Assembly (NCBI GenBank): GCA_008682415.1
Contig: VANK01000004.1
Span: 124,001-188,000 of the forward strand
Direction of reading: 5' to 3'
Length of the DNA: 64,000 bases
Source: Acidobacteria bacterium AB60
GTDB lineage: Bacteria > Acidobacteriota > Terriglobia > Terriglobales > Acidobacteriaceae
The first letter of the stretch is position 1, and each line of letters starts with the position of its first letter. The translations under genes were made by a program, and so were the position numbers. Positions 1-64,000 of this stretch are shown piece by piece. The notes below the pieces were generated by a model, which searched no databases, was not told where the DNA came from, and worked only from the letters and a program-made list of their open reading frames with translations.

Positions 1-246
1 CCACTGGTACGCGGGAACCTTGAGCCGGGAGACCGCGGCGGAGTTGTTCTGCATCTGGGTAGCTTTCTCCGCCAGGGTCATTCGGTGCACCAGGTCCGTA
101 GCACGCTGCTCGGGCGAGAGCTGAGGATTGAGGTAGGGAGGGTTTTCCGACTCCTGCGCGATGGCATTCTGCAAGCCTGCTCCCATGAAGAGCGCTCCGG
201 CGCAGGCAACAAGGCATTTGAGGTTCCGCGTAAGGCTGCATCTCAT
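1..246 (-). CDS. Glycoside hydrolase family 3 (beta-glucosidase/beta-xylosidase type), N-terminal part
   Basis: Only the first 82 codons lie in the window; the gene runs off the left edge. The start ATG is at 246 and is preceded by a purine-rich GAGAGAGAAG ribosome binding site. Residues 1-30 look like a Sec signal peptide (basic start, hydrophobic LVACAGALFMGAGL stretch, Ala-Gln cleavage region). The mature N-terminus, with PYLNPQLSPEQRATDLV and then HRMTLAEKATQM, is the typical opening of secreted GH3 beta-xylosidases and beta-glucosidases, which trim beta-linked sugars from oligosaccharides in the periplasm. Neither the catalytic Asp nor the C-terminal domains are visible, so substrate cannot be told. 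The neighbouring esterase and GH51 genes favour a hemicellulose substrate. Confidence 0.8.
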   Translation of the reverse strand, partial: MRCSLTRNLKCLVACAGALFMGAGLQNAIAQESENPPYLNPQLSPEQRATDLVHRMTLAEKATQMQNNSAAVSRLKVPAYQW

Positions 247-318
247 ACGACTTCTCTCTCCCTCTTCCATCTGAACAACGGGACTACTCGGTGTGGTACG
301 GCTGGTGCACGAACTGGC

Positions 319-2364
319 TCAATAAGTCCGGACTCCCTCGGTCTTGCCCGGCCAATGATCTGTCCGGAATGGAACTGCGGGAAGTCCGGCGCCGTTGAAG
401 AGCGTCGCTGCCGGATTCGACTGCCAGGCATAGCGCGTCTGAGTGGGGTTCGGCACAGAAGGAGAGGAGACGACGATGGTGTCTCCCTCAATGTGCGCGT
501 CAGCCCAATACCACTTGCGGTCGTCTCCGGCGATGGCGAACTCGCCAAGCTTTTCGCCTTTCACAACCAGACCACCGTCCGTATGGGCGAAGTGCAGACG
601 CAGCGATCCTGGCTGCCGTTCCACCGATTCAAAGGTGGGGCCTGAGTAAGGCTCATGCTTGCCGTAATACTTCGCCAGCGCGCACAGGGCAAGGCGATCA
701 CCCACCGGCCGCTTCTCCCTGGCGTGGATGTTGTCGGGGTCGCCCGTGTCGATTGTGACGGCGAGGCAGGAATTGGGAACAGTGTCCGCCACAATCGCCT
801 GTGACTCGCGCGTCTCGGTCCAGTCGTCACCGTCTACGGGTACGGGGCTACGCTGCGTGAAAACCGGGAGGCTGACGATGTAGAAGGGGATGTCTCCCTG
901 GCTGAAGAGCGATCGCCAATCCGCGATCATTGCGGGGAGAACCTTGCGGTACTGGAATCCTCGTGGCGAGTTCTGCTCTCCCTGATACCAGAGGACACCG
1001 GTTAGGGCGAGAGGCGCGATCGGCGCTAACATGCCGTCGTAGAGGACGGTCGGCATGACCGGCCAGTTTTCATAGCCAATCGGCAGGGGCTGCGGGGGGC
1101 GCGCGTCCACGCTGAGTCTGGCTTTCCACGCGCCGGCCAGAGGAATCATCGCTCCGTCGGCCAGCTTGAGATACAGATCCGCGGGCTTGGAAAGGAATCC
1201 GCCCTCGGGCTTCGTCTTGAGAACGCGAATCGCGATCACATTGCGGCCCGGCTTGAGAACTCCCGGGCGCACGAAGTACACCCGGGGATTTTCGACCCAG
1301 GCGCTGGCCCCCACCTCAACCCCATTGATGTAAGCCGTGTCCATACGCTCGATGGAACCGAGGTGAAGCGTGGTTCCACCCCGGGGAAACGGGCCAGGTG
1401 GCGTTGTTGGCTCCGCCGGAGGCTTGGGCAGAGGGTCCGGTAGAGTGATCTCTCTCCGAAACCACACCACCGCGGGTGTATCCGGAACTCCGACTTCCGC
1501 GAATCCTCCGGGCACTTGTACCTGCTTCCAACTTGAGTCGTTGAGGTCGGGATCCCCCCACTTGTTCTTTTGCCCAATGTCGTATCGGTCATACCATGGC
1601 ATCACGAAGTTGCCGTATTCCGGTGCGTTCTCTTCCTTCAGGCGGTCCAGTTCGGCAAGTGGCACGTCGAAGTCGTGAAGGGCCCGAAGCGTTGGCTCAC
1701 TCGCCCAAGCTTCCGCCGGGCTTCCGCCCACCGCATCCACCACGAGTCCGATCGGGATATGGATCTCCTGCTGGACCTTGCGCGCGAAGTAGTAGGCAAC
1801 CGCCGACATGCCGCTCGCCGTATCTGGCGAGACAACACGCCACTCACCCTCGATCGTATCCACCGGGTGATAGGCCGGGTGGCCCTGCACGGAGAAGAAT
1901 CGAATGTCTGGATAGTTGGCCGCCTTGATCTCCGCATCGCCATCCTTGGTAAATCGAAGCGGAACTCCCATATTGGACTGACCACCGCAGAGCCAGACAT
2001 CCCCCACCAGGACGTTGTGCAGTTCAAGCGTCTGGCGTCCGCTGATCTTCACGGTGTAGGGACCGCCGGGCGCGGGCGGCTGAATCTTAACCTCCCAGCG
2101 GCCGTTGGGATCGGCGATTCCGGCTGTCGTGCTGTCGCCGATCTGAACGCGGATGCTGTCTCCTGGGTCGGACCAGCCCCAAATCGTATTGGCCTTGCCC
2201 CGTTGAAGCACCATGTTGTCGGCGAAGATGGAGCTGACAAAGGGCAAGGGTGCGGCAGTCGCAGTCCTCGTCACCTGCCCGGGAGTGGGCTGCGCCCAGG
2301 CGGCGAGACTCGCCATCAGCAGCGACAGCATCATTGTCGCGATGGAACCGGAGCGCTGCCGCAT
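319..2364 (-). CDS. Sialate O-acetylesterase-like SGNH carbohydrate esterase
   Basis: This is a secreted esterase that would remove O-acetyl groups from glycans; in a hemicellulose locus this probably means acetylated xylan or pectin. From the chosen start (ATG 2364) the protein is 681 aa with a signal peptide (hydrophobic MMLSLLMASLAAWAQ around residue 11). FADNMVLQRGK near residue 47 is the usual family opening. The SGNH nucleophile lies in CGGQSNMG (Ser about 130). A beta-sandwich jelly-roll insert follows (WFRREITLPDP region). The C-terminal acid/His block is seen in DNIHAREKRPVGDRLAL. The frame stays open to an ATG at 2601 that has a good GGAAGGA site. The extra 79 residues are Arg/Pro/Gly-rich, unlike the rest, and would bury the signal peptide, so I prefer 2364 (or 2334). 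It is divergent from the GH51 gene at 2737. Confidence 0.85.
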   Translation of the reverse strand: MRQRSGSIATMMLSLLMASLAAWAQPTPGQVTRTATAAPLPFVSSIFADNMVLQRGKANTIWGWSDPGDSIRVQIGDSTTAGIADPNGRWEVKIQPPAPGGPYTVKISGRQTLELHNVLVGDVWLCGGQSNMGVPLRFTKDGDAEIKAANYPDIRFFSVQGHPAYHPVDTIEGEWRVVSPDTASGMSAVAYYFARKVQQEIHIPIGLVVDAVGGSPAEAWASEPTLRALHDFDVPLAELDRLKEENAPEYGNFVMPWYDRYDIGQKNKWGDPDLNDSSWKQVQVPGGFAEVGVPDTPAVVWFRREITLPDPLPKPPAEPTTPPGPFPRGGTTLHLGSIERMDTAYINGVEVGASAWVENPRVYFVRPGVLKPGRNVIAIRVLKTKPEGGFLSKPADLYLKLADGAMIPLAGAWKARLSVDARPPQPLPIGYENWPVMPTVLYDGMLAPIAPLALTGVLWYQGEQNSPRGFQYRKVLPAMIADWRSLFSQGDIPFYIVSLPVFTQRSPVPVDGDDWTETRESQAIVADTVPNSCLAVTIDTGDPDNIHAREKRPVGDRLALCALAKYYGKHEPYSGPTFESVERQPGSLRLHFAHTDGGLVVKGEKLGEFAIAGDDRKWYWADAHIEGDTIVVSSPSVPNPTQTRYAWQSNPAATLFNGAGLPAVPFRTDHWPGKTEGVRTY

Positions 2365-2736
2365 CGCCGACGGTGTCTCGCGGACGGCACCGGGCCACGT
2401 TCTGGCGGAGCCAGGACCGGTCTCCTTCCGCCGTGAGTTTCTCGCTATGCCAGGAATCTGCGGCCTCCATCCCCGAACAGGGCCACCAAAGGCGTGGACG
2501 AGACTACCCGGCCGCAAGTTTCGCAACCACAGATCATTCGGGCGATTCCCAGGGCAAATCTCCACGCCGGTTTCGGTTCGAAAATTTTCGGCCCGTCTCA
2601 TCGCCGTTCCTTCCCCGAATCCCCGAATATACCCACGCGCGCGAGAGTGATCAAGCCAAATAAATCGGTTTATTGAACACGCGGCAGTAGCGTACTATTC
2701 CCCTGCCCGGAAGGACCGGGGATTCGGGAGTATTCC

Positions 2737-4884
2737 ATGAAGAGTCATCGAAGCTGGCTTGCAGCCGTTGTGCTTGTCCTGGGCTGCGCAATCGGGGTTG
2801 AAGCCGCATCGCAGGATTCCGCCACGCCGCCGCAGGAACTCAAGGTCACTATCGACGCGCATCAAACGGCACCGCCCGTCTCCCCGTACCTTTATGGGAT
2901 GTTCATCGAGCACATCGGCGCCCTCGTCTACCGCAGCCTTTGGTCCGAGATGCTGGATGACCGCAAGTTCTACTTCCCGATCGCTCCCGAGGAACCGCAG
3001 ACGCCCGCGCCTGCTCAGGGCGGCCCGTTCCGCAACATGCAACTCCGGAAGTGGCGGCCGGTGGGTCCGGCAGAGGTCGTGGTCATGGATAAGGATCAGC
3101 CCTTTGTGGGAGAACAGAGTCCTCGCATCACCACGGACGCCTCCACGCCCCACGGAATCCGCCAATCGGGCTTCGCGATTGTGAAAGGCAGGAAATATCA
3201 GGGGCACATCTGGCTGCGCGCGACATCCGGCGTGAAGGCGACGATCACCCTAGTTTGGGGTGAAAGCCAGGAAGATCGCCAGTCCGTTGCCCTTCCCGCG
3301 CTGAGCAGCACGTACAAGGAACTTCCCTTCACGTTCACCGGAGGAGGCGACACCGGCTCGGGGACACTGGAGATCACGGCCCTGGGCACGGGCAACCTCC
3401 ACATCGGAGCTGTCTCTCTCATGCCGGCCGACAATGTCGATGGTTTCCGTCCCGAGGTCATCTCGCAGCTTCGGCTTTTGCACTCCGGCTTTTGGAGGCT
3501 TCCCGGCGGAAACTTCATCTCTGACTTCAACTGGTATCACTCAGTCGGACCTCGGGACAGCCGTCCTCCCGATTTCGATTACGCGTGGAACGCCATGCAG
3601 ACCAATGACGTGGGCATGGACGAGTTTATGACCTTTTGCAAACTCGTTGGTGTTGAGCCGTACATTACGGTCAATGCGGGCTTCGGCGATGCCCACTCTG
3701 CCGCCGAAGAGCTGGAGTACATGAATGGGGCGCCGACCACGACCATGGGAGCACTACGCGCGAAGAACGGGCATCCCCAGCCGTATCACGTCAAGTTCTG
3801 GGACATTGGCAATGAGCCCTACGGGCAATGGCAACTCGGCAGGACAGACCTGAAGTACTACCTTCTCAAGCACAACGAATTCGCGAAGGCAATGCGCGCG
3901 GTGGACCCGTCCATCACGCTGCTGGCTTCTGCTTCCATGCCGGAGGAGGCCATCCTGGAAGGCGTCGCGGCGGACTGGCACATTCCCCTCGACAAAGCGG
4001 GAATCTGCTCCGAGGCGGACTGGACCTGCGGATTCTTCCAGCATGACTGGGGCAACTTCGAGGGCGTGACGGAGCACTGGTATACGCGCGCCGGCGTTCG
4101 CTGGGACCGCGAGCGTGCAGAGAAAGGAATCAAGGTCGGACGCCTGGAGGCCGGCTATGTGCAAGATCAAGAGACCGATCTGGAGTGGGTGCGGCGCGCG
4201 GCTGATCGCGTGCACCTCAAGGGCGAAGAATGGCAGGAATATGAGAAGCGCTTCCCCGACATGCAGGCCAAGGGGATCTTCATGTCCAATGACGAGTACG
4301 CTTACACCGGCGGCCAACCCGATCTCAAGCTTGCTCTCGCGTACGCCATGGTGTTTAACGAGATGCTGCGCGAGACCAGCTTCCTGCGCATGACGGCCTT
4401 CACCATGGGCGTCTCCACGCTCGACTACAACCAGACCGCCGCTACTCTCAACACGAATGGGCTGCTCTTCCAGCTCTATGGGGAGCATCTCGGCTCCGGG
4501 TCGATCCCGGTGGCAGTGACCGGCAACTCTCCCCAACCTGCCCCAACGCAACATATTGTCGACGACATGCCGCGTAGCAGTTCCGGCAGCCCCACGTATC
4601 CGCTTGACATATTCGCCGCCCTCAGCCCGGATCGCAAGTTCCTGACCCTCGCCGTGGTGAATGCCACCGCCTCCGAACAGAAGTTCAATCTCACCCTCGA
4701 CGGCGTACACCTGGGCAGCAACGGCACCATGTGGCGGATGACGGGGAAGGACCTATCAGCCGCCAATCACGTGGGCCAGCCTGCTGAAGTGGAGGTGAAG
4801 GAGAGTGCGATCAGCGGAGGCGCCGCGACATTTTCCGTCGCCCCCGTGAGCCTCGTGATCTATCGCTTCCCAAGTGTGCCCTAA
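2737..4884 (+). CDS. Alpha-L-arabinofuranosidase, GH51 family, secreted
   Basis: The 715-aa exported enzyme should release terminal arabinofuranose from arabinoxylan or arabinan. The start ATG follows GGGAG at a normal distance. Residues 1-24 are a signal peptide (hydrophobic LAAVVLVLGCAIGVEA). The mature N-terminus carries the GH51 signature PYLYGMFIEHIG. The acid/base Glu360 is in the IGNEPYG motif, and the likely nucleophile Glu520 lies in SNDEYAY, the counterpart of the family DEW segment. A carbohydrate-binding-like beta domain (around residues 140-225) precedes the barrel, and a C-terminal beta domain ends the protein. Length fits the longer secreted GH51 group. The sialate-esterase-like gene is divergent across a 370-bp spacer (or 135 bp if its longer start is used). 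Confidence 0.9.
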   Translation: MKSHRSWLAAVVLVLGCAIGVEAASQDSATPPQELKVTIDAHQTAPPVSPYLYGMFIEHIGALVYRSLWSEMLDDRKFYFPIAPEEPQTPAPAQGGPFRNMQLRKWRPVGPAEVVVMDKDQPFVGEQSPRITTDASTPHGIRQSGFAIVKGRKYQGHIWLRATSGVKATITLVWGESQEDRQSVALPALSSTYKELPFTFTGGGDTGSGTLEITALGTGNLHIGAVSLMPADNVDGFRPEVISQLRLLHSGFWRLPGGNFISDFNWYHSVGPRDSRPPDFDYAWNAMQTNDVGMDEFMTFCKLVGVEPYITVNAGFGDAHSAAEELEYMNGAPTTTMGALRAKNGHPQPYHVKFWDIGNEPYGQWQLGRTDLKYYLLKHNEFAKAMRAVDPSITLLASASMPEEAILEGVAADWHIPLDKAGICSEADWTCGFFQHDWGNFEGVTEHWYTRAGVRWDRERAEKGIKVGRLEAGYVQDQETDLEWVRRAADRVHLKGEEWQEYEKRFPDMQAKGIFMSNDEYAYTGGQPDLKLALAYAMVFNEMLRETSFLRMTAFTMGVSTLDYNQTAATLNTNGLLFQLYGEHLGSGSIPVAVTGNSPQPAPTQHIVDDMPRSSSGSPTYPLDIFAALSPDRKFLTLAVVNATASEQKFNLTLDGVHLGSNGTMWRMTGKDLSAANHVGQPAEVEVKESAISGGAATFSVAPVSLVIYRFPSVP

Positions 4885-5013
4885 GGCTACGTGAGGGGGC
4901 AGCGTGGCAGAGCAGTCATCGTTAAAAAAGAAGCGCCCCGCCTGAATATCTTGCCCCGAATCGACGATAAGTACAGGTAGGCCGTTTTTCGGCCTGCTCC
5001 CGGGCTTGCCGTA

Positions 5014-7056
5014 ATGATGTTTGACGCGAAGAGATTCCCGCGGCTCGTGATCGCTATCGATGCGATGGCCGCGGGTCTTCGCTTACGGGCCCTCTTTGTG
5101 GCCGCGACCCTCAGCGCCGGGTATGCCGTGTGTCTCTACGCCGCAGAAGGGCCGGCGGTAACCTCCGCGCGGGCGGTCCACAGCATGCCCCCGGGGGAAG
5201 CCGCACACCACTATCCCGTTCATCTCCGCGCTGTGCTCACGTTCTACGATCCATACGTGGATCCCAGGCGCGGAGTGACCTTCGTCTGCGACCGCTCTGG
5301 ATGTGTCTTTGTCTCCGTTCCGAAGACCGTGCTGCTCAACAGCCGGGTAGGCGATCTGATCGAGGTCGCCGGGGTGACCGGTCCCGGAGACTACGCCTCT
5401 ATCGTGGAGGCCACTCGCGTCGAAACCGTGGGTCATCCAGGTCTGCCGCGCGCGCGGCGGGTCACCATGGACGATCTGGAATCCGGCGTCTACGACACAG
5501 ATTGGATTCAGGTGGAAGGAAGGGTGCGATCCATCCACCGAGAAGCCAATATCGTCTCCCTCATTATCGCCGCCAAAGGCGGGAGCTTCGGAGCAGTGAC
5601 ACTGCCTGAACCGGGAGTCGATTATGACCATCTCATTGACTCCTTGATCCGCCTCACAGCCAACACTGCTCCGGTCTTCAACCAGCGGCGGCAGATGGTG
5701 GCCGTGCACCTCTTCTTCCCCTCGATTCGACAGGTCGAAGTGCTGGAGCCGGCGCCACCTGATCCCTTCCTGGCCAAGCCGATCTCGGTGTTGAATCTGT
5801 TCCGATTTTCCCCGGACTCCAGCATGGTGCACCGGGTGCATATCCAAGGTGCGGTCACGTTGGACTGGCCCGCGCGCATGCTCTGCATCAAAGACCAGGA
5901 CTCCTCGCTCTGCATGCAGGCCGCTCAGGCCAGCCCGGTTCCTCTGGGCTCCCGGGTCGACGTGGTGGGATTCCCCGCGATCCGCTTCTTCAAGCCAACC
6001 CTGGAATACCCTTCCTTCCGCCTCGCCGACGCCCCCGGTCCGCCGGTTCAGCCTGTCCCGGTCACCGCCGATCGCATCTTGCATGACGATCTTGACGGCA
6101 AGCTTGTCTCCTTTGAAGCGGAATTAGTGGGCCGCAATTCCGCGTCCCCCGACCCAACCTTGCTCATGCAGGCTGGCGGGTCGCTCGTTTCCGTACTCCT
6201 GCCTCGGGAGATTCCTGCGAGCGTCTCCAGGCAATGGAAGGACGGCAGCATCCTGCGTATTGCCGGTATCTGCAACGCAGAGATCAACTCCTTCTCCATC
6301 GGGATCGGAGACGGCATCGTCCGGCCGGAATCCATCAATATTCTGCTGCGGAGCGCCGGGGACATCACCGTAGTACGCGCACCCTCATGGTGGACACCGC
6401 AACGAACCTGGGGAGCCTTCGGAGCGATTGGGCTGCTGGTGGCTATCTGCCTTGCGTGGATCGGCATACTCCGCCATCTGATCAAGAGCCGCACCCGGGA
6501 ACTACGCGCCAGCCGGGAACGGCTGCGCTATCTCTCCGAGCACGACGCTCTCACCAACCTGCCGAATCGCATTCTCTTGCATGACAGGCTCACGACCGCG
6601 TTCCACCGGGCTCGCCGCTTCAAAACGCGCGTTGGCGTGCTCATGGCTGATCTCGACGGTTTCAAGGAGATCAACGATCTTCTGGGCCATCATGCGGGAG
6701 ACCAGGTGTTGAGCGCAGTTGCCGCCCGGCTCAGTGGATCAGTCCGTTCCACTGATACGGTGGCGCGCACCGGAGGCGATGAGTTTGTCATCCTTCTTGC
6801 CGACATCCGCGATGACCAGGAGGCTGCTTCCGTAGCCGCCAAGTTGGTGGCTGCCCTGGCCGAACCGCTGATCATTGATGGACAGGCGATCCGCGTCACC
6901 ATCAGCATCGGAGTCGCCACCTTCCCGGAGGATGGCAATGTTGAGGAGAATCTGATGCGGCTCGCCGACCAGGCGATGTATCGCGCAAAGCAGTTAGGAA
7001 AAAATCGCGTCGAGCTCCATTCTCCGCACGCGACGTCTTCACCAAGGGAGACCTAA
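5014..7056 (+). CDS. Membrane-bound diguanylate cyclase with a repeated extracytoplasmic sensor region
   Basis: This 680-aa protein should make c-di-GMP from GTP in response to an external signal. An N-terminal hydrophobic segment (about residues 22-45) is followed by about 420 residues outside the membrane, then a transmembrane helix (about 466-488), a short coiled linker and a C-terminal GGDEF domain. The active-site loop is intact: GGDEF at 587-591. The inhibitory I-site RSTD (578-581) sits exactly five residues upstream, so product inhibition is expected. No EAL domain is present. The outer part seems to contain three related beta-rich modules, starting near residues 70, 270 and 365. Two ATG codons lie side by side at 5014. 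A small hairpin (6-bp stem, T5 loop) at 4979-4995 precedes the gene. Its place between glycosidase genes suggests polysaccharide sensing, but that is inference. Confidence 0.88.
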   Translation: MMFDAKRFPRLVIAIDAMAAGLRLRALFVAATLSAGYAVCLYAAEGPAVTSARAVHSMPPGEAAHHYPVHLRAVLTFYDPYVDPRRGVTFVCDRSGCVFVSVPKTVLLNSRVGDLIEVAGVTGPGDYASIVEATRVETVGHPGLPRARRVTMDDLESGVYDTDWIQVEGRVRSIHREANIVSLIIAAKGGSFGAVTLPEPGVDYDHLIDSLIRLTANTAPVFNQRRQMVAVHLFFPSIRQVEVLEPAPPDPFLAKPISVLNLFRFSPDSSMVHRVHIQGAVTLDWPARMLCIKDQDSSLCMQAAQASPVPLGSRVDVVGFPAIRFFKPTLEYPSFRLADAPGPPVQPVPVTADRILHDDLDGKLVSFEAELVGRNSASPDPTLLMQAGGSLVSVLLPREIPASVSRQWKDGSILRIAGICNAEINSFSIGIGDGIVRPESINILLRSAGDITVVRAPSWWTPQRTWGAFGAIGLLVAICLAWIGILRHLIKSRTRELRASRERLRYLSEHDALTNLPNRILLHDRLTTAFHRARRFKTRVGVLMADLDGFKEINDLLGHHAGDQVLSAVAARLSGSVRSTDTVARTGGDEFVILLADIRDDQEAASVAAKLVAALAEPLIIDGQAIRVTISIGVATFPEDGNVEENLMRLADQAMYRAKQLGKNRVELHSPHATSSPRET

Positions 7057-7134
7057 GAAAAGCTTCCCGGCGTAAGGCTGATCGGTTTCCCTTGAAGTTG
7101 ACGAGCATTGTGCATCCATCACCCAGATCTTCCC

Positions 7135-9909
7135 TCAGCCGATTCTTCTCCACACCGCGAAGTACGGCTGATTCGAAAGCGTCTTGTTGAACCCGGGATA
7201 CATCCACTTCATCCCTCGGCCGTCCTGCAGCTCGAAGAAGTATTCGAGACCGAACTCGCCTTGTGTGTACTCTGCCGGAATTGCTGCCCTGTAGGCGCCC
7301 TCTCCAGCCGTGGCGCCCAGTGCATTCCAGCGCTCAGCCTGGTTGATATGTCGAAATCGGAGCCGCACCGAACGAATGTCCGGAGTCCCTGCGCCGCTCG
7401 AAACCTCGAGCTTCAGTAGGAGGGGTAGTCCGGGCGCAAACTTCTCCGGGGGTGTGTGTTTGCCCGTCACTTGGCGGGCCGCCTGCGCGATCTCTGAAGC
7501 CTCCGTGATTCTGGCGCCCGCGCCGGAAGAGTTTGCTCCCGCTCTGTTCTGCTGGATATTTGCTGTCATTGCAGCGATATCGGCGTCGATCGCAGGGAGC
7601 CTGTCGACCCAGTGTCCGCTTCGCTTGGGAACGCTGCCATAGGAAACATTCGCGCGATACACGCTCCTCGCGCGTTCCGCCATTGCTGACCACGCGTCTC
7701 GTGCCTTTTGATAATGCTCGATCGCGGCTTTACCGGAGCCGGCGTCGCCCGCTTGCTGGAAAATCTCGTAATGCACGGCGCTGCGCAGTTTGTGCGCGAA
7801 GAAGGACCCCAGACCGACCTGAATGAGAACATCCTCCTCAATCCGCCGGAACGCGTCTCGCGTACGATCCTTCACAATACTTGCTGCGGACTGCAACGAG
7901 GACTGCGCATCGTCGACGCATTGCTCAATCCAGCGCGCCACATCAATGGGTGAATACTTCGCGGACATCTCTTTTCGACCCAGCGAGCCCACATGTTCGA
8001 CGATCGTTGAAAACATCTGTGGATCCAGAGGGCTGACCGTTCCAAATATCTTTGGCACCGGAGTATCGCCGTAAGGAGAAGGCTCACTGCCCTCGACGAT
8101 GGGCATGTTGGTCGGCAACTCGTACCAGAGATCGTGATTACTCGCCGAGGGCAGATGCGCCGAGGTAAGGAGAGGCAGAATGCGAGACGCGTGCGCTAGT
8201 GATTTCTCGGTAGTCTCCATACCCGCCCCGAAGTCCGCCCGCATCGCTCTTCGCCAGCTCTCAGGATCTGCATCGGGCGCATACAATCTGCGGCCCCAAA
8301 CACGATAGTAGAGATCGTATTTTTGCCAATCGTGCCTGGGGTTCAGCGACTGATCCGCGTAGGCGCATCGTCCTCCCGGCTGGCCTGAGCCCTCGCGCCC
8401 TTTGAACGTCAACGGCTCCATCAGATCAAGACCAGTCGCCCCGCCGAAGCTGGCGGCGCGCCCGTATGCTGCGGCCATCTCGGAGTCGACCGACAGAAGA
8501 TGTCGTTGTGTGCCGGGCCACAGCCGGAACCAAAGCTTATATAGCGATCCATCGCGAAGAAAATCTGCATAGCCATAACGGGTAAAGCTTCGGGACCCGC
8601 TGCTGAAACGGAAGAGCGCCTCATCGTTTCGCGACAGGCTGCCGTGAGGAATCTCCAGGGATCGGATGTCGGCCTGCTGATATCCCAGGCTCTGGTGCTC
8701 TGCCGAGAACTTGGCCCCCAGCTTGACCGGCATCCCGGTGGCGGTTGCGACCTCGATGGTCTTTTCATCGACACCTTTCGCATGCATGTCGATCTCGATC
8801 ATCCGTCCCGAATCGGCCACGGCCTGGAACACCGTACGCCAAAAGTCATAGCTTCCTTCCGGTATCCCGCTTTCCCCATGCACCCGCAACGTGAGTCCCT
8901 GAATTCCGGGACACGCTTTCAGAATGACTGCGAGTGCGTCGCGACAATAAGCCGCATGATTGTCCGGCGTGAGGCCCTCAATGCGGTGATACGCCTGCGG
9001 GCTATCGGTCCATTGGTAGGCGTGCGTCCAGATGCCCAACTGAAACTGCAGCCCCCGGGCAGCGGTCTCCGCTGCAACAAATTGCAGCATCTCCATGTTC
9101 CTTTCGCGCTCCTCGCGAGCAAGAGGCGTCGGAGTCGCGAGTCTGGTACCGTCTGCTGCGGCAAGGCGCAGGGCTCGGACTTGCGGATATCCAGGAACCT
9201 CGACCAGATATGGATAGACAAAATGAAAGTAGTCATCGGTGACGCCGCGCGGAAAGTCATACTCAAGGCCGAAGCCGAGGGTGAACCGGTTGAAGCGGCT
9301 GGCGATCAGGTGGTCGAGGTACCCGCTCCAAAACTCCTTGTTGTAGTACCACGGCTTGTCCTCCAGTTCGCTGCAGAAATAGCGGCTCACACTGCGCACG
9401 TCATTGACAGGCTTGTCTTCCAGGGCGCTCGTCAACTGCAACGCTTGCAGAGGCTCGCGGCCGTACCTGACTCGCTCAGCCATCTCGAGCAGTCCATAGA
9501 CATAGCCTCTGGCATCGCGCGCGGAAATAAGAGTACCCGGCACTCTGCCGATCCGCCCCGGTTTCATCTGCAGGCTCTCCGCCGTTGCGATTGTCTGTCC
9601 CCGGGCGAACCCTCTGGCAAAGGGCGAGTCCGGATCCGCAAGAACAACGCAGTGGGCCGCACCTTCGATCGCAACGGCCGACCGGGCGACTTCTTGTTTC
9701 ACGCCCATTTCTCCGAGAGCCTGACCCAGGCGAGCGATAGCCCTCATCGAAGGGGCGCTAGATGCCATCGAGTTCTCGGGATCAATGAGCAGACAGGCGC
9801 GCGCGGCACCCGCAGCAGAGCTGGGTGAGAAAAGGCCACACGTTCCCGCTGCTCCGGCGAGTCTCAAAAATTCCCTGCGAGGGAGATTGCGGACGGCATC
9901 GACCTTCAT
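7135..9909 (-). CDS. Tat-exported glycoside hydrolase-like protein, family uncertain
   Basis: A 924-aa protein beginning at ATG 9909 with GGAG nine bases upstream. The N-terminus has a twin-arginine signal (NLPRREFLRLAGAAG), so it is exported folded. Residues about 50-160 look like the small alpha/beta domain that precedes the barrel in GH67 and GH20 enzymes. A large (beta/alpha)8-like middle follows, with blocks such as RVHGESGIPEG (probable catalytic-site region), MHAKGVDEKT, and the aromatic-rich WPGTQRHLLS. The C-terminal 250 residues are mostly helical and end in a beta domain. I recognise the overall type from uncharacterised bacterial proteins sometimes labelled alpha-glucuronidase-like, but I cannot assign a family or substrate. 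An alpha-glucuronidase would fit the neighbouring arabinofuranosidases. It is divergent from the second GH51 gene. Confidence 0.6.
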   Translation of the reverse strand: MKVDAVRNLPRREFLRLAGAAGTCGLFSPSSAAGAARACLLIDPENSMASSAPSMRAIARLGQALGEMGVKQEVARSAVAIEGAAHCVVLADPDSPFARGFARGQTIATAESLQMKPGRIGRVPGTLISARDARGYVYGLLEMAERVRYGREPLQALQLTSALEDKPVNDVRSVSRYFCSELEDKPWYYNKEFWSGYLDHLIASRFNRFTLGFGLEYDFPRGVTDDYFHFVYPYLVEVPGYPQVRALRLAAADGTRLATPTPLAREERERNMEMLQFVAAETAARGLQFQLGIWTHAYQWTDSPQAYHRIEGLTPDNHAAYCRDALAVILKACPGIQGLTLRVHGESGIPEGSYDFWRTVFQAVADSGRMIEIDMHAKGVDEKTIEVATATGMPVKLGAKFSAEHQSLGYQQADIRSLEIPHGSLSRNDEALFRFSSGSRSFTRYGYADFLRDGSLYKLWFRLWPGTQRHLLSVDSEMAAAYGRAASFGGATGLDLMEPLTFKGREGSGQPGGRCAYADQSLNPRHDWQKYDLYYRVWGRRLYAPDADPESWRRAMRADFGAGMETTEKSLAHASRILPLLTSAHLPSASNHDLWYELPTNMPIVEGSEPSPYGDTPVPKIFGTVSPLDPQMFSTIVEHVGSLGRKEMSAKYSPIDVARWIEQCVDDAQSSLQSAASIVKDRTRDAFRRIEEDVLIQVGLGSFFAHKLRSAVHYEIFQQAGDAGSGKAAIEHYQKARDAWSAMAERARSVYRANVSYGSVPKRSGHWVDRLPAIDADIAAMTANIQQNRAGANSSGAGARITEASEIAQAARQVTGKHTPPEKFAPGLPLLLKLEVSSGAGTPDIRSVRLRFRHINQAERWNALGATAGEGAYRAAIPAEYTQGEFGLEYFFELQDGRGMKWMYPGFNKTLSNQPYFAVWRRIG

Positions 9910-10058
9910 GTTTCGAAACTCCGCAGTTTGTTAGTCCTCGCAATGAAACCACGCAGATCTTGCATGATCGCCTCCGGGGTACGTGCGCGTTGTCCGCTAG
10001 AATAGCAGCCAGTATTGAACTGGACAGCCCGTACGCTGATAATTCCGGAATCTCCTCC

Positions 10059-12032
10059 ATGAATCGACGTAACTTCCTCAAGGAATTTATGGCGGCTGGC
10101 GCTGCCGGCCGCCTTTACGGCATGTCGGCCGTGCCGCTTGCGCCTGAAGCGAGCAGTGAGCCCGGAGTCACCGTTCTGCTCGTCGACTCGGACCGGACCA
10201 CGGTGACGGTCGATCAGCGGGTTTATGGGCAATTCCTCGAGCACATCAACCACTCCGTTGAGGATGGCCTATTCGCCGAACAGATACGTGGTGCGGGCTT
10301 CGAGGGGGAAGACTTCAAAACCTATTGGGATTCATCGGCAGAGCGTGGCGGCGTTGATCTTGCAGAGGTCAATTTTCAAAACGGCAAGAAGAGCGTGCGC
10401 CTGCGCGTGGACGGCGGGCACGCGGCGATCCGCCAGGGTCGGCTCTTCCTGGATGCCGGCGTGAAGTACGAAGGTTCTCTCTGGCTGAAGCATCTGAACG
10501 GATCACCGAAGTTGATGCTTTCGTTCAGGACCTCCAGAGGCGAGACCCTTGCATCGCTGCCCCTGGCGATCATCGGCTCAGACTGGCACGAGATTCCATT
10601 TGCATTCACCAGCCCCGCGCGCGATACGCAGGCGTCGATTGAGATTACTGCCGCTGGAAAGGGCTCGGTTCTCCTGGATTTCGTTTCCCTGATGCGGGCG
10701 GACGCTCGCAGGAATGGCATGTTGCGGCCGGACCTGCTCAAGGCTCTTCGCGATCTTCGCCCCTCGTTCATTCGATGGCCCGGCGGATCATTCGCTTCTA
10801 CCTACCGATGGGAAGATGGCATCGGACCCCTGGTTGCCCGCCGCTATCATCCCAACCTCATCTGGGGAGGGTACTCCGACTACTACGGGTTCGGTACAGA
10901 CGAGTTTCTCGGCTTGTGCCGCCAGATCGGCGCTGAACCTCTGATCGTGCTGCCGGCCCCGGGCCCCAGCCCCGAGGAGGTCGACTACGCCATCAATTGG
11001 GTGCACTACCTCAACGACCCTCCCTCGACCGAGTGGGGGCAAAGACGAGCCGCGAATGGCCACCCTGATCCATACGGCGTAACAATGTTTCAGATCGACA
11101 ATGAGCCGATGAATAATGGCTTCACACCGGAGACATACGCGCAGATCGTGAATGTTTACGGGCAGCGCCTGCGGGACGTTGCTCCGAACGCGCGTATCGT
11201 AGCGTGCGGTCAGAAGCGATCGAATGATATGGAGTGGAGCGAGAAGGTGATCGATCTCGCAGGTGATAACTTCGACATACTAGGCTGTCACAACTACGAG
11301 TACGAACCTGCTAACTTCGAGACCGGACTGCGACGGATTCGCGATTACCTTGTCAGGTTGCGGGACTACATTCACGCATCGAAGCACCCGCACATCCAGA
11401 TTGGCGTACTGGAGTGGAGTCTGCAGCACACCTACGACTGGCGCGCAGGTCTCCATACTGCGGGAAGCCTCATGCTGTACGAAGAACTCAGCCCGGCCTT
11501 GGCCATGACCTGCCCTGCCTTACTGATGCGAAACACCACGGACGATCCCAAGTGGACCTCCTTCATCTATCACGATCACGTGTCATGGTTCCCAGGCGCC
11601 GGGTATGTCGTTGAAAAGCTCTTCCGAGAGCATTACGCCGAGCGATATCTTGCCTCCGCGACCGGCACCTTCCGGGATGTGCCCGACCGTCGCAGTTTGT
11701 TCGACAAGATATCCACGGTGATACCGCAGGATTGGGTACCCGGCTCGATGGATGCGATCGCCACGACAAGCGCGGACGGACGCGTGGTCGTCATCAAGGC
11801 GGTGAACTACGACGCCCACAAGAATACGCTGCTTATCCAGCTGCAAGGCTCCAAGATCGCCGCACGCGGCTCAGCGACATTGCACACCATCACCGCGGGG
11901 CTCACCGACATTGCATCTCTCGATCGGCCGGAGGCCATTACGACAAAGACCACCACTCTCCCATACACGATGAATTTCACGATCGATCTGGACCCCTATA
12001 CTGTCGCGGTTCTGGAACTGAGTGGGGGATAA
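10059..12032 (+). CDS. Alpha-L-arabinofuranosidase, GH51 family, Tat-type leader
   Basis: A second GH51 enzyme of 657 aa, only distantly similar to the one at 2737. I start it at ATG 10059, where a leader with paired arginines (MNRRNFLKEF) and a small-residue stretch begins; the frame is open further upstream, but that part lies over the divergent gene's promoter. VYGQFLEHINHSVEDG is the family N-terminal motif. The acid/base Glu349 is in QIDNEPMN and the nucleophile Glu452 is in GVLEWSLQH. RWPGGSFASTY contributes the usual substrate-binding loop. A C-terminal beta domain ends at LDPYTVAVLELSGG. Having two divergent GH51 enzymes, one probably Sec- and one Tat-exported, suggests different arabinan linkages or different fold and cofactor needs. 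Confidence 0.9.
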   Translation: MNRRNFLKEFMAAGAAGRLYGMSAVPLAPEASSEPGVTVLLVDSDRTTVTVDQRVYGQFLEHINHSVEDGLFAEQIRGAGFEGEDFKTYWDSSAERGGVDLAEVNFQNGKKSVRLRVDGGHAAIRQGRLFLDAGVKYEGSLWLKHLNGSPKLMLSFRTSRGETLASLPLAIIGSDWHEIPFAFTSPARDTQASIEITAAGKGSVLLDFVSLMRADARRNGMLRPDLLKALRDLRPSFIRWPGGSFASTYRWEDGIGPLVARRYHPNLIWGGYSDYYGFGTDEFLGLCRQIGAEPLIVLPAPGPSPEEVDYAINWVHYLNDPPSTEWGQRRAANGHPDPYGVTMFQIDNEPMNNGFTPETYAQIVNVYGQRLRDVAPNARIVACGQKRSNDMEWSEKVIDLAGDNFDILGCHNYEYEPANFETGLRRIRDYLVRLRDYIHASKHPHIQIGVLEWSLQHTYDWRAGLHTAGSLMLYEELSPALAMTCPALLMRNTTDDPKWTSFIYHDHVSWFPGAGYVVEKLFREHYAERYLASATGTFRDVPDRRSLFDKISTVIPQDWVPGSMDAIATTSADGRVVVIKAVNYDAHKNTLLIQLQGSKIAARGSATLHTITAGLTDIASLDRPEAITTKTTTLPYTMNFTIDLDPYTVAVLELSGG

Positions 12033-12087
12033 GTCGCGAAGGCCAGGATGCAAACGGTCGTTTATCATACGCTGCACAGGACTCCTC

Positions 12088-13380
12088 ATGATGCGCACCC
12101 GATTCGCCTTCGGAAAAACCGGCTTCGAAGTAGCAATCCCGGACAACTACGACTGCGCTGTGCTCGAGAGCCGCGCTGTTCAACCTCTTGCTGACGCGAA
12201 CGCCGCTCTAGAACAGGCTCTCGATCACCCTCTCGCATCGGCGCCTCTTGAAGAGCTTGCCAAGGGCAAGCGCCGGGTCGCCGTCGTGGTCTGCGATATC
12301 ACCCGCCCCGCTCCCAATCGCATCACGCTCCCGCCCCTGCTCGAACGGCTTCACAGGTCCGGCATCATCCGCGCCGACGTCACAATTCTGATCGCAACAG
12401 GCTTGCATCGAGCGGCTACGCGGGAAGAAGTGGATCAGATCGTCGGACCGGAGATCGCTAGATCGTACCGGATCATCAGCAATGACGCGCGAGCAACAGG
12501 ACAGCATCGCCATCTGGGTGCCACCGGCCGCGGGACCCCCATCCACATTCACAATGACTTCGTCGACGCGGACCTCCGCATCACCCTTGGCTTCATCGAG
12601 CCGCATCTGATGGCTGGCTATTCGGGAGGAAGGAAACTCGTCGTACCCGGCGTCGCCGCGGAACCCACTATCAAGGCAATTCACTCGCCCCGATTCATGC
12701 GCGAGCCCCTCGCCACCGAGGGGTCCATCGAAGGCAACCCCCTGCACCAGGAGTTGCTCGAGATCGCGCGCGCTGCACACCACGATTTCATTCTCGACGT
12801 CACGCTCACTCGAGACCGTCAGATATCGGGAGTCTTCGCAGGCGATCCCATCCTGGCGCATGCAGCGGGCGTTCGTTTCGTCCAGGAACATTGTCTCAAT
12901 CATCTCGAACACCCCGCTGACCTGGTCGTAACCAGTTCCGCAGGGTTTCCTCTCGACCTGACTTTTTATCAGAGCGTGAAAGCAGTAACTGCAGCTCAAC
13001 ACCTGATTAGGGAAAGCGGCAGCATCCTCGTCGTCGCGGAGTGCTCTGAGGGAGTTGGGTCCCTTGAGTTTGCGGCAAGCCTGAAGACCCTCCAGTCCTT
13101 CGAAGCATACCTCCACGAGATTGCCACTAGCCCGGTGGAGATCGATCAATGGCAGGTCGAGAAACTGGCCCTCGCCGCGCTTCAAAGCCAGCTCTTCTTC
13201 TACACACCCGGGGTTCAGGCCGAAGACCTCGGAATCCTGAGGAATCGCTGGTTTCCTACCTTAAAGGATGCTCTTAAAGCGGCTACAGCCGAGCTGGCAC
13301 CGGGAGCAAAGGTCCTCCTTGTACCCGAAGGCCCGTATACTTTTGCGAAGGTCCTTCGTCCTGCCACGGAGACACGATGA
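12088..13380 (+). CDS. LarA-type nickel-pincer-dependent 2-hydroxyacid racemase/epimerase
   Basis: Family members move the C2 hydride of a 2-hydroxyacid to and from a nickel-pincer nucleotide. All residues I recall as catalytic in Lactiplantibacillus LarA are present, nearly at the same numbers: Asp70 and Arg73 (CDITRPAPN), His107 (TGLHR), His173 (EPHLMAGYSG), the cofactor-bearing Lys183 (GGRK), the nickel ligand His199, and Tyr294-Gln295 with Lys298 (FYQSVK). The enzyme should therefore be active if the cofactor makers LarB, LarC and LarE exist elsewhere; none is in this window. I start it at ATG 12088 (430 aa), after AGGACTCCTC; the frame is open back into the preceding GH51 gene. It heads a same-strand set with a permease remnant, a DUF1537 kinase and PdxA2, so an aldonate such as D-erythronate or D-threonate is a better substrate guess than lactate. 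Confidence 0.85.
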   Translation: MMRTRFAFGKTGFEVAIPDNYDCAVLESRAVQPLADANAALEQALDHPLASAPLEELAKGKRRVAVVVCDITRPAPNRITLPPLLERLHRSGIIRADVTILIATGLHRAATREEVDQIVGPEIARSYRIISNDARATGQHRHLGATGRGTPIHIHNDFVDADLRITLGFIEPHLMAGYSGGRKLVVPGVAAEPTIKAIHSPRFMREPLATEGSIEGNPLHQELLEIARAAHHDFILDVTLTRDRQISGVFAGDPILAHAAGVRFVQEHCLNHLEHPADLVVTSSAGFPLDLTFYQSVKAVTAAQHLIRESGSILVVAECSEGVGSLEFAASLKTLQSFEAYLHEIATSPVEIDQWQVEKLALAALQSQLFFYTPGVQAEDLGILRNRWFPTLKDALKAATAELAPGAKVLLVPEGPYTFAKVLRPATETR

Positions 13381-13434
13381 CCGGCCTACGTTGCCTGCAC
13401 TCCTATCGGTTCACCTCATTGAGGCCTGCCGCCG

Positions 13435-14383
13435 ATGTCGATTCCACTTAAGCGCTTTGTGGATCGCGTGCCTAGCGGCATGAGGATTCTGCCCCTTGCG
13501 GCAGGCACTCTCCTGGGGACCTTCGCCCCTAAAACTCGGGAGTTTTTTTGGATCCTCCACGGGCGCCCTCTTCACCGGTTCCTTACCAATTCTCGCAGTC
13601 TTCTATGTTTGCATCGGCGCAACCGTGTCGGTTGGCTCTCTTCCAGGTGTACTGAAGAATGGCGGGGTTCTGCTCGGGACCAAGGTATTGCAGGGGATTG
13701 CAGTAGGGTCGTCTTCGGCCATTGGATCGGAATCAACCCGATCGCTACCGGATGGTTCTCGGCTTTTCCACCCTGGCTGCTGTCGCCGCAATCAGTGACA
13801 CAAACGGCGGCTTATATATGGCCCTGAGGAATCAATACAGTCGCGCCGAGGATGCAGTCGCCTACTCTGTCATGTCGCTCGAATCCGGTCCTTTCCTGAC
13901 CATGGTCACGCTTGGAGTAGCAGGCCTGTCAGCCTTTCCCTGGCACGCCCTGGTCGGGGATCCTGCCGCTTGCACTGGGCATGCTCCTCGGCAATCTCGA
14001 TCCCGAGCTCCGCGAGTTTCTCGGCAAAGCTGCCCAGTGCTCATTCCCTTCATCGCCTTCGCGCTCGGTGCTACGCTGAACCTCAAGCTCATCTGGAAAG
14101 CTGGCCTCTCCGGACTGGCCCTCGGAATATCGGTGCTGAATCTCTCCTCGTTTTTCCTCGCCATTGTAGACCGAGTTGCTGGAGGCAAAGGAACTGCCGG
14201 AATCGACGCGGCAACACGGCGGGCAATGTGGCCGCTGTTCCAGCGCTGGTAGCCGCCGCCAATCCGAAATATGCTGCGGCGGCCGCTCCCGCCGCAGTTC
14301 TCGTGGCGTGCAGCGTCATCGTGACCGCATTGGCTGTTCGGTTCCCCACCGCCTGGTGGCATGCGCGGGTATCCTCAAAATAG
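13435..14383 (+). pseudogene. KdgT-like 2-keto-3-deoxygluconate permease, multiply frameshifted
   Basis: Joining reading frames gives a recognisable KdgT-family transporter of normal length (about 315 residues). The pieces in order are [18 protein letters not shown] (frame 1), then [14 protein letters not shown] and [17 protein letters not shown] (frame 2), [17 protein letters not shown] and MSLESGPFLTMV (frame 3), ILPLALGMLLGNLDPELREF (frame 1), IPFIAFALGATLNL through GGKGTAGIDAA (frame 3), and VPALVAAANPKYAAAAAPAA (frame 2). At least five shifts are needed, near 13547 (in a T7 run), 13700-13755, 13957 (a GGGG run), 14037 and 14210. Genes on both sides are intact, which argues for true decay rather than poor base calling. 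The parent would have imported a sugar acid for the neighbouring catabolic enzymes. Confidence 0.85.
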
Positions 14384-14397
14384 ACAGAGGATCTCGA

Positions 14398-15702
14398 TTG
14401 GTGGCCAGGATCATTACCATCGCCGATGACCTGACCGGCGCAGCCGATTGCGCGGCGCCATCCGTCGCACACGGCTGTAAGGCGGTGGTCCTCCTGCATT
14501 CTCTTGACCTTGAGCGTGAAGCCTGGCCCGAGGCTGATCTCCTCTCTATCGACTTGAACACCCGCTGTCTCTCGCCGGAACGTGCCGCCGAGGTGACGAC
14601 ACACTTCGTTCGTCTTTACGAAATGAAAAGCGCGGAGTCCTCCGAATACGTTCTTTTCAAAAAGATTGATTCGACGCTGCGTGGAAACATAGCCCACGAA
14701 ATTGCCGCGCTGCTGCAGGTCCGCCGCTCCAGCGAATCTTTCGATAGGCGTTTGTCCATTCTCCTGGCTCCGGCGCTCCCGGAACAGGGCCGCACAACGG
14801 TTTGTGGCCGTCTGCTGGTGCATGGGCGCTCGGCGGAAAAGACGGACATTTGGCGATTTGAGCCCCGGAATCCGCCGTCCAGCATCCCTCAGCTTCTATC
14901 CGATGCGGCCCTTTCGTGCGCATTGATCGACATAGAAATGGTCCGCTCCGGATTGAAATTCCTCCGGCGGGCCATTCTGGAAGCGGCCAAGCGATCCGAC
15001 GTGGTTCTCTGCGATGCGGTAACGGACTCCGACCTGCGGGCTATAGTTGCGGCCTCTTTGCGCCAGCCAGGCATCACCTCATTGGTGGGATCTGCCGGCT
15101 TGGCCTGTCACATTCCGCAATCCCTCGGGATCATCTCCAAAGCCGCCCACCATCAAGGAGGCTTCGCAATTGGCCCTACCCTGTTTGTCGTCGGGAGCGC
15201 GTCCTCTGTTTCGCGGCAGCAGTCTGAACTCCTGAGCGCGATGCCGGAAGTCGCCAGCTACAGGACAACACCTGCGGTCCTTCACGACTCGCTGGCGATA
15301 CGCACGCAGATCAGCCAAAGCCTTCAGTCCGGCCGCGATGTGCTTCTCTCGCTGCAGGAAGATGGGCAACGCTCAAAGCAGGGAGATCGGCTGCGTGGCT
15401 TCTCGCTGATCTCATCACAATGTGCGCCATTCATTGGCGGACTCGTCGCCACTGGAGGAGAGACTGCGAGAGCTATTCTGGACGGACTTGGCATCCATCG
15501 ATTGCGTGTGCTCGGCCAGGTGGACCCGGGAATGCCATTTTCTGTTGCAGAGTGCTGGCAGCGTCCGCTGCCGGTCATCACCAAAGCCGGCGCATTCGGT
15601 GCTCCACAGGCGCTTCTTCGCTGTCTCAGCTTTCTGCGGGAACTCCAGCGCGCGCCTGCGCCTGTTCGCGCGAACGATCCGTTACTTAGTCACGAGAGTT
15701 GA
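14398..15702 (+). CDS. Four-carbon sugar-acid kinase, DUF1537 (DtnK/OtnK-like)
   Basis: The family phosphorylates the 4-OH of D-threonate, D- or L-erythronate or related acids using ATP. The 434-aa protein shows the N-terminal substrate domain (IADDLTGAADCAA, then FKKIDSTLRGN and PALPEQGRTTV) and the C-terminal nucleotide domain (VVGSASSVSRQQ, LVATGGETARAIL, and the closing TKAGAFGAPQALL). Length matches the family. The start is TTG 14398 or GTG 14401: GAGG lies seven bases before the TTG, and the earlier open frame is the tail of the permease pseudogene. The stop codon is one base short of the PdxA start, so the two are probably translated together. In characterised pathways this kinase plus PdxA2 is enough to degrade D-threonate to dihydroxyacetone phosphate. 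Confidence 0.9.
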   Translation: MVARIITIADDLTGAADCAAPSVAHGCKAVVLLHSLDLEREAWPEADLLSIDLNTRCLSPERAAEVTTHFVRLYEMKSAESSEYVLFKKIDSTLRGNIAHEIAALLQVRRSSESFDRRLSILLAPALPEQGRTTVCGRLLVHGRSAEKTDIWRFEPRNPPSSIPQLLSDAALSCALIDIEMVRSGLKFLRRAILEAAKRSDVVLCDAVTDSDLRAIVAASLRQPGITSLVGSAGLACHIPQSLGIISKAAHHQGGFAIGPTLFVVGSASSVSRQQSELLSAMPEVASYRTTPAVLHDSLAIRTQISQSLQSGRDVLLSLQEDGQRSKQGDRLRGFSLISSQCAPFIGGLVATGGETARAILDGLGIHRLRVLGQVDPGMPFSVAECWQRPLPVITKAGAFGAPQALLRCLSFLRELQRAPAPVRANDPLLSHES

Positions 15703-15703
15703 T

Positions 15704-16726
15704 ATGCCGAAACCAATTGTCGCGATCACAATGGGAGATGCTGCCGGGGTTGGCCCCGAAATCATCATGAAGAGCCTGTCACACCCGGAGGTCCACGACC
15801 TCTGCTTTCCCCTGGTGATCGGCGATGCTGGCAGGTTGCACAGTGCGGGATCGATTGTGGGAACACGACTCGAAATCCGCAGCATGCTGGAGTCAGAATT
15901 AGAATCTGCCAACTTCACCGTCGATGCCGTCAATTGCGTGGACCTCAAACTGATCCCACCAGAACTACCGTGGGGCAAACTTTCGCGCCACGCCGGCGAA
16001 GCTGCCTATCGCTACCTCGAGCTTGCTGCGCGCCTCGCCCTCGAAAGACGCGTGGCAGCCATCTGCACGGCGCCCATCAATAAGGAGGCACTTCAGGCCG
16101 CAGGGCACAAATTCCCCGGCCATACGGAACTCCTGGCGCACCTCACCGGAACACCGGAAGTCTCCATGATGCTGACCACTGCGAAGCTGAAGGTGCTGCA
16201 TGTAACCACGCACATCGGTCTAATCGATGCGATTTCACGCATCGAACCGGGTCTCGTCCAACGCACCATCGCCCGCGGGCGCGAGGCTCTCGAACGAACA
16301 GGCATAAGGGATCCACATATTGGGGTGTGCGGCATCAATCCACATGCGGGGGAGAATGGCCTGTTCGGTCACGGGGAAGAAGAAGAGAAGATCATACCAG
16401 CAGTCAACATCTGTCGCGCTCGCGGATGGAACGTCGAGGGCCCACTGCCCGCGGACACGCTGTTCTATCGCGCTCAGCGGGGCGATTTCGACCTGGTGAT
16501 AGCCATGTACCATGATCAAGGCCACGGCCCTGTGAAAGTGCTCGGGCTTGAGTCGGGAGTAAACATCACCGTCGGCCTGCCGGTAGTGAGAACGTCGGTC
16601 GATCACGGGACCGCTTTCGATATCGCTGGTACCGGAAAGGCTGACGAGCGCAGCCTCCTTGAAGCCCTTCGCCAGGCCGTTCAACTCGCGCCACAATGGA
16701 ACCCGAGCGCGGCTGGATTCAAATAG
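15704..16726 (+). CDS. pdxA2: PdxA2-type 4-phospho-sugar-acid dehydrogenase/decarboxylase
   Basis: A 340-aa member of the PdxA family, beginning at ATG 15704 right after the kinase stop, with GAGAG upstream. Family motifs are complete: ITMGDAAGVGPEI at the N-terminus, PGHTELLAHLT, VTTHIGLIDAI, GINPHAGENGLFG, and MYHDQGHGPVKVLG. The three metal-binding histidines are His170, His214 and His270. Biosynthetic PdxA makes a precursor of pyridoxal phosphate, while PdxA2 oxidatively decarboxylates 4-phospho-D-threonate or -erythronate to dihydroxyacetone phosphate. The adjacent DUF1537 kinase makes the catabolic PdxA2 role much more likely. No ltnD, otnC or otnI homologue is nearby, so the pathway here would be the short two-step one, possibly fed by the LarA homologue. 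Confidence 0.9.
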   Translation: MPKPIVAITMGDAAGVGPEIIMKSLSHPEVHDLCFPLVIGDAGRLHSAGSIVGTRLEIRSMLESELESANFTVDAVNCVDLKLIPPELPWGKLSRHAGEAAYRYLELAARLALERRVAAICTAPINKEALQAAGHKFPGHTELLAHLTGTPEVSMMLTTAKLKVLHVTTHIGLIDAISRIEPGLVQRTIARGREALERTGIRDPHIGVCGINPHAGENGLFGHGEEEEKIIPAVNICRARGWNVEGPLPADTLFYRAQRGDFDLVIAMYHDQGHGPVKVLGLESGVNITVGLPVVRTSVDHGTAFDIAGTGKADERSLLEALRQAVQLAPQWNPSAAGFK

Positions 16727-17017
16727 AAGCCTTTTCTCTCGGTCGACTTCGCGGTCGTGCGGGATGCAGACATGTAGCCGTACCAGACCACATGTCCACC
16801 TATGTGATCGAGCCGGGTAGGACCTCAAGCAAGATGGCTGAGGCAAACGTCGGACCGAAGCGCACTCTGAGAGCCTAAGACCAGGTCAGATTTTCGGGAA
16901 GGGTAGGAGAGGATTTCTCCTTTCCCCACTTCAGAATATAGCGCACTCGGCGGCTTGCGGGAAGCCCCCAACCGTGCTTCATGATCGTCGCCTGAGACTC
17001 AGAAACCAGGAGGCACG

Positions 17018-18487
17018 ATGATTGAACACGAGGTGGTCATTGCAGGTGGAGGTCCGACGGGGCTGATGTTAGCGGGTGAGTTGGCGCTCGCGGGCGTTGA
17101 CGTAGCGGTTGTCGAGCGCCGCGAGAACCAAGCCCTAGAAGGATTGCGGGCGGGTGGTTTGCACATACGCACCATTGAAGTACTGGATCAGCGCGGTATC
17201 GCCGACCGATTTATCTCCCAGGGACAAATCGTTCGCAAAATTCCGTTCGCGCTTACCGCCCTCGACATAAGCGATCAGCCAACTCGCCACAACTACTATC
17301 TCGCCCTCTGGCAGAATCCCACCGAACGGACGCTGGCTGACTGGGTTGACGAACTCTCGGTGCCGGTCTATCGCGGTCTCGAAGTTACAGACTTCCATCA
17401 GGACGATACGGGGGTGGATGTGAAGTTGTCTGACGGCCAACGCTTGGGAGCGAAGTATCTTGTTGGATGCGACGGGGGACGCAGCCAGGTACGCAAAATG
17501 GCCGGAATCGACTTCCCGGGGTGGGATCCATCCACCAGCTATCTAATCGCCGAGATTGAAACCGCCCGAGAGCCCGCATGGGGCGTGCGTCACGGGGAAA
17601 AGGGCATCAACGCCATCGCCAAACTTGAGGGGGACAGCCAGGCCCGCGTCGTTGTGAATGAGAAGCAGATCCTCCGTGGGGATCAGCCAACAGTGGACGA
17701 TCTCCGCGAGGCCCTGATCGGAGTCTACGGAACGGATTTTGGCCTCCGAAATGCCGCCTACATTTCCAGGTTCACGGACGCCACCAGGCAGGCGGGGCGC
17801 TACCGGAATGGCCGCGTGCTCCTGGCCGGCGACGCCGCACACGTGCACTCCCCGGTCGGCGGTCAAGGACTTAACATCGGCGTACAGGACGCGGTGAACT
17901 TGGGCTGGAAACTCGGCCAGGTAGTAAATGGCGTATCGCGGGACACTCTCCTGGACACCTATCATGCGGAGCGACACCCCGCCGGTGCGCGCATGCTGCG
18001 GAATACCATGGCGCTCACTGCCATTCATCGAAAGGAGGACCGAATTGATGCATTGCGCGAGTTGATGTGCGAATTGGTCCAGCAAACCGATAGCGCGCGC
18101 AAGCACTACGTCGCCATGATCTCCGGCCTCGACACTCGCTATGACCTAGGTGAAGGGCACCCGCTCCTCGGCCGCAGAATGCCGGACCTTGACCTGATCA
18201 CCTCCGACGGTCCCCTGCGAACTTTTGCCCTGCTGCACCGTGGCCGCCCTGTGCTTCTCAATTTCGGAGAGCCTGATGCCATCGCGATTGGCCCATGGGC
18301 GAAGCGGGTCAGGGTAATCGACGCAAGCTACAGTGGCGCATGGGAGCTTCCGGCGATCGGAGTGGTCCCGGCACCTGTTGCTGTATTAGTCCGTCCGGAC
18401 GGATACGTCGGCTGGGTGGGAGACGCGAAGCAACATGGCCTCACCGAGGCGCTGACCACATGGTTCGGCGACGTCGCTGCGCCTTAG
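17018..18487 (+). CDS. FAD-dependent aromatic monooxygenase (rifampicin-monooxygenase-like)
   Basis: A 489-aa class A flavin hydroxylase that would use NAD(P)H and O2 to hydroxylate an aromatic compound. The start has an excellent AGGAGG site seven bases upstream. Residues 6-20 hold the FAD Rossmann motif IAGGGPTGLMLAGELA. The DG motif is in VGCDGGRSQVRK (about residue 150), and the second FAD motif is in LLAGDAAHVHSPVGGQGL. The C-terminal thioredoxin-like domain present in the PheA/TfdB/Rox group is seen from about residue 380 (RTFALLHRGRPVLLNF). Overall order and length resemble the rifampicin monooxygenase branch, but the substrate cannot be read from sequence. It stands alone: catabolic genes lie upstream and a convergent pseudogene downstream. 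Confidence 0.82.
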   Translation: MIEHEVVIAGGGPTGLMLAGELALAGVDVAVVERRENQALEGLRAGGLHIRTIEVLDQRGIADRFISQGQIVRKIPFALTALDISDQPTRHNYYLALWQNPTERTLADWVDELSVPVYRGLEVTDFHQDDTGVDVKLSDGQRLGAKYLVGCDGGRSQVRKMAGIDFPGWDPSTSYLIAEIETAREPAWGVRHGEKGINAIAKLEGDSQARVVVNEKQILRGDQPTVDDLREALIGVYGTDFGLRNAAYISRFTDATRQAGRYRNGRVLLAGDAAHVHSPVGGQGLNIGVQDAVNLGWKLGQVVNGVSRDTLLDTYHAERHPAGARMLRNTMALTAIHRKEDRIDALRELMCELVQQTDSARKHYVAMISGLDTRYDLGEGHPLLGRRMPDLDLITSDGPLRTFALLHRGRPVLLNFGEPDAIAIGPWAKRVRVIDASYSGAWELPAIGVVPAPVAVLVRPDGYVGWVGDAKQHGLTEALTTWFGDVAAP

Positions 18488-18535
18488 GCTCTGACCCACA
18501 ACAACCATCCTCAATGGCGATTGATCCACCCTAGG

Positions 18536-19037
18536 TCAGATCTTGAGCAGCTCTCTCACCCGGCTCGCCTCAACCGCCGGGGTCGCGCCTTGCTGCGTCG
18601 CCACCCACGAGGCGAAACGATTCGCACAGGCGCCGATCTCGGCCAGAGAAGATCCAACGAACGAAGTAATGCGTCAGGCACGCAGTAAACGCATCTCCCG
18701 CACCCACTGCATCCACTACGTCCCCCCCCCCGCGCCCGGGTGGCTGACGCATTCGCCTCCGGAAAGGATCAGACTGCCTTGAGCTGCTCGTGTGATACAG
18801 ACGATGTCAAGCTTGTACACCTCTTGCAGAGGAGCCGCTACTTCCCGTTCGTTGGCGCAACACAACCCAAGCTCCGAAGAAATGGCGGGCAGCTCCTGAT
18901 GACTCAATTTGACGATATCCGCGAGCTCGAGCGAGCGCGACAGAACACTAGCGTCATAGTAAGACTGGCGAAATTGACGTCGAAGATCCGAAGCGCTCCC
19001 GGCCTGACGTGGCGCAGGAATCGCTCGATCGTCTCAG
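18536..19037 (-). pseudogene. PfkB-family sugar kinase (fructokinase-like), truncated and frameshifted
   Basis: Read on the minus strand from about 19037 to the stop at 18536, four frames give the C-terminal half of a PfkB kinase: ETIERFLRHVRPGALRIFDVNF, then RQSYYDASVLSRSLELADIV and NEREVAAPLQEVYKLDIVCI, then VVDAVGAGDAFTACLTHY (the catalytic GAGD motif), and finally LAEIGACANRFASWVATQQ to the natural stop. Shifts lie near 18975, in a C10/G10 homopolymer at 18722-18731, and near 18640. The N-terminal half is missing: the homology begins exactly at the stop codon of a TonB-receptor fragment. This points to a rearrangement followed by decay. Confidence 0.85.
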
Positions 19038-19411
19038 AACGACACGCGCAACAGGAGTTGGACCGTCCGCGGCAGGCTGCTCTGGTGATTGACTACGCCA
19101 AAATTTGGTCCCAGCCCGACACCCGGCTCGGCAAACTGAGGATGGTTGAACAAATCGGAGATCTCGCCGCTGAACTTGAGCTTAGCCTTATCCGCCAGGT
19201 TGAACGACTTGTTCGCGGAGAAGTCAAGGTTGACCACGCCCACAGCCCTCAGGCCTCCGTCGACACGCGGTTCGTTGCCAAACGCCAATGGCCCGGGCTG
19301 GCTGAAACAGCTGGTGTTGAACCAATGCAACTGCCTCGTCGCGCGATCTCCCGGGACGCACTTCGAACATCCGGCCTCGTAGTTGGGGCGGATGATGCAT
19401 CCGCCCCGAGT
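19034..19411 (-). pseudogene. TonB-dependent receptor, C-terminal fragment
   Basis: An open stretch of 125 codons, bounded upstream by an in-frame TAA at 19412-19414, encodes the last part of an acidobacterial TonB-dependent outer-membrane receptor. The evidence is RPNYEAGCSKCVPGD, WFNTSCFSQPGPLAFGNEP, then LDFSANKSFNLADK, FSGEISDLFNHPQFAEPG and the final beta-strand VQLLLRVSF ending in Phe. Complete members are about 1000 residues or more, so nearly nine tenths is missing. There is no plausible start codon with a ribosome site. The stop codon abuts the truncated PfkB remnant. Compare the intact-looking homologous C-terminus at the right edge of the window. Confidence 0.8.
19385..19407. repeat. 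Perfect 10-bp inverted repeat, 3-nt loop
   Basis: GGGGCGGATG and its exact complement are separated by ATG, giving a strong hairpin. It lies inside the TonB-receptor fragment close to its in-frame stop. No T-run follows on either strand, so it is not a standard terminator. It may simply be coding sequence or mark an old rearrangement edge. Confidence 0.45.
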
Positions 19412-19650
19412 TTACTTTGCGTGTGTACCACCGCCAAACTCACAGCATCCGCGGTCGAACGATCTCTGGGCTTCGAGGATCACCTCGCCGGCTGCATTTA
19501 TACTTGCGGAGACCGCAAGGAATCCATCGAAAGGAGTGTCCGCTCAAGTCTCTGGACAGGCCGCATAGCCCGTCGCCTCGCAGTTCGCACAGCGGAACTC
19601 TCAGCCCGGTAAGCCACTTGCCCCCGGGTTTCGCGCGGAGTCGAGCATCA

Positions 19651-19662
19651 CAGCAATTGCTG
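19651..19662. promoter_or_regulatory. 12-bp perfect palindrome upstream of ssb
   Basis: CAGCAATTGCTG is a perfect palindrome 44 bases before the ssb start and four bases before a TTGACA hexamer. It could be an operator, but nothing else supports this, and the TTGACA lacks a convincing partner hexamer before the ribosome site. Confidence 0.2.
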
Positions 19663-19705
19663 GGATTGACAATGAGAATGAGCAGCGGACAACAGGAGTA
19701 AGAGC

Positions 19706-20176
19706 ATGGCAAAGAGCGTCAATAAAGTCATTCTGCTTGGCAACGTAGGCAAAGATCCCGAGATCCGCTCCACCGGCGCTGGCTCCATGGTGGCAAACTT
19801 TACTCTGGCCACCAGCGATCGCTATCAGGATCAGCAGGGCAATTGGCAGGACCGCACCGAGTGGCACAACCTCGTCGCCTTCAAGCGGACTGCGGAGATC
19901 GTTCGCGACTACGTCAAGAAGGGCACCAAGCTCTACATCGAAGGCAAGATCCAGACGCGCAGTTGGGACGACAAGGAGTCCGGACAAAAGAAGTACCGCA
20001 CCGAAATCATCGTCAACGACCTCTCTCTTCTTTCCGGCCGAGAAGACGGCGGTTCCGGCAGTGGCGGCTACAGCCGCAGTTCGGGAGGCTCCAGCAACTA
20101 CGATCAGCGCCCCGCCCCCAGCCACGATGAGTATGCGCAAGGTGCGGAGATCTCCGACGACGATATCCCCTTCTAA
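19706..20176 (+). CDS. ssb: Single-stranded DNA-binding protein
   Basis: A 156-aa SSB that coats single-stranded DNA in replication, recombination and repair. The OB-fold covers residues 1-112 and begins with VNKVILLGNVGKDPEI; the strand containing FTLATSDRYQDQQGNW and TEWHNLVAFKRTAEI is typical. A Gly/Ser-rich flexible linker (about 118-140) leads to the acidic tip DDDIPF, which binds partner proteins. AGGAG lies nine bases before the ATG. It is not next to rpsF or rpsR as in many bacteria, but stands alone after a degenerate region. Confidence 0.97.
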   Translation: MAKSVNKVILLGNVGKDPEIRSTGAGSMVANFTLATSDRYQDQQGNWQDRTEWHNLVAFKRTAEIVRDYVKKGTKLYIEGKIQTRSWDDKESGQKKYRTEIIVNDLSLLSGREDGGSGSGGYSRSSGGSSNYDQRPAPSHDEYAQGAEISDDDIPF

Positions 20177-20184
20177 GATCAGGA

Positions 20185-20204
20185 GGCCGCGGCAAAGCGC
20201 GGCC
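20185..20204. terminator. Possible shared terminator hairpin between convergent genes
   Basis: A GGCCGCG stem with its exact complement and a six-base loop sits between the ends of ssb (20176) and the convergent flavoprotein gene (20210). Neither side has a clear T-run, so intrinsic termination is uncertain. Confidence 0.4.
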
Positions 20205-20209
20205 GCTCC

Positions 20210-21628
20210 CTAGCGCCTGAGGCGCAGATCGCGCAAAGCCGTCTGCGCCGCATGATAGCCGCACATACCGTGCACCCCTCCCCCGGGTGGCGTCGACGCC
20301 GAGCATAAATACAACCCCGGACTGCCCGTTGAATACGAACGCACTCCCGGCCGAAGCAGCACCTGCTTCAGCGTGAATGCGCCCCCGTTCACATCTCCGC
20401 CCACGAGGTTGGCATCCATGGCCTCCAGGTCAGAGGGCGCAAACACCCGTCGCGCCAGCACACAATCGCGAAAGCCCGGCGCGAACCGCTCAATCTGTGC
20501 TTCGATCGGTCCGGTGCGGTCTTCCCGGGAACCGTTGGGCACATGGCAATAGGCCCAGGCCGTGTGCTTGCCGGCTGGCGCGCGCAGGGAATCATAGAGC
20601 GATGGCTGCGTCACCAGCACAAACGGCTTCGCAGAATGCTTGCCGCGCCACACTTCGGACTCCGCCTGCGCAATCTCCGTAAAACTTCCCCCCACGTGCA
20701 CCGTCATGGCTCGCCGGCACGCTGCCGCGCTCCACGGAATCGGCTCCGAGAGCGCGTAATCCACCTTGAATGCGCCCGGCCCGAACTGGAACCTCTCGAG
20801 CGAACGTCGATAGTTGGCGCTCAGCCGCCCTCCCGCGATCTTCAGAAACTCCCGTGCCGATACATCGCACATCACCACCGCGTCACGCGTGTCCAGTTGC
20901 TCGAGCGATCCCACTCGGCACGATGTCCGCACCGTCCCGCCCAGTTGTTCCAGCCGGCGGATCAGTGCGTCGGGAATCGCCTGCGCGCCGCCCTTCGCCA
21001 CGGGCCAGCCCACGGCGGGTGCCGTAGCGCCGAAGATCAACCCCACCGCCGAACTCATCGGCTGGTCGAACGCCAGCAGCGAATGCGCCGCCATGCCGGA
21101 AAATAGCGCTCGCGCCCGTTCCGTCCGGAACCGGCGCACCAGCATCGCTGCGGGGAGCACCCCATAGGCCCCGAATCGCGCCATCAGCAGGGGGTGCGCC
21201 GGCACATGCAGCGGCGGCCTCAGCGCATCCTCCGCAAAGTCCCACCAGCGCTCCGCCGCCGGCCGCATCAGGCGTGTCCACGTCCGCCCATCCGCGCCAA
21301 GCTCCCCTTCCTGCGCCGCAAACGAGTTCTCCAGCACCACCGCCGTGCCATCTTCCATCGGATGCGCCGCAGCCGCATCCCCCTGCACCCATGTCAGACC
21401 AAGCTCCGCCAGCGGTAGCTTCCGGAAGAATGGCGACCCCGCTCCCATCGGATACACAGACGAGCCAAAATCATGACGGAAGCCCGGCAGCGTCAGCTCC
21501 ATCGTGCGCGCGGCGCCTCCCGCCTGCGCCTCGGCCTCCAGCACCTCCACCGCCAGGCCCGCCTCCGCAAGCACCACTGCTGCCGAAAGCCCGTTCACAC
21601 CCGCGCCAATCACGATTGCCCGGTTCAT
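20210..21628 (-). CDS. NAD(P)/FAD-dependent oxidoreductase, PYROXD2/CrtI-like
   Basis: A 472-aa flavoprotein of the phytoene-desaturase superfamily. The N-terminal dinucleotide-binding motif is VIGAGVNGLSAAVVLAEAG (residues 5-23), followed by the acidic end of the second strand and GGAARTMEL. LPGFRHDFGSSVYPM is typical of the branch containing human PYROXD2, rather than true carotenoid desaturases. The C-terminal FAD-contact motif is LYLCSASTPPGGGVHGMCG. No crtB or other carotenoid gene is adjacent, so I do not assign a pigment role; the physiological substrate is unknown. It is followed after 20 bases (gene order on the minus strand reversed) by the lipase-maturation-factor homologue, suggesting co-transcription with that upstream gene. 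Confidence 0.82.
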   Translation of the reverse strand: MNRAIVIGAGVNGLSAAVVLAEAGLAVEVLEAEAQAGGAARTMELTLPGFRHDFGSSVYPMGAGSPFFRKLPLAELGLTWVQGDAAAAHPMEDGTAVVLENSFAAQEGELGADGRTWTRLMRPAAERWWDFAEDALRPPLHVPAHPLLMARFGAYGVLPAAMLVRRFRTERARALFSGMAAHSLLAFDQPMSSAVGLIFGATAPAVGWPVAKGGAQAIPDALIRRLEQLGGTVRTSCRVGSLEQLDTRDAVVMCDVSAREFLKIAGGRLSANYRRSLERFQFGPGAFKVDYALSEPIPWSAAACRRAMTVHVGGSFTEIAQAESEVWRGKHSAKPFVLVTQPSLYDSLRAPAGKHTAWAYCHVPNGSREDRTGPIEAQIERFAPGFRDCVLARRVFAPSDLEAMDANLVGGDVNGGAFTLKQVLLRPGVRSYSTGSPGLYLCSASTPPGGGVHGMCGYHAAQTALRDLRLRR

Positions 21629-21648
21629 CTAGAATCATCTTCTCCAAG

Positions 21649-23229
21649 TCAATCGTGCGGCGGCAACTGGTCCGCCGGGGCAATCATCCCGTAATGCCCG
21701 TCAGCCGTGCGCTCCAGGGCAGGCGCATACAACCCCAGGAACTGCCGCCGCCACCAGTTGCCCGTGCGCCGCTTCTCATTCAGCGACGTAAACCAATACT
21801 GGTAAAGGACCGCGCGCACGGCTCGCGGAGCCGCCCCGTCGAACGGGCTGCTGCGGAACAGCGCCAGCACATCTCGGTCGTTCGAAAGCAGGCGCGTCTC
21901 CGTGATGGGCACAATCTCGTTCTGCTGCCAGTCCCCCAAAGATGCGAACCACAGATTCCAGTCGAATCGCGGCTGATACGGCGCATAGATTCCCGGAGCC
22001 TCATGCAGAAGCTGCGGCTTGTAGCGGAAAACATAGGGCTCCCAGTTCTGCCCGTCTCTGGATCCCTGAAACTCAATCTCATAACGTCCGCGCGTCATCA
22101 CTGCGAAGAGACCATACTGGTTCGCAATCCGGAACGGCTCCAGCGCCGCAGCGGGCGCTATCGGAAGCGCGTGCGGAACAACAAGGTTCACCAGCTCCGC
22201 GGTGGTCGCATACCCAACCCAGATCATCAGGCATCCGGAGACCATCACGCCTGCGCCATGCAGCGCCGCTCCTACGCCAGGCTCGCCCTCATCGTTGACA
22301 CGCCGCAGCATCGCCGGCCGAAACCTCGCCGGAAACACTCGCCGCCAGTACACGTCATCCACCAGCAAAAAACCAAGCGCCAGCACAATGAAATTCAAAA
22401 ACGCGTAATTGCCCGTCAGGATCACGCCAATCTCCCACGGCGTCACGATACAGAAGCAGATCAACCGCAGCCGCCGCGGGAAGAACAGCAGGAACACCAG
22501 CACCAGCTCCATCACCAAGGTGGCGACGGCAGATGCCGCATGAAACCAGTGCGGCAGATGCTGCGCGTAGAACCCGATCCACGTCGGCAGCGGGCTGTTC
22601 TGGTAGTACTCGTCCATCGCCGTGAAGTTGCGCCACTGCGGATCGCCGCTCAGCTCCTTCACCAGCCCCGATTCGAAGTAGATGCGGAACCATTCCCAGC
22701 GCAGCAGCCACAGACTGGCCCGCGACGGCAGATGCCTAGCCCCCAACCCCGGCCATACGCCTCCGGGCGCGAACAACAATGCGAGAAATCCTGCCTCCAG
22801 CAGCATCCCGTCCGATTGGTAGCTCGAGAAATCCCCCGCCGCGCTCACGAACGACAAAAAACAGACGAAGCACGCCAGCAGCGTCATCCGGGGCCACACA
22901 TTCACAAACGCCAGCAACGATGCGGCGATCCCGCACCACGTGACGGTCATCATCATCATCGAAGACGAGGAAAGCCAAAACAGCGAGGGCGCGTGCCAGT
23001 AGCTCGCGGTCCCGTAATACTGTGTCGCCGCTTCCAGGTAGTTCTTCGCCGGCAGAATGCCATGCGGCCCAATCAGCCCCTTGATCTGGAACAGAAGAGA
23101 ATAAAAAGCGGAGAAGTAAATGAGAGCAAGTGCGCGCAGGAAGGTCCAGCGCGCCAAAACCGCCCGGTCGGCGCCGCATCTCCCGTCGAAGATCCGTCGC
23201 AGAAAACCAGCTGCCGTGCGCATGGTCAT
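21649..23229 (-). CDS. Lipase maturation factor (LMF) family membrane protein
   Basis: A multi-spanning membrane protein of about 526 aa resembling vertebrate LMF1/LMF2, which help fold secreted lipases in the ER; the bacterial role is not established. Evidence includes FLRALALIYFSAFYSLLFQI, LIGPHGILPA, the conserved GDFSSYQSDGMLLEAG block, LLRWEWFRIYFESGLVK, and a C-terminal soluble part with YGLFAVMTRGRYEIEFQG, typical of the family. At least six to eight hydrophobic segments are visible between residues 25 and 330. The ATG at 23229 (or 23223) is preferred; an in-frame TTG lies at 23265. The gene sits between an ABC transporter and a flavoprotein on the same strand, with gaps of about 20 and 54 bases. 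Confidence 0.82.
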   Translation of the reverse strand: MTMRTAAGFLRRIFDGRCGADRAVLARWTFLRALALIYFSAFYSLLFQIKGLIGPHGILPAKNYLEAATQYYGTASYWHAPSLFWLSSSSMMMMTVTWCGIAASLLAFVNVWPRMTLLACFVCFLSFVSAAGDFSSYQSDGMLLEAGFLALLFAPGGVWPGLGARHLPSRASLWLLRWEWFRIYFESGLVKELSGDPQWRNFTAMDEYYQNSPLPTWIGFYAQHLPHWFHAASAVATLVMELVLVFLLFFPRRLRLICFCIVTPWEIGVILTGNYAFLNFIVLALGFLLVDDVYWRRVFPARFRPAMLRRVNDEGEPGVGAALHGAGVMVSGCLMIWVGYATTAELVNLVVPHALPIAPAAALEPFRIANQYGLFAVMTRGRYEIEFQGSRDGQNWEPYVFRYKPQLLHEAPGIYAPYQPRFDWNLWFASLGDWQQNEIVPITETRLLSNDRDVLALFRSSPFDGAAPRAVRAVLYQYWFTSLNEKRRTGNWWRRQFLGLYAPALERTADGHYGMIAPADQLPPHD

Positions 23230-23283
23230 TGGAGGCTCGCCCCACCAAGCTAGTTGCACGGACAAGGAATCGAAACGTCCCGC

Positions 23284-24975
23284 CTACCCCGTCTTCACCA
23301 GCGTCTCAATCAGGTCGTCTCGTCGCGCATACGCCATTTTCTCGAAGCGGGGCAGCAACCGAAGCCAAACCACAACCGCTCCCGCCGCCATCGCCACAAA
23401 GATCGGAATCGAGAGCCACAGCCGGTCGAAATAGGCGCACGCCGCCAGCACCCCGCCCCCCGCGGCCAGCACTCCCAGCTGCACGGCAAGACTCAACAAA
23501 GCGTTGGCCTGCGACCCCTTCTGCCGCGAGATTCGCCCGGGATTCACCCGGTACGGCATCGCCAGCGAAAACGCATTCCCCGCGGCCAGGTGTACCGGCA
23601 GCGCAAACAGCAGCCACGCCGTCGTGGCGGCTAACGCCACCCTCTCCACCCCGCCATAACGAAGGCTCGCAAGAAAACACACCAGGATCGCGTCAAGGGC
23701 AAACAGAGCCGCATGAAACAGGTTCTTCGCCAGCAGCACCGTCCGAATCGGCGTGGGAGACAGAAACAGCATCTGGATACCCGCGCCCTCCGTGCCCAGG
23801 TTGTTGTAGAGCAGCTGCGTAAATCCCACCATCGCGTAGGCCAGGCACAGCAGCAATCCCAGTGGCAGGTGGCTCAAGCTCGAGCTCCCGCGGTTCCGAT
23901 ACATCCCCGAAAACAGAAAGACCATGATCAGCGGCGCGCCCAGTCCATACAACAGTGGAAGCGCGCGTAGAATCGTCCGCAATTCCTTCTCCATCACCGC
24001 TGCAATCGGGCCCGAACCATCCAGCAGCCACTCCGTGCTCCGCTTCTCTGCCCTCTTGCGTGAAGGCGCATCGCCCAGGTTCTCGCCGCGGTACTCCGCT
24101 CCCAGCCTGAGGCCGAGCACTCCGCCAATCCCCACGGCATAGATTCCCAGCAGCCCCAGGCACAGCATCGCATCCCCGGGCTGCCCCTCCGCGCCCCGCC
24201 GCAGGCCGCGCGCCGCCAGCCCAGGCGGCAGCCAACGCTGCACCGCGCTCGCCGTGTTCAGGTACCGCCCCACAGTCTCCTTGGAATGCGCGCTCACCCA
24301 CGGACCCCCGGCTTTGCCTCGAAACGCCGGGTTCAGAAAATTCAGCCCCAGCATCGCGCCCAGAAACACCACCGTCAGAATCTCCCGTGTGCGCCGCTGC
24401 GCCAGCCAACGGTCGATCCAGGCGAAGATCGCCCGCACCAGCAGCACGTTGAACACCGCAAACCCAAACAGCGAAACCGCAGCCCACCCGAACACCACAG
24501 GCCGTGCAGCCGTGATTCCCGCCAGGAGCCCAACACAGCAAAATCCGCCCATGATCGTCGACACGTCCACCAGACCGAAGATCAGATGCAGCAGATAAAA
24601 CGAGCCAAAACTCACCGGAAACCGCAGCAGTCCGGCCAAGTCAAACTGTTGCTGAAACGACGCCAGCGACACGGGCACAATCTGCCACATCAGGAACAGC
24701 ACCCACACGATGACCGGCAGCACGCGCCACTGCCCGTGCGCCGTCACCATGTACGCGCTCCCTCCAAACGCCGCGGCAAAGAACAGGGCAATGCACGAGT
24801 ACACCACGATCACCACCACCCGCGCCACCGTCTCCACCGCGCCCTTGGTGGTCCGCATCCCATGCCGGAACACGCTCCATCGCATTTGCGCCAGCGCGCC
24901 GTACTGCGCCCGTGCCAGCGGCGAGAACACCCCACCGCGCGTCGCGGCTGCCGCAGCGTCCCCTACGCCAGCCAC
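23284..24975 (-). CDS. ABC transporter permease, ABC-2-like, large
   Basis: A membrane protein of about 563 aa with roughly ten to twelve hydrophobic segments, such as VVVIVVYSCIALFFAAAFGG, LPVIVWVLFLMWQIVPVSL and AVVVWLRLLPRF near the end. The N-terminal LARAQYGALAQMRW is common in large two-domain ABC permeases paired with CcmA-type ATPases. The frame is open far upstream inside the ATPase gene. The likely start is GTG 24975, overlapping the ATPase stop by 13 bases, or GTG 24930. It forms an exporter with the ATPase; substrate is unknown. Confidence 0.78.
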   Translation of the reverse strand: MAGVGDAAAAATRGGVFSPLARAQYGALAQMRWSVFRHGMRTTKGAVETVARVVVIVVYSCIALFFAAAFGGSAYMVTAHGQWRVLPVIVWVLFLMWQIVPVSLASFQQQFDLAGLLRFPVSFGSFYLLHLIFGLVDVSTIMGGFCCVGLLAGITAARPVVFGWAAVSLFGFAVFNVLLVRAIFAWIDRWLAQRRTREILTVVFLGAMLGLNFLNPAFRGKAGGPWVSAHSKETVGRYLNTASAVQRWLPPGLAARGLRRGAEGQPGDAMLCLGLLGIYAVGIGGVLGLRLGAEYRGENLGDAPSRKRAEKRSTEWLLDGSGPIAAVMEKELRTILRALPLLYGLGAPLIMVFLFSGMYRNRGSSSLSHLPLGLLLCLAYAMVGFTQLLYNNLGTEGAGIQMLFLSPTPIRTVLLAKNLFHAALFALDAILVCFLASLRYGGVERVALAATTAWLLFALPVHLAAGNAFSLAMPYRVNPGRISRQKGSQANALLSLAVQLGVLAAGGGVLAACAYFDRLWLSIPIFVAMAAGAVVVWLRLLPRFEKMAYARRDDLIETLVKTG

Positions 24976-25757
24976 GAAAGCTCCTGCGCCGGCTCGCCGC
25001 CGCCCGCCCCCACGATTGACAGAAAAATCTCCTCCAGCGTCAGCCTCTGCTCCTGCGCGCCCGGCAGGTTGCTCGCCACCCCGGCACGCAGTTCCTCCAG
25101 CGATCCGTTCGCCACCAGCCGCCCCTGGCTGATGATCGCCACGTGGCTGCACAGGCGCTCCACAATCTCCAACACGTGCGTCGTCAAAAAGATCGTCGCC
25201 CCGCGCTGGATCATCCCCTGCAGCATGGCCTTCAGCATCCCCGCCGCAATTGCATCCACGCCCTCGAACGGCTCATCCAGAAACAGAACCTTCGGCCCGT
25301 GAATCACCGCCGCCGCCAGCGCCAGTTTTTTCTGCATGCCGTGCGAGAAGTCCGTCACCAGCTTCTTGCTCTCGTTGGCCAACTGCATGAACTCCAGCAG
25401 CTCTTCCGTTCGCTGATTCGTAACCGCGCGGTCCAGCCCATACATCCGCCCCACAAAGCGCAGATACTCCGGAGCCGTCAGACGCCCCAGCAGCGCCATC
25501 CCCTCCGGCACCACCCCGATCTGCCGCTTCAGCTCCAGGGAGCCCGCTTCGAACCGCTGCCCCAGAATCGCTATCGACCCCGCGCTCGGCTCCAGCAGGC
25601 CCGTAAGCATCTTGATCGTAGTGGACTTCCCCGCCCCGTTCGGCCCCAGAAATCCAAAAAACTGACCCGGTGCCACGCTCAATGAGACGTCATCCACCGC
25701 CGTCAGCGCGCCAAAGCGTCGCGTTAGCCCCACCGTCTCAATCGCTGCAGTTCCCAT
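24963..25757 (-). CDS. ABC transporter ATP-binding protein (CcmA type)
   Basis: A 264-aa ATPase that powers the adjacent permease. Walker A is GPNGAGKST and Walker B is KVLFLDEP. The Q-loop region reads QIGVVPEG. The signature is the variant DFSHGMQKK, common in ABC-2 exporters, instead of LSGGQ. The switch His is in TTHVLEIVE. The ATG at 25757 is preferred over an upstream in-frame codon because conserved sequence begins at once (IETVGLTRRFGALTAV). Its start region faces the divergent M61 peptidase gene. Confidence 0.9.
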   Translation of the reverse strand: MGTAAIETVGLTRRFGALTAVDDVSLSVAPGQFFGFLGPNGAGKSTTIKMLTGLLEPSAGSIAILGQRFEAGSLELKRQIGVVPEGMALLGRLTAPEYLRFVGRMYGLDRAVTNQRTEELLEFMQLANESKKLVTDFSHGMQKKLALAAAVIHGPKVLFLDEPFEGVDAIAAGMLKAMLQGMIQRGATIFLTTHVLEIVERLCSHVAIISQGRLVANGSLEELRAGVASNLPGAQEQRLTLEEIFLSIVGAGGGEPAQELSWLA

Positions 25758-25896
25758 GTGCGGCCAGAATAACAAACACGAACGAAACACCGCCTCCCTG
25801 CTGATCGATACCTCCTCCGCGCAGCTCAGTCACAATCCGCGTCGCCCTCAGCAACCGCCATGCGAAAATAGACCGATTCCCCACGGAGGATCCTCG

Positions 25897-27834
25897 ATGG
25901 ACTTTGCAAGCCTCGTCCGCCGCTGTGTCGCCACCATCTCTTGTTCCTTTGTAGGAATCCCCGTTGCCCCGGCGCAGCCCGCAGCCAAACATGCGCAGGT
26001 TCCCAGGGAGCCCATCCAGATCACCGCCGACCTCACCGACGCGCCCCGCCGCATCTTCCGCGCTGAGATCGATCTCCCCGTGACCTCCGGCCCGCTCACC
26101 CTCACTACCCCGCAATGGATCCCCGGCACTCACATGCCCATAGGACCGGCCGCAAAGATCGCCGGCGTCGTCTTTACCGCCAATGGGCAAACCCTGCCAT
26201 GGCGCCGCGACGACGTCGACCTCTATCAGTTCCACCTCAACATCCCCGCCGGTGTCACTCGCCTTCACGCTCACCTCGACAGCATCGTCTCCGACCGCGT
26301 CTCGGACAAGCTCGCCATGCTCGACTGGGAGGCCCTGCTACTCTACCCGGCGCATGTGCCGGTACGTGACCTCCCCATTCAGGCGGCCGTCATCGTCCCT
26401 CCAGGTTGGGGAGTCGGAACCGCCCTTACGCTCGTCGCTCCCCGCACAACCCCGGTCCCCGACGCCGGCGCAACCACTCGTTTCGCTGCAACGAACGTAG
26501 AGCAGTTGGAAGACTCCCCCATCCTCACCGGCCTTTACTTCCGTGAGTATCCCCTCGCCCCCGAGATCTCCCCCAAACACTTCCTCGAAGTCGCTGCCGA
26601 TGCGGCCGACGAAGCGGAATTCAAGCCCGCGCTCCTCGCCGAGATCGCAAACCTGGTCCGCGAAGCCGATAAGGAATACGCCTCCCATCACTACAACGAG
26701 TACCGCTTCCTCCTCACCATCTCTGACACCGCCGGCTTCTCCGGCACCGAGCACGGACAATCCTCCGACGATGGCGCCGGCGACAAGGCCTTCAGCGATC
26801 CCGCCATGCAGCCCGCGGTCGCCGACCTGCTCCCCCACGAGTTCACCCACTCCTGGAACGGGAAGTACCGCCGCCCCGCCACCCTCTACCAACCGGACTT
26901 CGCTACCCCCCAGCAGGGAGAGCTGCTCTGGGTCTACGAAGGCATGACGCAGTACCTCGGCAACGTGCTGGCCGCTCGCGCCGGACTTAAATCTGCCCAG
27001 GAGTACCGCGAACTGCTCGCCTCCTCCGCCGCAGGCATGGACTACACTCCCGGACGGAGCTGGCGCAGCACACAAGACACCGCCATCGCCGCCTCCCTGC
27101 TGCGCAACCCCGATCGCTACGCCAACTGGACCCGCGGCCAGGACTACTACATGGAGGGTGAGCTCCTCTGGCTCGACATCGATACCCTTATCCGCAAGAC
27201 CACCAACAATCAGAAATCGCTTGACGACTTCGAGCGCCTCTTCCTCGGCAAAGGCGGCAACACCGGCCCTACCATCGTGCCTTACACCTTCGACGAACTC
27301 GTAGCCGCGCTCAATCAGGTCATGCCCTCCGACTGGGCTCCGTTCCTGCACGAGCGCGTCGACAAACCCCACGACCACGCCAACTTCGACGGCATCGCCC
27401 GTGGTGGCTACGACGTCGTCTACCAGGACGAGCCGTCCAACTCCGAAAAATCCCTCGCCGCCCTCTTCCCCAAGTTCCTGGGCGGCGTGGATGCCTGGTT
27501 CTCAATCGGCATGCAGATGGGCACCGACGGTTCCATCAACGACGTCCGCTGGAACGGCCCCGCCTACAAGGCTGGCCTCGCTCCCGGAGACAAGGTCCTC
27601 GGCGTCAATGGCCGCCTCTACAACGGCGACCTCCTTCGCGCCGCCATTCGCGACGCCAAAGGCAAACCCGAGCCCATTCACCTCATCGTGCAGCGGGAAA
27701 CTTTCCTCCGTTCGGTCGACATCGATTACCACGATGGCGAGCGCTACCCGGTTCTCAAGCGCAACGCCGAGCCCACCGCCTACCTCGACGACATCATCAA
27801 GCCGCTCGCCTCAGCGCCGGCAGCCACGAAGTAG
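25897..27834 (+). CDS. M61 family metallopeptidase with PDZ domain, secreted
   Basis: A 645-aa zinc aminopeptidase of the glycyl-aminopeptidase family. The ATG at 25897 is preceded by GGAGGA at ideal spacing; an upstream open stretch is not needed. Residues 1-30 are a signal peptide. An N-terminal beta domain (about 35-190, containing TPQWIPGTHMPIGPAAKIAG) precedes the catalytic domain with the zinc motif HEFTH at 314-318 and the third ligand Glu348 in VYEGMTQY. A PDZ-like domain closes the protein (around 540-610; VRWNGPAYKAGLAPGDKVLG). It should act in the periplasm on peptide N-termini, with Gly/Ala the known preference. It is divergent from the ABC genes and convergent with the cytochrome gene. 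Confidence 0.9.
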   Translation: MDFASLVRRCVATISCSFVGIPVAPAQPAAKHAQVPREPIQITADLTDAPRRIFRAEIDLPVTSGPLTLTTPQWIPGTHMPIGPAAKIAGVVFTANGQTLPWRRDDVDLYQFHLNIPAGVTRLHAHLDSIVSDRVSDKLAMLDWEALLLYPAHVPVRDLPIQAAVIVPPGWGVGTALTLVAPRTTPVPDAGATTRFAATNVEQLEDSPILTGLYFREYPLAPEISPKHFLEVAADAADEAEFKPALLAEIANLVREADKEYASHHYNEYRFLLTISDTAGFSGTEHGQSSDDGAGDKAFSDPAMQPAVADLLPHEFTHSWNGKYRRPATLYQPDFATPQQGELLWVYEGMTQYLGNVLAARAGLKSAQEYRELLASSAAGMDYTPGRSWRSTQDTAIAASLLRNPDRYANWTRGQDYYMEGELLWLDIDTLIRKTTNNQKSLDDFERLFLGKGGNTGPTIVPYTFDELVAALNQVMPSDWAPFLHERVDKPHDHANFDGIARGGYDVVYQDEPSNSEKSLAALFPKFLGGVDAWFSIGMQMGTDGSINDVRWNGPAYKAGLAPGDKVLGVNGRLYNGDLLRAAIRDAKGKPEPIHLIVQRETFLRSVDIDYHDGERYPVLKRNAEPTAYLDDIIKPLASAPAATK

Positions 27835-27858
27835 CTTCAGCCCACGCGTCTCTCGTCC

Positions 27859-29055
27859 TCAACGGCCCACGCGCCACGGAGAGACATTCGACCACTTGTC
27901 CAATGCGCTCAGCGCCCAGGCATTGCTCTTGTCCGTGTGGCACGACGTGCACGGGTTGGGAATCCCCGACTGCTCCGTCTCCAGGGGCGAGATAAAGCGG
28001 AACGTGTGCGCGGCCACGTAGTTGTCCTTGATCGTCACCTCGATATGCGGCATGTGGCAGGCCACACAATCTGAGCCCGGGCTGTCCGGCGCATGATGCG
28101 TGTGCTCCGCTACCGTCCCCTTCAGGCCGGCGGGATTGTTCTTATTGTGACAGCCCAGGCAAAGAGCATTCCCCTTCTGCATGAGGTTCGACTCGTTCTC
28201 GTTGCTGTGCACCTCGTGGCAATCGAAGCAGCGCAACCCGCGGTGATACATGTTGCTCTGCACAAAATCATTGCCCTGCATGCGATTCTTGTGGGCCGTC
28301 AAGTCGGCAAACTGGTAGAAATCCGCGGTCCCCGGCTTGAGCTCTTCCAGTCTCCAATAGTCCGCGAGCCGCTGCCCCGCGACGTATCCAACCGGCCAGT
28401 CGTAGTAGAGCCCGCCAATCGGGTTCGACAACGGCCGTCCCTGGCTGTGGCACTGAATGCATACGTCATTGCCGCGCACAAAATCGAGCGTCTCCGGGTT
28501 CACAATGTTGGCCTTCGTCGGATGCGCCACATGCTCGCTCCCCGGACCGTGACACTTCTCGCACCCCACGTTCCACTCGGTCACCATCTTGGTGGCGACG
28601 TTGTAGTTCACCGAGTGGCACCCGTCGCACGTAGGCCCGGTGGGCCGGTCTTTGTTCGCCTGCGGATAAAAGGCCAACCACCAGTCGGTCCCCGCCTCCA
28701 CGTGATACGGCAGCCACCTCTTCTTCGCGATGTCCCATTGCGCGGGCAGCGGATAGTATGTGTCGCCCAGCCGCGCGAAGTAGCGCTGCTTGTACCGGCT
28801 GCCGTACACGAATGCCACATCGTCCAAGCTGAACGTTCGCACCTGGCTGGCGCTCACAAAATCTCCCAGAACGGCTTCGGGGTGAACCTTCGGATCGCGC
28901 ACCACGTTGGCCATCCGCGTCTGCTTCCAACCGTTGTACTGCTCTGCATGACACGTCTTACACGCCTCTGACCCCACGTACTGCTGCGCGAAGGCCAGCT
29001 GACACGCGGCGAACAAGACGGCGCTCCACAGGAATGCTGCCGGCACAGGTTTCAT
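27859..29055 (-). CDS. Octaheme c-type cytochrome, secreted
   Basis: A 398-aa periplasmic protein with a signal peptide (residues 1-24, ending LAFAQ) and eight CXXCH heme sites: CKTCH, CDGCH, CEKCH, CIQCH, CFDCH, CLGCH, CVACH and CTSCH. The spacing, with GSEACKTCHAEQY at the N-terminus and CEKCHGPGSEHV in the middle, matches the cytochrome c-554-like multiheme group frequent in Acidobacteria, often joined to TPR repeats; no TPR is present here. I start at ATG 29055, where the signal peptide begins. No oxidoreductase partner is adjacent, so whether it is an electron carrier or an enzyme is open. Heme attachment would need a cytochrome c maturation system elsewhere. Confidence 0.9.
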   Translation of the reverse strand: MKPVPAAFLWSAVLFAACQLAFAQQYVGSEACKTCHAEQYNGWKQTRMANVVRDPKVHPEAVLGDFVSASQVRTFSLDDVAFVYGSRYKQRYFARLGDTYYPLPAQWDIAKKRWLPYHVEAGTDWWLAFYPQANKDRPTGPTCDGCHSVNYNVATKMVTEWNVGCEKCHGPGSEHVAHPTKANIVNPETLDFVRGNDVCIQCHSQGRPLSNPIGGLYYDWPVGYVAGQRLADYWRLEELKPGTADFYQFADLTAHKNRMQGNDFVQSNMYHRGLRCFDCHEVHSNENESNLMQKGNALCLGCHNKNNPAGLKGTVAEHTHHAPDSPGSDCVACHMPHIEVTIKDNYVAAHTFRFISPLETEQSGIPNPCTSCHTDKSNAWALSALDKWSNVSPWRVGR

Positions 29056-29110
29056 AGCTCGGCTCAGAATAGCAGCGAGGCATATGGAAGCTGTCGAAAC
29101 ATCGCGTAAA

Positions 29111-29139
29111 GGAAAAGCCCCCGGCATGCCGGGGGCCTT
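29111..29139 (-). terminator. Intrinsic terminator of clpC
   Basis: Read on the minus strand, AAGGCCCCCGGC and its complement form a near-perfect GC-rich hairpin followed by a T-rich CTTTTCCTTT, 24 bases after the clpC stop. This is the clearest intrinsic terminator in the window. Confidence 0.85.
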
Positions 29140-29162
29140 CAGTTTGGTGCATTTCCTGGTGC

Positions 29163-31628
29163 TTACGCGCTGTACAGCAGAATTCCCGCAGCCTTCTCGT
29201 CGCTGCCTGTATCCTCCGGACGAACTGGCCGATAGTACAGCTGGTTGTTTTCGAGATAGACCTCGAGGAACGCCGGACGATCCGGAATGTGCCCCGCGAT
29301 CAACGCCTCCGACAGTGGATCTTCCACGTACCGCTGCAGAGCGCGGCGCAACGGACGAGCCCCGTAGCTGCGATCCACCAGCGTCTTGTCGAGAATCCAC
29401 TTCTTGGCGTCCTCGGTCACCGAAATCGTGATCGCCTTCTGCGCCAGGTTTGCGTTGAGCTGCTGTACCAGCAGTTCCACGATCTGGATGAGATCCGCAT
29501 CGTTGAGCGACTGGAACAGGATCACCTCGTCGAGACGGTTGAGGAACTCGGGATTGAAGGTCTTCTTGACCTCCTGCTTCACCAGCTCTTCTACTTTCTC
29601 CGTCACCAGGTCGTCGCGATCCGACGCGAAACCCAGCCCCTGCTTCTTCTGCAGATGCCGCGCGCCAATGTTCGACGTCATGATGAGGATCGTGTTCTTG
29701 AAGTCCACCGTGTTGCCCAGTCCATCAGTCAACTGGCCGTCTTCAAACACCTGCAGCAGCAGGTTGAACACATCCGGGTGCGCCTTCTCGATCTCATCCA
29801 GCAGGACCACCGAGTAAGGAGACCGCTTCACGCGTTCCGTGAGTTGGCCGCCCTCCTCGTAGCCCACGTATCCCGGAGGCGAACCAATCAGCTTCGAAAC
29901 CGAGTGCTTTTCCATGAACTCCGACATGTCGAATCGGATCAGCGCCTTGTCGCTCCCGAACAGGAACTGCGCCAGCGTGCGCGCCATCTCCGTCTTGCCC
30001 ACGCCCGTCGGTCCCAGGAACAGGAAGCTGCCGATCGGTCGGTGCGGCGACTTCAAACCAGCACGGCTGCGGCGAATCGCGCGAGCCAAAGCCGAAATCG
30101 CCTTCTCCTGCGAGATCACGCGCTTGTGGAGCTCTTCTTCCACCCGCAGCAGCTTCTGCGTCTCTTCTTCCTTGATGCTGGTCACGGGCACGCCTGTCCA
30201 GCGGCTCACCACGTCCTCAATGTCCTCGCGGCCCACAATGCCCGCCGCCGAATCATCCAGGTGGTACTTGTCGCGCAGCGCCCGCAGCGTCTCCCGCTCC
30301 TTGCGCTCCTCGTCGCTGTAGAACCGCGCCTTCTCGAACTCGTGGTTCGCAATCGCTGAGTCCATGCGGTGAACAATGAACTTGATCCGCTTCTGGACCT
30401 CGGTGATCTCTTCGGGAAGCGAAGTCTGCCGCAGCTTCACGCGAGCACCGGCCTCGTCGATCAAATCAATCGCCTTGTCGGGAAGGAAGCGATCCGGAAT
30501 GTAGCGGTTGGAGTGCGACACCGCAAACTCGATGGCCGCATCCGTGTAGCTCACCGCATGAAACTTTTCGTAGCGGTCCTTGATCCCCATGATGATCTTC
30601 ACGGCATCAGCCTCGTTCGGAGGCGGCACCTTCACCGCCTGGAACCGGCGTTCCAGCGAGCGGTCCTTCTCAATCGACTTGCGATACTCGGCCGGCGTGG
30701 TTGCGCCAATGCACTGAATCTCGCCGCGGCTCAACGCCGGCTTCAGGATGTTCGCGGCGTCCAGCGATCCCTCCGCAGAACCTGCGCCCACCAGCGTATG
30801 CAGCTCGTCGATAAAGATGATGGAGTTCTGATTCTCCATCAGCTCTTTCATAATCGTCTTCAGCCGCTCTTCAAACTGGCCGCGATACTTGGTCCCGGCC
30901 ACAATCAGCGACAGATCCAGTCCCAGCACGCGCTTGTCGGCCAGGAACGTCGGCACCTCGCCATCGGCAATCCGCTGCGCCAGGCCTTCGACAATCGCCG
31001 TCTTGCCCACGCCGGGCTCGCCAATCAGCACCGGATTGTTCTTGGTGCGGCGGCACAGAATCTGGATCACGCGCTCCAACTCGCCGTCGCGGCCCACCAG
31101 CGGATCCAGTTGCCCATCCATGGCGGCCTGCGTCAGGTCGCGGCTGAACTCCGCCAGCAAACTCGACTCCCGCTGCCGCTGCTGCGCCGGAGCCTTCTCC
31201 TGCGTCACCCGCGCCAGCTCATCGCGAATCTGCGCCAGCTTCAGCCCGCGCTCCTGCAAAATCTCTGAGGCAAAGCACTTCTCTTCCCGCAGCAAACCTA
31301 AAAGTAGGTGCTCCGTCCCAATATGCTTGTGTCCCAGCCGTTCTGCTTCCTCCGCCGCATACGCCAGCACCCGCTTGCACTCGTTCGAAAGCGGCAGATC
31401 CACCGACGTCGAAACCTTCTCGCGAATGGTGGTGTGCGCCTCAATCTGCTTGCGGATGGACTCCACCGAGGCATGCGAGCGCAGAAAACGGTTGGTAAGC
31501 GCCTTGTCCTCGCGCAGCAGACCCAGCAACAGGTGCTCGGTCTCAATATAGGGCGAGCCAAACTGGCTGGCCTCGTACCGCGCGAAGAAGATCACGCGCC
31601 GTGCCTTCTCCGTATAGCGTTCGAACAT
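29163..31628 (-). CDS. clpC: ATP-dependent Clp protease ATPase subunit ClpC
   Basis: An 821-aa HSP100 unfoldase that feeds substrates to ClpP. The ATG at 31628 follows GGGAGA at normal spacing, and the protein then begins [17 protein letters not shown], the standard ClpC opening. Two Clp_N repeats (about 5-70 and 80-145) precede AAA module 1 with Walker A GEPGVGKT (203-210), then a UVR-type coiled middle (about 420-455), which distinguishes ClpC from ClpA and ClpB. AAA module 2 has Walker A GPTGVGKT (539-546). The C-terminal D2 small domain is complete. mcsA, mcsB and ctsR are not adjacent, so it is not the Firmicutes-type operon. A terminator follows and 354 bases of untranslated DNA precede it. 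Confidence 0.97.
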
Positions 31629-31982
31629 CTGATTCTCCCTTATCAGGCCAACGGCGGCAGTAGCGGTCCGCTTGTCAAACAATCCCGGCTTCGGCTCTGC
31701 TGCCCTTACGCCTGTGTCACACCATGCTGGCTGAGGCGAATTCGGAAAAGATCGTTCCTGCCTCAGAACAGCTCTCAAGGATGGTTCCGGAAGGTTATCC
31801 GATCGCCTTGAGCATGGAACGCTCGCTTCTCGCGAGTATCCCGCCCCTCGGCTCCCATCCACAATTCCCAGCCTGGTGGGGTTGAATACCCAGGCCGTGT
31901 TACCCCCAATTAATACTTAAGACTCATTTCGGCCCCGGAATGCTGCTTTTTTCGCCCCCGGCTGCCAACCGAACCTTCCCTT
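31629..31982. other. Gene-free spacer upstream of clpC
   Basis: The 354 bases between the clpC start and the lolD-like stop hold no convincing gene. It must carry the clpC promoter, since the next gene upstream has ended. A locally AT-rich stretch near 31908-31925 (minus strand TTAAGTATTAATTGG) could hold a -10 element, but no matching -35 was evident. Confidence 0.5.
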
Positions 31983-32735
31983 TCAACCACTTGCGGACGT
32001 CAGGCGTCCGCCTTCCAGGCGCATCACCCGGGTGCATCGTGCCGCCAGCTCCGTGTTATGCGTGACCATAACGGACGTTAGACCGTAGTCCCCGTGAATA
32101 CGTTGTAAAAGAGCAAACACCTGGTTCGCGGTGCCCGCATCCAGGTCGCCTGTCGGCTCATCGGCCAGCAGCAGCCGCGGCCGGTTCACCAGCGCCCGCG
32201 CCAGCGCCACCCGCTGCTGCTCCCCGCCCGATAGCTCCCCGGGCCGGTGATCGCGCCGCTCCTCAAGACCCACCTCCCGCAGCCAGTTGGCCGCCACCGT
32301 CAGCGCCTCGCGCCGCGGTTGACCGGCCGCCAGCAGCGGCATCGCCACGTTCTCCTCCGCCGTAAACTCCGGCAGCAGGTAGTGAAACTGCCAAACGTAG
32401 CCAATCTCGCGATTTCGAAAAGTGGCCGCTTGCCTGGGAGAAAGGGTTGCCACGTTGATTGAGGCGCAGTATACCGTCCCGGCGGAAGGCGCATCAAGAG
32501 CACCAAGGATGTGCAAAAGCGTGCTCTTTCCTGCCCCTGACTGCCCAACAATCGCCACCAACTCGCCGCGCTCCACCCGAAAATCCAGGTGCTGAAACAG
32601 CGTCAGCGCTCCGCGCGCCGTGCGATAGGTCTTCTCGAGATCCCGGACCTCGATTACCGGAGACTCCGGCGCCCGCACATCGGCCTCCCCCGATAACCCG
32701 GAAACCTGAGCAGCCCCTGAAAAATTCTCCGTCAT
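31983..32735 (-). CDS. ABC transporter ATP-binding protein, LolD/MacB type
   Basis: A 250-aa ATPase. Walker A is GQSGAGKST, the signature is [15 protein letters not shown], and Walker B is [12 protein letters not shown], which is the exact LolD/MacB/FtsE-group form. VTHNTELA holds the switch His. These ATPases drive mechanotransmission transporters, such as lipoprotein release from the inner membrane. The ATG at 32735 is preferred. The usual lolC/lolE permease is not on either side: upstream is a divergent unrelated membrane gene and downstream is clpC. The permease is therefore elsewhere or the gene is an orphan. Confidence 0.88.
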
Positions 32736-32876
32736 CCGTAAACGGTATTCTACCCGCTTCCAGTGCGAGGTGATTCGGATCACTTCACGCTGGATCCTCC
32801 CAGGTACCTGCCCGCCGCCTAATCACTGCACGCCCCCGCGCCTTCCTGCTAGCGTCCTCACCAGAGAATCAACCCC

Positions 32877-33500
32877 TTGAAGATCGCCAGGTTCGTCGCC
32901 CTGTTCACGCTGGCCTTTCTCGGCTTCTCCTCGCTCGCCGGAGGGATCCCCCTCATCCTCGATCCCAGCGGCGCCATCCTGTATATGCCCCTCAGCCTGC
33001 TGCGGCACTCCCCCTTTTCCAAGTTCCTGATTCCCGGGATCCTGCTCGCAACCTGCAACGGCGCGCTGAGCCTGCTCGCCTTCGACGCCGTACAGCTCCG
33101 CTGGAGCTGCCGCGGGAACCTCGTCACCCTGCAGGGATTCGTGATCGCCGGGTGGGTCACCATCGAAGTCCTCTACCTGCGCGTCATCGCCTGGCCGCAC
33201 TGGGTTTACTGGGCCACCGGCGCGTCCTCATCGGCTGCGGCCTTGTTCTTCGCACCGCCAGGCCCGCGCCCCCCGGCCAAAACCTATGAACCGTCAAGAA
33301 CAGTGCGCCGCGCCGCTGGCAAACCAGCGCCCTTTGCGCCCGAAATAAAGTCATCCCCTTCCCAGCCGATGGGCTCAGAGGGAGATGTTCAATGCGTAGA
33401 TGCTGCGCTTTCCTGCTGGGATCCCTCACTGTGCTCGCCGGCACCACCCTTTTCGGACAGAGCTTCGGCCAACGCTTCCGTTCCCACAACCTCGAGATGA
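32877..33500 (+). CDS. Small multi-pass membrane protein, unknown function, with atypical C-terminal tail
   Basis: The first about 125 residues contain four hydrophobic segments and the block LILDPSGAILYMPLSLL followed by LIPGILLATCNG, which I recall from a family of uncharacterised four-helix membrane proteins about 130-150 residues long. It starts at TTG 32877. After the last helix (about residue 125) the frame continues for some 80 low-complexity Pro/Ser/Ala-rich residues and overlaps the next gene by 109 bases. The tail is probably not part of the ancestral protein, for example after loss of the original stop by a frameshift. Confidence 0.6.
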   Translation: MKIARFVALFTLAFLGFSSLAGGIPLILDPSGAILYMPLSLLRHSPFSKFLIPGILLATCNGALSLLAFDAVQLRWSCRGNLVTLQGFVIAGWVTIEVLYLRVIAWPHWVYWATGASSSAAALFFAPPGPRPPAKTYEPSRTVRRAAGKPAPFAPEIKSSPSQPMGSEGDVQCVDAALSCWDPSLCSPAPPFSDRASANASVPTTSR

Positions 33501-34222
33501 GCCGCCTCCAGCCCGCGCTCATCTCCCCGCTCGTCGGATCCGATCCGCGCCTCCTGCAATACGTTCGCTTCTCCGTCTCCCACCAGTTCTCTGCCTCCGG
33601 GGCGGAAACCCTCAATTGGGGGAATTGCCGTGGCGCCGGCGTCATCCTCCTCCGCCGCTTCGAGCTCGATTGGGCGCCCCCGCTCTACCTGCAGCATTAC
33701 GGCCGCGGCGCCGACGGCTGGGGCGACACCTCCGCCCTGCTCAAGGTCCGCCTCGCCTCCGCCAACGCCGAATCCGGGAACTTCGCCGTCTCCGCCATCG
33801 CCGCCCGCACCTTCGCCACCGGCAGCCACAAGAACGGCGCCCTCACCGGCAGCTACACCCCCACCCTCGCCGCCGCCTGGGCCCATCAGCACTTCGATGT
33901 CATCGCTTCGCTCGGCGCTACCCTGCCGGCCGCCCGCGTCACCGCCCAGGGCCGAACCATTGCCTGGAACACCACCGCCCAGCTTCACGCCACACGCGCG
34001 CTCTGGTTGGAACTGGGCAATAACGCCACCTTCTACAAAGGCGGCAGTCACGATGGCTCCCTGCAGAACTTCCTCACCCCGGGTGCCTTCTATGTCTTGC
34101 GCAAAAACCACGCCAGCGCGCTTCAGCCCACCTTCATCCTCGACGCCGGCATGCAGATCGCCACCTCGGGCTTCCACACTTACAACCACAACCTCATCAC
34201 CGAGGTGCGCATCCTCTTCTGA
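33392..34222 (+). CDS. Exported protein, possible outer-membrane beta-barrel, unknown function
   Basis: A 276-aa protein with a signal peptide (residues 1-23, LLGSLTVLAGTTLFGQ). The rest alternates short polar and hydrophobic stretches rich in aromatic and small residues and ends in VRILF, the kind of C-terminal strand seen in outer-membrane proteins. Segments such as VRLASANAESGNFAVSAIA and ELGNNATFYKGG read like barrel strands of the transporter/phenol-degradation-like group. No enzyme motif is seen. The ATG at 33392 has AGAGGGAG nearby. It is probably translated independently of the overlapping membrane gene. Confidence 0.6.
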   Translation: MRRCCAFLLGSLTVLAGTTLFGQSFGQRFRSHNLEMSRLQPALISPLVGSDPRLLQYVRFSVSHQFSASGAETLNWGNCRGAGVILLRRFELDWAPPLYLQHYGRGADGWGDTSALLKVRLASANAESGNFAVSAIAARTFATGSHKNGALTGSYTPTLAAAWAHQHFDVIASLGATLPAARVTAQGRTIAWNTTAQLHATRALWLELGNNATFYKGGSHDGSLQNFLTPGAFYVLRKNHASALQPTFILDAGMQIATSGFHTYNHNLITEVRILF

Positions 34223-34267
34223 CCCGCGGCCCCAGCCCTCCTGAGGCGCTCAGATACTCAAAGCCGC

Positions 34268-34753
34268 TCAGTACTCGATCTTGTTCGGGCTCGCAATCCA
34301 CGCCGCAAAACTCGTCCAGCCTTCGTCGCGCAGCAACTGCGTGGCCGGCAGGGCCCGCTCCGCCTGCGGCTTGCGAAACTCGGCGTATAAGAAGGCGTCG
34401 TCAAACCCGGCCCGCGCCGCATCCCCGGCCGAGCATGCATAGAACACCCGCTCCAACCGCGCCCAGTACGATGCTGCCAGGCACATTGGACACGGCTCGC
34501 AGCTCGTGTACAGGTCGCACCCGTCCAGCACAAACGTGTTCAGCTCCCGGCATGCAGCGCGGATCGCCACCACCTCGGCGTGTGCCGTGGCATCGTTCGT
34601 GGCCGTCACTCCATTGGCGCCCTCGCCCACAATCCGGCCGTCCCGCACCACCACCGCTCCAAACGGCCCGCCCCGCCCCGTCCGCACGTTCTCGGTTGCC
34701 AGCGCGATCGCACGGCGCAAAAACTCAGGATTGGGCGCAGAATTCGTGGCCAA
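34268..34753 (-). CDS. Nucleoside/base deaminase, guanine-deaminase-like
   Basis: A 161-aa cytidine-deaminase-superfamily enzyme. The zinc and catalytic motifs are AHAEVVAIR (His and the proton-shuttle Glu) and CEPCPMC (two Cys ligands). The C-terminal AGFDDAFLYAEFRKP and the final IEY strongly resemble Bacillus-type guanine deaminase, which converts guanine to xanthine, rather than tRNA adenosine deaminase. The likely start is TTG 34753, which has AAGGA seven bases upstream and gives the usual length; GTG 34780 is an alternative. It lies 98 bases after a MocA-like gene on the same strand; molybdenum-cofactor maturation and purine breakdown often go together. Confidence 0.82.
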   Translation of the reverse strand: MATNSAPNPEFLRRAIALATENVRTGRGGPFGAVVVRDGRIVGEGANGVTATNDATAHAEVVAIRAACRELNTFVLDGCDLYTSCEPCPMCLAASYWARLERVFYACSAGDAARAGFDDAFLYAEFRKPQAERALPATQLLRDEGWTSFAAWIASPNKIEY

Positions 34754-34851
34754 AGGAAGAGTCCTTCTGAAAGATTGCACTTCCGCCGAAGCGATAAAGC
34801 CAGTATGGCACTCGGCCTTGGCCCTTGGTACTCGGCCCTCGGCCCTGTTCC

Positions 34852-35433
34852 CTAGCCTCCCAGTCGCAACAAATCCTCCGGCCGATCAACGTCCTCCTCG
34901 CCCCCCGGAAACGCCACCTCCATCACCGCACACGATGCATCCATCAGGATCCGGCGCGCCCCGGTATCCCCCTGCAGCGTGCGCAGCCGCGGAAAAACAC
35001 TACGCGGAAACACCGCCGGCGTGCCCACTGTCCCTCCATACGCCGACGCCACCATGGCCGGTCCCGTAAACGCCGCAAGCAACGCCGACACATGCGCCGC
35101 CGTCAGCCGCGGCTGATCGCAGGTGAGTAGAAGCACGCCCTCCGCCTCGGGAAACCTGTCCTCCACCACTTCCATCCCCGCGCAGATCGAGCTGGCGATC
35201 CCTTGCTCCCAATCCTGGTTGAAACAGGGCACAGCCGCCTCCCCGAGCACCTGCGGGACAATCGCGCGAAACCCCGCCCCCAGCACCACAATCGCCGGCC
35301 GCTCCGCGCCGCCCTCCTGCGCCGCGCGAATGGCCCGCGCCAGCAGCGTTCGGCCCTCGTACTCCACCAGTTGCTTCGCCCGTCCCAGCCGCGTGCTCGC
35401 CCCCGCCGCCAGAACAATCGCCGGAACATTCAT
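34852..35433 (-). CDS. MocA/MobA-like NTP transferase for molybdenum cofactor
   Basis: A 193-aa nucleotidyltransferase of the molybdopterin cytidylyltransferase type. The N-terminal LAAGASTRLGRAKQLVEY is the nucleotide-binding loop with the LGxxKQL form typical of MocA; the GlxxGxSxR form is absent. LLLTCDQPRLTAAHV holds the metal-binding Asp, and QGDTGARRIL and EDVDRPEDLL are conserved late motifs. MocA makes the cytosine-dinucleotide cofactor needed by xanthine-dehydrogenase-family enzymes, and such an operon lies 8 kb away at 43830-51327. The ATG at 35433 is clear. Confidence 0.85.
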   Translation of the reverse strand: MNVPAIVLAAGASTRLGRAKQLVEYEGRTLLARAIRAAQEGGAERPAIVVLGAGFRAIVPQVLGEAAVPCFNQDWEQGIASSICAGMEVVEDRFPEAEGVLLLTCDQPRLTAAHVSALLAAFTGPAMVASAYGGTVGTPAVFPRSVFPRLRTLQGDTGARRILMDASCAVMEVAFPGGEEDVDRPEDLLRLGG

Positions 35434-35884
35434 GGCCCAAGTCTAGTCCCAGAGTCGAGTGAGGCGAAGCGTACGCTCCCCGCCGTTTCGCCACGCGTAA
35501 GCTCACCGAATCGGCTCTGCATTCTTCAACAATCCGTCGCTCACCGGCGCCCTCTCCAGCCCATCCAACACATTGGACGTGGGCGCGCCGTCACTTCTTC
35601 CCTCGGTCACGCGCGAGTGCCTGGTCACGCCATCGTGACAGCGGCAGCGAACCCGGGAAGACGCAACCTAAGGGGGACCGCCATGACGACCCTGGCGTTC
35701 GGGCCCTCGATAGCCATCGTTCCCGGTACCGGCTTCACCCCGGTCCGGAGTCGCCCGAGATCCTTTCTCGCCGCGGAGGAGATCGTCCCGATCCTCTGCT
35801 TCGTATCAACCACCAATCGGGCCTCCCACGTAGGTGCGAGTTGCCTCCGGCACACTCCCGCGGCAACTCGTCGAGGAGGATGAA
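35434..35884. other. Gene-poor spacer with one possible small ORF
   Basis: These 451 bases hold no recognised gene. One small plus-strand ORF at 35683-35883 (66 codons) is preceded by AAGGGGG at good distance and ends one base before the next gene's ATG. Its product (starting MTTLAFGPSIAIVPG) matches nothing I know, so it may be a leader peptide or chance. Confidence 0.35.
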
Positions 35885-36448
35885 ATGTCATACCCACTGC
35901 TCAAAACAGCCGCCCGAGCTGCGGCATTCGTCGGCCTGCTGTTGCTGTCACCGGGCCTTGCACCGGCGCAGAACGCCGACTCTTCCGATATCAACCAACT
36001 GCTCAACGAAATCAAAACGCATGCTGTGCTCGCCGAGGACGATGCGCAGACACTGGATGCCTATACCCGTTCCAACACCTCCACCGAGTCGCACGCCGAT
36101 CGGCTCCGGCAAGTGAAAGTACACACCAACGACCTGATCGAGGACTTCAACCGGATGAAGGAGCTCCGGCCCTTTGGCTCCCCCTGGCAACAGGAGGCCA
36201 TCGATCGCATCCAGCCCCTCCTGCAGCAGATGTCTAGCCACCTGCGGGCCACCCTCAACTACTACAAAGAAAATCGGCACCTGGTTCAGATGCCGCCCTA
36301 TCGCAGCTACATCAAATCCAACCGCCAATACATCACCAGAGCGACTCGCCTGATCTCCGACTTCGTCGCCTACGGACAGGCCCGGGCGGACATGGATGCC
36401 CTCGGAAAAAGCCTGCCCCTTCCCACCCCGGCTACCGAAATCCCGTGA
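35885..36448 (+). CDS. Exported helical protein of unknown function
   Basis: A 187-aa protein with a signal peptide (residues 1-28, AAFVGLLLLSPGLAPAQ). The mature part is almost wholly helical and charged: heptad-like stretches around LLNEIKTHAVLAEDDAQTL and RLRQVKVHTNDLIEDFNRM suggest a four-helix bundle in the periplasm. The ATG at 35885 follows GAGGAGG directly, which fixes the start. No catalytic or metal motif is evident. I recall similar short hypothetical proteins in Acidobacteria. Confidence 0.7.
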   Translation: MSYPLLKTAARAAAFVGLLLLSPGLAPAQNADSSDINQLLNEIKTHAVLAEDDAQTLDAYTRSNTSTESHADRLRQVKVHTNDLIEDFNRMKELRPFGSPWQQEAIDRIQPLLQQMSSHLRATLNYYKENRHLVQMPPYRSYIKSNRQYITRATRLISDFVAYGQARADMDALGKSLPLPTPATEIP

Positions 36449-36518
36449 TGCCCTTCGCGATGATGCGCCCGCAGGGACGCATCATCGCCCTCCTCCCGTC
36501 GCCTCCCTCCCCATGCCT

Positions 36519-36614
36519 TCCTGAACTCGGCACCTTTGTTCTTACTGAAACCGACCCCTCCCCGATGTTTTCCTGAACGCGCTCCGTTGTCTTCCTGAAC
36601 GAAGTGAAGGATCC
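36519..36614. repeat. Three copies of TCCTGAAC, last one part of a longer dispersed-type element
   Basis: TCCTGAAC occurs at 36519, 36571 and 36593 in the spacer. The last copy extends to TCCTGAACGAAGTGAAGGATCC, an imperfect hairpin resembling short elements that I recall recurring between acidobacterial genes. Whether it is truly dispersed cannot be tested in one window. Confidence 0.4.
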
Positions 36615-36717
36615 GCGGTTGTTGTCCCTCCCACACTCCCCCCTGTTCCCTCTTCCCTGTACCGTTCCCCCCAACCTGCCGATAAGTCCTCAAAGAGACC
36701 AAACCGAGGTGGCCAGC

Positions 36718-36906
36718 ATGCGCTCCTACTGGAAAGAATTCACCGTGGAAGAACAACACGGCAGCCGGATCGTCCGCCGCACCGTGCAGATCGCCGTCTA
36801 CCCCGTCCTCCGCTGGTCCGACAGCCTCGGCATCTACCACCACCTGACTCTATTCGCATCCGACCTCGACTGGCTCTCCAAGATGCGCATCTCGGTCGCC
36901 GACTAG
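36718..36906 (+). CDS. Small hypothetical protein
   Basis: A 62-aa protein starting at ATG 36718 with GAGGT upstream. It is moderately basic with no signal peptide or membrane segment: MRSYWKEFTVEEQ and HHLTLFASDLDWL are notable. I do not recognise it. Codon use looks coding-like, and it is followed by a short tandem repeat and the amidase gene. Confidence 0.5.
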   Translation: MRSYWKEFTVEEQHGSRIVRRTVQIAVYPVLRWSDSLGIYHHLTLFASDLDWLSKMRISVAD

Positions 36907-36931
36907 CAGCCCCCTCGTCCTCGTCTCTCGC

Positions 36932-36955
36932 CCTATTCCCTATTCCCTATTCCCT
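36932..36955. repeat. Tandem repeat, CCTATTC three times
   Basis: A pyrimidine-rich 7-bp unit is repeated three times plus a partial copy, 13 bases before the amidase start. Similar CCCTGTTCCCT tracts occur at about 34845 and 36645, so this kind of low-complexity spacer recurs in the region. Copy number could vary between strains. Confidence 0.75.
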
Positions 36956-36967
36956 TAAAATCGTCCC

Positions 36968-38290
36968 ATGGCCGCTCCCCTCGGCACCCTTCGTTCCCTT
37001 CGCAGCGCCCTCGCCAACAACCGCACCACCCCCACCAAACTCGCCGAGACGGCCCTCGCCCGCGCCAACCAGAATCCCGGCCACAACACCTACCTCTGGC
37101 GCGACCCTGCCTGGACCCTCGCCGAAGCCGCCCGCGCCCAGGCCATGCCCGCGCAGGACGGCGGAGCCTTCGGCGACGGACGCGATACCCTCTGGGGACT
37201 CCCCGTCTCGGTCAAAGACTGCTTCGACATCGCCGGCGCACCCACCACCTGCGGCACAAAGTTCTACGCGAACACCAACGGCATCGCGTCCGCGGACTCC
37301 TGGATCGTCGAGCGCCTCCGCGCCAAAGGCGCCGTCATCACCGGCAAAACCCACCTCCATCCGCTCGCCTACGGCATCACCGGCGAAAACCCCGACTTCG
37401 GCCCCTGCCTCCAGCCCGGCAAGGAGCACGCCCTCACCGGCGGCTCCTCCTCCGGCGCCTGCGCCAGCGTCCTTGAGGGCTCCGCCGTCGCCGCCATCGG
37501 CACCGACACCGGCGGCTCCATCCGCGTCCCCGCCGCCCTCTGCGGCCTTGCCGGATACCGCGCCTCCCTCGGCCGCGGCGACTGGCGCGGCGGCTTTCAC
37601 CTCGCCCCCTCCTTCGACACTCTCGGCTGGCTCATCGCCGATCTCGAAGAGGCCCCCCTTCTCGCCGGCTTCTTCACCGAACAGGAACCCCTCCACATCC
37701 CCGTCTTCGGCCGCTTCGGCATCATCGCCGGCGACTTCCTTGACGACTGCGAACCGCAGGTCCTCGCCTGCTACCGCCAGGTCATTGCCCAGTTGGAATC
37801 CCTTGGCCTCCGCTCCGCGGAAGTCGACGTCCGCTGGTGGAACGAAGCCACCGACATCTTCGCCCCCATCCAGGCATGGGAGGCCGCCGGCCTCCACCAG
37901 GGCCACTTCGCTGCCTTCGAGCCGGCCATCCGCGAGCGCCTCGAGTGGGGCTCAACCATCACCCCAGACACCATCGCCAACCTCCGCCTCCAGCACGCCG
38001 AGTTCCGCGCCCGCATGGACATGCTTTTCGAGGAGTTCGAGATCCTCCTCCTCCCCGCCGCCCCCGTCGCCACCCTCGACGCCGGCGCCGACCACACGCA
38101 CACCCGCAAACGCCTCCTCCGCTACACCGCTCCTTTCAGCCTCGCCGGCGCCCCCGCCGTCACCATCCCCTGCAACTTCGGCGGCATCCAGATGGCCGCT
38201 GCCCGCAACCGCGACGAAGGCCTCCTCCGCCTCGCCGCCCTCCTCGGCGCCAAACGCCGCCAGCAATCTGCTTCCTCCCAACCCTCCTAA
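36968..38290 (+). CDS. Amidase signature family enzyme
   Basis: A 440-aa hydrolase of carboxamides, related to GatA and AtzF-type enzymes. The Ser-cisSer-Lys triad is complete: Lys83 in SVKDCFD, cis-Ser about 161 in GGSSSGA, and the nucleophile Ser184 in DTGGSIR. WGLPVSVKDC and YGITGENPD fit the family. There is no signal peptide, so it is cytoplasmic. No gatB or gatC is adjacent, and the sequence is shorter than GatA, so a role in tRNA amidation is unlikely; the substrate is unknown. The ATG at 36968 has no visible ribosome site, and a pyrimidine tandem repeat takes its place. Confidence 0.87.
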   Translation: MAAPLGTLRSLRSALANNRTTPTKLAETALARANQNPGHNTYLWRDPAWTLAEAARAQAMPAQDGGAFGDGRDTLWGLPVSVKDCFDIAGAPTTCGTKFYANTNGIASADSWIVERLRAKGAVITGKTHLHPLAYGITGENPDFGPCLQPGKEHALTGGSSSGACASVLEGSAVAAIGTDTGGSIRVPAALCGLAGYRASLGRGDWRGGFHLAPSFDTLGWLIADLEEAPLLAGFFTEQEPLHIPVFGRFGIIAGDFLDDCEPQVLACYRQVIAQLESLGLRSAEVDVRWWNEATDIFAPIQAWEAAGLHQGHFAAFEPAIRERLEWGSTITPDTIANLRLQHAEFRARMDMLFEEFEILLLPAAPVATLDAGADHTHTRKRLLRYTAPFSLAGAPAVTIPCNFGGIQMAAARNRDEGLLRLAALLGAKRRQQSASSQPS

Positions 38291-38339
38291 CGCAGCAGCG
38301 CCACTCCACAATCTCGGGATATGACAGAATGTTGCCGCC

Positions 38340-40139
38340 ATGAGAACGCTCAAACGCGCGCTGTCTGTCCTGCTCGTCGTCACCGCGTCGCTCCCTCTGT
38401 CCGCCTTGGACTCCGAACCCGCCGTGTCCTTCGGCCACAAGGAAACCATCGAGTCCAGGATCACGGGAGAGAAACGCCAGGTCCTCGTCTACATGCCCGA
38501 CGTGCCGCAGGGAACCAAGGTGCCCGTTCTCGTGGTCCTCGACGGCGAATACCTCTTTCCCACCGCCACCACCCTCGTCCGAAATCTCACCGGAGCCGGC
38601 CGCTTGCCCGCAATGGCCGTTGTCGGCGTCACGAACACCAATCGCGGCCGCGACATGAACCCAGGCTTCCAGGGGGAAGAGTTCGCCTCCGACGACGCGG
38701 CGGCACGATTCATCGCCTATCTCTGCGACGAGATGTTGCCCTTCCTCGAGCAGAAATATCCCCTCAGCAATTACCGAGCCCTGGCCGGACTCTCGAACGG
38801 CGGCTTGTTCCTGATGTACGCCTTCGCGCAACGGCCCAATGCTTTTCAGGCGCACATCATCATGAGCCCCGCCAGCGGCGACGACCGCATCCTGCCTTTG
38901 TTCGCCCGATCCCTCGCTCGCCCCGGCCTCGGAACGCACTTCCTCTTCCTGAGTAACGGCGATGAAGAAGCCGACATCGTGCTCGGGGCAACCCGTCTTG
39001 CCAAGACCATTGAAGATACCAGGCCCCCTTCCCTGACCTATCACTACGAGTACCTCCCCGGCGAGACCCACGCCTCTGTCGCTACAAAATCCTTGTATCG
39101 CGCCCTGGAACTCCTCGGGCAGCCCGATCCGGTCTGGCCCGCCGGCCCCGCAATGTACCTCACCGAGATGCAACGCCGCGACCGGGCATGGACGCGCCTC
39201 TTCGGGTCCTACTACGCAGCCCCTTCACTCGCCGGACCGGGTCCGAAAGGCCCCCCTCCCGTGCCCATCGCCCGGCCTCTGCTCGACTGTCTTGCCGCCT
39301 CCGGCAGGGATGGCCTGGCTCCCTTCTGGTCGAGCGTGCGTAACGAATACGCCCCCTACTTCCGGCTCGATCCCCTCGATCTCAAGAACCTTGCCGCCTA
39401 TCTGGAATCGCAAGCCCGGAAAGAAGACGCGGCCGCGCTGCGCAGCCTTCCTGCATTTCCCTCGCCATCCAAAGATGACGCCCTGAATAACTACGGCTCC
39501 GCAATCGACCTGGAGCGAGGGCTCGCCGCCCGCATCGTTATGGACGGCAATCCGCGCGATCTCGCGAATGCCGCCAGCCAGTTCAAGATCCAGGGGGCTC
39601 TGCCAACCACCGGCCGCGACGGCAAAGAGAACGGCGCGTACCGCTTCGATGGCAAGAGCAATATCAGCGTCACCGGAAATCCCGCCCTCCAGTCCGCCGG
39701 TTCCCTCACCGTCAGTGCCTGGATCCGCCCGCGCGTGCCCACCGCCTACGCCGCATGGATCTCCCAGGTTCGAAGCGCAGGCTGGGGTTCCAAGTGGAGA
39801 GTCGGATTCGGAGCCTCTCCCAACTCCCAATGGGGACCCACCATTCTCGCCACGCGATGGTTCGACTACTGGAAAAACGGCGATGAACTCCCTGTCGGAA
39901 AATGGGTGCACACCGTCGCCGTCTTCGACCAGACTCTCGCCACCCTGAAACTCTATCGCGACGGCAAAATCGCAAAAGAGTTCTATGGAATTCCTGCGTG
40001 GGAGTCCAGCACCGGTCCTCTGTTGATCGGCCTTCAGAGAGACGACGGCATCTCCTACATCGGGGATGTGGGAGAGGTCCGCATCTACAACCGCACCCTG
40101 AGCGCCCAGGAGGTGACCGCTCTCTACAGCGCGCGATAA
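38340..40139 (+). CDS. Secreted esterase fused to a LamG-like lectin domain
   Basis: A 599-aa two-domain protein. Residues 1-23 are a signal peptide. The first domain (about 30-280) is an alpha/beta hydrolase of the enterochelin-esterase/IroE-like group: VVLDGEYLFPTA, the nucleophile elbow GLSNGG with Ser152, and a His in PGETHAS (about 243). A linker (280-410) is followed by a concanavalin-A-like LamG domain (about 415-598) with YRFDGKSNISV, SLTVSAWIRPR, KWVHTVAVFDQ, and the closing GEVRIYNRTLSAQEV. The lectin part may anchor the esterase to a glycan, so an acyl group on a polysaccharide is a plausible substrate. Confidence 0.82.
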   Translation: MRTLKRALSVLLVVTASLPLSALDSEPAVSFGHKETIESRITGEKRQVLVYMPDVPQGTKVPVLVVLDGEYLFPTATTLVRNLTGAGRLPAMAVVGVTNTNRGRDMNPGFQGEEFASDDAAARFIAYLCDEMLPFLEQKYPLSNYRALAGLSNGGLFLMYAFAQRPNAFQAHIIMSPASGDDRILPLFARSLARPGLGTHFLFLSNGDEEADIVLGATRLAKTIEDTRPPSLTYHYEYLPGETHASVATKSLYRALELLGQPDPVWPAGPAMYLTEMQRRDRAWTRLFGSYYAAPSLAGPGPKGPPPVPIARPLLDCLAASGRDGLAPFWSSVRNEYAPYFRLDPLDLKNLAAYLESQARKEDAAALRSLPAFPSPSKDDALNNYGSAIDLERGLAARIVMDGNPRDLANAASQFKIQGALPTTGRDGKENGAYRFDGKSNISVTGNPALQSAGSLTVSAWIRPRVPTAYAAWISQVRSAGWGSKWRVGFGASPNSQWGPTILATRWFDYWKNGDELPVGKWVHTVAVFDQTLATLKLYRDGKIAKEFYGIPAWESSTGPLLIGLQRDDGISYIGDVGEVRIYNRTLSAQEVTALYSAR

Positions 40140-40158
40140 TGCGGTCGAGAGCCCCCGG

Positions 40159-41319
40159 ATGCCGGATCCGTCCCCGAACGAGTACCCTCTCAGTGTGTTC
40201 TCCCGACCACTCCTTCCTGCCGCGGCTCTGCTCCTCCTCTGCTCCCTGGGAGCCCTCCGCGCTTGCCCGCAGCAACTACGCCCCGGCGTCTGGGCAGGCA
40301 CTCGCGTTGATTCCCTGCCATTCCCCACCGGCTACCAGCTCTACATCGTGGGCGAACAACATGGCCTGCAGGAGAACGCTGAGTTTCAACTCGCCTATCT
40401 GGCCCTGCTCGTCCAGCGAACCCCCTTGCGCGACATCGCCCTTGAAGAAAAATCCGTCTACGAGAGCGCCGCGCAATCCTACGTCGACGGCCGCGCAGAA
40501 TCCCTCCCGCCCGCGCTCTGCCTCCGCGCCGCCCTCCTCCGTGGCCTGCGCTCCTTCAACTCCCAGCTCGCGCCCGGCAACCACGTGCGCGTCCACCTCA
40601 TCGATGTGGATTCCCCGGCCTCCGCCATTCACGAGCACCTGGTTCTTCTCTCCCGGCGAATCCCTCATGCCCGTCGCGTTGACCTGCCCGCGGCCGCGAA
40701 GCTCGAAGCCCAGGGAGAGGAAGCAGTCCGGAGGTTGGAAGCATTGACCGCAGACGAACAGATCCGCACAGAACTCCGCTCCGTCGCGCTTGCCATTCGC
40801 GCCTTGCAGGAAGGCTTCGAGGCGGGCACGGGCCCCGCCAGGGGCAGCCCTTATCTCGAGGAACGCGAAGAAGCCATGACCCAGAATCTCGCGTACCTTA
40901 TTCGCCGAATCGCCTCCGCGGGCGTGCTCGTCATCTGCGGATTCGATCATGCGTCCCGCCGCCAGAGAGGCGACGGAGGCCCCGATCGCAACCAGCCCTT
41001 CTGGCCGCTCGCCGCTCGCCTCGAGCGCTCCGGTCTGCAGCTCTTCACGCTCATCACCTTCCCCCTGGCCGGAGAAACCTTCTGGCGAGGAACTGCCAGC
41101 ACGCTCCTCTGGGAACCCGACGATGGACACCTCTCCAGCGGAGAAAAGCTAAGCGCTTTACTCTCCTCCGCTCCCGCCGCGAAGTTCTTGTACATCGACG
41201 CTGCCACGGAACCCGTACGCCTTCCCAGCCAGGACGCCTCAGACTACGGTGCCAATGCCTTTCTCCTCTTCCCGCGCGCCCACCCCATGATCGATGAGTG
41301 CCTCCCCCCAGAACCATGA
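40159..41319 (+). CDS. Exported protein with EreA/ChaN-like features, function unknown
   Basis: A 386-aa protein with a leader (hydrophobic LLPAAALLLLCSLGALRA). VGEQHGLQENAEFQLAYL near residue 65 and ALEEKS further on resemble the conserved GE-H and E motifs of the erythromycin-esterase/TIKI/ChaN superfamily; HLIDVDS and LVICGFDHAS fit later conserved positions. That would suggest a metal-dependent hydrolase or haem-binding role outside the cytoplasm, but the match is weak. The gene follows the esterase-LamG gene by 19 bases and is likely co-transcribed. Confidence 0.5.
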   Translation: MPDPSPNEYPLSVFSRPLLPAAALLLLCSLGALRACPQQLRPGVWAGTRVDSLPFPTGYQLYIVGEQHGLQENAEFQLAYLALLVQRTPLRDIALEEKSVYESAAQSYVDGRAESLPPALCLRAALLRGLRSFNSQLAPGNHVRVHLIDVDSPASAIHEHLVLLSRRIPHARRVDLPAAAKLEAQGEEAVRRLEALTADEQIRTELRSVALAIRALQEGFEAGTGPARGSPYLEEREEAMTQNLAYLIRRIASAGVLVICGFDHASRRQRGDGGPDRNQPFWPLAARLERSGLQLFTLITFPLAGETFWRGTASTLLWEPDDGHLSSGEKLSALLSSAPAAKFLYIDAATEPVRLPSQDASDYGANAFLLFPRAHPMIDECLPPEP

Positions 41320-41555
41320 CCCGGGCAGCCGGGGTTTGATCTTGCAACACACCCGAGCGTGATAGCGGACACGGACTCCCACGCTCGTTTCCAGTACCCT
41401 CATGCTGTGGATGTGTCTCTTCTAGCCTGTCAGAGGAGAGCCCCGGCGGCATTCTGGAGTCAAATTATCCTTTTACTACATATACAGTACCAAGTTACCA
41501 CGAAATTTTGACGGAGAGCCGGTTTTGCCCTCCTTTTGGTGCACTTTGATCCGCC

Positions 41556-42341
41556 TCAGATCTGCGATGAGGGCAGCGGACTCAGGATCAGATTGGTGAT
41601 GTTGCTCACAATCGGCTCGAACGCGAACTTCGGGTCCGCCTGCAGCTTCTTCCAGTCCGGATGATTCCGGAAGGCGTCCCAGTGCGCGTCCAGCTCCGTA
41701 AGGCTGGGAAAGCTCAGCATGTAAGTCAGACTCGGCATACGCGCGCCCACCAGCGTGTCCCCAAAGAACACGTTGTGAAATCCCGCCGCCTTGAAGATGT
41801 CGAACTCGCCCGCATGAAACATCTCCACCTTACGCACGTGATCGCGGAAGCTGGGGCTCTCATAGGTCCGCAACTGGAAGATGCGCTTGGCCTTGGAATC
41901 TGGCGGAGTCACCCGCGGCCAGCCCTCGAAAGCGGCCAGCAGGGTCGCATCCACGCGCACAAAGGCGTTCGCCGTCGCCGGAGCCGCCCAGAACGCGTCG
42001 GCCGCCTTCAGGAACTCGGCGTCCTGCGAAAGCTGCAGGTCCAGAGTGGCCACCGATTCCACCGAAGCCGACGGAATCAGCACGTAGTACGCCGGCGTCT
42101 CGGGCCCGATGTCCAGGCGGAACGCGCCGACCGGCCCCATGCTGCGCCGTGCCAGCGCCGGGATGAGCGCCTCGTTCAGGTAGTGCTCCGTAAGCCCAAC
42201 CTGCGGACCGGATTGCAGCAGGTAGCGCCGCAGCTGGTAGTACTCGCGCCCGCGGGCATTGCCGGCCTGGGCGCCGGCCTTGCCGGCGATCGCGGCTGCG
42301 GAGGTGGCGAGAGAAGCGGAAAGGAATTGACGACGCTGCAT
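41556..42341 (-). CDS. NIPSNAP family protein, Tat-exported
   Basis: A 261-aa protein with a twin-arginine leader (MQRRQFLSASLATSAAA). The mature part carries two ferredoxin-like NIPSNAP repeats: the first begins YYQLRRYLLQSGPQ and the second is FQLRTYESPSFRDHVRKVEMF, with the typical LVGARMPSLTYMLSFPSL near the end. GGAGG precedes the ATG. Family members are found in mitochondria and many bacteria, but their role is unsettled. It stands alone between convergent and divergent neighbours. Confidence 0.85.
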   Translation of the reverse strand: MQRRQFLSASLATSAAAIAGKAGAQAGNARGREYYQLRRYLLQSGPQVGLTEHYLNEALIPALARRSMGPVGAFRLDIGPETPAYYVLIPSASVESVATLDLQLSQDAEFLKAADAFWAAPATANAFVRVDATLLAAFEGWPRVTPPDSKAKRIFQLRTYESPSFRDHVRKVEMFHAGEFDIFKAAGFHNVFFGDTLVGARMPSLTYMLSFPSLTELDAHWDAFRNHPDWKKLQADPKFAFEPIVSNITNLILSPLPSSQI

Positions 42342-42380
42342 GGAACGGCCTCCAGAGAAAGGCCATTCTAGGGCACCGCC

Positions 42381-42833
42381 CTAGTCTTCGCCGATGTCCT
42401 CGTTCCAGACTTCGGGATGCTTGCGGATAAAAGACTCCAGCAGCTCGCGGCACTCGGCGCTGTCCAGGTCGATCACGTTCACCCCGTGCTCGCGCAGCCA
42501 GTCGATGCCGCCGGTGAAGGTTCGGCTCTCGCCCACCACGACGGTACCGATCTGGAACTGCCGGACCAGCCCGCTGCAGTACCAGCAGGGGGCCAGCGTG
42601 GTCACCATGACCAGGTTCCGGTAGCTGCGCTGGCGTCCGGCGCGGCGGAAGGCATCGGTCTCGCCGTGGACGCTCGGGTCGCCCTGCTGCACGCGGCGGT
42701 TACGGCCGCGGCTGAGCAGCTCTCCGGCCTGGGTGAAGAGCGCAGCTCCAATGGGAATGCCTCCCTCGTTGAAGCCGATGCGGGCTTCCTCAAGGGCGAC
42801 GGCAAGCATGCGGGAGTAGTCGGGCTGGGTCAT
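42381..42833 (-). CDS. Cytosine deaminase, yeast FCY1 type
   Basis: A 150-aa zinc deaminase of the cytidine-deaminase superfamily. The motifs are VHGETDAF (His and catalytic Glu) and LAPCWYCSG (two Cys). NEGGIPIGAALF at the N-terminus, VVVGESRTFTGG, and the C-terminal WNEDIGED are close to yeast cytosine deaminase, which makes uracil from cytosine, and unlike the amidohydrolase CodA of enteric bacteria. The ATG at 42833 follows AGGAG; the frame is open upstream without a ribosome site. It is divergent from the MerR gene across 230 bases. Confidence 0.87.
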   Translation of the reverse strand: MTQPDYSRMLAVALEEARIGFNEGGIPIGAALFTQAGELLSRGRNRRVQQGDPSVHGETDAFRRAGRQRSYRNLVMVTTLAPCWYCSGLVRQFQIGTVVVGESRTFTGGIDWLREHGVNVIDLDSAECRELLESFIRKHPEVWNEDIGED

Positions 42834-43026
42834 GTCGCGCTCCTGATCATACGGGTTGACCTCGACGGGGCTTACGGCTGCCCCGCCGCACAGCGCCCGG
42901 AAACGGGCTCCCAATCTTAAGAAATGTAAAGGCCGACGCCAGCAAACGACGCGCTGGCCCCTGTAAACATTTTAGATTAATACACTTACGCGGAAGCGGA
43001 GCGCTCCCGTCCAATTTCTTCGCGTG

Positions 43027-43057
43027 TTGACTTAAAGCGCGCTTCAGGGAGTAGGTT
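43027..43057 (+). promoter_or_regulatory. MerR-type promoter with 19-bp spacer
   Basis: TTGACT (43027-43032) and TAGGTT (43052-43057) are separated by exactly 19 bases, the stretched spacing characteristic of promoters controlled by MerR regulators. The spacer centre carries the palindrome AAGCGCGCTT. Transcription would start near 43064, the A of the MerR ATG, so the message could be leaderless. Confidence 0.55.
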
Positions 43058-43063
43058 GGAGTT

Positions 43064-43495
43064 ATGCGGGAGACGGGTTACACGATCCGGACTATGGCGG
43101 CGCGCTGCGGTATGACAACGCATACCCTGCGCTACTACGAACGTGTGGGCTTGATTCAACCAGTAGGTCGTGCGCGCAACGGACATCGGCGCTACTCCGA
43201 TGCCGACGAGGCATGGCTGAATTTTCTGCACTGCATGCGGGACACGAACATGCCGATTCGGGAGATGCAGCGTTATGCGGCATTGCGCGAGAACGGCGAG
43301 GCCAGCACGCTGGAGCGGCGCAAGATCCTGGAGGACCACCGCGCCACCATCGCGGCGCAGATCGTGGCCCTGGAGAAGGCTCACGCTCTGCTGAACCACA
43401 AGATCGAGAACTACCGCAAGATCGAGGAGCGCATCCGGGTTCCGCGGGCGGCCCAGGAGAGCACCGAGACGCGGGAGTTCGCCGTGGCCGGGTAG
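43064..43495 (+). CDS. MerR family transcriptional regulator
   Basis: A 143-aa regulator. The winged-helix DNA-binding part (residues 5-75) has YTIRTMAARCGMTTHTLRYYERVGLI, written here as the two standard blocks TIRTMAARCGM and TLRYYERVGLI; then GHRRYSDADEAWL. A long antiparallel coiled-coil dimer helix follows (about 85-130; IVALEKAHALLNHKIE). No cysteine cluster for metal sensing is seen in the tail, so an aldehyde- or drug-type YhdM-like regulator is likelier than a metal sensor. Autoregulation is suggested by its 19-bp-spacer promoter. The molybdenum hydroxylase operon downstream, an aldehyde oxidase type, is an attractive target. Confidence 0.92.
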   Translation: MRETGYTIRTMAARCGMTTHTLRYYERVGLIQPVGRARNGHRRYSDADEAWLNFLHCMRDTNMPIREMQRYAALRENGEASTLERRKILEDHRATIAAQIVALEKAHALLNHKIENYRKIEERIRVPRAAQESTETREFAVAG

Positions 43496-43829
43496 GGCCA
43501 GCGCACGTCCTGCCACGACCTTTCGATCGACCCTACTGCGGATTTCGATCGGATGCAGCGAACCGCCCTGAATTTGCAGTAAACACGTCCTTTGCGCCCC
43601 CAGGCGGAACGCCCGGCACTTGTGCGCGGGCAACGTTCGCGGGAAGATTGTTAGGGCGTACTTCCCCGCGGCCGGACCTCCTGTTCCGCGCCGCACGACA
43701 AATCGGATAGGATGGCGGGACGGCGGACGATGCGGAGCGATCCGCGTTGGACCGGCCCGCATTCCTCTTCATTCCCCTGCGGCCGGCCTGATCCGTTCCC
43801 CTGGATCGCGGCGGTGCGAGGAGGTCTCA
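43496..43829. other. Spacer upstream of the molybdenum hydroxylase operon
   Basis: These 334 bases hold no gene I can support. It likely carries the promoter of the operon beginning at 43830, whose ribosome site GAGGAGG is at its end. No clear -35/-10 pair or second copy of the MerR-type 19-bp-spacer motif was seen. Confidence 0.5.
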
Positions 43830-44543
43830 ATGGCAGATTCGACTGGACTGCGTTTTAAACATCTGCGCGGCGCGAGCACGCCGGCCGACACGTCGGCCGA
43901 AGAACGGCAATCGATTGACCTGGAGCCGCTCGCGCCGGAAAAGGGCCAGTTCAGCCGGCGCTCGTTCCTGTCGGGCCTGGGCGCCACCGGCCTGCTCGCC
44001 GGAGCCGCGCCCCTGGTGCAGGCCGCGCCGGCGCCGGCGCCCGCCGCAGACGAGGCGGCCGAAACCGGCGCGGGCACGGTGAATTTGACCCTGCGCGTCA
44101 ACGGCAAGGACTACGCGCTGCGCGGCCTGGACACGCGCGCCACGCTGCTGGACACCCTGCGGGAGCGCATTCACCTGACCGGCACTAAGAAGGGCTGCGA
44201 CCACGGCCAGTGCGGCGCGTGCACGGTGCACGTGAACGGCCGGCGGGTGAACAGCTGTCTTTCGTTCGCGGTGATGCACGAGGGCGACGAGATCACGACC
44301 ATCGAAGGCATCGGGCAGCCGGACAATATGCACGCCATGCAGGCTGCGTTTGTGGAGCATGACGGATACCAGTGCGGCTACTGCACGAGCGGCCAGATCA
44401 TGAGCGCGGTGGCGCTGCTGAAGGAGCCGATCGGGCCGACGGATGAGGACATCAAGCACGCCATGAGCGGCAACATCTGCCGCTGCGGCGCGTACTCCAA
44501 CATTGTTGCAGCGGTGCGCCAGGTGCGCAGCCAGAGGGCATAA
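43830..44543 (+). CDS. Aldehyde oxidoreductase [2Fe-2S] subunit, PaoA/YagT-like, Tat-exported
   Basis: A 237-aa small subunit. A long N-terminus (about 40 residues) leads to a twin-arginine signal (SRRSFLSGLGATG), so the whole complex would be exported to the periplasm, as for E. coli PaoABC. The plant-type ferredoxin cluster is bound by Cys in GCDHGQCGACT plus a later Cys (NSC), and the second cluster by YQCGYCTSGQ and NICRCGAY. The ATG at 43830 has GAGGAGG at good spacing. It starts a five-gene operon (43830-51327), with only nine bases to the next gene. Confidence 0.92.
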   Translation: MADSTGLRFKHLRGASTPADTSAEERQSIDLEPLAPEKGQFSRRSFLSGLGATGLLAGAAPLVQAAPAPAPAADEAAETGAGTVNLTLRVNGKDYALRGLDTRATLLDTLRERIHLTGTKKGCDHGQCGACTVHVNGRRVNSCLSFAVMHEGDEITTIEGIGQPDNMHAMQAAFVEHDGYQCGYCTSGQIMSAVALLKEPIGPTDEDIKHAMSGNICRCGAYSNIVAAVRQVRSQRA

Positions 44544-44552
44544 GGAGCGATC

Positions 44553-45542
44553 ATGCAGACCTTTCAGTACACAAAGGCCGCGAGCATCGACAAGGCTCTC
44601 GGCGCGGCCAGCGGAGCAAAGTTCATCGCCGGCGGCACCACGCTGGTGGACCTGATGAAGCTGAGCGTGGAGAAGCCTTCCGGGCTGGTGGACATCAACC
44701 TGCTGCCTCTGGACAAGGTTGAGACGCTGCCCAACGGCGGGCTGCGCATCGGCGCGATGGTGCGCAACTCCGACCTGGCGTGGAACGCCGAGGTCCAGAA
44801 GAACTACGCGGTGCTGTCCCAAGCGCTCCTCTCGGGCGCGTCGCCGCAGTTGCGCAATATGGCCACTACGGGCGGCAACCTGCTGCAGCGCACGCGCTGC
44901 GTGTACTTCCGCGAGCCGAGCGCCGGCACGCCGGGCGGTTACGGATGCAACAAGCGCACGCCGGGGTCCGGCTGCGCGGCAATGGAAGGCTTCAACCGCA
45001 TGCACGCTGTGCTGGGGACGAGCGACAAATGCATCGCGACGCATCCCTCCGACATGTGCGTGGCGATGGCCGCGCTGGAGGCCACGATCCAGACCGAAGG
45101 TCCAAAGGGCAAGCGCACGATCGCCTTCGCGGACTTCCACAAGGTGCCGGGAGACACCCCGCATCTCGAGAACGCGCTGGAGCCGGGCGAGCTGGTGACG
45201 TATGTGGACCTGCCCAAGCCGGTGGAGGGCGCCAAGTCGGTGTATCTGAAGCTGCGCGACCGCGCCAGCTATGAGTTCGCGCTGGCCTCGTGCGCGGTGG
45301 TGGCGAAGGTGGAAGGCGGGCGGATCAGGTACGCGCGCGTGGCGATGGGCGGCGTGGGAACCAAGCCGTGGCGCTCGCACGAGGCCGAGGCGGCGCTGAT
45401 GGGCAAGGCTGCCAATGCGGAGACGTTCCGGCATGCGGCGGAGGCCGCCTTGAAGGATGCGAAGCCGCATGGCGAGAACGCATTCAAGGTGGAACTGGCG
45501 AAGCGCTGCGTGGTGCGCACGCTGAAGATGGCGACGGCATAG
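44553..45542 (+). CDS. Aldehyde oxidoreductase FAD subunit, PaoB/YagS-like
   Basis: A 329-aa medium subunit that binds FAD and passes electrons from the iron-sulfur subunit. FAD contacts are in FIAGGTTLVDLMK (about residue 25) and MATTGGNLLQRTR (about 105). Between them and the C-terminal CO-dehydrogenase-flavoprotein domain there is a Cys-containing insert, RCVYFREP, GCNKRTPGSGC and DKCIATHPSDMC, which in PaoB holds an extra [4Fe-4S] cluster. This marks the PaoB/YagS group rather than ordinary xanthine dehydrogenase. GGAG precedes the start. Confidence 0.92.
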   Translation: MQTFQYTKAASIDKALGAASGAKFIAGGTTLVDLMKLSVEKPSGLVDINLLPLDKVETLPNGGLRIGAMVRNSDLAWNAEVQKNYAVLSQALLSGASPQLRNMATTGGNLLQRTRCVYFREPSAGTPGGYGCNKRTPGSGCAAMEGFNRMHAVLGTSDKCIATHPSDMCVAMAALEATIQTEGPKGKRTIAFADFHKVPGDTPHLENALEPGELVTYVDLPKPVEGAKSVYLKLRDRASYEFALASCAVVAKVEGGRIRYARVAMGGVGTKPWRSHEAEAALMGKAANAETFRHAAEAALKDAKPHGENAFKVELAKRCVVRTLKMATA

Positions 45543-45582
45543 GGCGGTTGCTGACGGCACGAGCCGAGACGAGGAGGTCACA

Positions 45583-47874
45583 ATGGCAGCGTCTCAGATT
45601 CCTCAGGGCGCCAACATCATTGGCGCCGCGGTTCCGCGCATTGACGGTCCGCTCAAGACGACGGGCACGGCGCGTTATTCGCTCGATCGCGATTTCCCCA
45701 ACCTGGCGCACGCAGTGGCGGTGCAGGCCACCATCGGGAAAGGCCGCATCCGGTCGCTCGACGCGAGCGCAGCGGAGAAGATGCCAGGCGTGTTGGCGGT
45801 CCTTTATCACGGCAAGCTGAAGGATGTGTACCGCACGTTTCCCCGCCAGCAGGACGGCAGCATGGCGGAGACGCGGCCTCCGTTTGACGACGAGAAGATC
45901 TACTACTGGGGACAGTATGTGGCCGCGGTGGTAGCGGAGACGCTGGAGCAGGCACGGGCGGCGGCGCAGGCGATCCGCATTGAATACGACGCGGAGGCGC
46001 CGGATGTGCGCACGGACCTTGGCGCGGGTTTCGAGGGCAAGCGCGAGAGCAGCTGGAAGCGCGGCGATCCCGATGAAGCGCTCAAGGCCGCCGCGGTGGT
46101 GATTGACGAAACCTACAGCACGCCGGTGGAGACCCACAACCCGATGGAGATGCACGGCACGGTCGCGGTGTGGGAGGGCGAGAACGTGACGCTGTATGAC
46201 TCGTCGCAGGGCGTGGTGGGGCACCGCACCACGATGGCGGAGGTGCTGGGCGTTCCGCGCGAGAACGTGCGCACCATCTCGCGATTCATCGGCTCCGGGT
46301 TTGGGGGCAAGCTCTCTCCGTGGCCGCAGGCGACGCTGGCCGCCGCGGCGGCCCGCCAGGTGGGCAGGCCGGTGAAGCTGAGCGTGGACCGGCGCATGAT
46401 GTTCACCGGCGTGGGGCATCGCCCGCGCACGCAGCAGCGCATTCGGCTGGGCGCGACCGCGGACGGCAAACTGACGGCGATCCGGCACGACTTCTACACG
46501 GAGACGTCGCAGCTGGACGATTTTGTGGAGCATTGCGGAGAGCAGACGCCCTTCATCTACAGCTGTCCGAACCTGGAGGTGACGACGGCGCTGGTGCGGC
46601 GCAATGTGGGAACGCCCGCCCCGATGCGCGGACCGGGCGCGGTGCCGGGGCTGTTTGCCCTGGAGTCGGCGATTGACGAGCTGGCGGTGAAGCTGAAGAT
46701 GGACCCGCTGGAGTTGCGCTACAAGAATGACGCGGAGCGCGACGAAGGCAAGAACCTGCCCTTCTCTTCGCGCCATTTGAAGGAGTGCTACCAGACGGGC
46801 GCGGAAAAGATCGGCTGGAAGGATCGCACCCCGGCGGTGGGCTCGATGCGGCGCAACGGCAAGGTGATTGGCTGGGGCGTGGCGGGCGCATCGTGGGCCG
46901 CGGCGCGCGTGCCCTGCACCGCCACGTTCGAGTTCTGCACGAACGGGCGCGTCTGCGTGCGGTGCGCGACGCAGGATATCGGCACGGGCACATATACGTT
47001 GTTTGCGCAGGTGGCGCATGAGAAGACCGGCGTGCCGCTGGATCGCATCGACGTGTTCCTGGGCGACACGAACCTGCCGGACGGGCCGACCTCAGGCGGA
47101 TCGATGGTGACGAGCGCGATTCTGCCGGCGACGGCAGGAGCCGTAAGTCAGGCGACGCAGCGGCTGCTGAACATCGCGGCGATGACGCCGGAGTCGCCGT
47201 TCCACGGCTCGCATCCGGACTCGCTCACAGTGGCCGAGGGGCGGATTGTGGCAAAGCAGGGGCAACCGCAGGTGGTGGGCGCGGCCTATCACGGCAGCGC
47301 CGATGTGAGCGCCAAGGGATTGCCCTTTGAGGAAGTGCTGCGGATGGCCAACCTGAGCAGCGTGATGGGATCGGGAAGAAACGTTCCATCGTTCGAAGAT
47401 CCGAAGGCCAAGCAGTACTCGCTGCACTCGTTTGGCGCGCATTTTGCGGAGGTGGAGTGGGACGCGGAGATTGCGCGGCTGCGGGTGAGCCGCATCTTCT
47501 CGATCTTCGACGCGGGCCGCATCATCAACAAGAAGGCCGGCGCGAACCAGATTCTGGGCGCGGCGATCATGGGCCTGGGCATGTCTCTGATGGAAGAGAC
47601 GGTGTACGAACCGCACACGGGACAGCCCATCAACGGCAGCTTTGCCGATTACCTTGTCCCGGTGTGCGCGGATTTGCCGGACCTGGATGTGACGTTCCTG
47701 GATTACCCAGACCTGATTGTGAACGAGTACGGCGCGCGCGGCATTGGGGAGATCGGCATGGCAGGCGTGGCTCCGGCGATTGCGTCGGCGGTGTATCACG
47801 CTACCGGCGTGCGCGTGCGCGAACTGCCGATTCGGATTGAGGATCTGCTGAAGTCGACGGTACGGGAAGCATAA
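45583..47874 (+). CDS. Aldehyde oxidoreductase molybdenum-binding subunit, PaoC/YagR-like (copy 1)
   Basis: A 763-aa catalytic subunit that binds molybdopterin and oxidises the substrate with water as oxygen donor. The N-terminal GAAVPRIDGPLKTTGTARY is the usual opening of the aldehyde oxidase a/b domain. FIGSGFGGKLSPWPQ contacts the cofactor, and the base Glu723 lies in GARGIGEIG near the end. DIGTGTYT and GPTSGGSMVT are further cofactor loops. GAGGAGG precedes the ATG. It is followed 45 bases later by a second, similar subunit, which is not part of the standard PaoABC set. Confidence 0.93.
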   Translation: MAASQIPQGANIIGAAVPRIDGPLKTTGTARYSLDRDFPNLAHAVAVQATIGKGRIRSLDASAAEKMPGVLAVLYHGKLKDVYRTFPRQQDGSMAETRPPFDDEKIYYWGQYVAAVVAETLEQARAAAQAIRIEYDAEAPDVRTDLGAGFEGKRESSWKRGDPDEALKAAAVVIDETYSTPVETHNPMEMHGTVAVWEGENVTLYDSSQGVVGHRTTMAEVLGVPRENVRTISRFIGSGFGGKLSPWPQATLAAAAARQVGRPVKLSVDRRMMFTGVGHRPRTQQRIRLGATADGKLTAIRHDFYTETSQLDDFVEHCGEQTPFIYSCPNLEVTTALVRRNVGTPAPMRGPGAVPGLFALESAIDELAVKLKMDPLELRYKNDAERDEGKNLPFSSRHLKECYQTGAEKIGWKDRTPAVGSMRRNGKVIGWGVAGASWAAARVPCTATFEFCTNGRVCVRCATQDIGTGTYTLFAQVAHEKTGVPLDRIDVFLGDTNLPDGPTSGGSMVTSAILPATAGAVSQATQRLLNIAAMTPESPFHGSHPDSLTVAEGRIVAKQGQPQVVGAAYHGSADVSAKGLPFEEVLRMANLSSVMGSGRNVPSFEDPKAKQYSLHSFGAHFAEVEWDAEIARLRVSRIFSIFDAGRIINKKAGANQILGAAIMGLGMSLMEETVYEPHTGQPINGSFADYLVPVCADLPDLDVTFLDYPDLIVNEYGARGIGEIGMAGVAPAIASAVYHATGVRVRELPIRIEDLLKSTVREA

Positions 47875-47919
47875 AACGGAGAGAGATGGGAATGCTGCGC
47901 GTTCCCCACAAAGGCAAGC

Positions 47920-50157
47920 ATGAGCACGAGTCCCGATTCGATTATTGGCCGCGCAACGCCGCGCATTGACGGCCCGCTGAAGACGACCGGCGCTGCGGAG
48001 TACGCCGCCGATTTCCACTTTGAAGGCATGGCGCACGCCGTCACGGTGGGCGCAACCATTGCCAGCGGACGCATCACGAAACTCGACACGGCGACGGCCG
48101 AGTCGATGCCGGGCGTGCTGCTGGTGCTGCATCACGGCAACATCGGCCCACTCTATCGCACGGTGCCGGGCGATGACAGCGCAACCAACAGCGAGGTCCG
48201 CTCGCCTTTTGAAGACGAGGTGGTGCGGCACTGGGGCCAGCACGTTGCGGTGGTGGTGGCCGAGACGCTGGAGCAGGCGACGGCGGCCGCGGCGGCGGTG
48301 AAGGTGGAGTATGCGCTAGAGGCCGCCAACGTGCGGCTGAAGCTGGACGACTTCAAAGGCGAGCGCAAGACGATCTCCGACCGCGGCGATGTGGACCAGG
48401 CTTTCGACGACGCGCCGGTGAAGGTGGACCAGACGTACGTTACGCCCGTGGAGACGCATAACCCGATCGAGATGCATGCCTCGGTGGTGCGCTGGGACGG
48501 CGATCGCGTGACGCTGTACGAGACCTCGCAGGGCGTGATGAATCATCGCGCGGTGATGGCGCAGGTGCTGGGGTTGCCGCTCGAAAATGTGCGCGTGGTG
48601 ACGCGGTTTTTAGGATCGGGCTTCGGGGGCAAGCTGTTTCCCTGGCCGCATGCGGCGATGGCCGCGGTGGCGGCGCGCAAGCTGAATCGGCCGGTGAAGC
48701 TGAGCATGACGCGGCGGATGATGTTCTCGAATGTGGGGTATCGGCCGCGCACGGAGCAGCATATCCAGCTGGGGGCAACGAAGGAAGGCAAGCTGCTGGC
48801 GCTGCGGCATGAGTATCTGAACAACACGTCGATGCTGGATGACTTCGACGAGGGCTGCGGCGAGGCCACGCCTTATCTGTACAGTGTGGCGAACCTGGAG
48901 GTGACGGGGGCGCAGCCGCGGCGCAACATGGGCGCACCGATGTGGATGCGGGGGCCAGGCGCGGTGCCGGGATTGTATGCGCTGGAGTCGGGCATGAACG
49001 AGCTGGCCGATGCCCTGGACATGGACCCGCTGCAGTTGCGGCTCAAGAACGACGCCGAGAAGGACGAGAGTCACGACAACATTCCGTTTTCGTCGCGGCA
49101 CCTGCGCGAGTGCCTGGAGACAGGAGCGAAGAAGTTTGGCTGGGAGAGGCGCAACGCGGCGATTGGATCGATGCGGAAGGATGGCAAGATCCTGGGCTGG
49201 GGCATGGCCGCGGCAAGCTGGGTGGCGGTGCGGCTGCCCTGCACGGCGACGGTGGAGTTCTGCGCGAACGGAAGGCTGTGCGTGCGCTGCGGGACACAGG
49301 ATATCGGCACGGGCACGTACACCATTTTTGCGCAGGTTCTGCATGAGAAGACGGGCGTGCCGCTGGACCGGATCGATGTGATTCTGGGCGACAGTAGCTT
49401 GCCGAGCGGACCGATGTCGGGCGGATCGATGGTGACGGGCTCGGTGCTGAACGCGATTGCCGACGGCGCGAATAACGCGATCAAGCGGCTGCAGCAGCTG
49501 GCCGCGGCGACGGAAGGGACTCCGCTGCATGGGGCGAAGCTTGAGACGGTGGCGTTCACTGAGGGCCGGCTGCACCTGAAGGATCAGGAGGCGAGCAGCG
49601 GGGCGCACTTCGCGGACATTCTGGGGGCGGCGAAGTTGAGCCGCATCAGCGCGGAGGGCAAGACGGTTCCGACGTGGGAGGATCCCAAGTCGAAGGGGTT
49701 CTCGCTGCATTCGTATGGCGCGCAGTTTGTCGAGGTGGAGTGGGAGCCGGAGATCGCAAAGCTGCGCGTGAGCCGCGTGGTCACGGTGATTGACGCGGGG
49801 AAGATCATCAATCCCGCGGCGGCGGCCAACCAGGTTGCAGGCGCGGTAGTGATGGGCGTCGGCATGGGCATGCTGGAAGAGACGCGCTACGAGCAGCGGA
49901 CCGGGCAGCCGATCAACGGGAATTTGGCGGATTACCTGGTTGCGACCTGTGCGGACACGCCGGATATCGATGTGACGTTTCTGGATTATCCGGATCCGAT
50001 CATGGGCGAGTACGGGGCGCGCGGCGTGGGTGAGATCGGGCTGGCAGGCGTGGCGGCAGCCATCACGGCGGCGGTGCATCATGCGACGGGCGTGCGGGTG
50101 CGGGAGCTGCCGGTGCGCATCGAACACCTGCTGGAGTCGAAGATTGTGTCGGTGTAG
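47920..50157 (+). CDS. Aldehyde oxidoreductase molybdenum-binding subunit, PaoC/YagR-like (copy 2)
   Basis: A 745-aa paralogue of the preceding gene, in the same operon and evidently from tandem duplication: the proteins align over their whole length, including TPRIDGPLKTTGAAEY, FLGSGFGGKLFPWPH, DIGTGTYTIF, GPMSGGSMVT and the base Glu705 in GARGVGEIG. All cofactor motifs and the catalytic Glu are kept, so both copies should be active. Differences cluster in substrate-side segments (for example around residues 200-330), suggesting altered specificity while sharing PaoA and PaoB. The ribosome site is weak (AAAGG). Confidence 0.92.
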   Translation: MSTSPDSIIGRATPRIDGPLKTTGAAEYAADFHFEGMAHAVTVGATIASGRITKLDTATAESMPGVLLVLHHGNIGPLYRTVPGDDSATNSEVRSPFEDEVVRHWGQHVAVVVAETLEQATAAAAAVKVEYALEAANVRLKLDDFKGERKTISDRGDVDQAFDDAPVKVDQTYVTPVETHNPIEMHASVVRWDGDRVTLYETSQGVMNHRAVMAQVLGLPLENVRVVTRFLGSGFGGKLFPWPHAAMAAVAARKLNRPVKLSMTRRMMFSNVGYRPRTEQHIQLGATKEGKLLALRHEYLNNTSMLDDFDEGCGEATPYLYSVANLEVTGAQPRRNMGAPMWMRGPGAVPGLYALESGMNELADALDMDPLQLRLKNDAEKDESHDNIPFSSRHLRECLETGAKKFGWERRNAAIGSMRKDGKILGWGMAAASWVAVRLPCTATVEFCANGRLCVRCGTQDIGTGTYTIFAQVLHEKTGVPLDRIDVILGDSSLPSGPMSGGSMVTGSVLNAIADGANNAIKRLQQLAAATEGTPLHGAKLETVAFTEGRLHLKDQEASSGAHFADILGAAKLSRISAEGKTVPTWEDPKSKGFSLHSYGAQFVEVEWEPEIAKLRVSRVVTVIDAGKIINPAAAANQVAGAVVMGVGMGMLEETRYEQRTGQPINGNLADYLVATCADTPDIDVTFLDYPDPIMGEYGARGVGEIGLAGVAAAITAAVHHATGVRVRELPVRIEHLLESKIVSV

Positions 50158-50175
50158 GCGTAAGCTTGGTAGCAA

Positions 50176-51327
50176 ATGACAGATCTGGAACACATCCTGC
50201 CGCTGTGGCGCGAGCTTGAGTCCGCGGGTGCGGACTACGTGCTGGCCACGGTGGTGGGGGTGGAGGGGTCGAGCTATCGGCGGCCGGGCGCGCGCATGCT
50301 TCTGGCGCAGGATGGGCGGCGCGCGGGCACGGTGAGCGGCGGATGCCTGGAGGCCGCGGTCGCCAAAAAGGCCTGGTGGCTCACCGAGAGCGGACCGGTG
50401 GTGGAGCGCTATTCGACGCTCGATGACGACGGCGATCTGCCTTATGGATCGGGATGCGGCGGGATCGTCTACATCCTGCTGGAGCGGCGCGCGACAGCTT
50501 CCCCGCTGCTGCACGCGCTGAAGGCCGCATGGGAGAGGCGCAAGCCGCTGTCGATCGCAACGGTTCTGGAAGGCGCGCAGATCGGTAAACGCGTCTTTGC
50601 GGGGCTGTCCACGGAGGAACATCTGGCTATCGCGCGCGCAGAGCTGGATGCGCCGCCGGAGCTGCGTCTGGCTGAAGCGGCTGAGGAGGCGTTTGCCGGC
50701 CGGCAGGCCTTCGATGGGACGATTCCACTGTTCGGCGTGCAGACACGTGTGTGGGTGGACTATCGGGCGGCGCGGCCGGGACTTTGGATCTTTGGCGCGG
50801 GCGATGATGCGCGGCCGCTGACGAACCTGGCCCGGGAGCTGGGATGGTTTGTGGCGGTCGCGGATGGGCGATCGCACCTGGCGACGCGGACGCGCTTCGC
50901 CAAGGCCGATGAGGTGCATGCGGTCGATATCCAGGCGTTCCCTAAAGATGCGCCGACGATCATGGATGTGCACCCGACCGATGCTGTCCTTCTGGTGACG
51001 CACAGCTTCGAGCAGGATTCGCGCTTTCTGGCCTGGCTCCTGGATCGCGGCAGCCTGCCTGCGTATGTGGGCGTGCTGGGCCCGCAGCGGCGCACCCGCG
51101 AAGCGCTTGCGGAGGCTGCGCGCCTGCTTGGGCGTGCACCCTCCGCCGATCTGGTGGAAGAGTTGCTGGAAGAGCTACACGCGCCGACGGGGCTGGACCT
51201 GGGCGCGGACACGCCGGCTTCCATTGCGTTATCAATCCTCTCGGAGGTGCAGAAGGTGCTGAGCGCGAGCACGGCGCTCCCCTTGCGCACCGTACGCGCG
51301 ACCAGCAGCGCCATTACTTCTGCCTGA
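50176..51327 (+). CDS. XdhC/PaoD-type molybdenum cofactor chaperone
   Basis: A 383-aa protein that would bind, sulfurate-protect and insert the molybdenum cofactor into the catalytic subunits upstream. The XdhC N-terminal domain shows VVGVEGSSYRRPGARML and GTVSGGCLEAAVAKKA, then YGSGCGGIVYILLE. The C-terminal Rossmann-like domain includes LWIFGAGDDARPL and VGVLGPQRRTRE, and ends with DLGADTPASIALSIL. It closes the five-gene operon 18 bases after copy 2 and is convergent with the DJ-1 gene. Confidence 0.92.
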   Translation: MTDLEHILPLWRELESAGADYVLATVVGVEGSSYRRPGARMLLAQDGRRAGTVSGGCLEAAVAKKAWWLTESGPVVERYSTLDDDGDLPYGSGCGGIVYILLERRATASPLLHALKAAWERRKPLSIATVLEGAQIGKRVFAGLSTEEHLAIARAELDAPPELRLAEAAEEAFAGRQAFDGTIPLFGVQTRVWVDYRAARPGLWIFGAGDDARPLTNLARELGWFVAVADGRSHLATRTRFAKADEVHAVDIQAFPKDAPTIMDVHPTDAVLLVTHSFEQDSRFLAWLLDRGSLPAYVGVLGPQRRTREALAEAARLLGRAPSADLVEELLEELHAPTGLDLGADTPASIALSILSEVQKVLSASTALPLRTVRATSSAITSA

Positions 51328-51339
51328 AACAAACCGCTG

Positions 51340-51945
51340 TCAGGCGTGAACGAAGGTTTCCTTCTTCGATTCGACGTGGGCGGCGAGCACTTCAAGGAAC
51401 TTCGCCAGCCATGCGGGATGCGCGGTCCAGGCCGGTCCGGTGACGAGGTTTCCATCCACGACCGCATCCGAGAAGTCGAGCTTCACGAACTTGCCGCCGG
51501 CCAGTTCAACCTCGGGGGCGCAGGCAGGATAGGCATTCAGCTTGCGGCCTTTGATGACGCCGGCGGCGGCCAGCAACTGCGGGCCGTGGCACAGCGCAGC
51601 AATGGGCTTGCCGGCGTTGGCGAAGTGGCGAACGATATTCAGCACTTCCTCGTTGAGCCGGAGATACTCGGGCGCGCGGCCGCCGGGAATGACCAGGCCA
51701 TCGTAGGCATCGGGCTTCACGTCCGAGAAGGTCGCGTTCAGGGTGAAGTTGTGCCCGCGCTTCTCCGAGTAGGTCTGGTCGCCTTCGAAGTCGTGGATGG
51801 CGGTGCGCACCTGCTCGCCCTTCTTCTTTCCCGGGCAGACGGCATCGACGGAGTGGCCGACCATCTGGAGGGCCTGGAACGGAACCATGATCTCGTAGTC
51901 TTCAACAAAGTCGCCGGCCAGCAGCAACAGCTTCGCACTCTTCAT
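51340..51945 (-). CDS. DJ-1/PfpI family protein
   Basis: A 201-aa member of the DJ-1/PfpI group (glutamine-amidotransferase-like fold). The nucleophile elbow [13 protein letters not shown] holds the reactive Cys with its neighbouring His, and the partner Glu is early, in [25 protein letters not shown] is also typical, and places it near the class I PfpI/YhbO enzymes linked to glyoxal or protein-repair activity. AGGAG before ATG 51945 fixes the start. It is convergent with the XdhC gene. Confidence 0.9.
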
Positions 51946-52128
51946 CGCATGAATCTCCTGTGAGAGAGGTGTGACCCGCATGGGCCGTATTGTGACATGC
52001 CGCGCGCCTGTCGCGCACGGGCTTTGACGAGAAGTCCTGACACTGAATGGGATGAGTTGCAGGGCGCGGGGATGCACCGGGACACGGAGATTCGTTCAGC
52101 CCCCTTCACGCAGCATTGGAGAATTAAA

Positions 52129-52872
52129 ATGGTGTCAATGGGCAATAGTGCCGTTGTGACCGAGATTGCCGCCCGGGCGCCATCGACGCTCGAGGAGCTG
52201 AATGCCCAGGTCATTGCGTGCCAACGCTGCACCCGCTTGCGCGAGCATTGCCAGACGGTCGCTTCAGTGCGACGCCGGGCGTATGCCGCCTGGGACTACT
52301 GGGGCCTCCCGGTGCCCTCGTTTGGAGATCCGGCCGCACGTGTGCTTCTCCTTGGACTCGCTCCGGGCGCTCACGGTTCCAATCGAACCGGCCGCCCGTT
52401 TACCGGGGATGGCTCCGGCGATTTCCTTTATCCGGTGCTGCATGAAGCGGGATTTGCCTCGCAGCCTATCGCCACGTCGCGGGAAGATGGCATGCGGCTT
52501 CGGAATCTGTGGATTACGTCCGTCGCGCGCTGCGCCCCGCCGGGAAACAAGCCGACCACGGAGGAGCTGAAGCAGTGCGCGCCGTGGCTCGACGAGGAGA
52601 TCCGCCTGTTGACCAACCTGCGCGTCGTCGTCTGCCTGGGTCGGATCGCCTTCGACGGACTTCTTAACTGGGCGCAGCGAAACCAGGTGATGGCATCGCG
52701 GCGGCTGATGGACTTCGGGCATGGAGCGGAGGCGGCGCTACCTAACGGGCTGACGGTCATCACCAGCTACCATCCGTCCCTGCAAAACACCAACACGGGC
52801 AAGCTGACGCGACCCATGTTCCTTGACATCTTCAAGCGCGCGCGAGAGATTGTGGGCACGAAGGGACGCTGA
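52129..52872 (+). CDS. Type 5 uracil-DNA glycosylase (UdgB-like), [4Fe-4S]
   Basis: A 247-aa DNA repair enzyme that removes uracil and some other deaminated bases. Iron-sulfur ligands are in ACQRCTRLREHC and VARCAPPGNKPT plus a later Cys (KQCAPWL). The catalytic block LGLAPGAHGSNRTGRPFTGD is the family 5 form: the motif A Asp/Glu is absent, as in UdgB, and GDGSGDFLY follows. SYHPSLQNTNTG is motif B. GGAG seven bases before ATG 52129 supports this start. The cupin gene follows by five bases. Confidence 0.9.
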   Translation: MVSMGNSAVVTEIAARAPSTLEELNAQVIACQRCTRLREHCQTVASVRRRAYAAWDYWGLPVPSFGDPAARVLLLGLAPGAHGSNRTGRPFTGDGSGDFLYPVLHEAGFASQPIATSREDGMRLRNLWITSVARCAPPGNKPTTEELKQCAPWLDEEIRLLTNLRVVVCLGRIAFDGLLNWAQRNQVMASRRLMDFGHGAEAALPNGLTVITSYHPSLQNTNTGKLTRPMFLDIFKRAREIVGTKGR

Positions 52873-52877
52873 GCGCC

Positions 52878-53390
52878 ATGCGGGAGATCGACTTGATATC
52901 CGATCGTATTCTGAAACAGCTGACGGGATTGGAAGATGCGGCAGGGCAAGTGCGCCGTACGAGCTCGGCAAAGGAAGGCGAGTCAGTAGATCACACAACG
53001 CGCCCGGTGTTGATGGAACGCGCGACCTATCTGAAGAAGATGGCCCGCGCCAGCGAGGGCTCGGCAAGCGAGATTCTGAAGGAGTATCCGCGGCATAACA
53101 TTCAACTCTCGGTTCGGCTGCGCAGCGGGATCGCCGAGTTGCATGAGCGCTTCGCCGATATCTTCATCGTGCTTGACGGGCGGGCCACCCTTGTCACGGG
53201 CGGAACGATCCTGAAGCCGCAGGTTACCGGCCCGGGCGAGGTTCGCGGGAGCATGGTGGAAGGCGGTGCCCAGCAGGAGCTGCGAACCGGGGACGTGGCC
53301 CACATCGCGGCCGGAACTCCGCATCAGATTCTGCTGGCCGGCGACGCAACCTTCACCGCCATGGTGATCAAGGTGCAGGAAACGGACTGA
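52878..53390 (+). CDS. Cupin-domain protein
   Basis: A 170-aa protein with a cupin barrel in its second half: ELHERFADIFIVLDG (His and Glu of motif 1) and LRTGDVAHIAAGTPHQI (motif 2 with its His). A metal could be bound by these residues. The first about 55 residues lack recognised features; an internal Met near residue 46 is an alternative start. It follows the uracil-DNA glycosylase by five bases, so the two are probably co-transcribed. No enzyme function can be assigned. Confidence 0.75.
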   Translation: MREIDLISDRILKQLTGLEDAAGQVRRTSSAKEGESVDHTTRPVLMERATYLKKMARASEGSASEILKEYPRHNIQLSVRLRSGIAELHERFADIFIVLDGRATLVTGGTILKPQVTGPGEVRGSMVEGGAQQELRTGDVAHIAAGTPHQILLAGDATFTAMVIKVQETD

Positions 53391-53391
53391 C

Positions 53392-54258
53392 TCATTCGGT
53401 CGTGTAACGAATCTCCAGCCGGCGAATCCGGACGCAGGAATACGCCAGCACCACACCGACGAGCAGAAGCAGCCCAAGAACCGCGACACCCGCGGACACA
53501 GGTTCGGTCTGCACCGTCAACAGCGCGAAGATGCCATCGCCCGGAATGGTGATGGGCATGAGATGGCGGAGATACGAGGCCACGCTGATCTTCTGCAACA
53601 GAGACGGCATCACCGGATTGATGGCTTCCCAGCCCATCACCAGCATGGCGGCGGGCATAGGATTCTTGAACATCATGCTCAACAGAAGGAAGACGGCTCC
53701 GTAGCCGAGACACGCCAGAACCATGATGCCGAGGTAAGCCTCGAGTTGGCCGAGACCTGGCCCATGGAAGATGTACTCCTGGCCGGCCGGCCCGAAGCCC
53801 ACGTACATCAACACGAAGTCGGCCAGCACCGCGGCGGCGAAGAGAGCGATGGCGCTGATGGAGCCGGCGATGAACTTGGCCAGCAGCAGCACTTCCCGGC
53901 GTACCGGCGCAAGCAGGTAGAAGTGCAGGCTGCGCTCCACCATCTCTCCGCGAATGAGGCGCGAGAAGATCCCCAGGCAGCCGAAGAAGACGCCCAGCCG
54001 AATGTAGTAGAACTGCATGATTCCGGCGAGGACGTTGGTGTCCTCCGTGAGAGCCGTTGTGGTGTGCCTGTCCACCAGCAGGTGGATGAAGATGATGCAG
54101 GTGGGGATGAAGGCCAGGAAGTAGATCCAGGTTGCCTTCCACGAAAGCATGTTTCGCCGGACCTCGATGCGCGCAAGACGGCGCGCCTGCAGGGTCCAGA
54201 GGCCCCAGGGCTGCTCGAGAATGGACGCCAGAAACCCGACGCTCTTTTTGCTGCTCAT
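53392..54258 (-). CDS. ABC-2 type permease (pair 2)
   Basis: A 288-aa membrane protein with about six helices ([64 protein letters not shown] and [16 protein letters not shown] among them). [19 protein letters not shown] is the cytoplasmic loop typical of ABC-2 exporters. It starts four bases before the end of its ATPase gene (ATGA-like overlap), is last in the six-gene operon running from 60146 to 53392, and is convergent with the cupin gene with a single base between stops. Substrate unknown. Confidence 0.82.
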
Positions 54259-55199
54259 GAGGCGCTCCCGTCAGAACCGATGAGGTACTGGTAGATGGCG
54301 TTGGTGTCATCGTCAGCGGGCGCCACCGATTCAATCTGCACCAGGCCCTCTACCGCAACGGCGTTCAACAGACGGTAAAACTCATCCAGATCGGTGGTGC
54401 GGAGGAAGACCCCTTTCGCATCGCTGTGCAGCCTGGCTTCCACGCAATGATTCAGCGCAAACATACGCGCCGCCAGTTGCTCCGGCCGGTCGCAGCGGAT
54501 GAGCACCTGCATCGGCTTATCCCGCACCTCCTGACGCACCTGGTGAATATTGCCTTCGGCCACCAGGTAGCCGCCCGTGATCAGGACAACACGGTCGGAG
54601 ATGCGATCGACTTCATCGAGGATATGGCTGGAGATCACCAGATGCATGCCCTGGCGGCTGAGCTCTTCAAAGAGGGCCAGGGACTGCGCACGCGCCATGG
54701 GGTCGAGTCCGTTGAGCGGTTCATCGAGAACCAGCACGCGGGGATGATGCGCGATGGCCTGCGCCAGCCGAATCTTCTGCCGCATGCCTTTGCTGTACCC
54801 GGCGATGCGGCGGCCGGCAGCGTCGCCCAACCGCACGCGCTGGATGGCTTCCTGCGCCAGCTTGTACGCATCCAGCTCCGTGACGCCATGCAACAGCAGG
54901 CTGTCCATGAGGAACTCCCAGCCCGTCAGCCCGCGAGGGAAAGAGTCGAACTGCGTGCAGTAGCCGACCTCGCGAAAGAATTGCGCAGCATCGCCCGGAT
55001 CGAGCCCAAGGACGGAGACGCGGCCGCTGGACGGCTGAACGAGGCCGGTCATCAGATTCATGAGGGTCGTCTTGCCGGAGCCGTTGGGCCCAACCAGGGT
55101 GGTGACTCCCGGAGGAATGCTGAGCGAGACGCGATTGACGCCGAGTACTTCGCCGTAGAACTTGGAGACATCTTCAAAGACGATGCGATCGCTGCTCAT
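54255..55199 (-). CDS. ABC transporter ATP-binding protein (pair 2)
   Basis: A 314-aa ATPase. Walker A is GPNGSGKTT, the signature is the exporter variant [14 protein letters not shown], Walker B is [12 protein letters not shown] and the switch His is in [11 protein letters not shown] 75-residue C-terminal extension after the ATPase core ([14 protein letters not shown] to IYQYLIG) is like that of other ABC-2 exporter ATPases. ATG 55199 overlaps the end of the preceding permease by four bases, so translation is coupled. Confidence 0.9.
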
Positions 55200-56071
55200 C
55201 CGCGCACCACCTCTCGCGCGCGAATACGCGCGTTCAGCATGAAGACGCAGACGAGTCCCAGCAGGAGCAGCGCGCCGGCCATGGCGACGTTGGGGAGACC
55301 CGCACCGATGCGATTGAATGCTGACACGCCCAGAAGGCGCTGCCAGATCTGCGTCATCATGACGGGAAGATTCAGCAGCAGCCCCCACTTTGTCCGCAGG
55401 ATGGCGCCGATGATTCCGCCGATTCCCGCCGGCACAAAGACCGCAGCGAAGATGATGCCAGTAGCCATCATGCGCCACTTGACCCAGGAGGAGAGCGCGA
55501 GTCCGAGGATGGAGAGCAGCGTAATCCACAGCCCGCAGCCGATAAGAACGCCGATCGCGATGCGGAGATTTGCTCCCATCCAAGGCGCAGCGGAAGCATA
55601 TCCCTGGTAGGCATAGAGAAGCAGGCAGGGTATCCAGGTTGCAAGGGAAAGATAGGAGACGAGGGCGATGAACTTGCCCACGACGTAGCCTACCCGCGAG
55701 ACCGGATGGCTGAGCAGGATCGGGAGAGCGTTGTCCGCCAGATCGTAGGAGACAAGGCGGGGGGCGATCCATGCGGTGAGCACCAGCGCCAGCCAGCACT
55801 GCGAGATGAGCACCCGCAAAAAGAAGGTGGCATTGATGGAGAGAATCGCGGAGCTGCCGCGCATGATGACCGCGCGCGCGATTGGATTGTTGGCCAGGAA
55901 GATGAGCACCAGGTACACCACAATCGGCAGCATGGAGAGCGTCAGCAGGCCGATGGTAATGCGGGAGGACCAGGCTTCCGCCATGCCGTAGCGCACCAGT
56001 ACAGCGATGCGCGACCAGGCGGGCGTGAGGCGCCCCTCATAGGCTCGATACTCGTGCTTATAGACGGACAA
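55196..56071 (-). CDS. ABC-2 type permease (pair 1)
   Basis: A 291-aa membrane protein with about six helices ([72 protein letters not shown] and [16 protein letters not shown]). The start is probably TTG 56071, which has AAGGGGGG just upstream and lies inside the ATPase gene's end (14-base overlap); the conserved part begins [14 protein letters not shown]. This EYRAYEG opening is shared by many ABC-2 permeases next to GldA-like ATPases. It ends in a four-base overlap with the second ATPase. Confidence 0.82.
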
Positions 56072-56999
56072 GTTCCCCCCTTGCGGGCTCGTTCTCCATG
56101 GCCCGGAGAAAGATGTCTTCCAGGGAATCGCGGCGGCGGTGGATGCGGCGAATCTGGACCCCGTGTTCGGCCGCCAGCACGTAGAGGTCACGCGGTTCAA
56201 TGCTGTCCGGCATGACGATTTTGAGGCGGCCCCCGGGGAAGGAAGCGCACTCGCAGCCCAGCCGACGCAGGCTTTCGGCGAAGGCCTCCACCGCACCCGC
56301 GGTCTCAAGCTCAATGAAGTTGCGATGCGAGCGCCGTTCTTCTTCGATGTTGCGGAGAGCGGCGATGCGGCCTTGCTTGAGGATGAGGACTTCGTCGCAG
56401 GTCTCATCGATGTCGCGCAGCAGGTGCGACGAGATCAGCAGGCGGATGCTGCCAGCCTTGCTGATGTCCTGAATCGTTTGGATCATGCGCTGGCGAGCGA
56501 TGGGGTCGAGGCCATTGGTGGGCTCATCGAGGATGAGCAGGCGAGGTCCGTGCGCCAGCGCCTGGGCCAGCTTGATGAGCTGCTTCATTCCCAGCGAGTA
56601 GGTGCTGACGTTGCGGTAGCGGACCTCTCCGAGACCGACGTAAAAGAGCGCCTCATGCGCGCGTTCCAGCGCAACTGCTGGCGGGAGCCCGGCAAGCTCC
56701 GCCATGTAGCGCACGAAGCGGACTCCCGTCATGTTGCCGATGAAGGAGTCGTTCTCCGGCATGTAGCCGATGCCCTGGCGGATACGCGCTCGATCGCGGT
56801 GGCAATCGAGGCCGAAGACGCGAGCCGCGCCGCGCGTGGGCTGGTGGAAGCCGAGGAGAGTGTTGATGAGGGTGGATTTGCCGGCGCCGTTGGGGCCCAG
56901 CAGGCCAATCGCGTTGCCGCGCAACTGGCCTGTGAGCCCATTGAGAATGGGCCGTCCCCCCAGGCGAACTTCCAGACTGTCGAGTTCGATAACACTCAT
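56058..56999 (-). CDS. ABC transporter ATP-binding protein (pair 1)
   Basis: A 313-aa ATPase. Walker A is GPNGAGKST, the signature is [14 protein letters not shown], Walker B is [12 protein letters not shown] and the switch His is in [10 protein letters not shown]. The C-terminal part (about 225-313) is the extension common to ABC-2 ATPases. The start ATG lies one base after the TAG of the anti-sigma gene, so the transporter and regulator are surely in one transcript. Confidence 0.9.
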
Positions 57000-57000
57000 G

Positions 57001-59580
57001 CTATCTACTTACGATCTGTCCGGCCGGATGGTTCCCCGATTTCAACACTGCGCCGAGGGTGAGGAAGTCGAAGCCGAAGAGTCGGCTGTCGCTGGCCGCC
57101 TGGATGCCGTTGTCCTTGCCCCACGCGCAGATCACGGTGGGCCGCGCATCCGCGGCAAGCTTGCGGAGGGCGTCCGCTGATTCTCCGCTGAACTGGCTCA
57201 GCAGCGGCGTCAAAACCGGGCTGAGGTTTTGATACGCGATCGCGGAGTAGTTCTCGTTCTGATCATGGGGCAGCAGGGCGCGGAAGCTGGAGGAACGCGC
57301 CAGCGAGTTGCCGCTGGTCTGGATGCGGATGGCGTCCATGAGGAGCGCGCGCTGCGGGGCCACGATCATGAATCCGTTGAAGAACGTGTAATTCACCTGG
57401 GCCGCAGGGGTGGCCGCATCATGGATCTGATAGTACCGCTGCGCGTCCACGGTGCTGGCTTCAATCGAGATATTGTGCCCCTGGTGGCCCTGCATCTGGC
57501 TGTTGATGGCCTGGACCAGGCGCTCCAGCGTGTTTTCGAGACGGTCCGGATTGTTGACCTCGATCACCGCCTTCCACGCGGGCGTGGGCAGCGCCGGACC
57601 ATCGAGGGCGATCAGGAAATCGCCGCCCAGGTTGGCCATGAGGTCGTCGCGCAGGCTGATGCCCAGCTTGGCGTCGAGCTCGCTGAAGTTGATCTTCGTC
57701 CGTCCCGAATCGGAAGCCATGGCCATGATGTCGTCGGCGATGGCGGCAGGGTCTTTGGAGAGCGCGGCGACCGCGATCGAGGCGTTGGGGCTGACGAAGT
57801 CGAGCGATCCAATGGGGGCGGGGCTGGCCAGCCACGAAGCCACGCGCTGCCGGGTTCCGGAGAATTGCAGGTTGAGATGGTTCTCGGGTGCACCGTTCGC
57901 CTCGCGGTGTTCGGCAACGATGTACTGCAGGCCGCCCAGTCCGGTGCTCTCGAAGGCGCGCTCTTTCGCCACCGCCTGCAGGCTGCGGCCCATGCGGTTG
58001 TTCTGCATGATGACGCGCAGATTGGCGGCCAGGATGATGCCGGCTCCGCGATCATAGGCAGCGGAGATCTGCCTGCCGAAGTCGCCGGCGGCAAATCCGC
58101 TGGCGCCTGCATTGAGCTGCGCATCGATCTGCTTGATCGTGGGGATGCTGTTCGAGAACACAACCTCGTGGTCGCGGACCAGTGCGTATCCGGCGCGCGC
58201 GGTTGCGGGCGCGGTGGTATTGGCGAGCGCGGCCTCATCGAGCACCACCAGGCCGTCGCCTCCATTGGAGAACTGCTGGCGCAACTCCGCGGCCAGGCCG
58301 CTGCGCTGCACATCCGCCAGGGCCGCCACTCCGCGATGATCCCCTTCACCGCTGGCAACCACGACGACTTCGTCCCCGAGATATTGACTGACGTCGTGAA
58401 TCTTGTTCACCAGCGCATTCAGGTCCGCGGGGCTCTGCTTGTGGCCCCGCGCCCACCACTGCTGCAGCTCCGGGCTCTGGCTGAGCTGATCCTGGAAGAT
58501 GGTATTGGCCTGGCTGAAGTAATCCCCCAGGTTGGGGATGGCCAGATAAAACAGCGTATCGGAGGGCACTCGGGAGAGAAGATCGCTGCTGTAGCGCGAT
58601 TGCGGAAAAGGAATCTGGGCAATGCGATGCTCTACGTTTGCCAGTTGCGCCATGATGCCGATGTACTCCTGGCGATCGGAACTCCACGCGAACTGCTCGG
58701 CCAGCGGCTCCGGCGCAAGCGTGTCACTGGTGGCAATCTGCTCGCCCGGATGCAGTACGGAGTGCAACCCCCCATGGGCAACATCCACTGATCCGCGCAG
58801 GACGGCCACCCGTGAACCTTTGATGCCGGAATTCACGGAGAAGACGGTTCCCGTGACAGCGAGGCGGCAATCGCGTGTCTTCACATAGAGATGTCCTGAC
58901 TTGCGCTGCGCAGCCTGGACAATCAAAGCCCCTTGATCCAGAGAGACCGTCGCATTGCCTCCGCGCGCGCCGAACCCCAGCGTGCTTCTCTCGGCGACCT
59001 CTACGCGCGAGCCGTCCGCCATGCGCAGAACGGCATGGGATGCGCCGGACGTGCGCAGCTCATCCCCTTCGTTGAGGGTCGCGCCCGGAGACAATTGGCG
59101 GTTGTCGTTGCCCGAGACAAGATATGCGGAGCCGTCGATCGACTGCACCTCGGCCCGTACCCCCGGCGGCACCTGCCAGTAGGTCCTGTAGACAAAGAAC
59201 GCGGAGACCAGCACAACCAACGCTGAGGCAAACGCCCATCCCCACACTCTGGGATTGACATGTTGCGCGGTGGCAACGCGCGGCGCAGCCCAATCCAGCG
59301 TGGACGATTCATGAAAGCGGCGCAGGCACAACCCGCACTCGTGAAGGTGCGTGCGCACCAGCAGCGCCCTTGTCTCCGGCAGCGTTCCAGCCCGGTAGGT
59401 GGGGAACAGCTTCCGCACATCCTCGCAGCTGCGAATGGCGGCAATCGCCTCATACCCGTTGTCCAAGCCCAGATTGCCTGCAGCCTTGGCTGCGGCGCTC
59501 CGCACGGCATCTTCCGCCGGCACATCGGCCTGAAGCGCGCGCGTGGCTCGATCCAGAAGTGATCTCTCGTCCTGCATCAT
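57001..59580 (-). CDS. Membrane anti-sigma factor with FecR and DUF3352-like domains
   Basis: An 859-aa composite protein. The cytoplasmic N-terminus has a zinc anti-sigma (ZAS) signature: Cys52, then His78, Cys82 and Cys85 in THLHECGLC, which should hold the sigma factor encoded just upstream. One transmembrane helix (about 113-131) is followed by a FecR-type periplasmic domain (about 143-265; [50 protein letters not shown]). The remaining 520 residues resemble the DUF3352 repeat proteins ([53 protein letters not shown]). Its ATG overlaps the sigma stop as ATGA. The large outer domain is an unusual addition to an anti-sigma factor and probably senses the signal. Confidence 0.85.
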
Positions 59581-60146
59581 CGCGTCCCCCGTTGCATCTC
59601 AATCAATCTCTTTTTCAGCTTCGACCGCGTTTGATGGAGCGTAACGGCCACCACCGCGGCCGAGGTTCCCAGTAACTTTGCAATCTCCCGGTTATCCAGT
59701 TCCTCCAGATACCGCAAGGCAAACATCTCCGCGGCACGCCCGGAGAGTTCACCGATCGCCTGCCGCAGCAGGCGGGCAAGTTCGCGGTTGGCCGCCTCCG
59801 TCTCCGGAGATCCACCCACGCCCGCCCAGGCCACGCCGGCCGCAAGGTCGAGAGGCTCCGCAGCGGATGCGTTCCTTCGCCGTACCACATCGAGCGATCC
59901 GTTGATGGCGGCCCGGTAGAGGTAACTGCCAGCATTCGCCACATCCGGCAACTCGCCGCTGCCCAGCCGCAAGAACACTGCCTGCGCCACATCCTCCGCA
60001 TCAGCCATATTCCCGGCGATGCGGTATGCCGCCATCAGCACACGACGATAGTGCTCCGCGAAGAGGCGCCCCAGATGGGCGTTCTGGTCCACTCCCGAAA
60101 GATTCACAGCTGCGGCGCTCATATTCCCTGGCTCTTCACGGTTCAT
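59577..60146 (-). CDS. ECF-type RNA polymerase sigma factor
   Basis: A 189-aa extracytoplasmic-function sigma factor. Region 2 is seen in LFAEHYRRVLMAAYRIAG and AEDVAQAVFLRL (residues about 28-60), and region 4 helix-turn-helix in FALRYLEELDNREIAKLLG and VAVTLHQTRSKLKKRL (about 135-185). The linker has a Gly/Ala-rich stretch. It is first in a six-gene operon and is translationally coupled to its presumed anti-sigma partner by an ATGA overlap. The start ATG 60146 has GGAG nine bases upstream; ATG 60122 is an alternative. Confidence 0.92.
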   Translation of the reverse strand: MNREEPGNMSAAAVNLSGVDQNAHLGRLFAEHYRRVLMAAYRIAGNMADAEDVAQAVFLRLGSGELPDVANAGSYLYRAAINGSLDVVRRRNASAAEPLDLAAGVAWAGVGGSPETEAANRELARLLRQAIGELSGRAAEMFALRYLEELDNREIAKLLGTSAAVVAVTLHQTRSKLKKRLIEMQRGTR

Positions 60147-60296
60147 AGGGATGACGCTCCCTGGCCGACATTATTAATGGGCACTGGAAGATAATTACGG
60201 GGAAGCGCGATTCAATGTTCCGCGTGACGCGGCAGATCCCACCTCTCCGCCCACCGCGATCTCCAGCACTGCCTTCGCGTTACAGGAGCAAGCTCA

Positions 60297-61142
60297 ATGA
60301 CAAACTTCGCCGCCGATCCAGATCAGGCCGAAAAGGGACGCCTCTTCCGCGCCCTCCATGACCGAAAGCAAGCCTTTCTGATCCCGAACCCATGGGACAC
60401 AGGCACCGCCCGGTTGCTGGCGCATCTCGGATTCGACGCGCTGGCCATCACCAGCGCCGGCTACGCCTTCTCCCTGGGCAAGCCCGACGCCTCCCTCAAC
60501 CGGGAGCAGACCCTCATCGGCGCCGCGGCCATCGCTTCCGCGACACCCCTGCCAGTGAGCGCGGACCTCGAGAACGGATTCGGCGATACCCCGGAGGAGG
60601 CCGCAATCACCATCCGGCTGGCAGCCGACGCGGGAGTCGTCGGAGGCTCTATCGAAGACGCCACGGGACGCGACGACGATCCCATCTACGCTCTCGAACT
60701 CTCCGCGGAACGGGTGAGAGCCGCCGTCGAGGCAGCTCGCGCTCTTCCCTTCCCTTTCACGTTGACCGCGCGCGCGGAAAACTACCTCCATGGCCGGCCC
60801 GACCTTGCCGACACCATCAAACGGCTGCAGGCATATCAGGAAGCGGGCGCCGACGTGTTGTACGCGCCAGGCCTGGCAACCCGTGACGAAATCATCGCGG
60901 TCCTGTCGTCGGTCGATCGCCCCGTCAATGTGCTGATGGGCCTGCAAGGCGTCCAGCTGAGCCTTACCGAGCTCTCCGCCATGGGTGTGAAGCGCGTCAG
61001 CGTCGGCGGCGCACTCTCCCGCGCGGCTCTGGGCGCCTTCCTCCGCGCCGCGCGCGAGATGCACGACGCGGGGACATTTACCTTCGCTCAGGATGCGGCA
61101 AGTTCACGCGAGCTCAACGACTTTTTCCGCACAATGAATTAA
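60297..61142 (+). CDS. Isocitrate lyase/PEP mutase family protein
   Basis: A 281-aa TIM-barrel enzyme. LIPNPWDTGTARLLAHLGFDA and ITSAGYAFSLGKPD form the first substrate loops; LPVSADLENGFGDTPEEA holds the metal-binding Asp and Glu, and GSIEDATGRDDDPIY follows with its acidic residues. The Cys of the KKCGH loop of true isocitrate lyase is absent, so this belongs with the smaller carboxy-phosphonoenolpyruvate mutase or oxaloacetase-like branch. CAGGAG lies before ATG 60297. It is convergent with, and overlaps by 29 bases, the next gene. Confidence 0.85.
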   Translation: MTNFAADPDQAEKGRLFRALHDRKQAFLIPNPWDTGTARLLAHLGFDALAITSAGYAFSLGKPDASLNREQTLIGAAAIASATPLPVSADLENGFGDTPEEAAITIRLAADAGVVGGSIEDATGRDDDPIYALELSAERVRAAVEAARALPFPFTLTARAENYLHGRPDLADTIKRLQAYQEAGADVLYAPGLATRDEIIAVLSSVDRPVNVLMGLQGVQLSLTELSAMGVKRVSVGGALSRAALGAFLRAAREMHDAGTFTFAQDAASSRELNDFFRTMN

Positions 61143-62151
61143 GCGGTGGACCGCCCCCCGATCGTGCCTCGCTCCCGCCCTGCTTCACCTCGGCGCCGAG
61201 CAACTCGTATTGGTCCGAAGCGATGTAGTCCACATGCGCCGCAATGGCCGCCCGCCACCGCGTGCGCGCCGCCTCCAGCGACCCGAAGTTATAGCTCCGA
61301 AACCACCCGCGACAGCTCAGCTCCTGCTCGGTAGCGCCATCCAGCGTGTAGAAGCGGATCCACAAACCGTTGCGGTGCGCCTGCTCCACCAGGGCCTTCA
61401 ACCGATCCATCTTCTCCGGGGTCCACGCTCCGGCCTTGTTTTGCCCTCTAGCTTCCACCACGCTCCACGGGTTGTTCCACCAGCGCCGGTAGTTGTTGGC
61501 CTTCTGATCGTCGATCACCTCTGGAGCGGACTGCGGATTCTTGATTCCCGTGTGAATCGCCCCGAACGCGAGCACCCGATCGTCTGGTTTGAGCTGATCG
61601 TAGAAGACGGTCTGCTGTGCGTCAGGCTCGCCGGTCAGAACCAGGATCGGCTTCACATCCAGCGGCTGAACCGTATCGATGGACCCGCCTTTCGGGGCCG
61701 ACGTGAGCCACTCCTGATGCTGCCGCAGCAACGCCAGAACGGCTGCAATGTGTTCCGGCTTGTTGTCCTTGAAGTCCAGGTTCAAGGTGATCAGCGGCCA
61801 ATCGCCGTGATTGCCTTCGCGTAGCGCCTTCTCCACGATGGGCCGCACCCGCGCGAAGAAGTACTGCTCCATGGTGGGCTCGTGCCCGGAGGGCGGATCG
61901 CCGTGCGTCACCAGCGAGCGGCCCTCGCCGGTGCGGGGATTGACATACCAGCCGAGGTCCTGCTCGATCGCCAGCGGCGTGCCGGCAGAGAGTGCGCGGT
62001 CGATGCGGTCGCTCCACCACTCGTAGTAGGGATAGCAGTTGTGCGCATCCATCAGCACGCGCGAGCCGGGCTGAGGAACCTTTTGCGCGGCTCCGCTCGC
62101 GGCGTGCAGCAGAAGAGCCAACAAGACGGCTCTCAAGATCGATCGGCTCAT
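61114..62151 (-). CDS. Secreted PI-PLC/GDPD-like phosphodiesterase-fold protein
   Basis: A 345-aa protein with a signal peptide (residues 1-22, LRAVLLALLLHAASGAAQ). LMDAHNCYPYYEWW and LAIEQDLGWYV resemble the catalytic HN and E-D segments of TIM-barrel phosphodiesterases, and SLVTHGDPPSGHEPTM the following His. LITLNLDFKDNKPEH continues the barrel. Similar proteins are annotated phosphatidylinositol-specific phospholipase C-like or glycerophosphodiesterase-like. The C-terminus overlaps the convergent gene's 3' end. It lies 10 bases after the PHP gene and is probably in one operon with it. Confidence 0.7.
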   Translation of the reverse strand: MSRSILRAVLLALLLHAASGAAQKVPQPGSRVLMDAHNCYPYYEWWSDRIDRALSAGTPLAIEQDLGWYVNPRTGEGRSLVTHGDPPSGHEPTMEQYFFARVRPIVEKALREGNHGDWPLITLNLDFKDNKPEHIAAVLALLRQHQEWLTSAPKGGSIDTVQPLDVKPILVLTGEPDAQQTVFYDQLKPDDRVLAFGAIHTGIKNPQSAPEVIDDQKANNYRRWWNNPWSVVEARGQNKAGAWTPEKMDRLKALVEQAHRNGLWIRFYTLDGATEQELSCRGWFRSYNFGSLEAARTRWRAAIAAHVDYIASDQYELLGAEVKQGGSEARSGGGPPLNSLCGKSR

Positions 62152-62161
62152 GAAACTGCTC

Positions 62162-63649
62162 CTACCGGTTCAGGTGATTCAGATAGATGGGATTGGAGAG
62201 AAGTTGAAGCACTCCCTTGCTGTCACGGACTTCCACCCGCATCCAGTGCGCATTGCCGTCGCTCATCCAGGAAAACGAAAGAGCTTCAGTTCCCTTACTC
62301 GCCGGCAACGGAGCCAGAGAAGGAGTCTCCAGGCCATCCACGAGCACATGCGCCATGGATCCGGCGCACCCATCGAGCAGGATGCGAAAGGCGACGGAGT
62401 GACCGGAGGAAACCGCAAGAGTGCCGCCCATGCGCGTCCACTCTCCAGCATCGGCGGAGTCGCGCGCCTCAAGGTCAATCACCTTGTCCCGTGAAGCGGT
62501 CAGGTCGATGAAGACGCGGCCCTTGCGAATCCCCTCAAGAATGGCGGGCACAGACAGTTCGCTGGCCTGAACCACCGTCGTGGGCCAGCCAATCGCTCCG
62601 GATTCCCCGGGCAGTGCCGGGCCGTTGTGGCTGTCGCTGCCGCCAATCGCCGTCAGCTGCTCTCCCTGCGCCAACTGCTTGTCCCAGAAGTTGGCGCTGA
62701 TGAGCGGATGACGCCCGCCGTTGATCACTTCGACGCCGGTAAAGAGGCTCATGTCGACGGTGTTGCTCGGCTCCCACTTGCAACCCATGCAGATCTCGCC
62801 GCTGGGCGATTCGGCGTGGTTGATGGAGGCGATCCCGCCCATATCCCGCACCTCGCGCAGCACGTCATTCACGCTGCGCCCGCCGCGCTCCACCACCCTG
62901 TAATCGAGGTAACGTGTCACGCCGAAGATATTGAAGTGGCCCCAGAACGTGGTCATCTCCCGCCCCGGAATCAGCAGGAGCCGGTCAAAGTACGGCTGCA
63001 GCTCCCGCATGTCGTCATAGTGGGTCACCGCATTGTGATCGGTGATGGCGATGAAATCGAGTCCCTGCGCTACGGCCGCCTGGGCGGTGAGAAACACCGG
63101 GCAAGGCACGCGGTTCCCGGATTGGCTGACGCAGCTCCCGTCGCTGTGCGCCGTATGCATGTGCAGATCGCCGCGATACCATCGCGTCCCCGTCTCCAGC
63201 GGCGCCTGCGCGAATCCGTGATCCTCCACTTCGGAGTTGAACCGGATCTCCGCGCGATACTCAGACTCCTCGCTCGGCCGGATGTTAGGCACGGAAAGAA
63301 GCAGCTTCCATTTCCCGGCAGGTATCGGACCGGGAAGATACGAAGGCGTGGCGTCGGATTCGCCGATGGTGAAATGCGCCTTGTTGCCGCCGCTGTATCC
63401 CCGGAATCGCTGCGGATCCTCAATACCGAGATCGATGGCCGTCTTGCGTTCCTTGCCCGTATAGCTGAAATCGACGCTGATGCGGTGCACACCGGCGGGA
63501 ACCTCGAACGGCACATCCAAATACGTTTTGTTCTGCGCCCCGGTGACCTTGCCTCGCAGCACAAGGTCAGGGTTCTGTGTTTGGGTGAGAGCCGGATGGC
63601 CGCAAAGGAGGAAGACGAACAACAACAAGGGGACCAGGAGTTTTTTCAA
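62162..63649 (-). CDS. Secreted PHP-domain metallohydrolase (CehA/McbA family)
   Basis: A 495-aa protein. The start is TTG 63649 with AAGGA six bases upstream, and a Sec signal follows (LLVPLLLFVFLLCGHPAL). An N-terminal beta domain (about 25-155) precedes the PHP metal site: DLHMHTAHSDGS, AITDHNAVTHYD, later NHAESPSGEI and GGSDSHNGPAL, giving the expected His/Asp ligands. A C-terminal beta domain closes the protein. CehA and McbA are carbaryl hydrolases, but most homologues have unknown phosphoester or ester substrates. The gene heads a two-gene unit with the phosphodiesterase-like gene. Confidence 0.85.
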   Translation of the reverse strand: MKKLLVPLLLFVFLLCGHPALTQTQNPDLVLRGKVTGAQNKTYLDVPFEVPAGVHRISVDFSYTGKERKTAIDLGIEDPQRFRGYSGGNKAHFTIGESDATPSYLPGPIPAGKWKLLLSVPNIRPSEESEYRAEIRFNSEVEDHGFAQAPLETGTRWYRGDLHMHTAHSDGSCVSQSGNRVPCPVFLTAQAAVAQGLDFIAITDHNAVTHYDDMRELQPYFDRLLLIPGREMTTFWGHFNIFGVTRYLDYRVVERGGRSVNDVLREVRDMGGIASINHAESPSGEICMGCKWEPSNTVDMSLFTGVEVINGGRHPLISANFWDKQLAQGEQLTAIGGSDSHNGPALPGESGAIGWPTTVVQASELSVPAILEGIRKGRVFIDLTASRDKVIDLEARDSADAGEWTRMGGTLAVSSGHSVAFRILLDGCAGSMAHVLVDGLETPSLAPLPASKGTEALSFSWMSDGNAHWMRVEVRDSKGVLQLLSNPIYLNHLNR

Positions 63650-63718
63650 TGTTGTTCCTTCAGAACAGCGGGCCCGGACAGTGTAGCTCCGGGCCCTGGT
63701 GCCGCGAAAGGATGCGCG

Positions 63719-64000
63719 TTAGAAGTTCAGCCGCAGCGCAAACTGCATCACGCGCGGATCTGCGGAAAGCGAGGTGATAGATGCCACGCTGCCGCTGGAG
63801 GCGTTGCCGCTCGGTTGCCCGAAGACGGGGTGGTTGGCAATGTTGAAGACCTGCCAGGTGATCTGCGTGTTGACTCGTTCATTGAACGGGAAGGTCTTGT
63901 AGATCTCAAAATCAAAGAGCTGTGTTCCCGGACCGACCAGCGTATTGCGTCCCACGTTTCCGATGGTGTACTTGCCGGGGTCCGCATACGGAGTGGTCAG
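63719..64000 (-). CDS. TonB-dependent receptor, C-terminal part
   Basis: The last 93 codons and stop of a gene entering from the right edge. YADPGKYTIGNVGRN, then LFDFEIYKTFPFNERV, TWQVFNIANHPVFGQPSG and the final strand MQFALRLNF ending in Phe are the standard C-terminus of the acidobacterial TonB-dependent receptors that carry an N-terminal carboxypeptidase-regulatory-like domain. These outer-membrane barrels import glycans or other large solutes. The gene lies 69 bases upstream of the PHP-domain gene on the same strand. Confidence 0.88.
   Translation of the reverse strand: MTTPYADPGKYTIGNVGRNTLVGPGTQLFDFEIYKTFPFNERVNTQITWQVFNIANHPVFGQPSGNASSGSVASITSLSADPRVMQFALRLNF

Follow-up and report, generated by a model that had tools for sequence, protein, structure and literature searches.

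We infer that the larA homologue in the window, the whole 64,000-nucleotide stretch of Acidobacteria bacterium AB60 DNA analysed here, probably encodes a working nickel-pincer racemase of the lactate or short-chain type, and that the genes behind it probably belong to a separate D-threonate operon with a broken importer. The original prediction was that this LarA could convert D-erythronate to D-threonate. Its nickel-pincer residues, the cofactor genes larB, larC, and larE, and the D-threonate route stood up to analysis; a conserved neighbourhood and an aldonate-type pocket were not found. The relevant features are:

7135..9909, minus strand: divergent glycosidase-like protein with an export-signal-like start and no Pfam match
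9825..12032, plus strand: alpha-L-arabinofuranosidase-domain protein (ASD1_dom, 1.8e-14)
12085..13380, plus strand: larA homologue, 431 aa, second ATG at 12088, intact, with Pfam Lar_N and LarA_C
13435..14383, plus strand: kdgT remnant of the D-threonate-importer type, six frame switches, no in-frame stop on the aligned path
14398..15702, plus strand: dtnK-like DUF1537 four-carbon acid sugar kinase, intact (Pfam SBD_N, 3e-44; NBD_C, 2e-17)
15698..16726, plus strand: pdxA2-like D-threonate 4-phosphate/4-hydroxythreonine-4-phosphate dehydrogenase, intact (PdxA, 1e-104)

The order LarA, sugar-acid permease remnant, DUF1537 kinase, and PdxA2 was upheld by these Pfam matches and coordinates. Both domains of the larA product scored above cut-off in the Pfam search of the window (Lar_N, 7e-62; LarA_C, 2.5e-22). 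R73, H107, H173, K183, H199, Y294, Q295, and K298, which had been named as catalytic and cofactor residues, were every one present at these numbers when counted from the ATG at 12088. The LarA superfamily set (two catalytic His, cofactor Lys and His, substrate Arg, Gln, and Lys) is complete, and the catalytic and cofactor residues were identical between the window LarA and 98 of 98 relatives' alignment rows. Judged by its residues, this is a true nickel-pincer-type protein. The nearest solved sequences are those of Isosphaera pallida LarA (Sar, LarAIp; PDB 9eia, 9eid, 9eif), a short-chain aliphatic 2-hydroxyacid racemase, with 9eid/9eia as the best phmmer match (E about 1e-103, about 350 bits), and the fold is clear because of this similarity. 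The two proteins agree in their catalytic and cofactor residues and in the pocket L, M, W, Q, but the window LarA adjoins D-threonate genes. Among the NCBIfam models, the lactate racemase equivalog NF033504 was the nearest, at 402.5 bits and below its cut-off of 460.

The cofactor genes, proposed earlier as a check, are all present in the genome on another contig, with profile scores above cut-off (L079: LarE, 315 bits; LarC1, 199; LarC2, 138; LarB, 285). Therefore, the nickel-pincer cofactor can be made, and larE-larC-larB would supply it to LarA. The enzyme would then turn either form of a small 2-hydroxyacid into the other, with His107 and His173 acting in a proton-coupled hydride transfer.

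The specificity pocket points to a short substrate. The short-chain racemase group (SAR, group 2) is recognized by Leu-Met or Phe-Met after the second catalytic His and a pocket of Leu, Met, Trp, and Gln; the window LarA has Leu-Met at that place and L, M, W, and Q at the four specificity positions. According to the accessible text of PMC11851776, Leu174, Met175, Trp356, and Gln357 line the side-group pocket in the I. pallida enzyme, and polar side groups in it reduce reactivity. The D-gluconate 2-epimerases GntE1 and GntE2 (LarAH19/20; PMC7583248, PMC11770544) have the superfamily and the cofactor in common with the window LarA, but the E, V, A, and H that mark these aldonate epimerases are replaced in it by L, M, W, and Q. 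The window LarA scored 27 of 500 bits on NF052594, a putative hexonate epimerase model, and the second Lar_N gene of the genome, an aldonate-type homologue on another contig (L080:7977-9245), scored 652 bits. That the genome's aldonate-type NPN enzyme is a different gene speaks for the lactate or glycerate reading. The pocket is of the short-chain racemase type, unlike that of aldonate epimerases, and a four-carbon sugar acid seems a less likely substrate than a smaller acid of the lactate or glycerate kind. Lactate or glycerate would be the most likely substrate, with glycerate as the first choice. LarAH43, a lactate racemase whose last specificity residue is Q, has the highest glycerate activity among those tabulated in PMC11770544; this 2024 survey considered it still to be established what the broader activities of the lactate racemases, including that on glycerate, signify.

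The neighbours of larA in relatives offer some evidence for this substrate class. Within 4 kb of larA, an LctP permease was found at 6 of 89 distinct related loci and a glycerate 2-kinase at 7; one or the other was present at 12 and neither at 77, and the latter figure counts against lactate or glycerate. The commonest neighbours, folP and alpha-L-fucosidase (10 each among the 89), are uninformative on the LarA substrate. The presence of a glycerate 2-kinase family gene in this genome speaks for this reading. That this gene lies on a different contig from larA and that no LctP permease was found in the genome count against it, as do the missed NF033504 cut-off and the long LarA branch. On plasmids, the gene order is larA-larC-larE-larB-glycerate kinase in Rhizobium (L204) and kdgT-larA-larC-larE-larB-glycerate kinase in Rhodovastum (L205). 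The LarA proteins of both are 37-38% identical to the window LarA and keep W-Q at the C-terminal specificity pair, but their first specificity residue is F, not L, and their operons, unlike the window, carry the cofactor genes and a glycerate kinase. The two glycerate kinases belong to two different Pfam families. Only 2 of the 9 plasmid larA loci read contained a glycerate kinase, a further point against the lactate or glycerate reading, and the annotated remainder had different partners. With larA found next to glycerate kinases of two Pfam families and in three bacterial groups, a physiological role as a glycerate racemase becomes directly testable.

The genes behind larA are a D-threonate operon of a known kind. 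In the accessible part of PMC10079672, KdgT of Ralstonia eutropha is a D-threonate importer and the kinase with PdxA2 forms the D-threonate route, in agreement with the original prediction. The order KdgT-DUF1537 kinase-PdxA matches that of five Acidobacteriota loci and two plasmid loci. The latter are from Burkholderia and Paraburkholderia, and the window PdxA is 67% identical to both plasmid copies; in contrast to them, the window has larA directly in front and a broken kdgT. The window PdxA is 74-77% identical to PdxA at five relatives' loci and exceeded the cut-off of TIGR00557 (365 bits), but missed that of the D-threonate model NF002891 (325 of 583 bits). The kinase, with a likely start at TTG 14398 or GTG 14401, reached 169 bits on the D-threonate kinase model NF047819, under the cut-off of 450. 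It is 41-46% identical to its relatives, which are 48-56% identical among themselves, and it aligned without a frame switch; on both counts, decay of this gene was rejected.

The operon is not intact in all three genes. The permease had been called a remnant, and its homology to the intact KdgT of a relative (199/312 residues identical in a frame-tolerant alignment) spans three frames with six frame switches between 13435 and 14380. The same test on KdgT of three relatives gave zero frame switches, and KdgT family matches were found nowhere else in the genome. The breaks could be local assembly errors instead of true decay. A promoter and terminator search gave counts equal to those in shuffled sequence.

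The conserved LarA-DUF1537-PdxA neighbourhood that had been proposed as a check did not materialize, an outcome that had been named beforehand as refuting the prediction. KdgT, DUF1537, or PdxA lay beside larA at 0 of 99 related larA loci, and larA was present in 0 of 7 other full kdgT-dtnK-pdxA runs and at 0 of 15 other PdxA-type loci, each within the flanks examined. Sought from the larA, dtnK, and pdxA sides, the neighbourhood was found in no other genome among the loci examined. In the genome-contig scan, the single LarA protein query returned no relatives and an alignment query returned the best 80 of 277 loci; the phylum search covered 396 genomes, with candidates scored up to a fixed number in each, and its loci of 35-41% identity were judged on their available flanks. 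Among 200 family genomes, larA occurred in 15 and the dtnK type in 6, shared by this genome and one other; without this genome, co-occurrence in the remaining 199 was not above chance (P 0.31). As far as sampled, only this lineage has larA in contact with the D-threonate operon. A rearrangement probably placed a lactate- or glycerate-type racemase gene ahead of this operon and its broken importer gene, and the contact need not mean a common pathway.

An inversion at C2 by which LarA would turn D-erythronate into D-threonate, for DtnK and PdxA2 to convert to dihydroxyacetone phosphate, is unlikely. If it held, sugar-acid catabolism would gain a new nickel-dependent step and the D-threonate route a new entry. 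In its favour, larA is tightly spaced and on the same strand ahead of kdgT-dtnK-pdxA2. No second DUF1537 gene was found in the genome, and the usual D-erythronate route, with a kinase of that family, would therefore need the one in the window. The lactate racemases LarA1, LarAH51, and LarAH43 act as slow epimerases on 4-deoxy-threonate/erythronate, with kcat/KM of about 50-170 per M per s. A D-erythronate/D-threonate epimerase is kept as a minor possibility because the long LarA branch leaves room for a new specificity and because the Rhodovastum plasmid couples a D-threonate-type KdgT with larA. The interpretation is weak, and it is weakened by the lack of a counterpart in the relatives examined, the chance-level co-occurrence, the absence of the gluconate-epimerase residues, a pocket type that in I. 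pallida disfavours polar side groups, and the broken importer gene. Over two thirds of its length, the Rhodovastum KdgT, directly in front of larA, shares 75% identity with KdgT of a Burkholderia kdgT-kinase-pdxA operon, but that larA operon terminates in glycerate kinase, with no DUF1537 or PdxA in the flanks examined. A related and improbable scheme treats KdgT-type importers and LarA as a recurring pair, in which KdgT would import a small sugar acid, LarA would set the configuration at C2, and a kinase would trap the product (glycerate kinase in Rhodovastum, DtnK in the window), with LarA here shifted to C4 acids and D-erythronate converted to D-threonate.

We likewise hold it improbable that function is being lost in larA as well as in the D-threonate operon, with larA drifting under relaxed selection. 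The six frame switches in kdgT fit such decay, as do the end branch of LarA, about four times the median (0.85 vs 0.22), and its deviations at 6 of 131 columns conserved in at least 95% of relatives, the second most of 98 rows. However, larA, dtnK, and pdxA aligned without a frame switch, the catalytic residues of LarA are retained, and the codon-position GC of larA resembles that of neighbouring open genes. The LarC branch of this genome likewise exceeds those of its two congeners in length, although less markedly so than the LarA branch. The long branch may instead reflect changed function. Very unlikely is a role of the DUF1537-PdxA pair in vitamin B6 salvage from 4-hydroxy-L-threonine, with no sugar acid involved. 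The DUF1537 kinase STM0162 phosphorylates this compound, according to the accessible part of a review (PMC10971088), and the PdxA scores favour the biosynthetic model over the D-threonate one, but KdgT, the D-threonate importer type of R. eutropha, precedes the pair in several relatives.

Upstream, the 9825..12032 gene is separated from larA by 52 bases on the same strand and is possibly co-transcribed with it. The 7135..9909 protein showed a weak match to an alpha-galacturonidase model (46 of 1300 bits), and tblastn located its homologues near larA in three relatives (L123, L133, and L185).

The window (G000:C28:124001-188000) belongs to a 6.65-Mb genome in 33 contigs. The gene considered here is:

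12085-13380, + strand, larA, with Lar_N and LarA_C domains

Its product retained R73, H107, H173, K183, H199, Y294, Q295, and K298 (numbered from 12088), matching all eight catalytic and cofactor residues of the original prediction. The neighbors claimed for larA were also real: a remnant of the importer gene kdgT, an open DUF1537 kinase gene, and an open PdxA gene all lie behind it. By coordinates, a 54-base gap separates larA from the kdgT start and a 52-base gap separates it from an upstream arabinofuranosidase-domain gene. The operon is followed at 17018-18487 by an FAD-dependent aromatic-ring monooxygenase gene that passes NF005303 (PRK06834). Near larA in four genomes lies a large glycosidase-like protein with weak similarity to alpha-galacturonidase (window 7135-9909, - strand; L133:1330-4092; L185:13819-16566; L123:3221-4903).

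The cofactor genes larB, larC, and larE, proposed as a check, were all present, grouped on contig C3 (locus L079), each above its NCBIfam cut-off. Between larE and larC lies an open frame of 276 aa (L079:7501-8331) that matched no Pfam or NCBIfam model. The genome also encodes a second LarA homolog, which adjoins a GH79-like gene:

L080:7977-9245, contig C27, LarA homolog scoring 652 bits with NF052594 (putative hexonate epimerase; cut-off 500)

Since this homolog passes NF052594 while the window LarA scores 27 bits, the aldonate-type enzyme of the genome is encoded by a gene other than the window larA.

The kdgT remnant was compared with the intact KdgT of the related locus L076 by frame-tolerant alignment. 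Over 317 aligned residues (199/312 identical), six frame switches and zero in-frame stops were found. The same method gave no frame switches in KdgT of three relatives (L073, L075, L077), and frame-tolerant alignment gave none in larA, dtnK, or pdxA of the window. KdgT family matches were confined to this one place of the genome, in pieces. Because of the six switches and these fragmented matches, either the importer gene is broken or this region contains a local assembly error. Given nearly full identity, six switches would represent a recent break of kdgT.

Conservation of a LarA-DUF1537-PdxA neighborhood had been suggested as a check. Among 200 family genomes, 22 had a larA match and 15, our own genome counted, had an ortholog at no less than 50% identity. 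Surroundings were taken for 15 other family matches, up to 20 kb as the contig allowed. A named-genome scan with alignment A1 gave 80 larA loci (the best 80 of 277), and a phylum search gave nine further regions. A set of 99 was formed from these 80 loci, the 15 family matches, and four of the phylum regions. By tblastn, LarA was found in 99/99 of these loci, and KdgT, DUF1537, and PdxA in 0/99, so the neighborhood was not conserved in the related loci examined; all three were also absent from the remaining five phylum regions. All but one of the 99 loci (L118) yielded the larA frame, and 89 of these 98 were distinct. Since 68 of these 89 extend at least 3.5 kb downstream, and 54 that far on both sides, the absence is firm for most loci, not all.

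The operon occurs elsewhere with no larA. A DUF1537 kinase search matched 23 of the 200 family genomes, including, besides our own, five at 41% identity or more (G035, G191, G181, G100, G137). PdxA (74-77% identical) follows the kinase in all five, and KdgT, matched in one piece, precedes it in four. Searching 396 phylum genomes with PdxA at E 1e-100 added five loci. The full KdgT-DUF1537-PdxA run was present in five of the ten Acidobacteriota loci (L073, L075, L076, L077, L241); L074 lacked KdgT, L240 and L243 lacked DUF1537, L244 had PdxA alone, and L242 had a distant DUF1537, set apart. Among five proteobacterial plasmid loci, L238 and L239 had the full run, and L207, L208, and L237 had kinase and PdxA. 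LarA was sought at all 15 loci and found at none. On plasmids of Burkholderia multivorans and Paraburkholderia aromaticivorans, genes annotated as 2-keto-3-deoxygluconate permease, four-carbon acid sugar kinase, and pdxA follow one another in that order. KdgT of Ralstonia eutropha imports D-threonate, and together with kinase and dehydrogenase activities it allows E. coli to grow on D-threonate (PMC10079672). The operon is thus of a known kind, complete without larA. In L240, L242, and L243 (genomes G128, G524, G148), KdgT is followed by PdxA (70-71% identical to that of the window) with no DUF1537 gene between. An apparent kinase-PdxA fusion in one long open frame was seen at L076:2935-5238 (Acidobacteriota) and L208:4711-7017 (Caballeronia, annotated as one gene).

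LarA enzymes act by proton-coupled hydride transfer between two histidines (PMC11770544, PMC7583248, PMC11851776, PMC12611868, PMC11796402, PMC10079672, PMC10971088, PMC10580937, PMC12928451). Specificity is predicted by positions F175, F176, W358, and T359 of L. plantarum LarA; at these four, lactate racemases typically have F, F, W, E/Q and gluconate epimerases E, V, A, H (PMC11770544). The window LarA has L, M, W, Q, the same residues as in Isosphaera pallida LarA, where the substrate side group faces a space formed by Leu174, Met175, Trp356, and Gln357 in crystals (PMC11851776). The I. pallida enzyme prefers lactate and 2-hydroxybutyrate, followed by substrates such as glycerate and 2,4-dihydroxybutyrate; it reacts less well when a side group of similar size is polar. 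Among 98 LarA rows of relatives, nine of which duplicate the gene of another row, W and Q were kept in 98, L in 96, and M in 97.

Neighbors within 4 kb of larA at the 89 distinct loci included folP (10), alpha-L-fucosidase (10), DacB-type peptidase (8), amidohydrolase (8), and metallophosphatase (5). Glycerate 2-kinase was near larA at 7/89 and LctP permease at 6/89, five of each within 300 bases; one or the other was present at 12/89, and both at L185. Pfam scans covered five of these kinases and two of the LctP frames; the remainder were joined by BLAST. A tblastn search with glycerate 2-kinase matched 9/99 loci, the seven plus L127 and L139. If the loci are independent and each 4.5-Mb genome has one such gene, the rough chance is ~2e-9 for the kinases and ~8e-8 for LctP, both too small owing to kinship. 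These rows are spread over several parts of the LarA tree. The L123 contig is titled Rhodanobacteraceae; its LarA, 60% identical to that of the window, was placed among Acidobacteriota rows, possibly reflecting a mislabeled or mixed bin.

Nine plasmid larA loci, out of 15 records, were examined. Two, from outside the phylum, carry glycerate kinases:

L204:7992-13322, larA-larC-larE-larB-glycerate kinase, Rhizobium ruizarguesonis plasmid
L205:2656-9034, kdgT-larA-larC-larE-larB-glycerate kinase, Rhodovastum atsumiense plasmid

The gene called larE here is named by position (annotated as adenine nucleotide alpha hydrolase). Two Pfam families are represented by the kinases, DUF4147/MOFRL and PF02595; the second kinase passes TIGR00045. 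Both operons are candidates for encoding a physiological glycerate racemase. Over two thirds of its length, the Rhodovastum KdgT shares 75% identity with the B. multivorans operon KdgT and so provides one independent case of a D-threonate-type KdgT ahead of larA, in an operon ending in glycerate. DUF1537 and PdxA were found at 0/9 plasmid larA loci, KdgT at 1/9, and glycerate kinase at 2/9. Other annotated partners were amino-acid-type ABC transporters (L209, L212), an L-lactate permease (L213), and a MaoC/PrpD set (L206).

The window LarA is probably a short-chain racemase, since both its pocket and its better-connected relatives point to lactate or glycerate as the likely substrate. The original prediction, that LarA could convert D-erythronate to D-threonate as a new entry to the D-threonate route, described the locus accurately, and its chemistry is not foolish. 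Lactate racemases (LarA1, LarAH51, LarAH43) C2-epimerize 4-deoxy-threonate and 4-deoxy-erythronate at ~50-170 per M per s, compared to ~10^5 per M per s for lactate in the same 2024 survey (PMC11770544), so the C4 reaction is chemically within reach, yet slow in known members. Neither D-threonate nor D-erythronate was found reported as a substrate of LarA: among the matches listed, the main text of PMC11770544 uses these names for the 4-deoxy compounds alone, and they are absent from the main text of PMC7583248 and from the other LarA papers listed. The proposal depends on a contact between larA and the operon found in one genome, next to a broken importer, and epimerization of D-erythronate by the window LarA is unlikely. 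The lead to pursue is glycerate: larA adjoins glycerate kinase genes in Rhizobium and Rhodovastum as well as in Acidobacteriota. In a literature search combining LarA with these terms, the phrases "glycerate racemase" and "glycerate kinase" were absent from the matches listed.

In a quick tree built from 94 LarA rows, the window LarA sits within a 23-row set (SH-aLRT 99) on an end branch of 0.85, compared to a median of 0.22. In a 17-genome LarA tree its branch was 0.90 versus 0.24 and 0.50 for its congeners; that of G019 was longer (1.12). In the LarC tree of the same genomes, our genome had 0.37 versus 0.21 and 0.16. Since the LarC branch is also longer than in congeners, the excess seems partly genome-wide and partly particular to larA, and could reflect adaptation or relaxed constraint. 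The catalytic residues are untouched; the window LarA differs from its relatives at 6 of 131 conserved columns.
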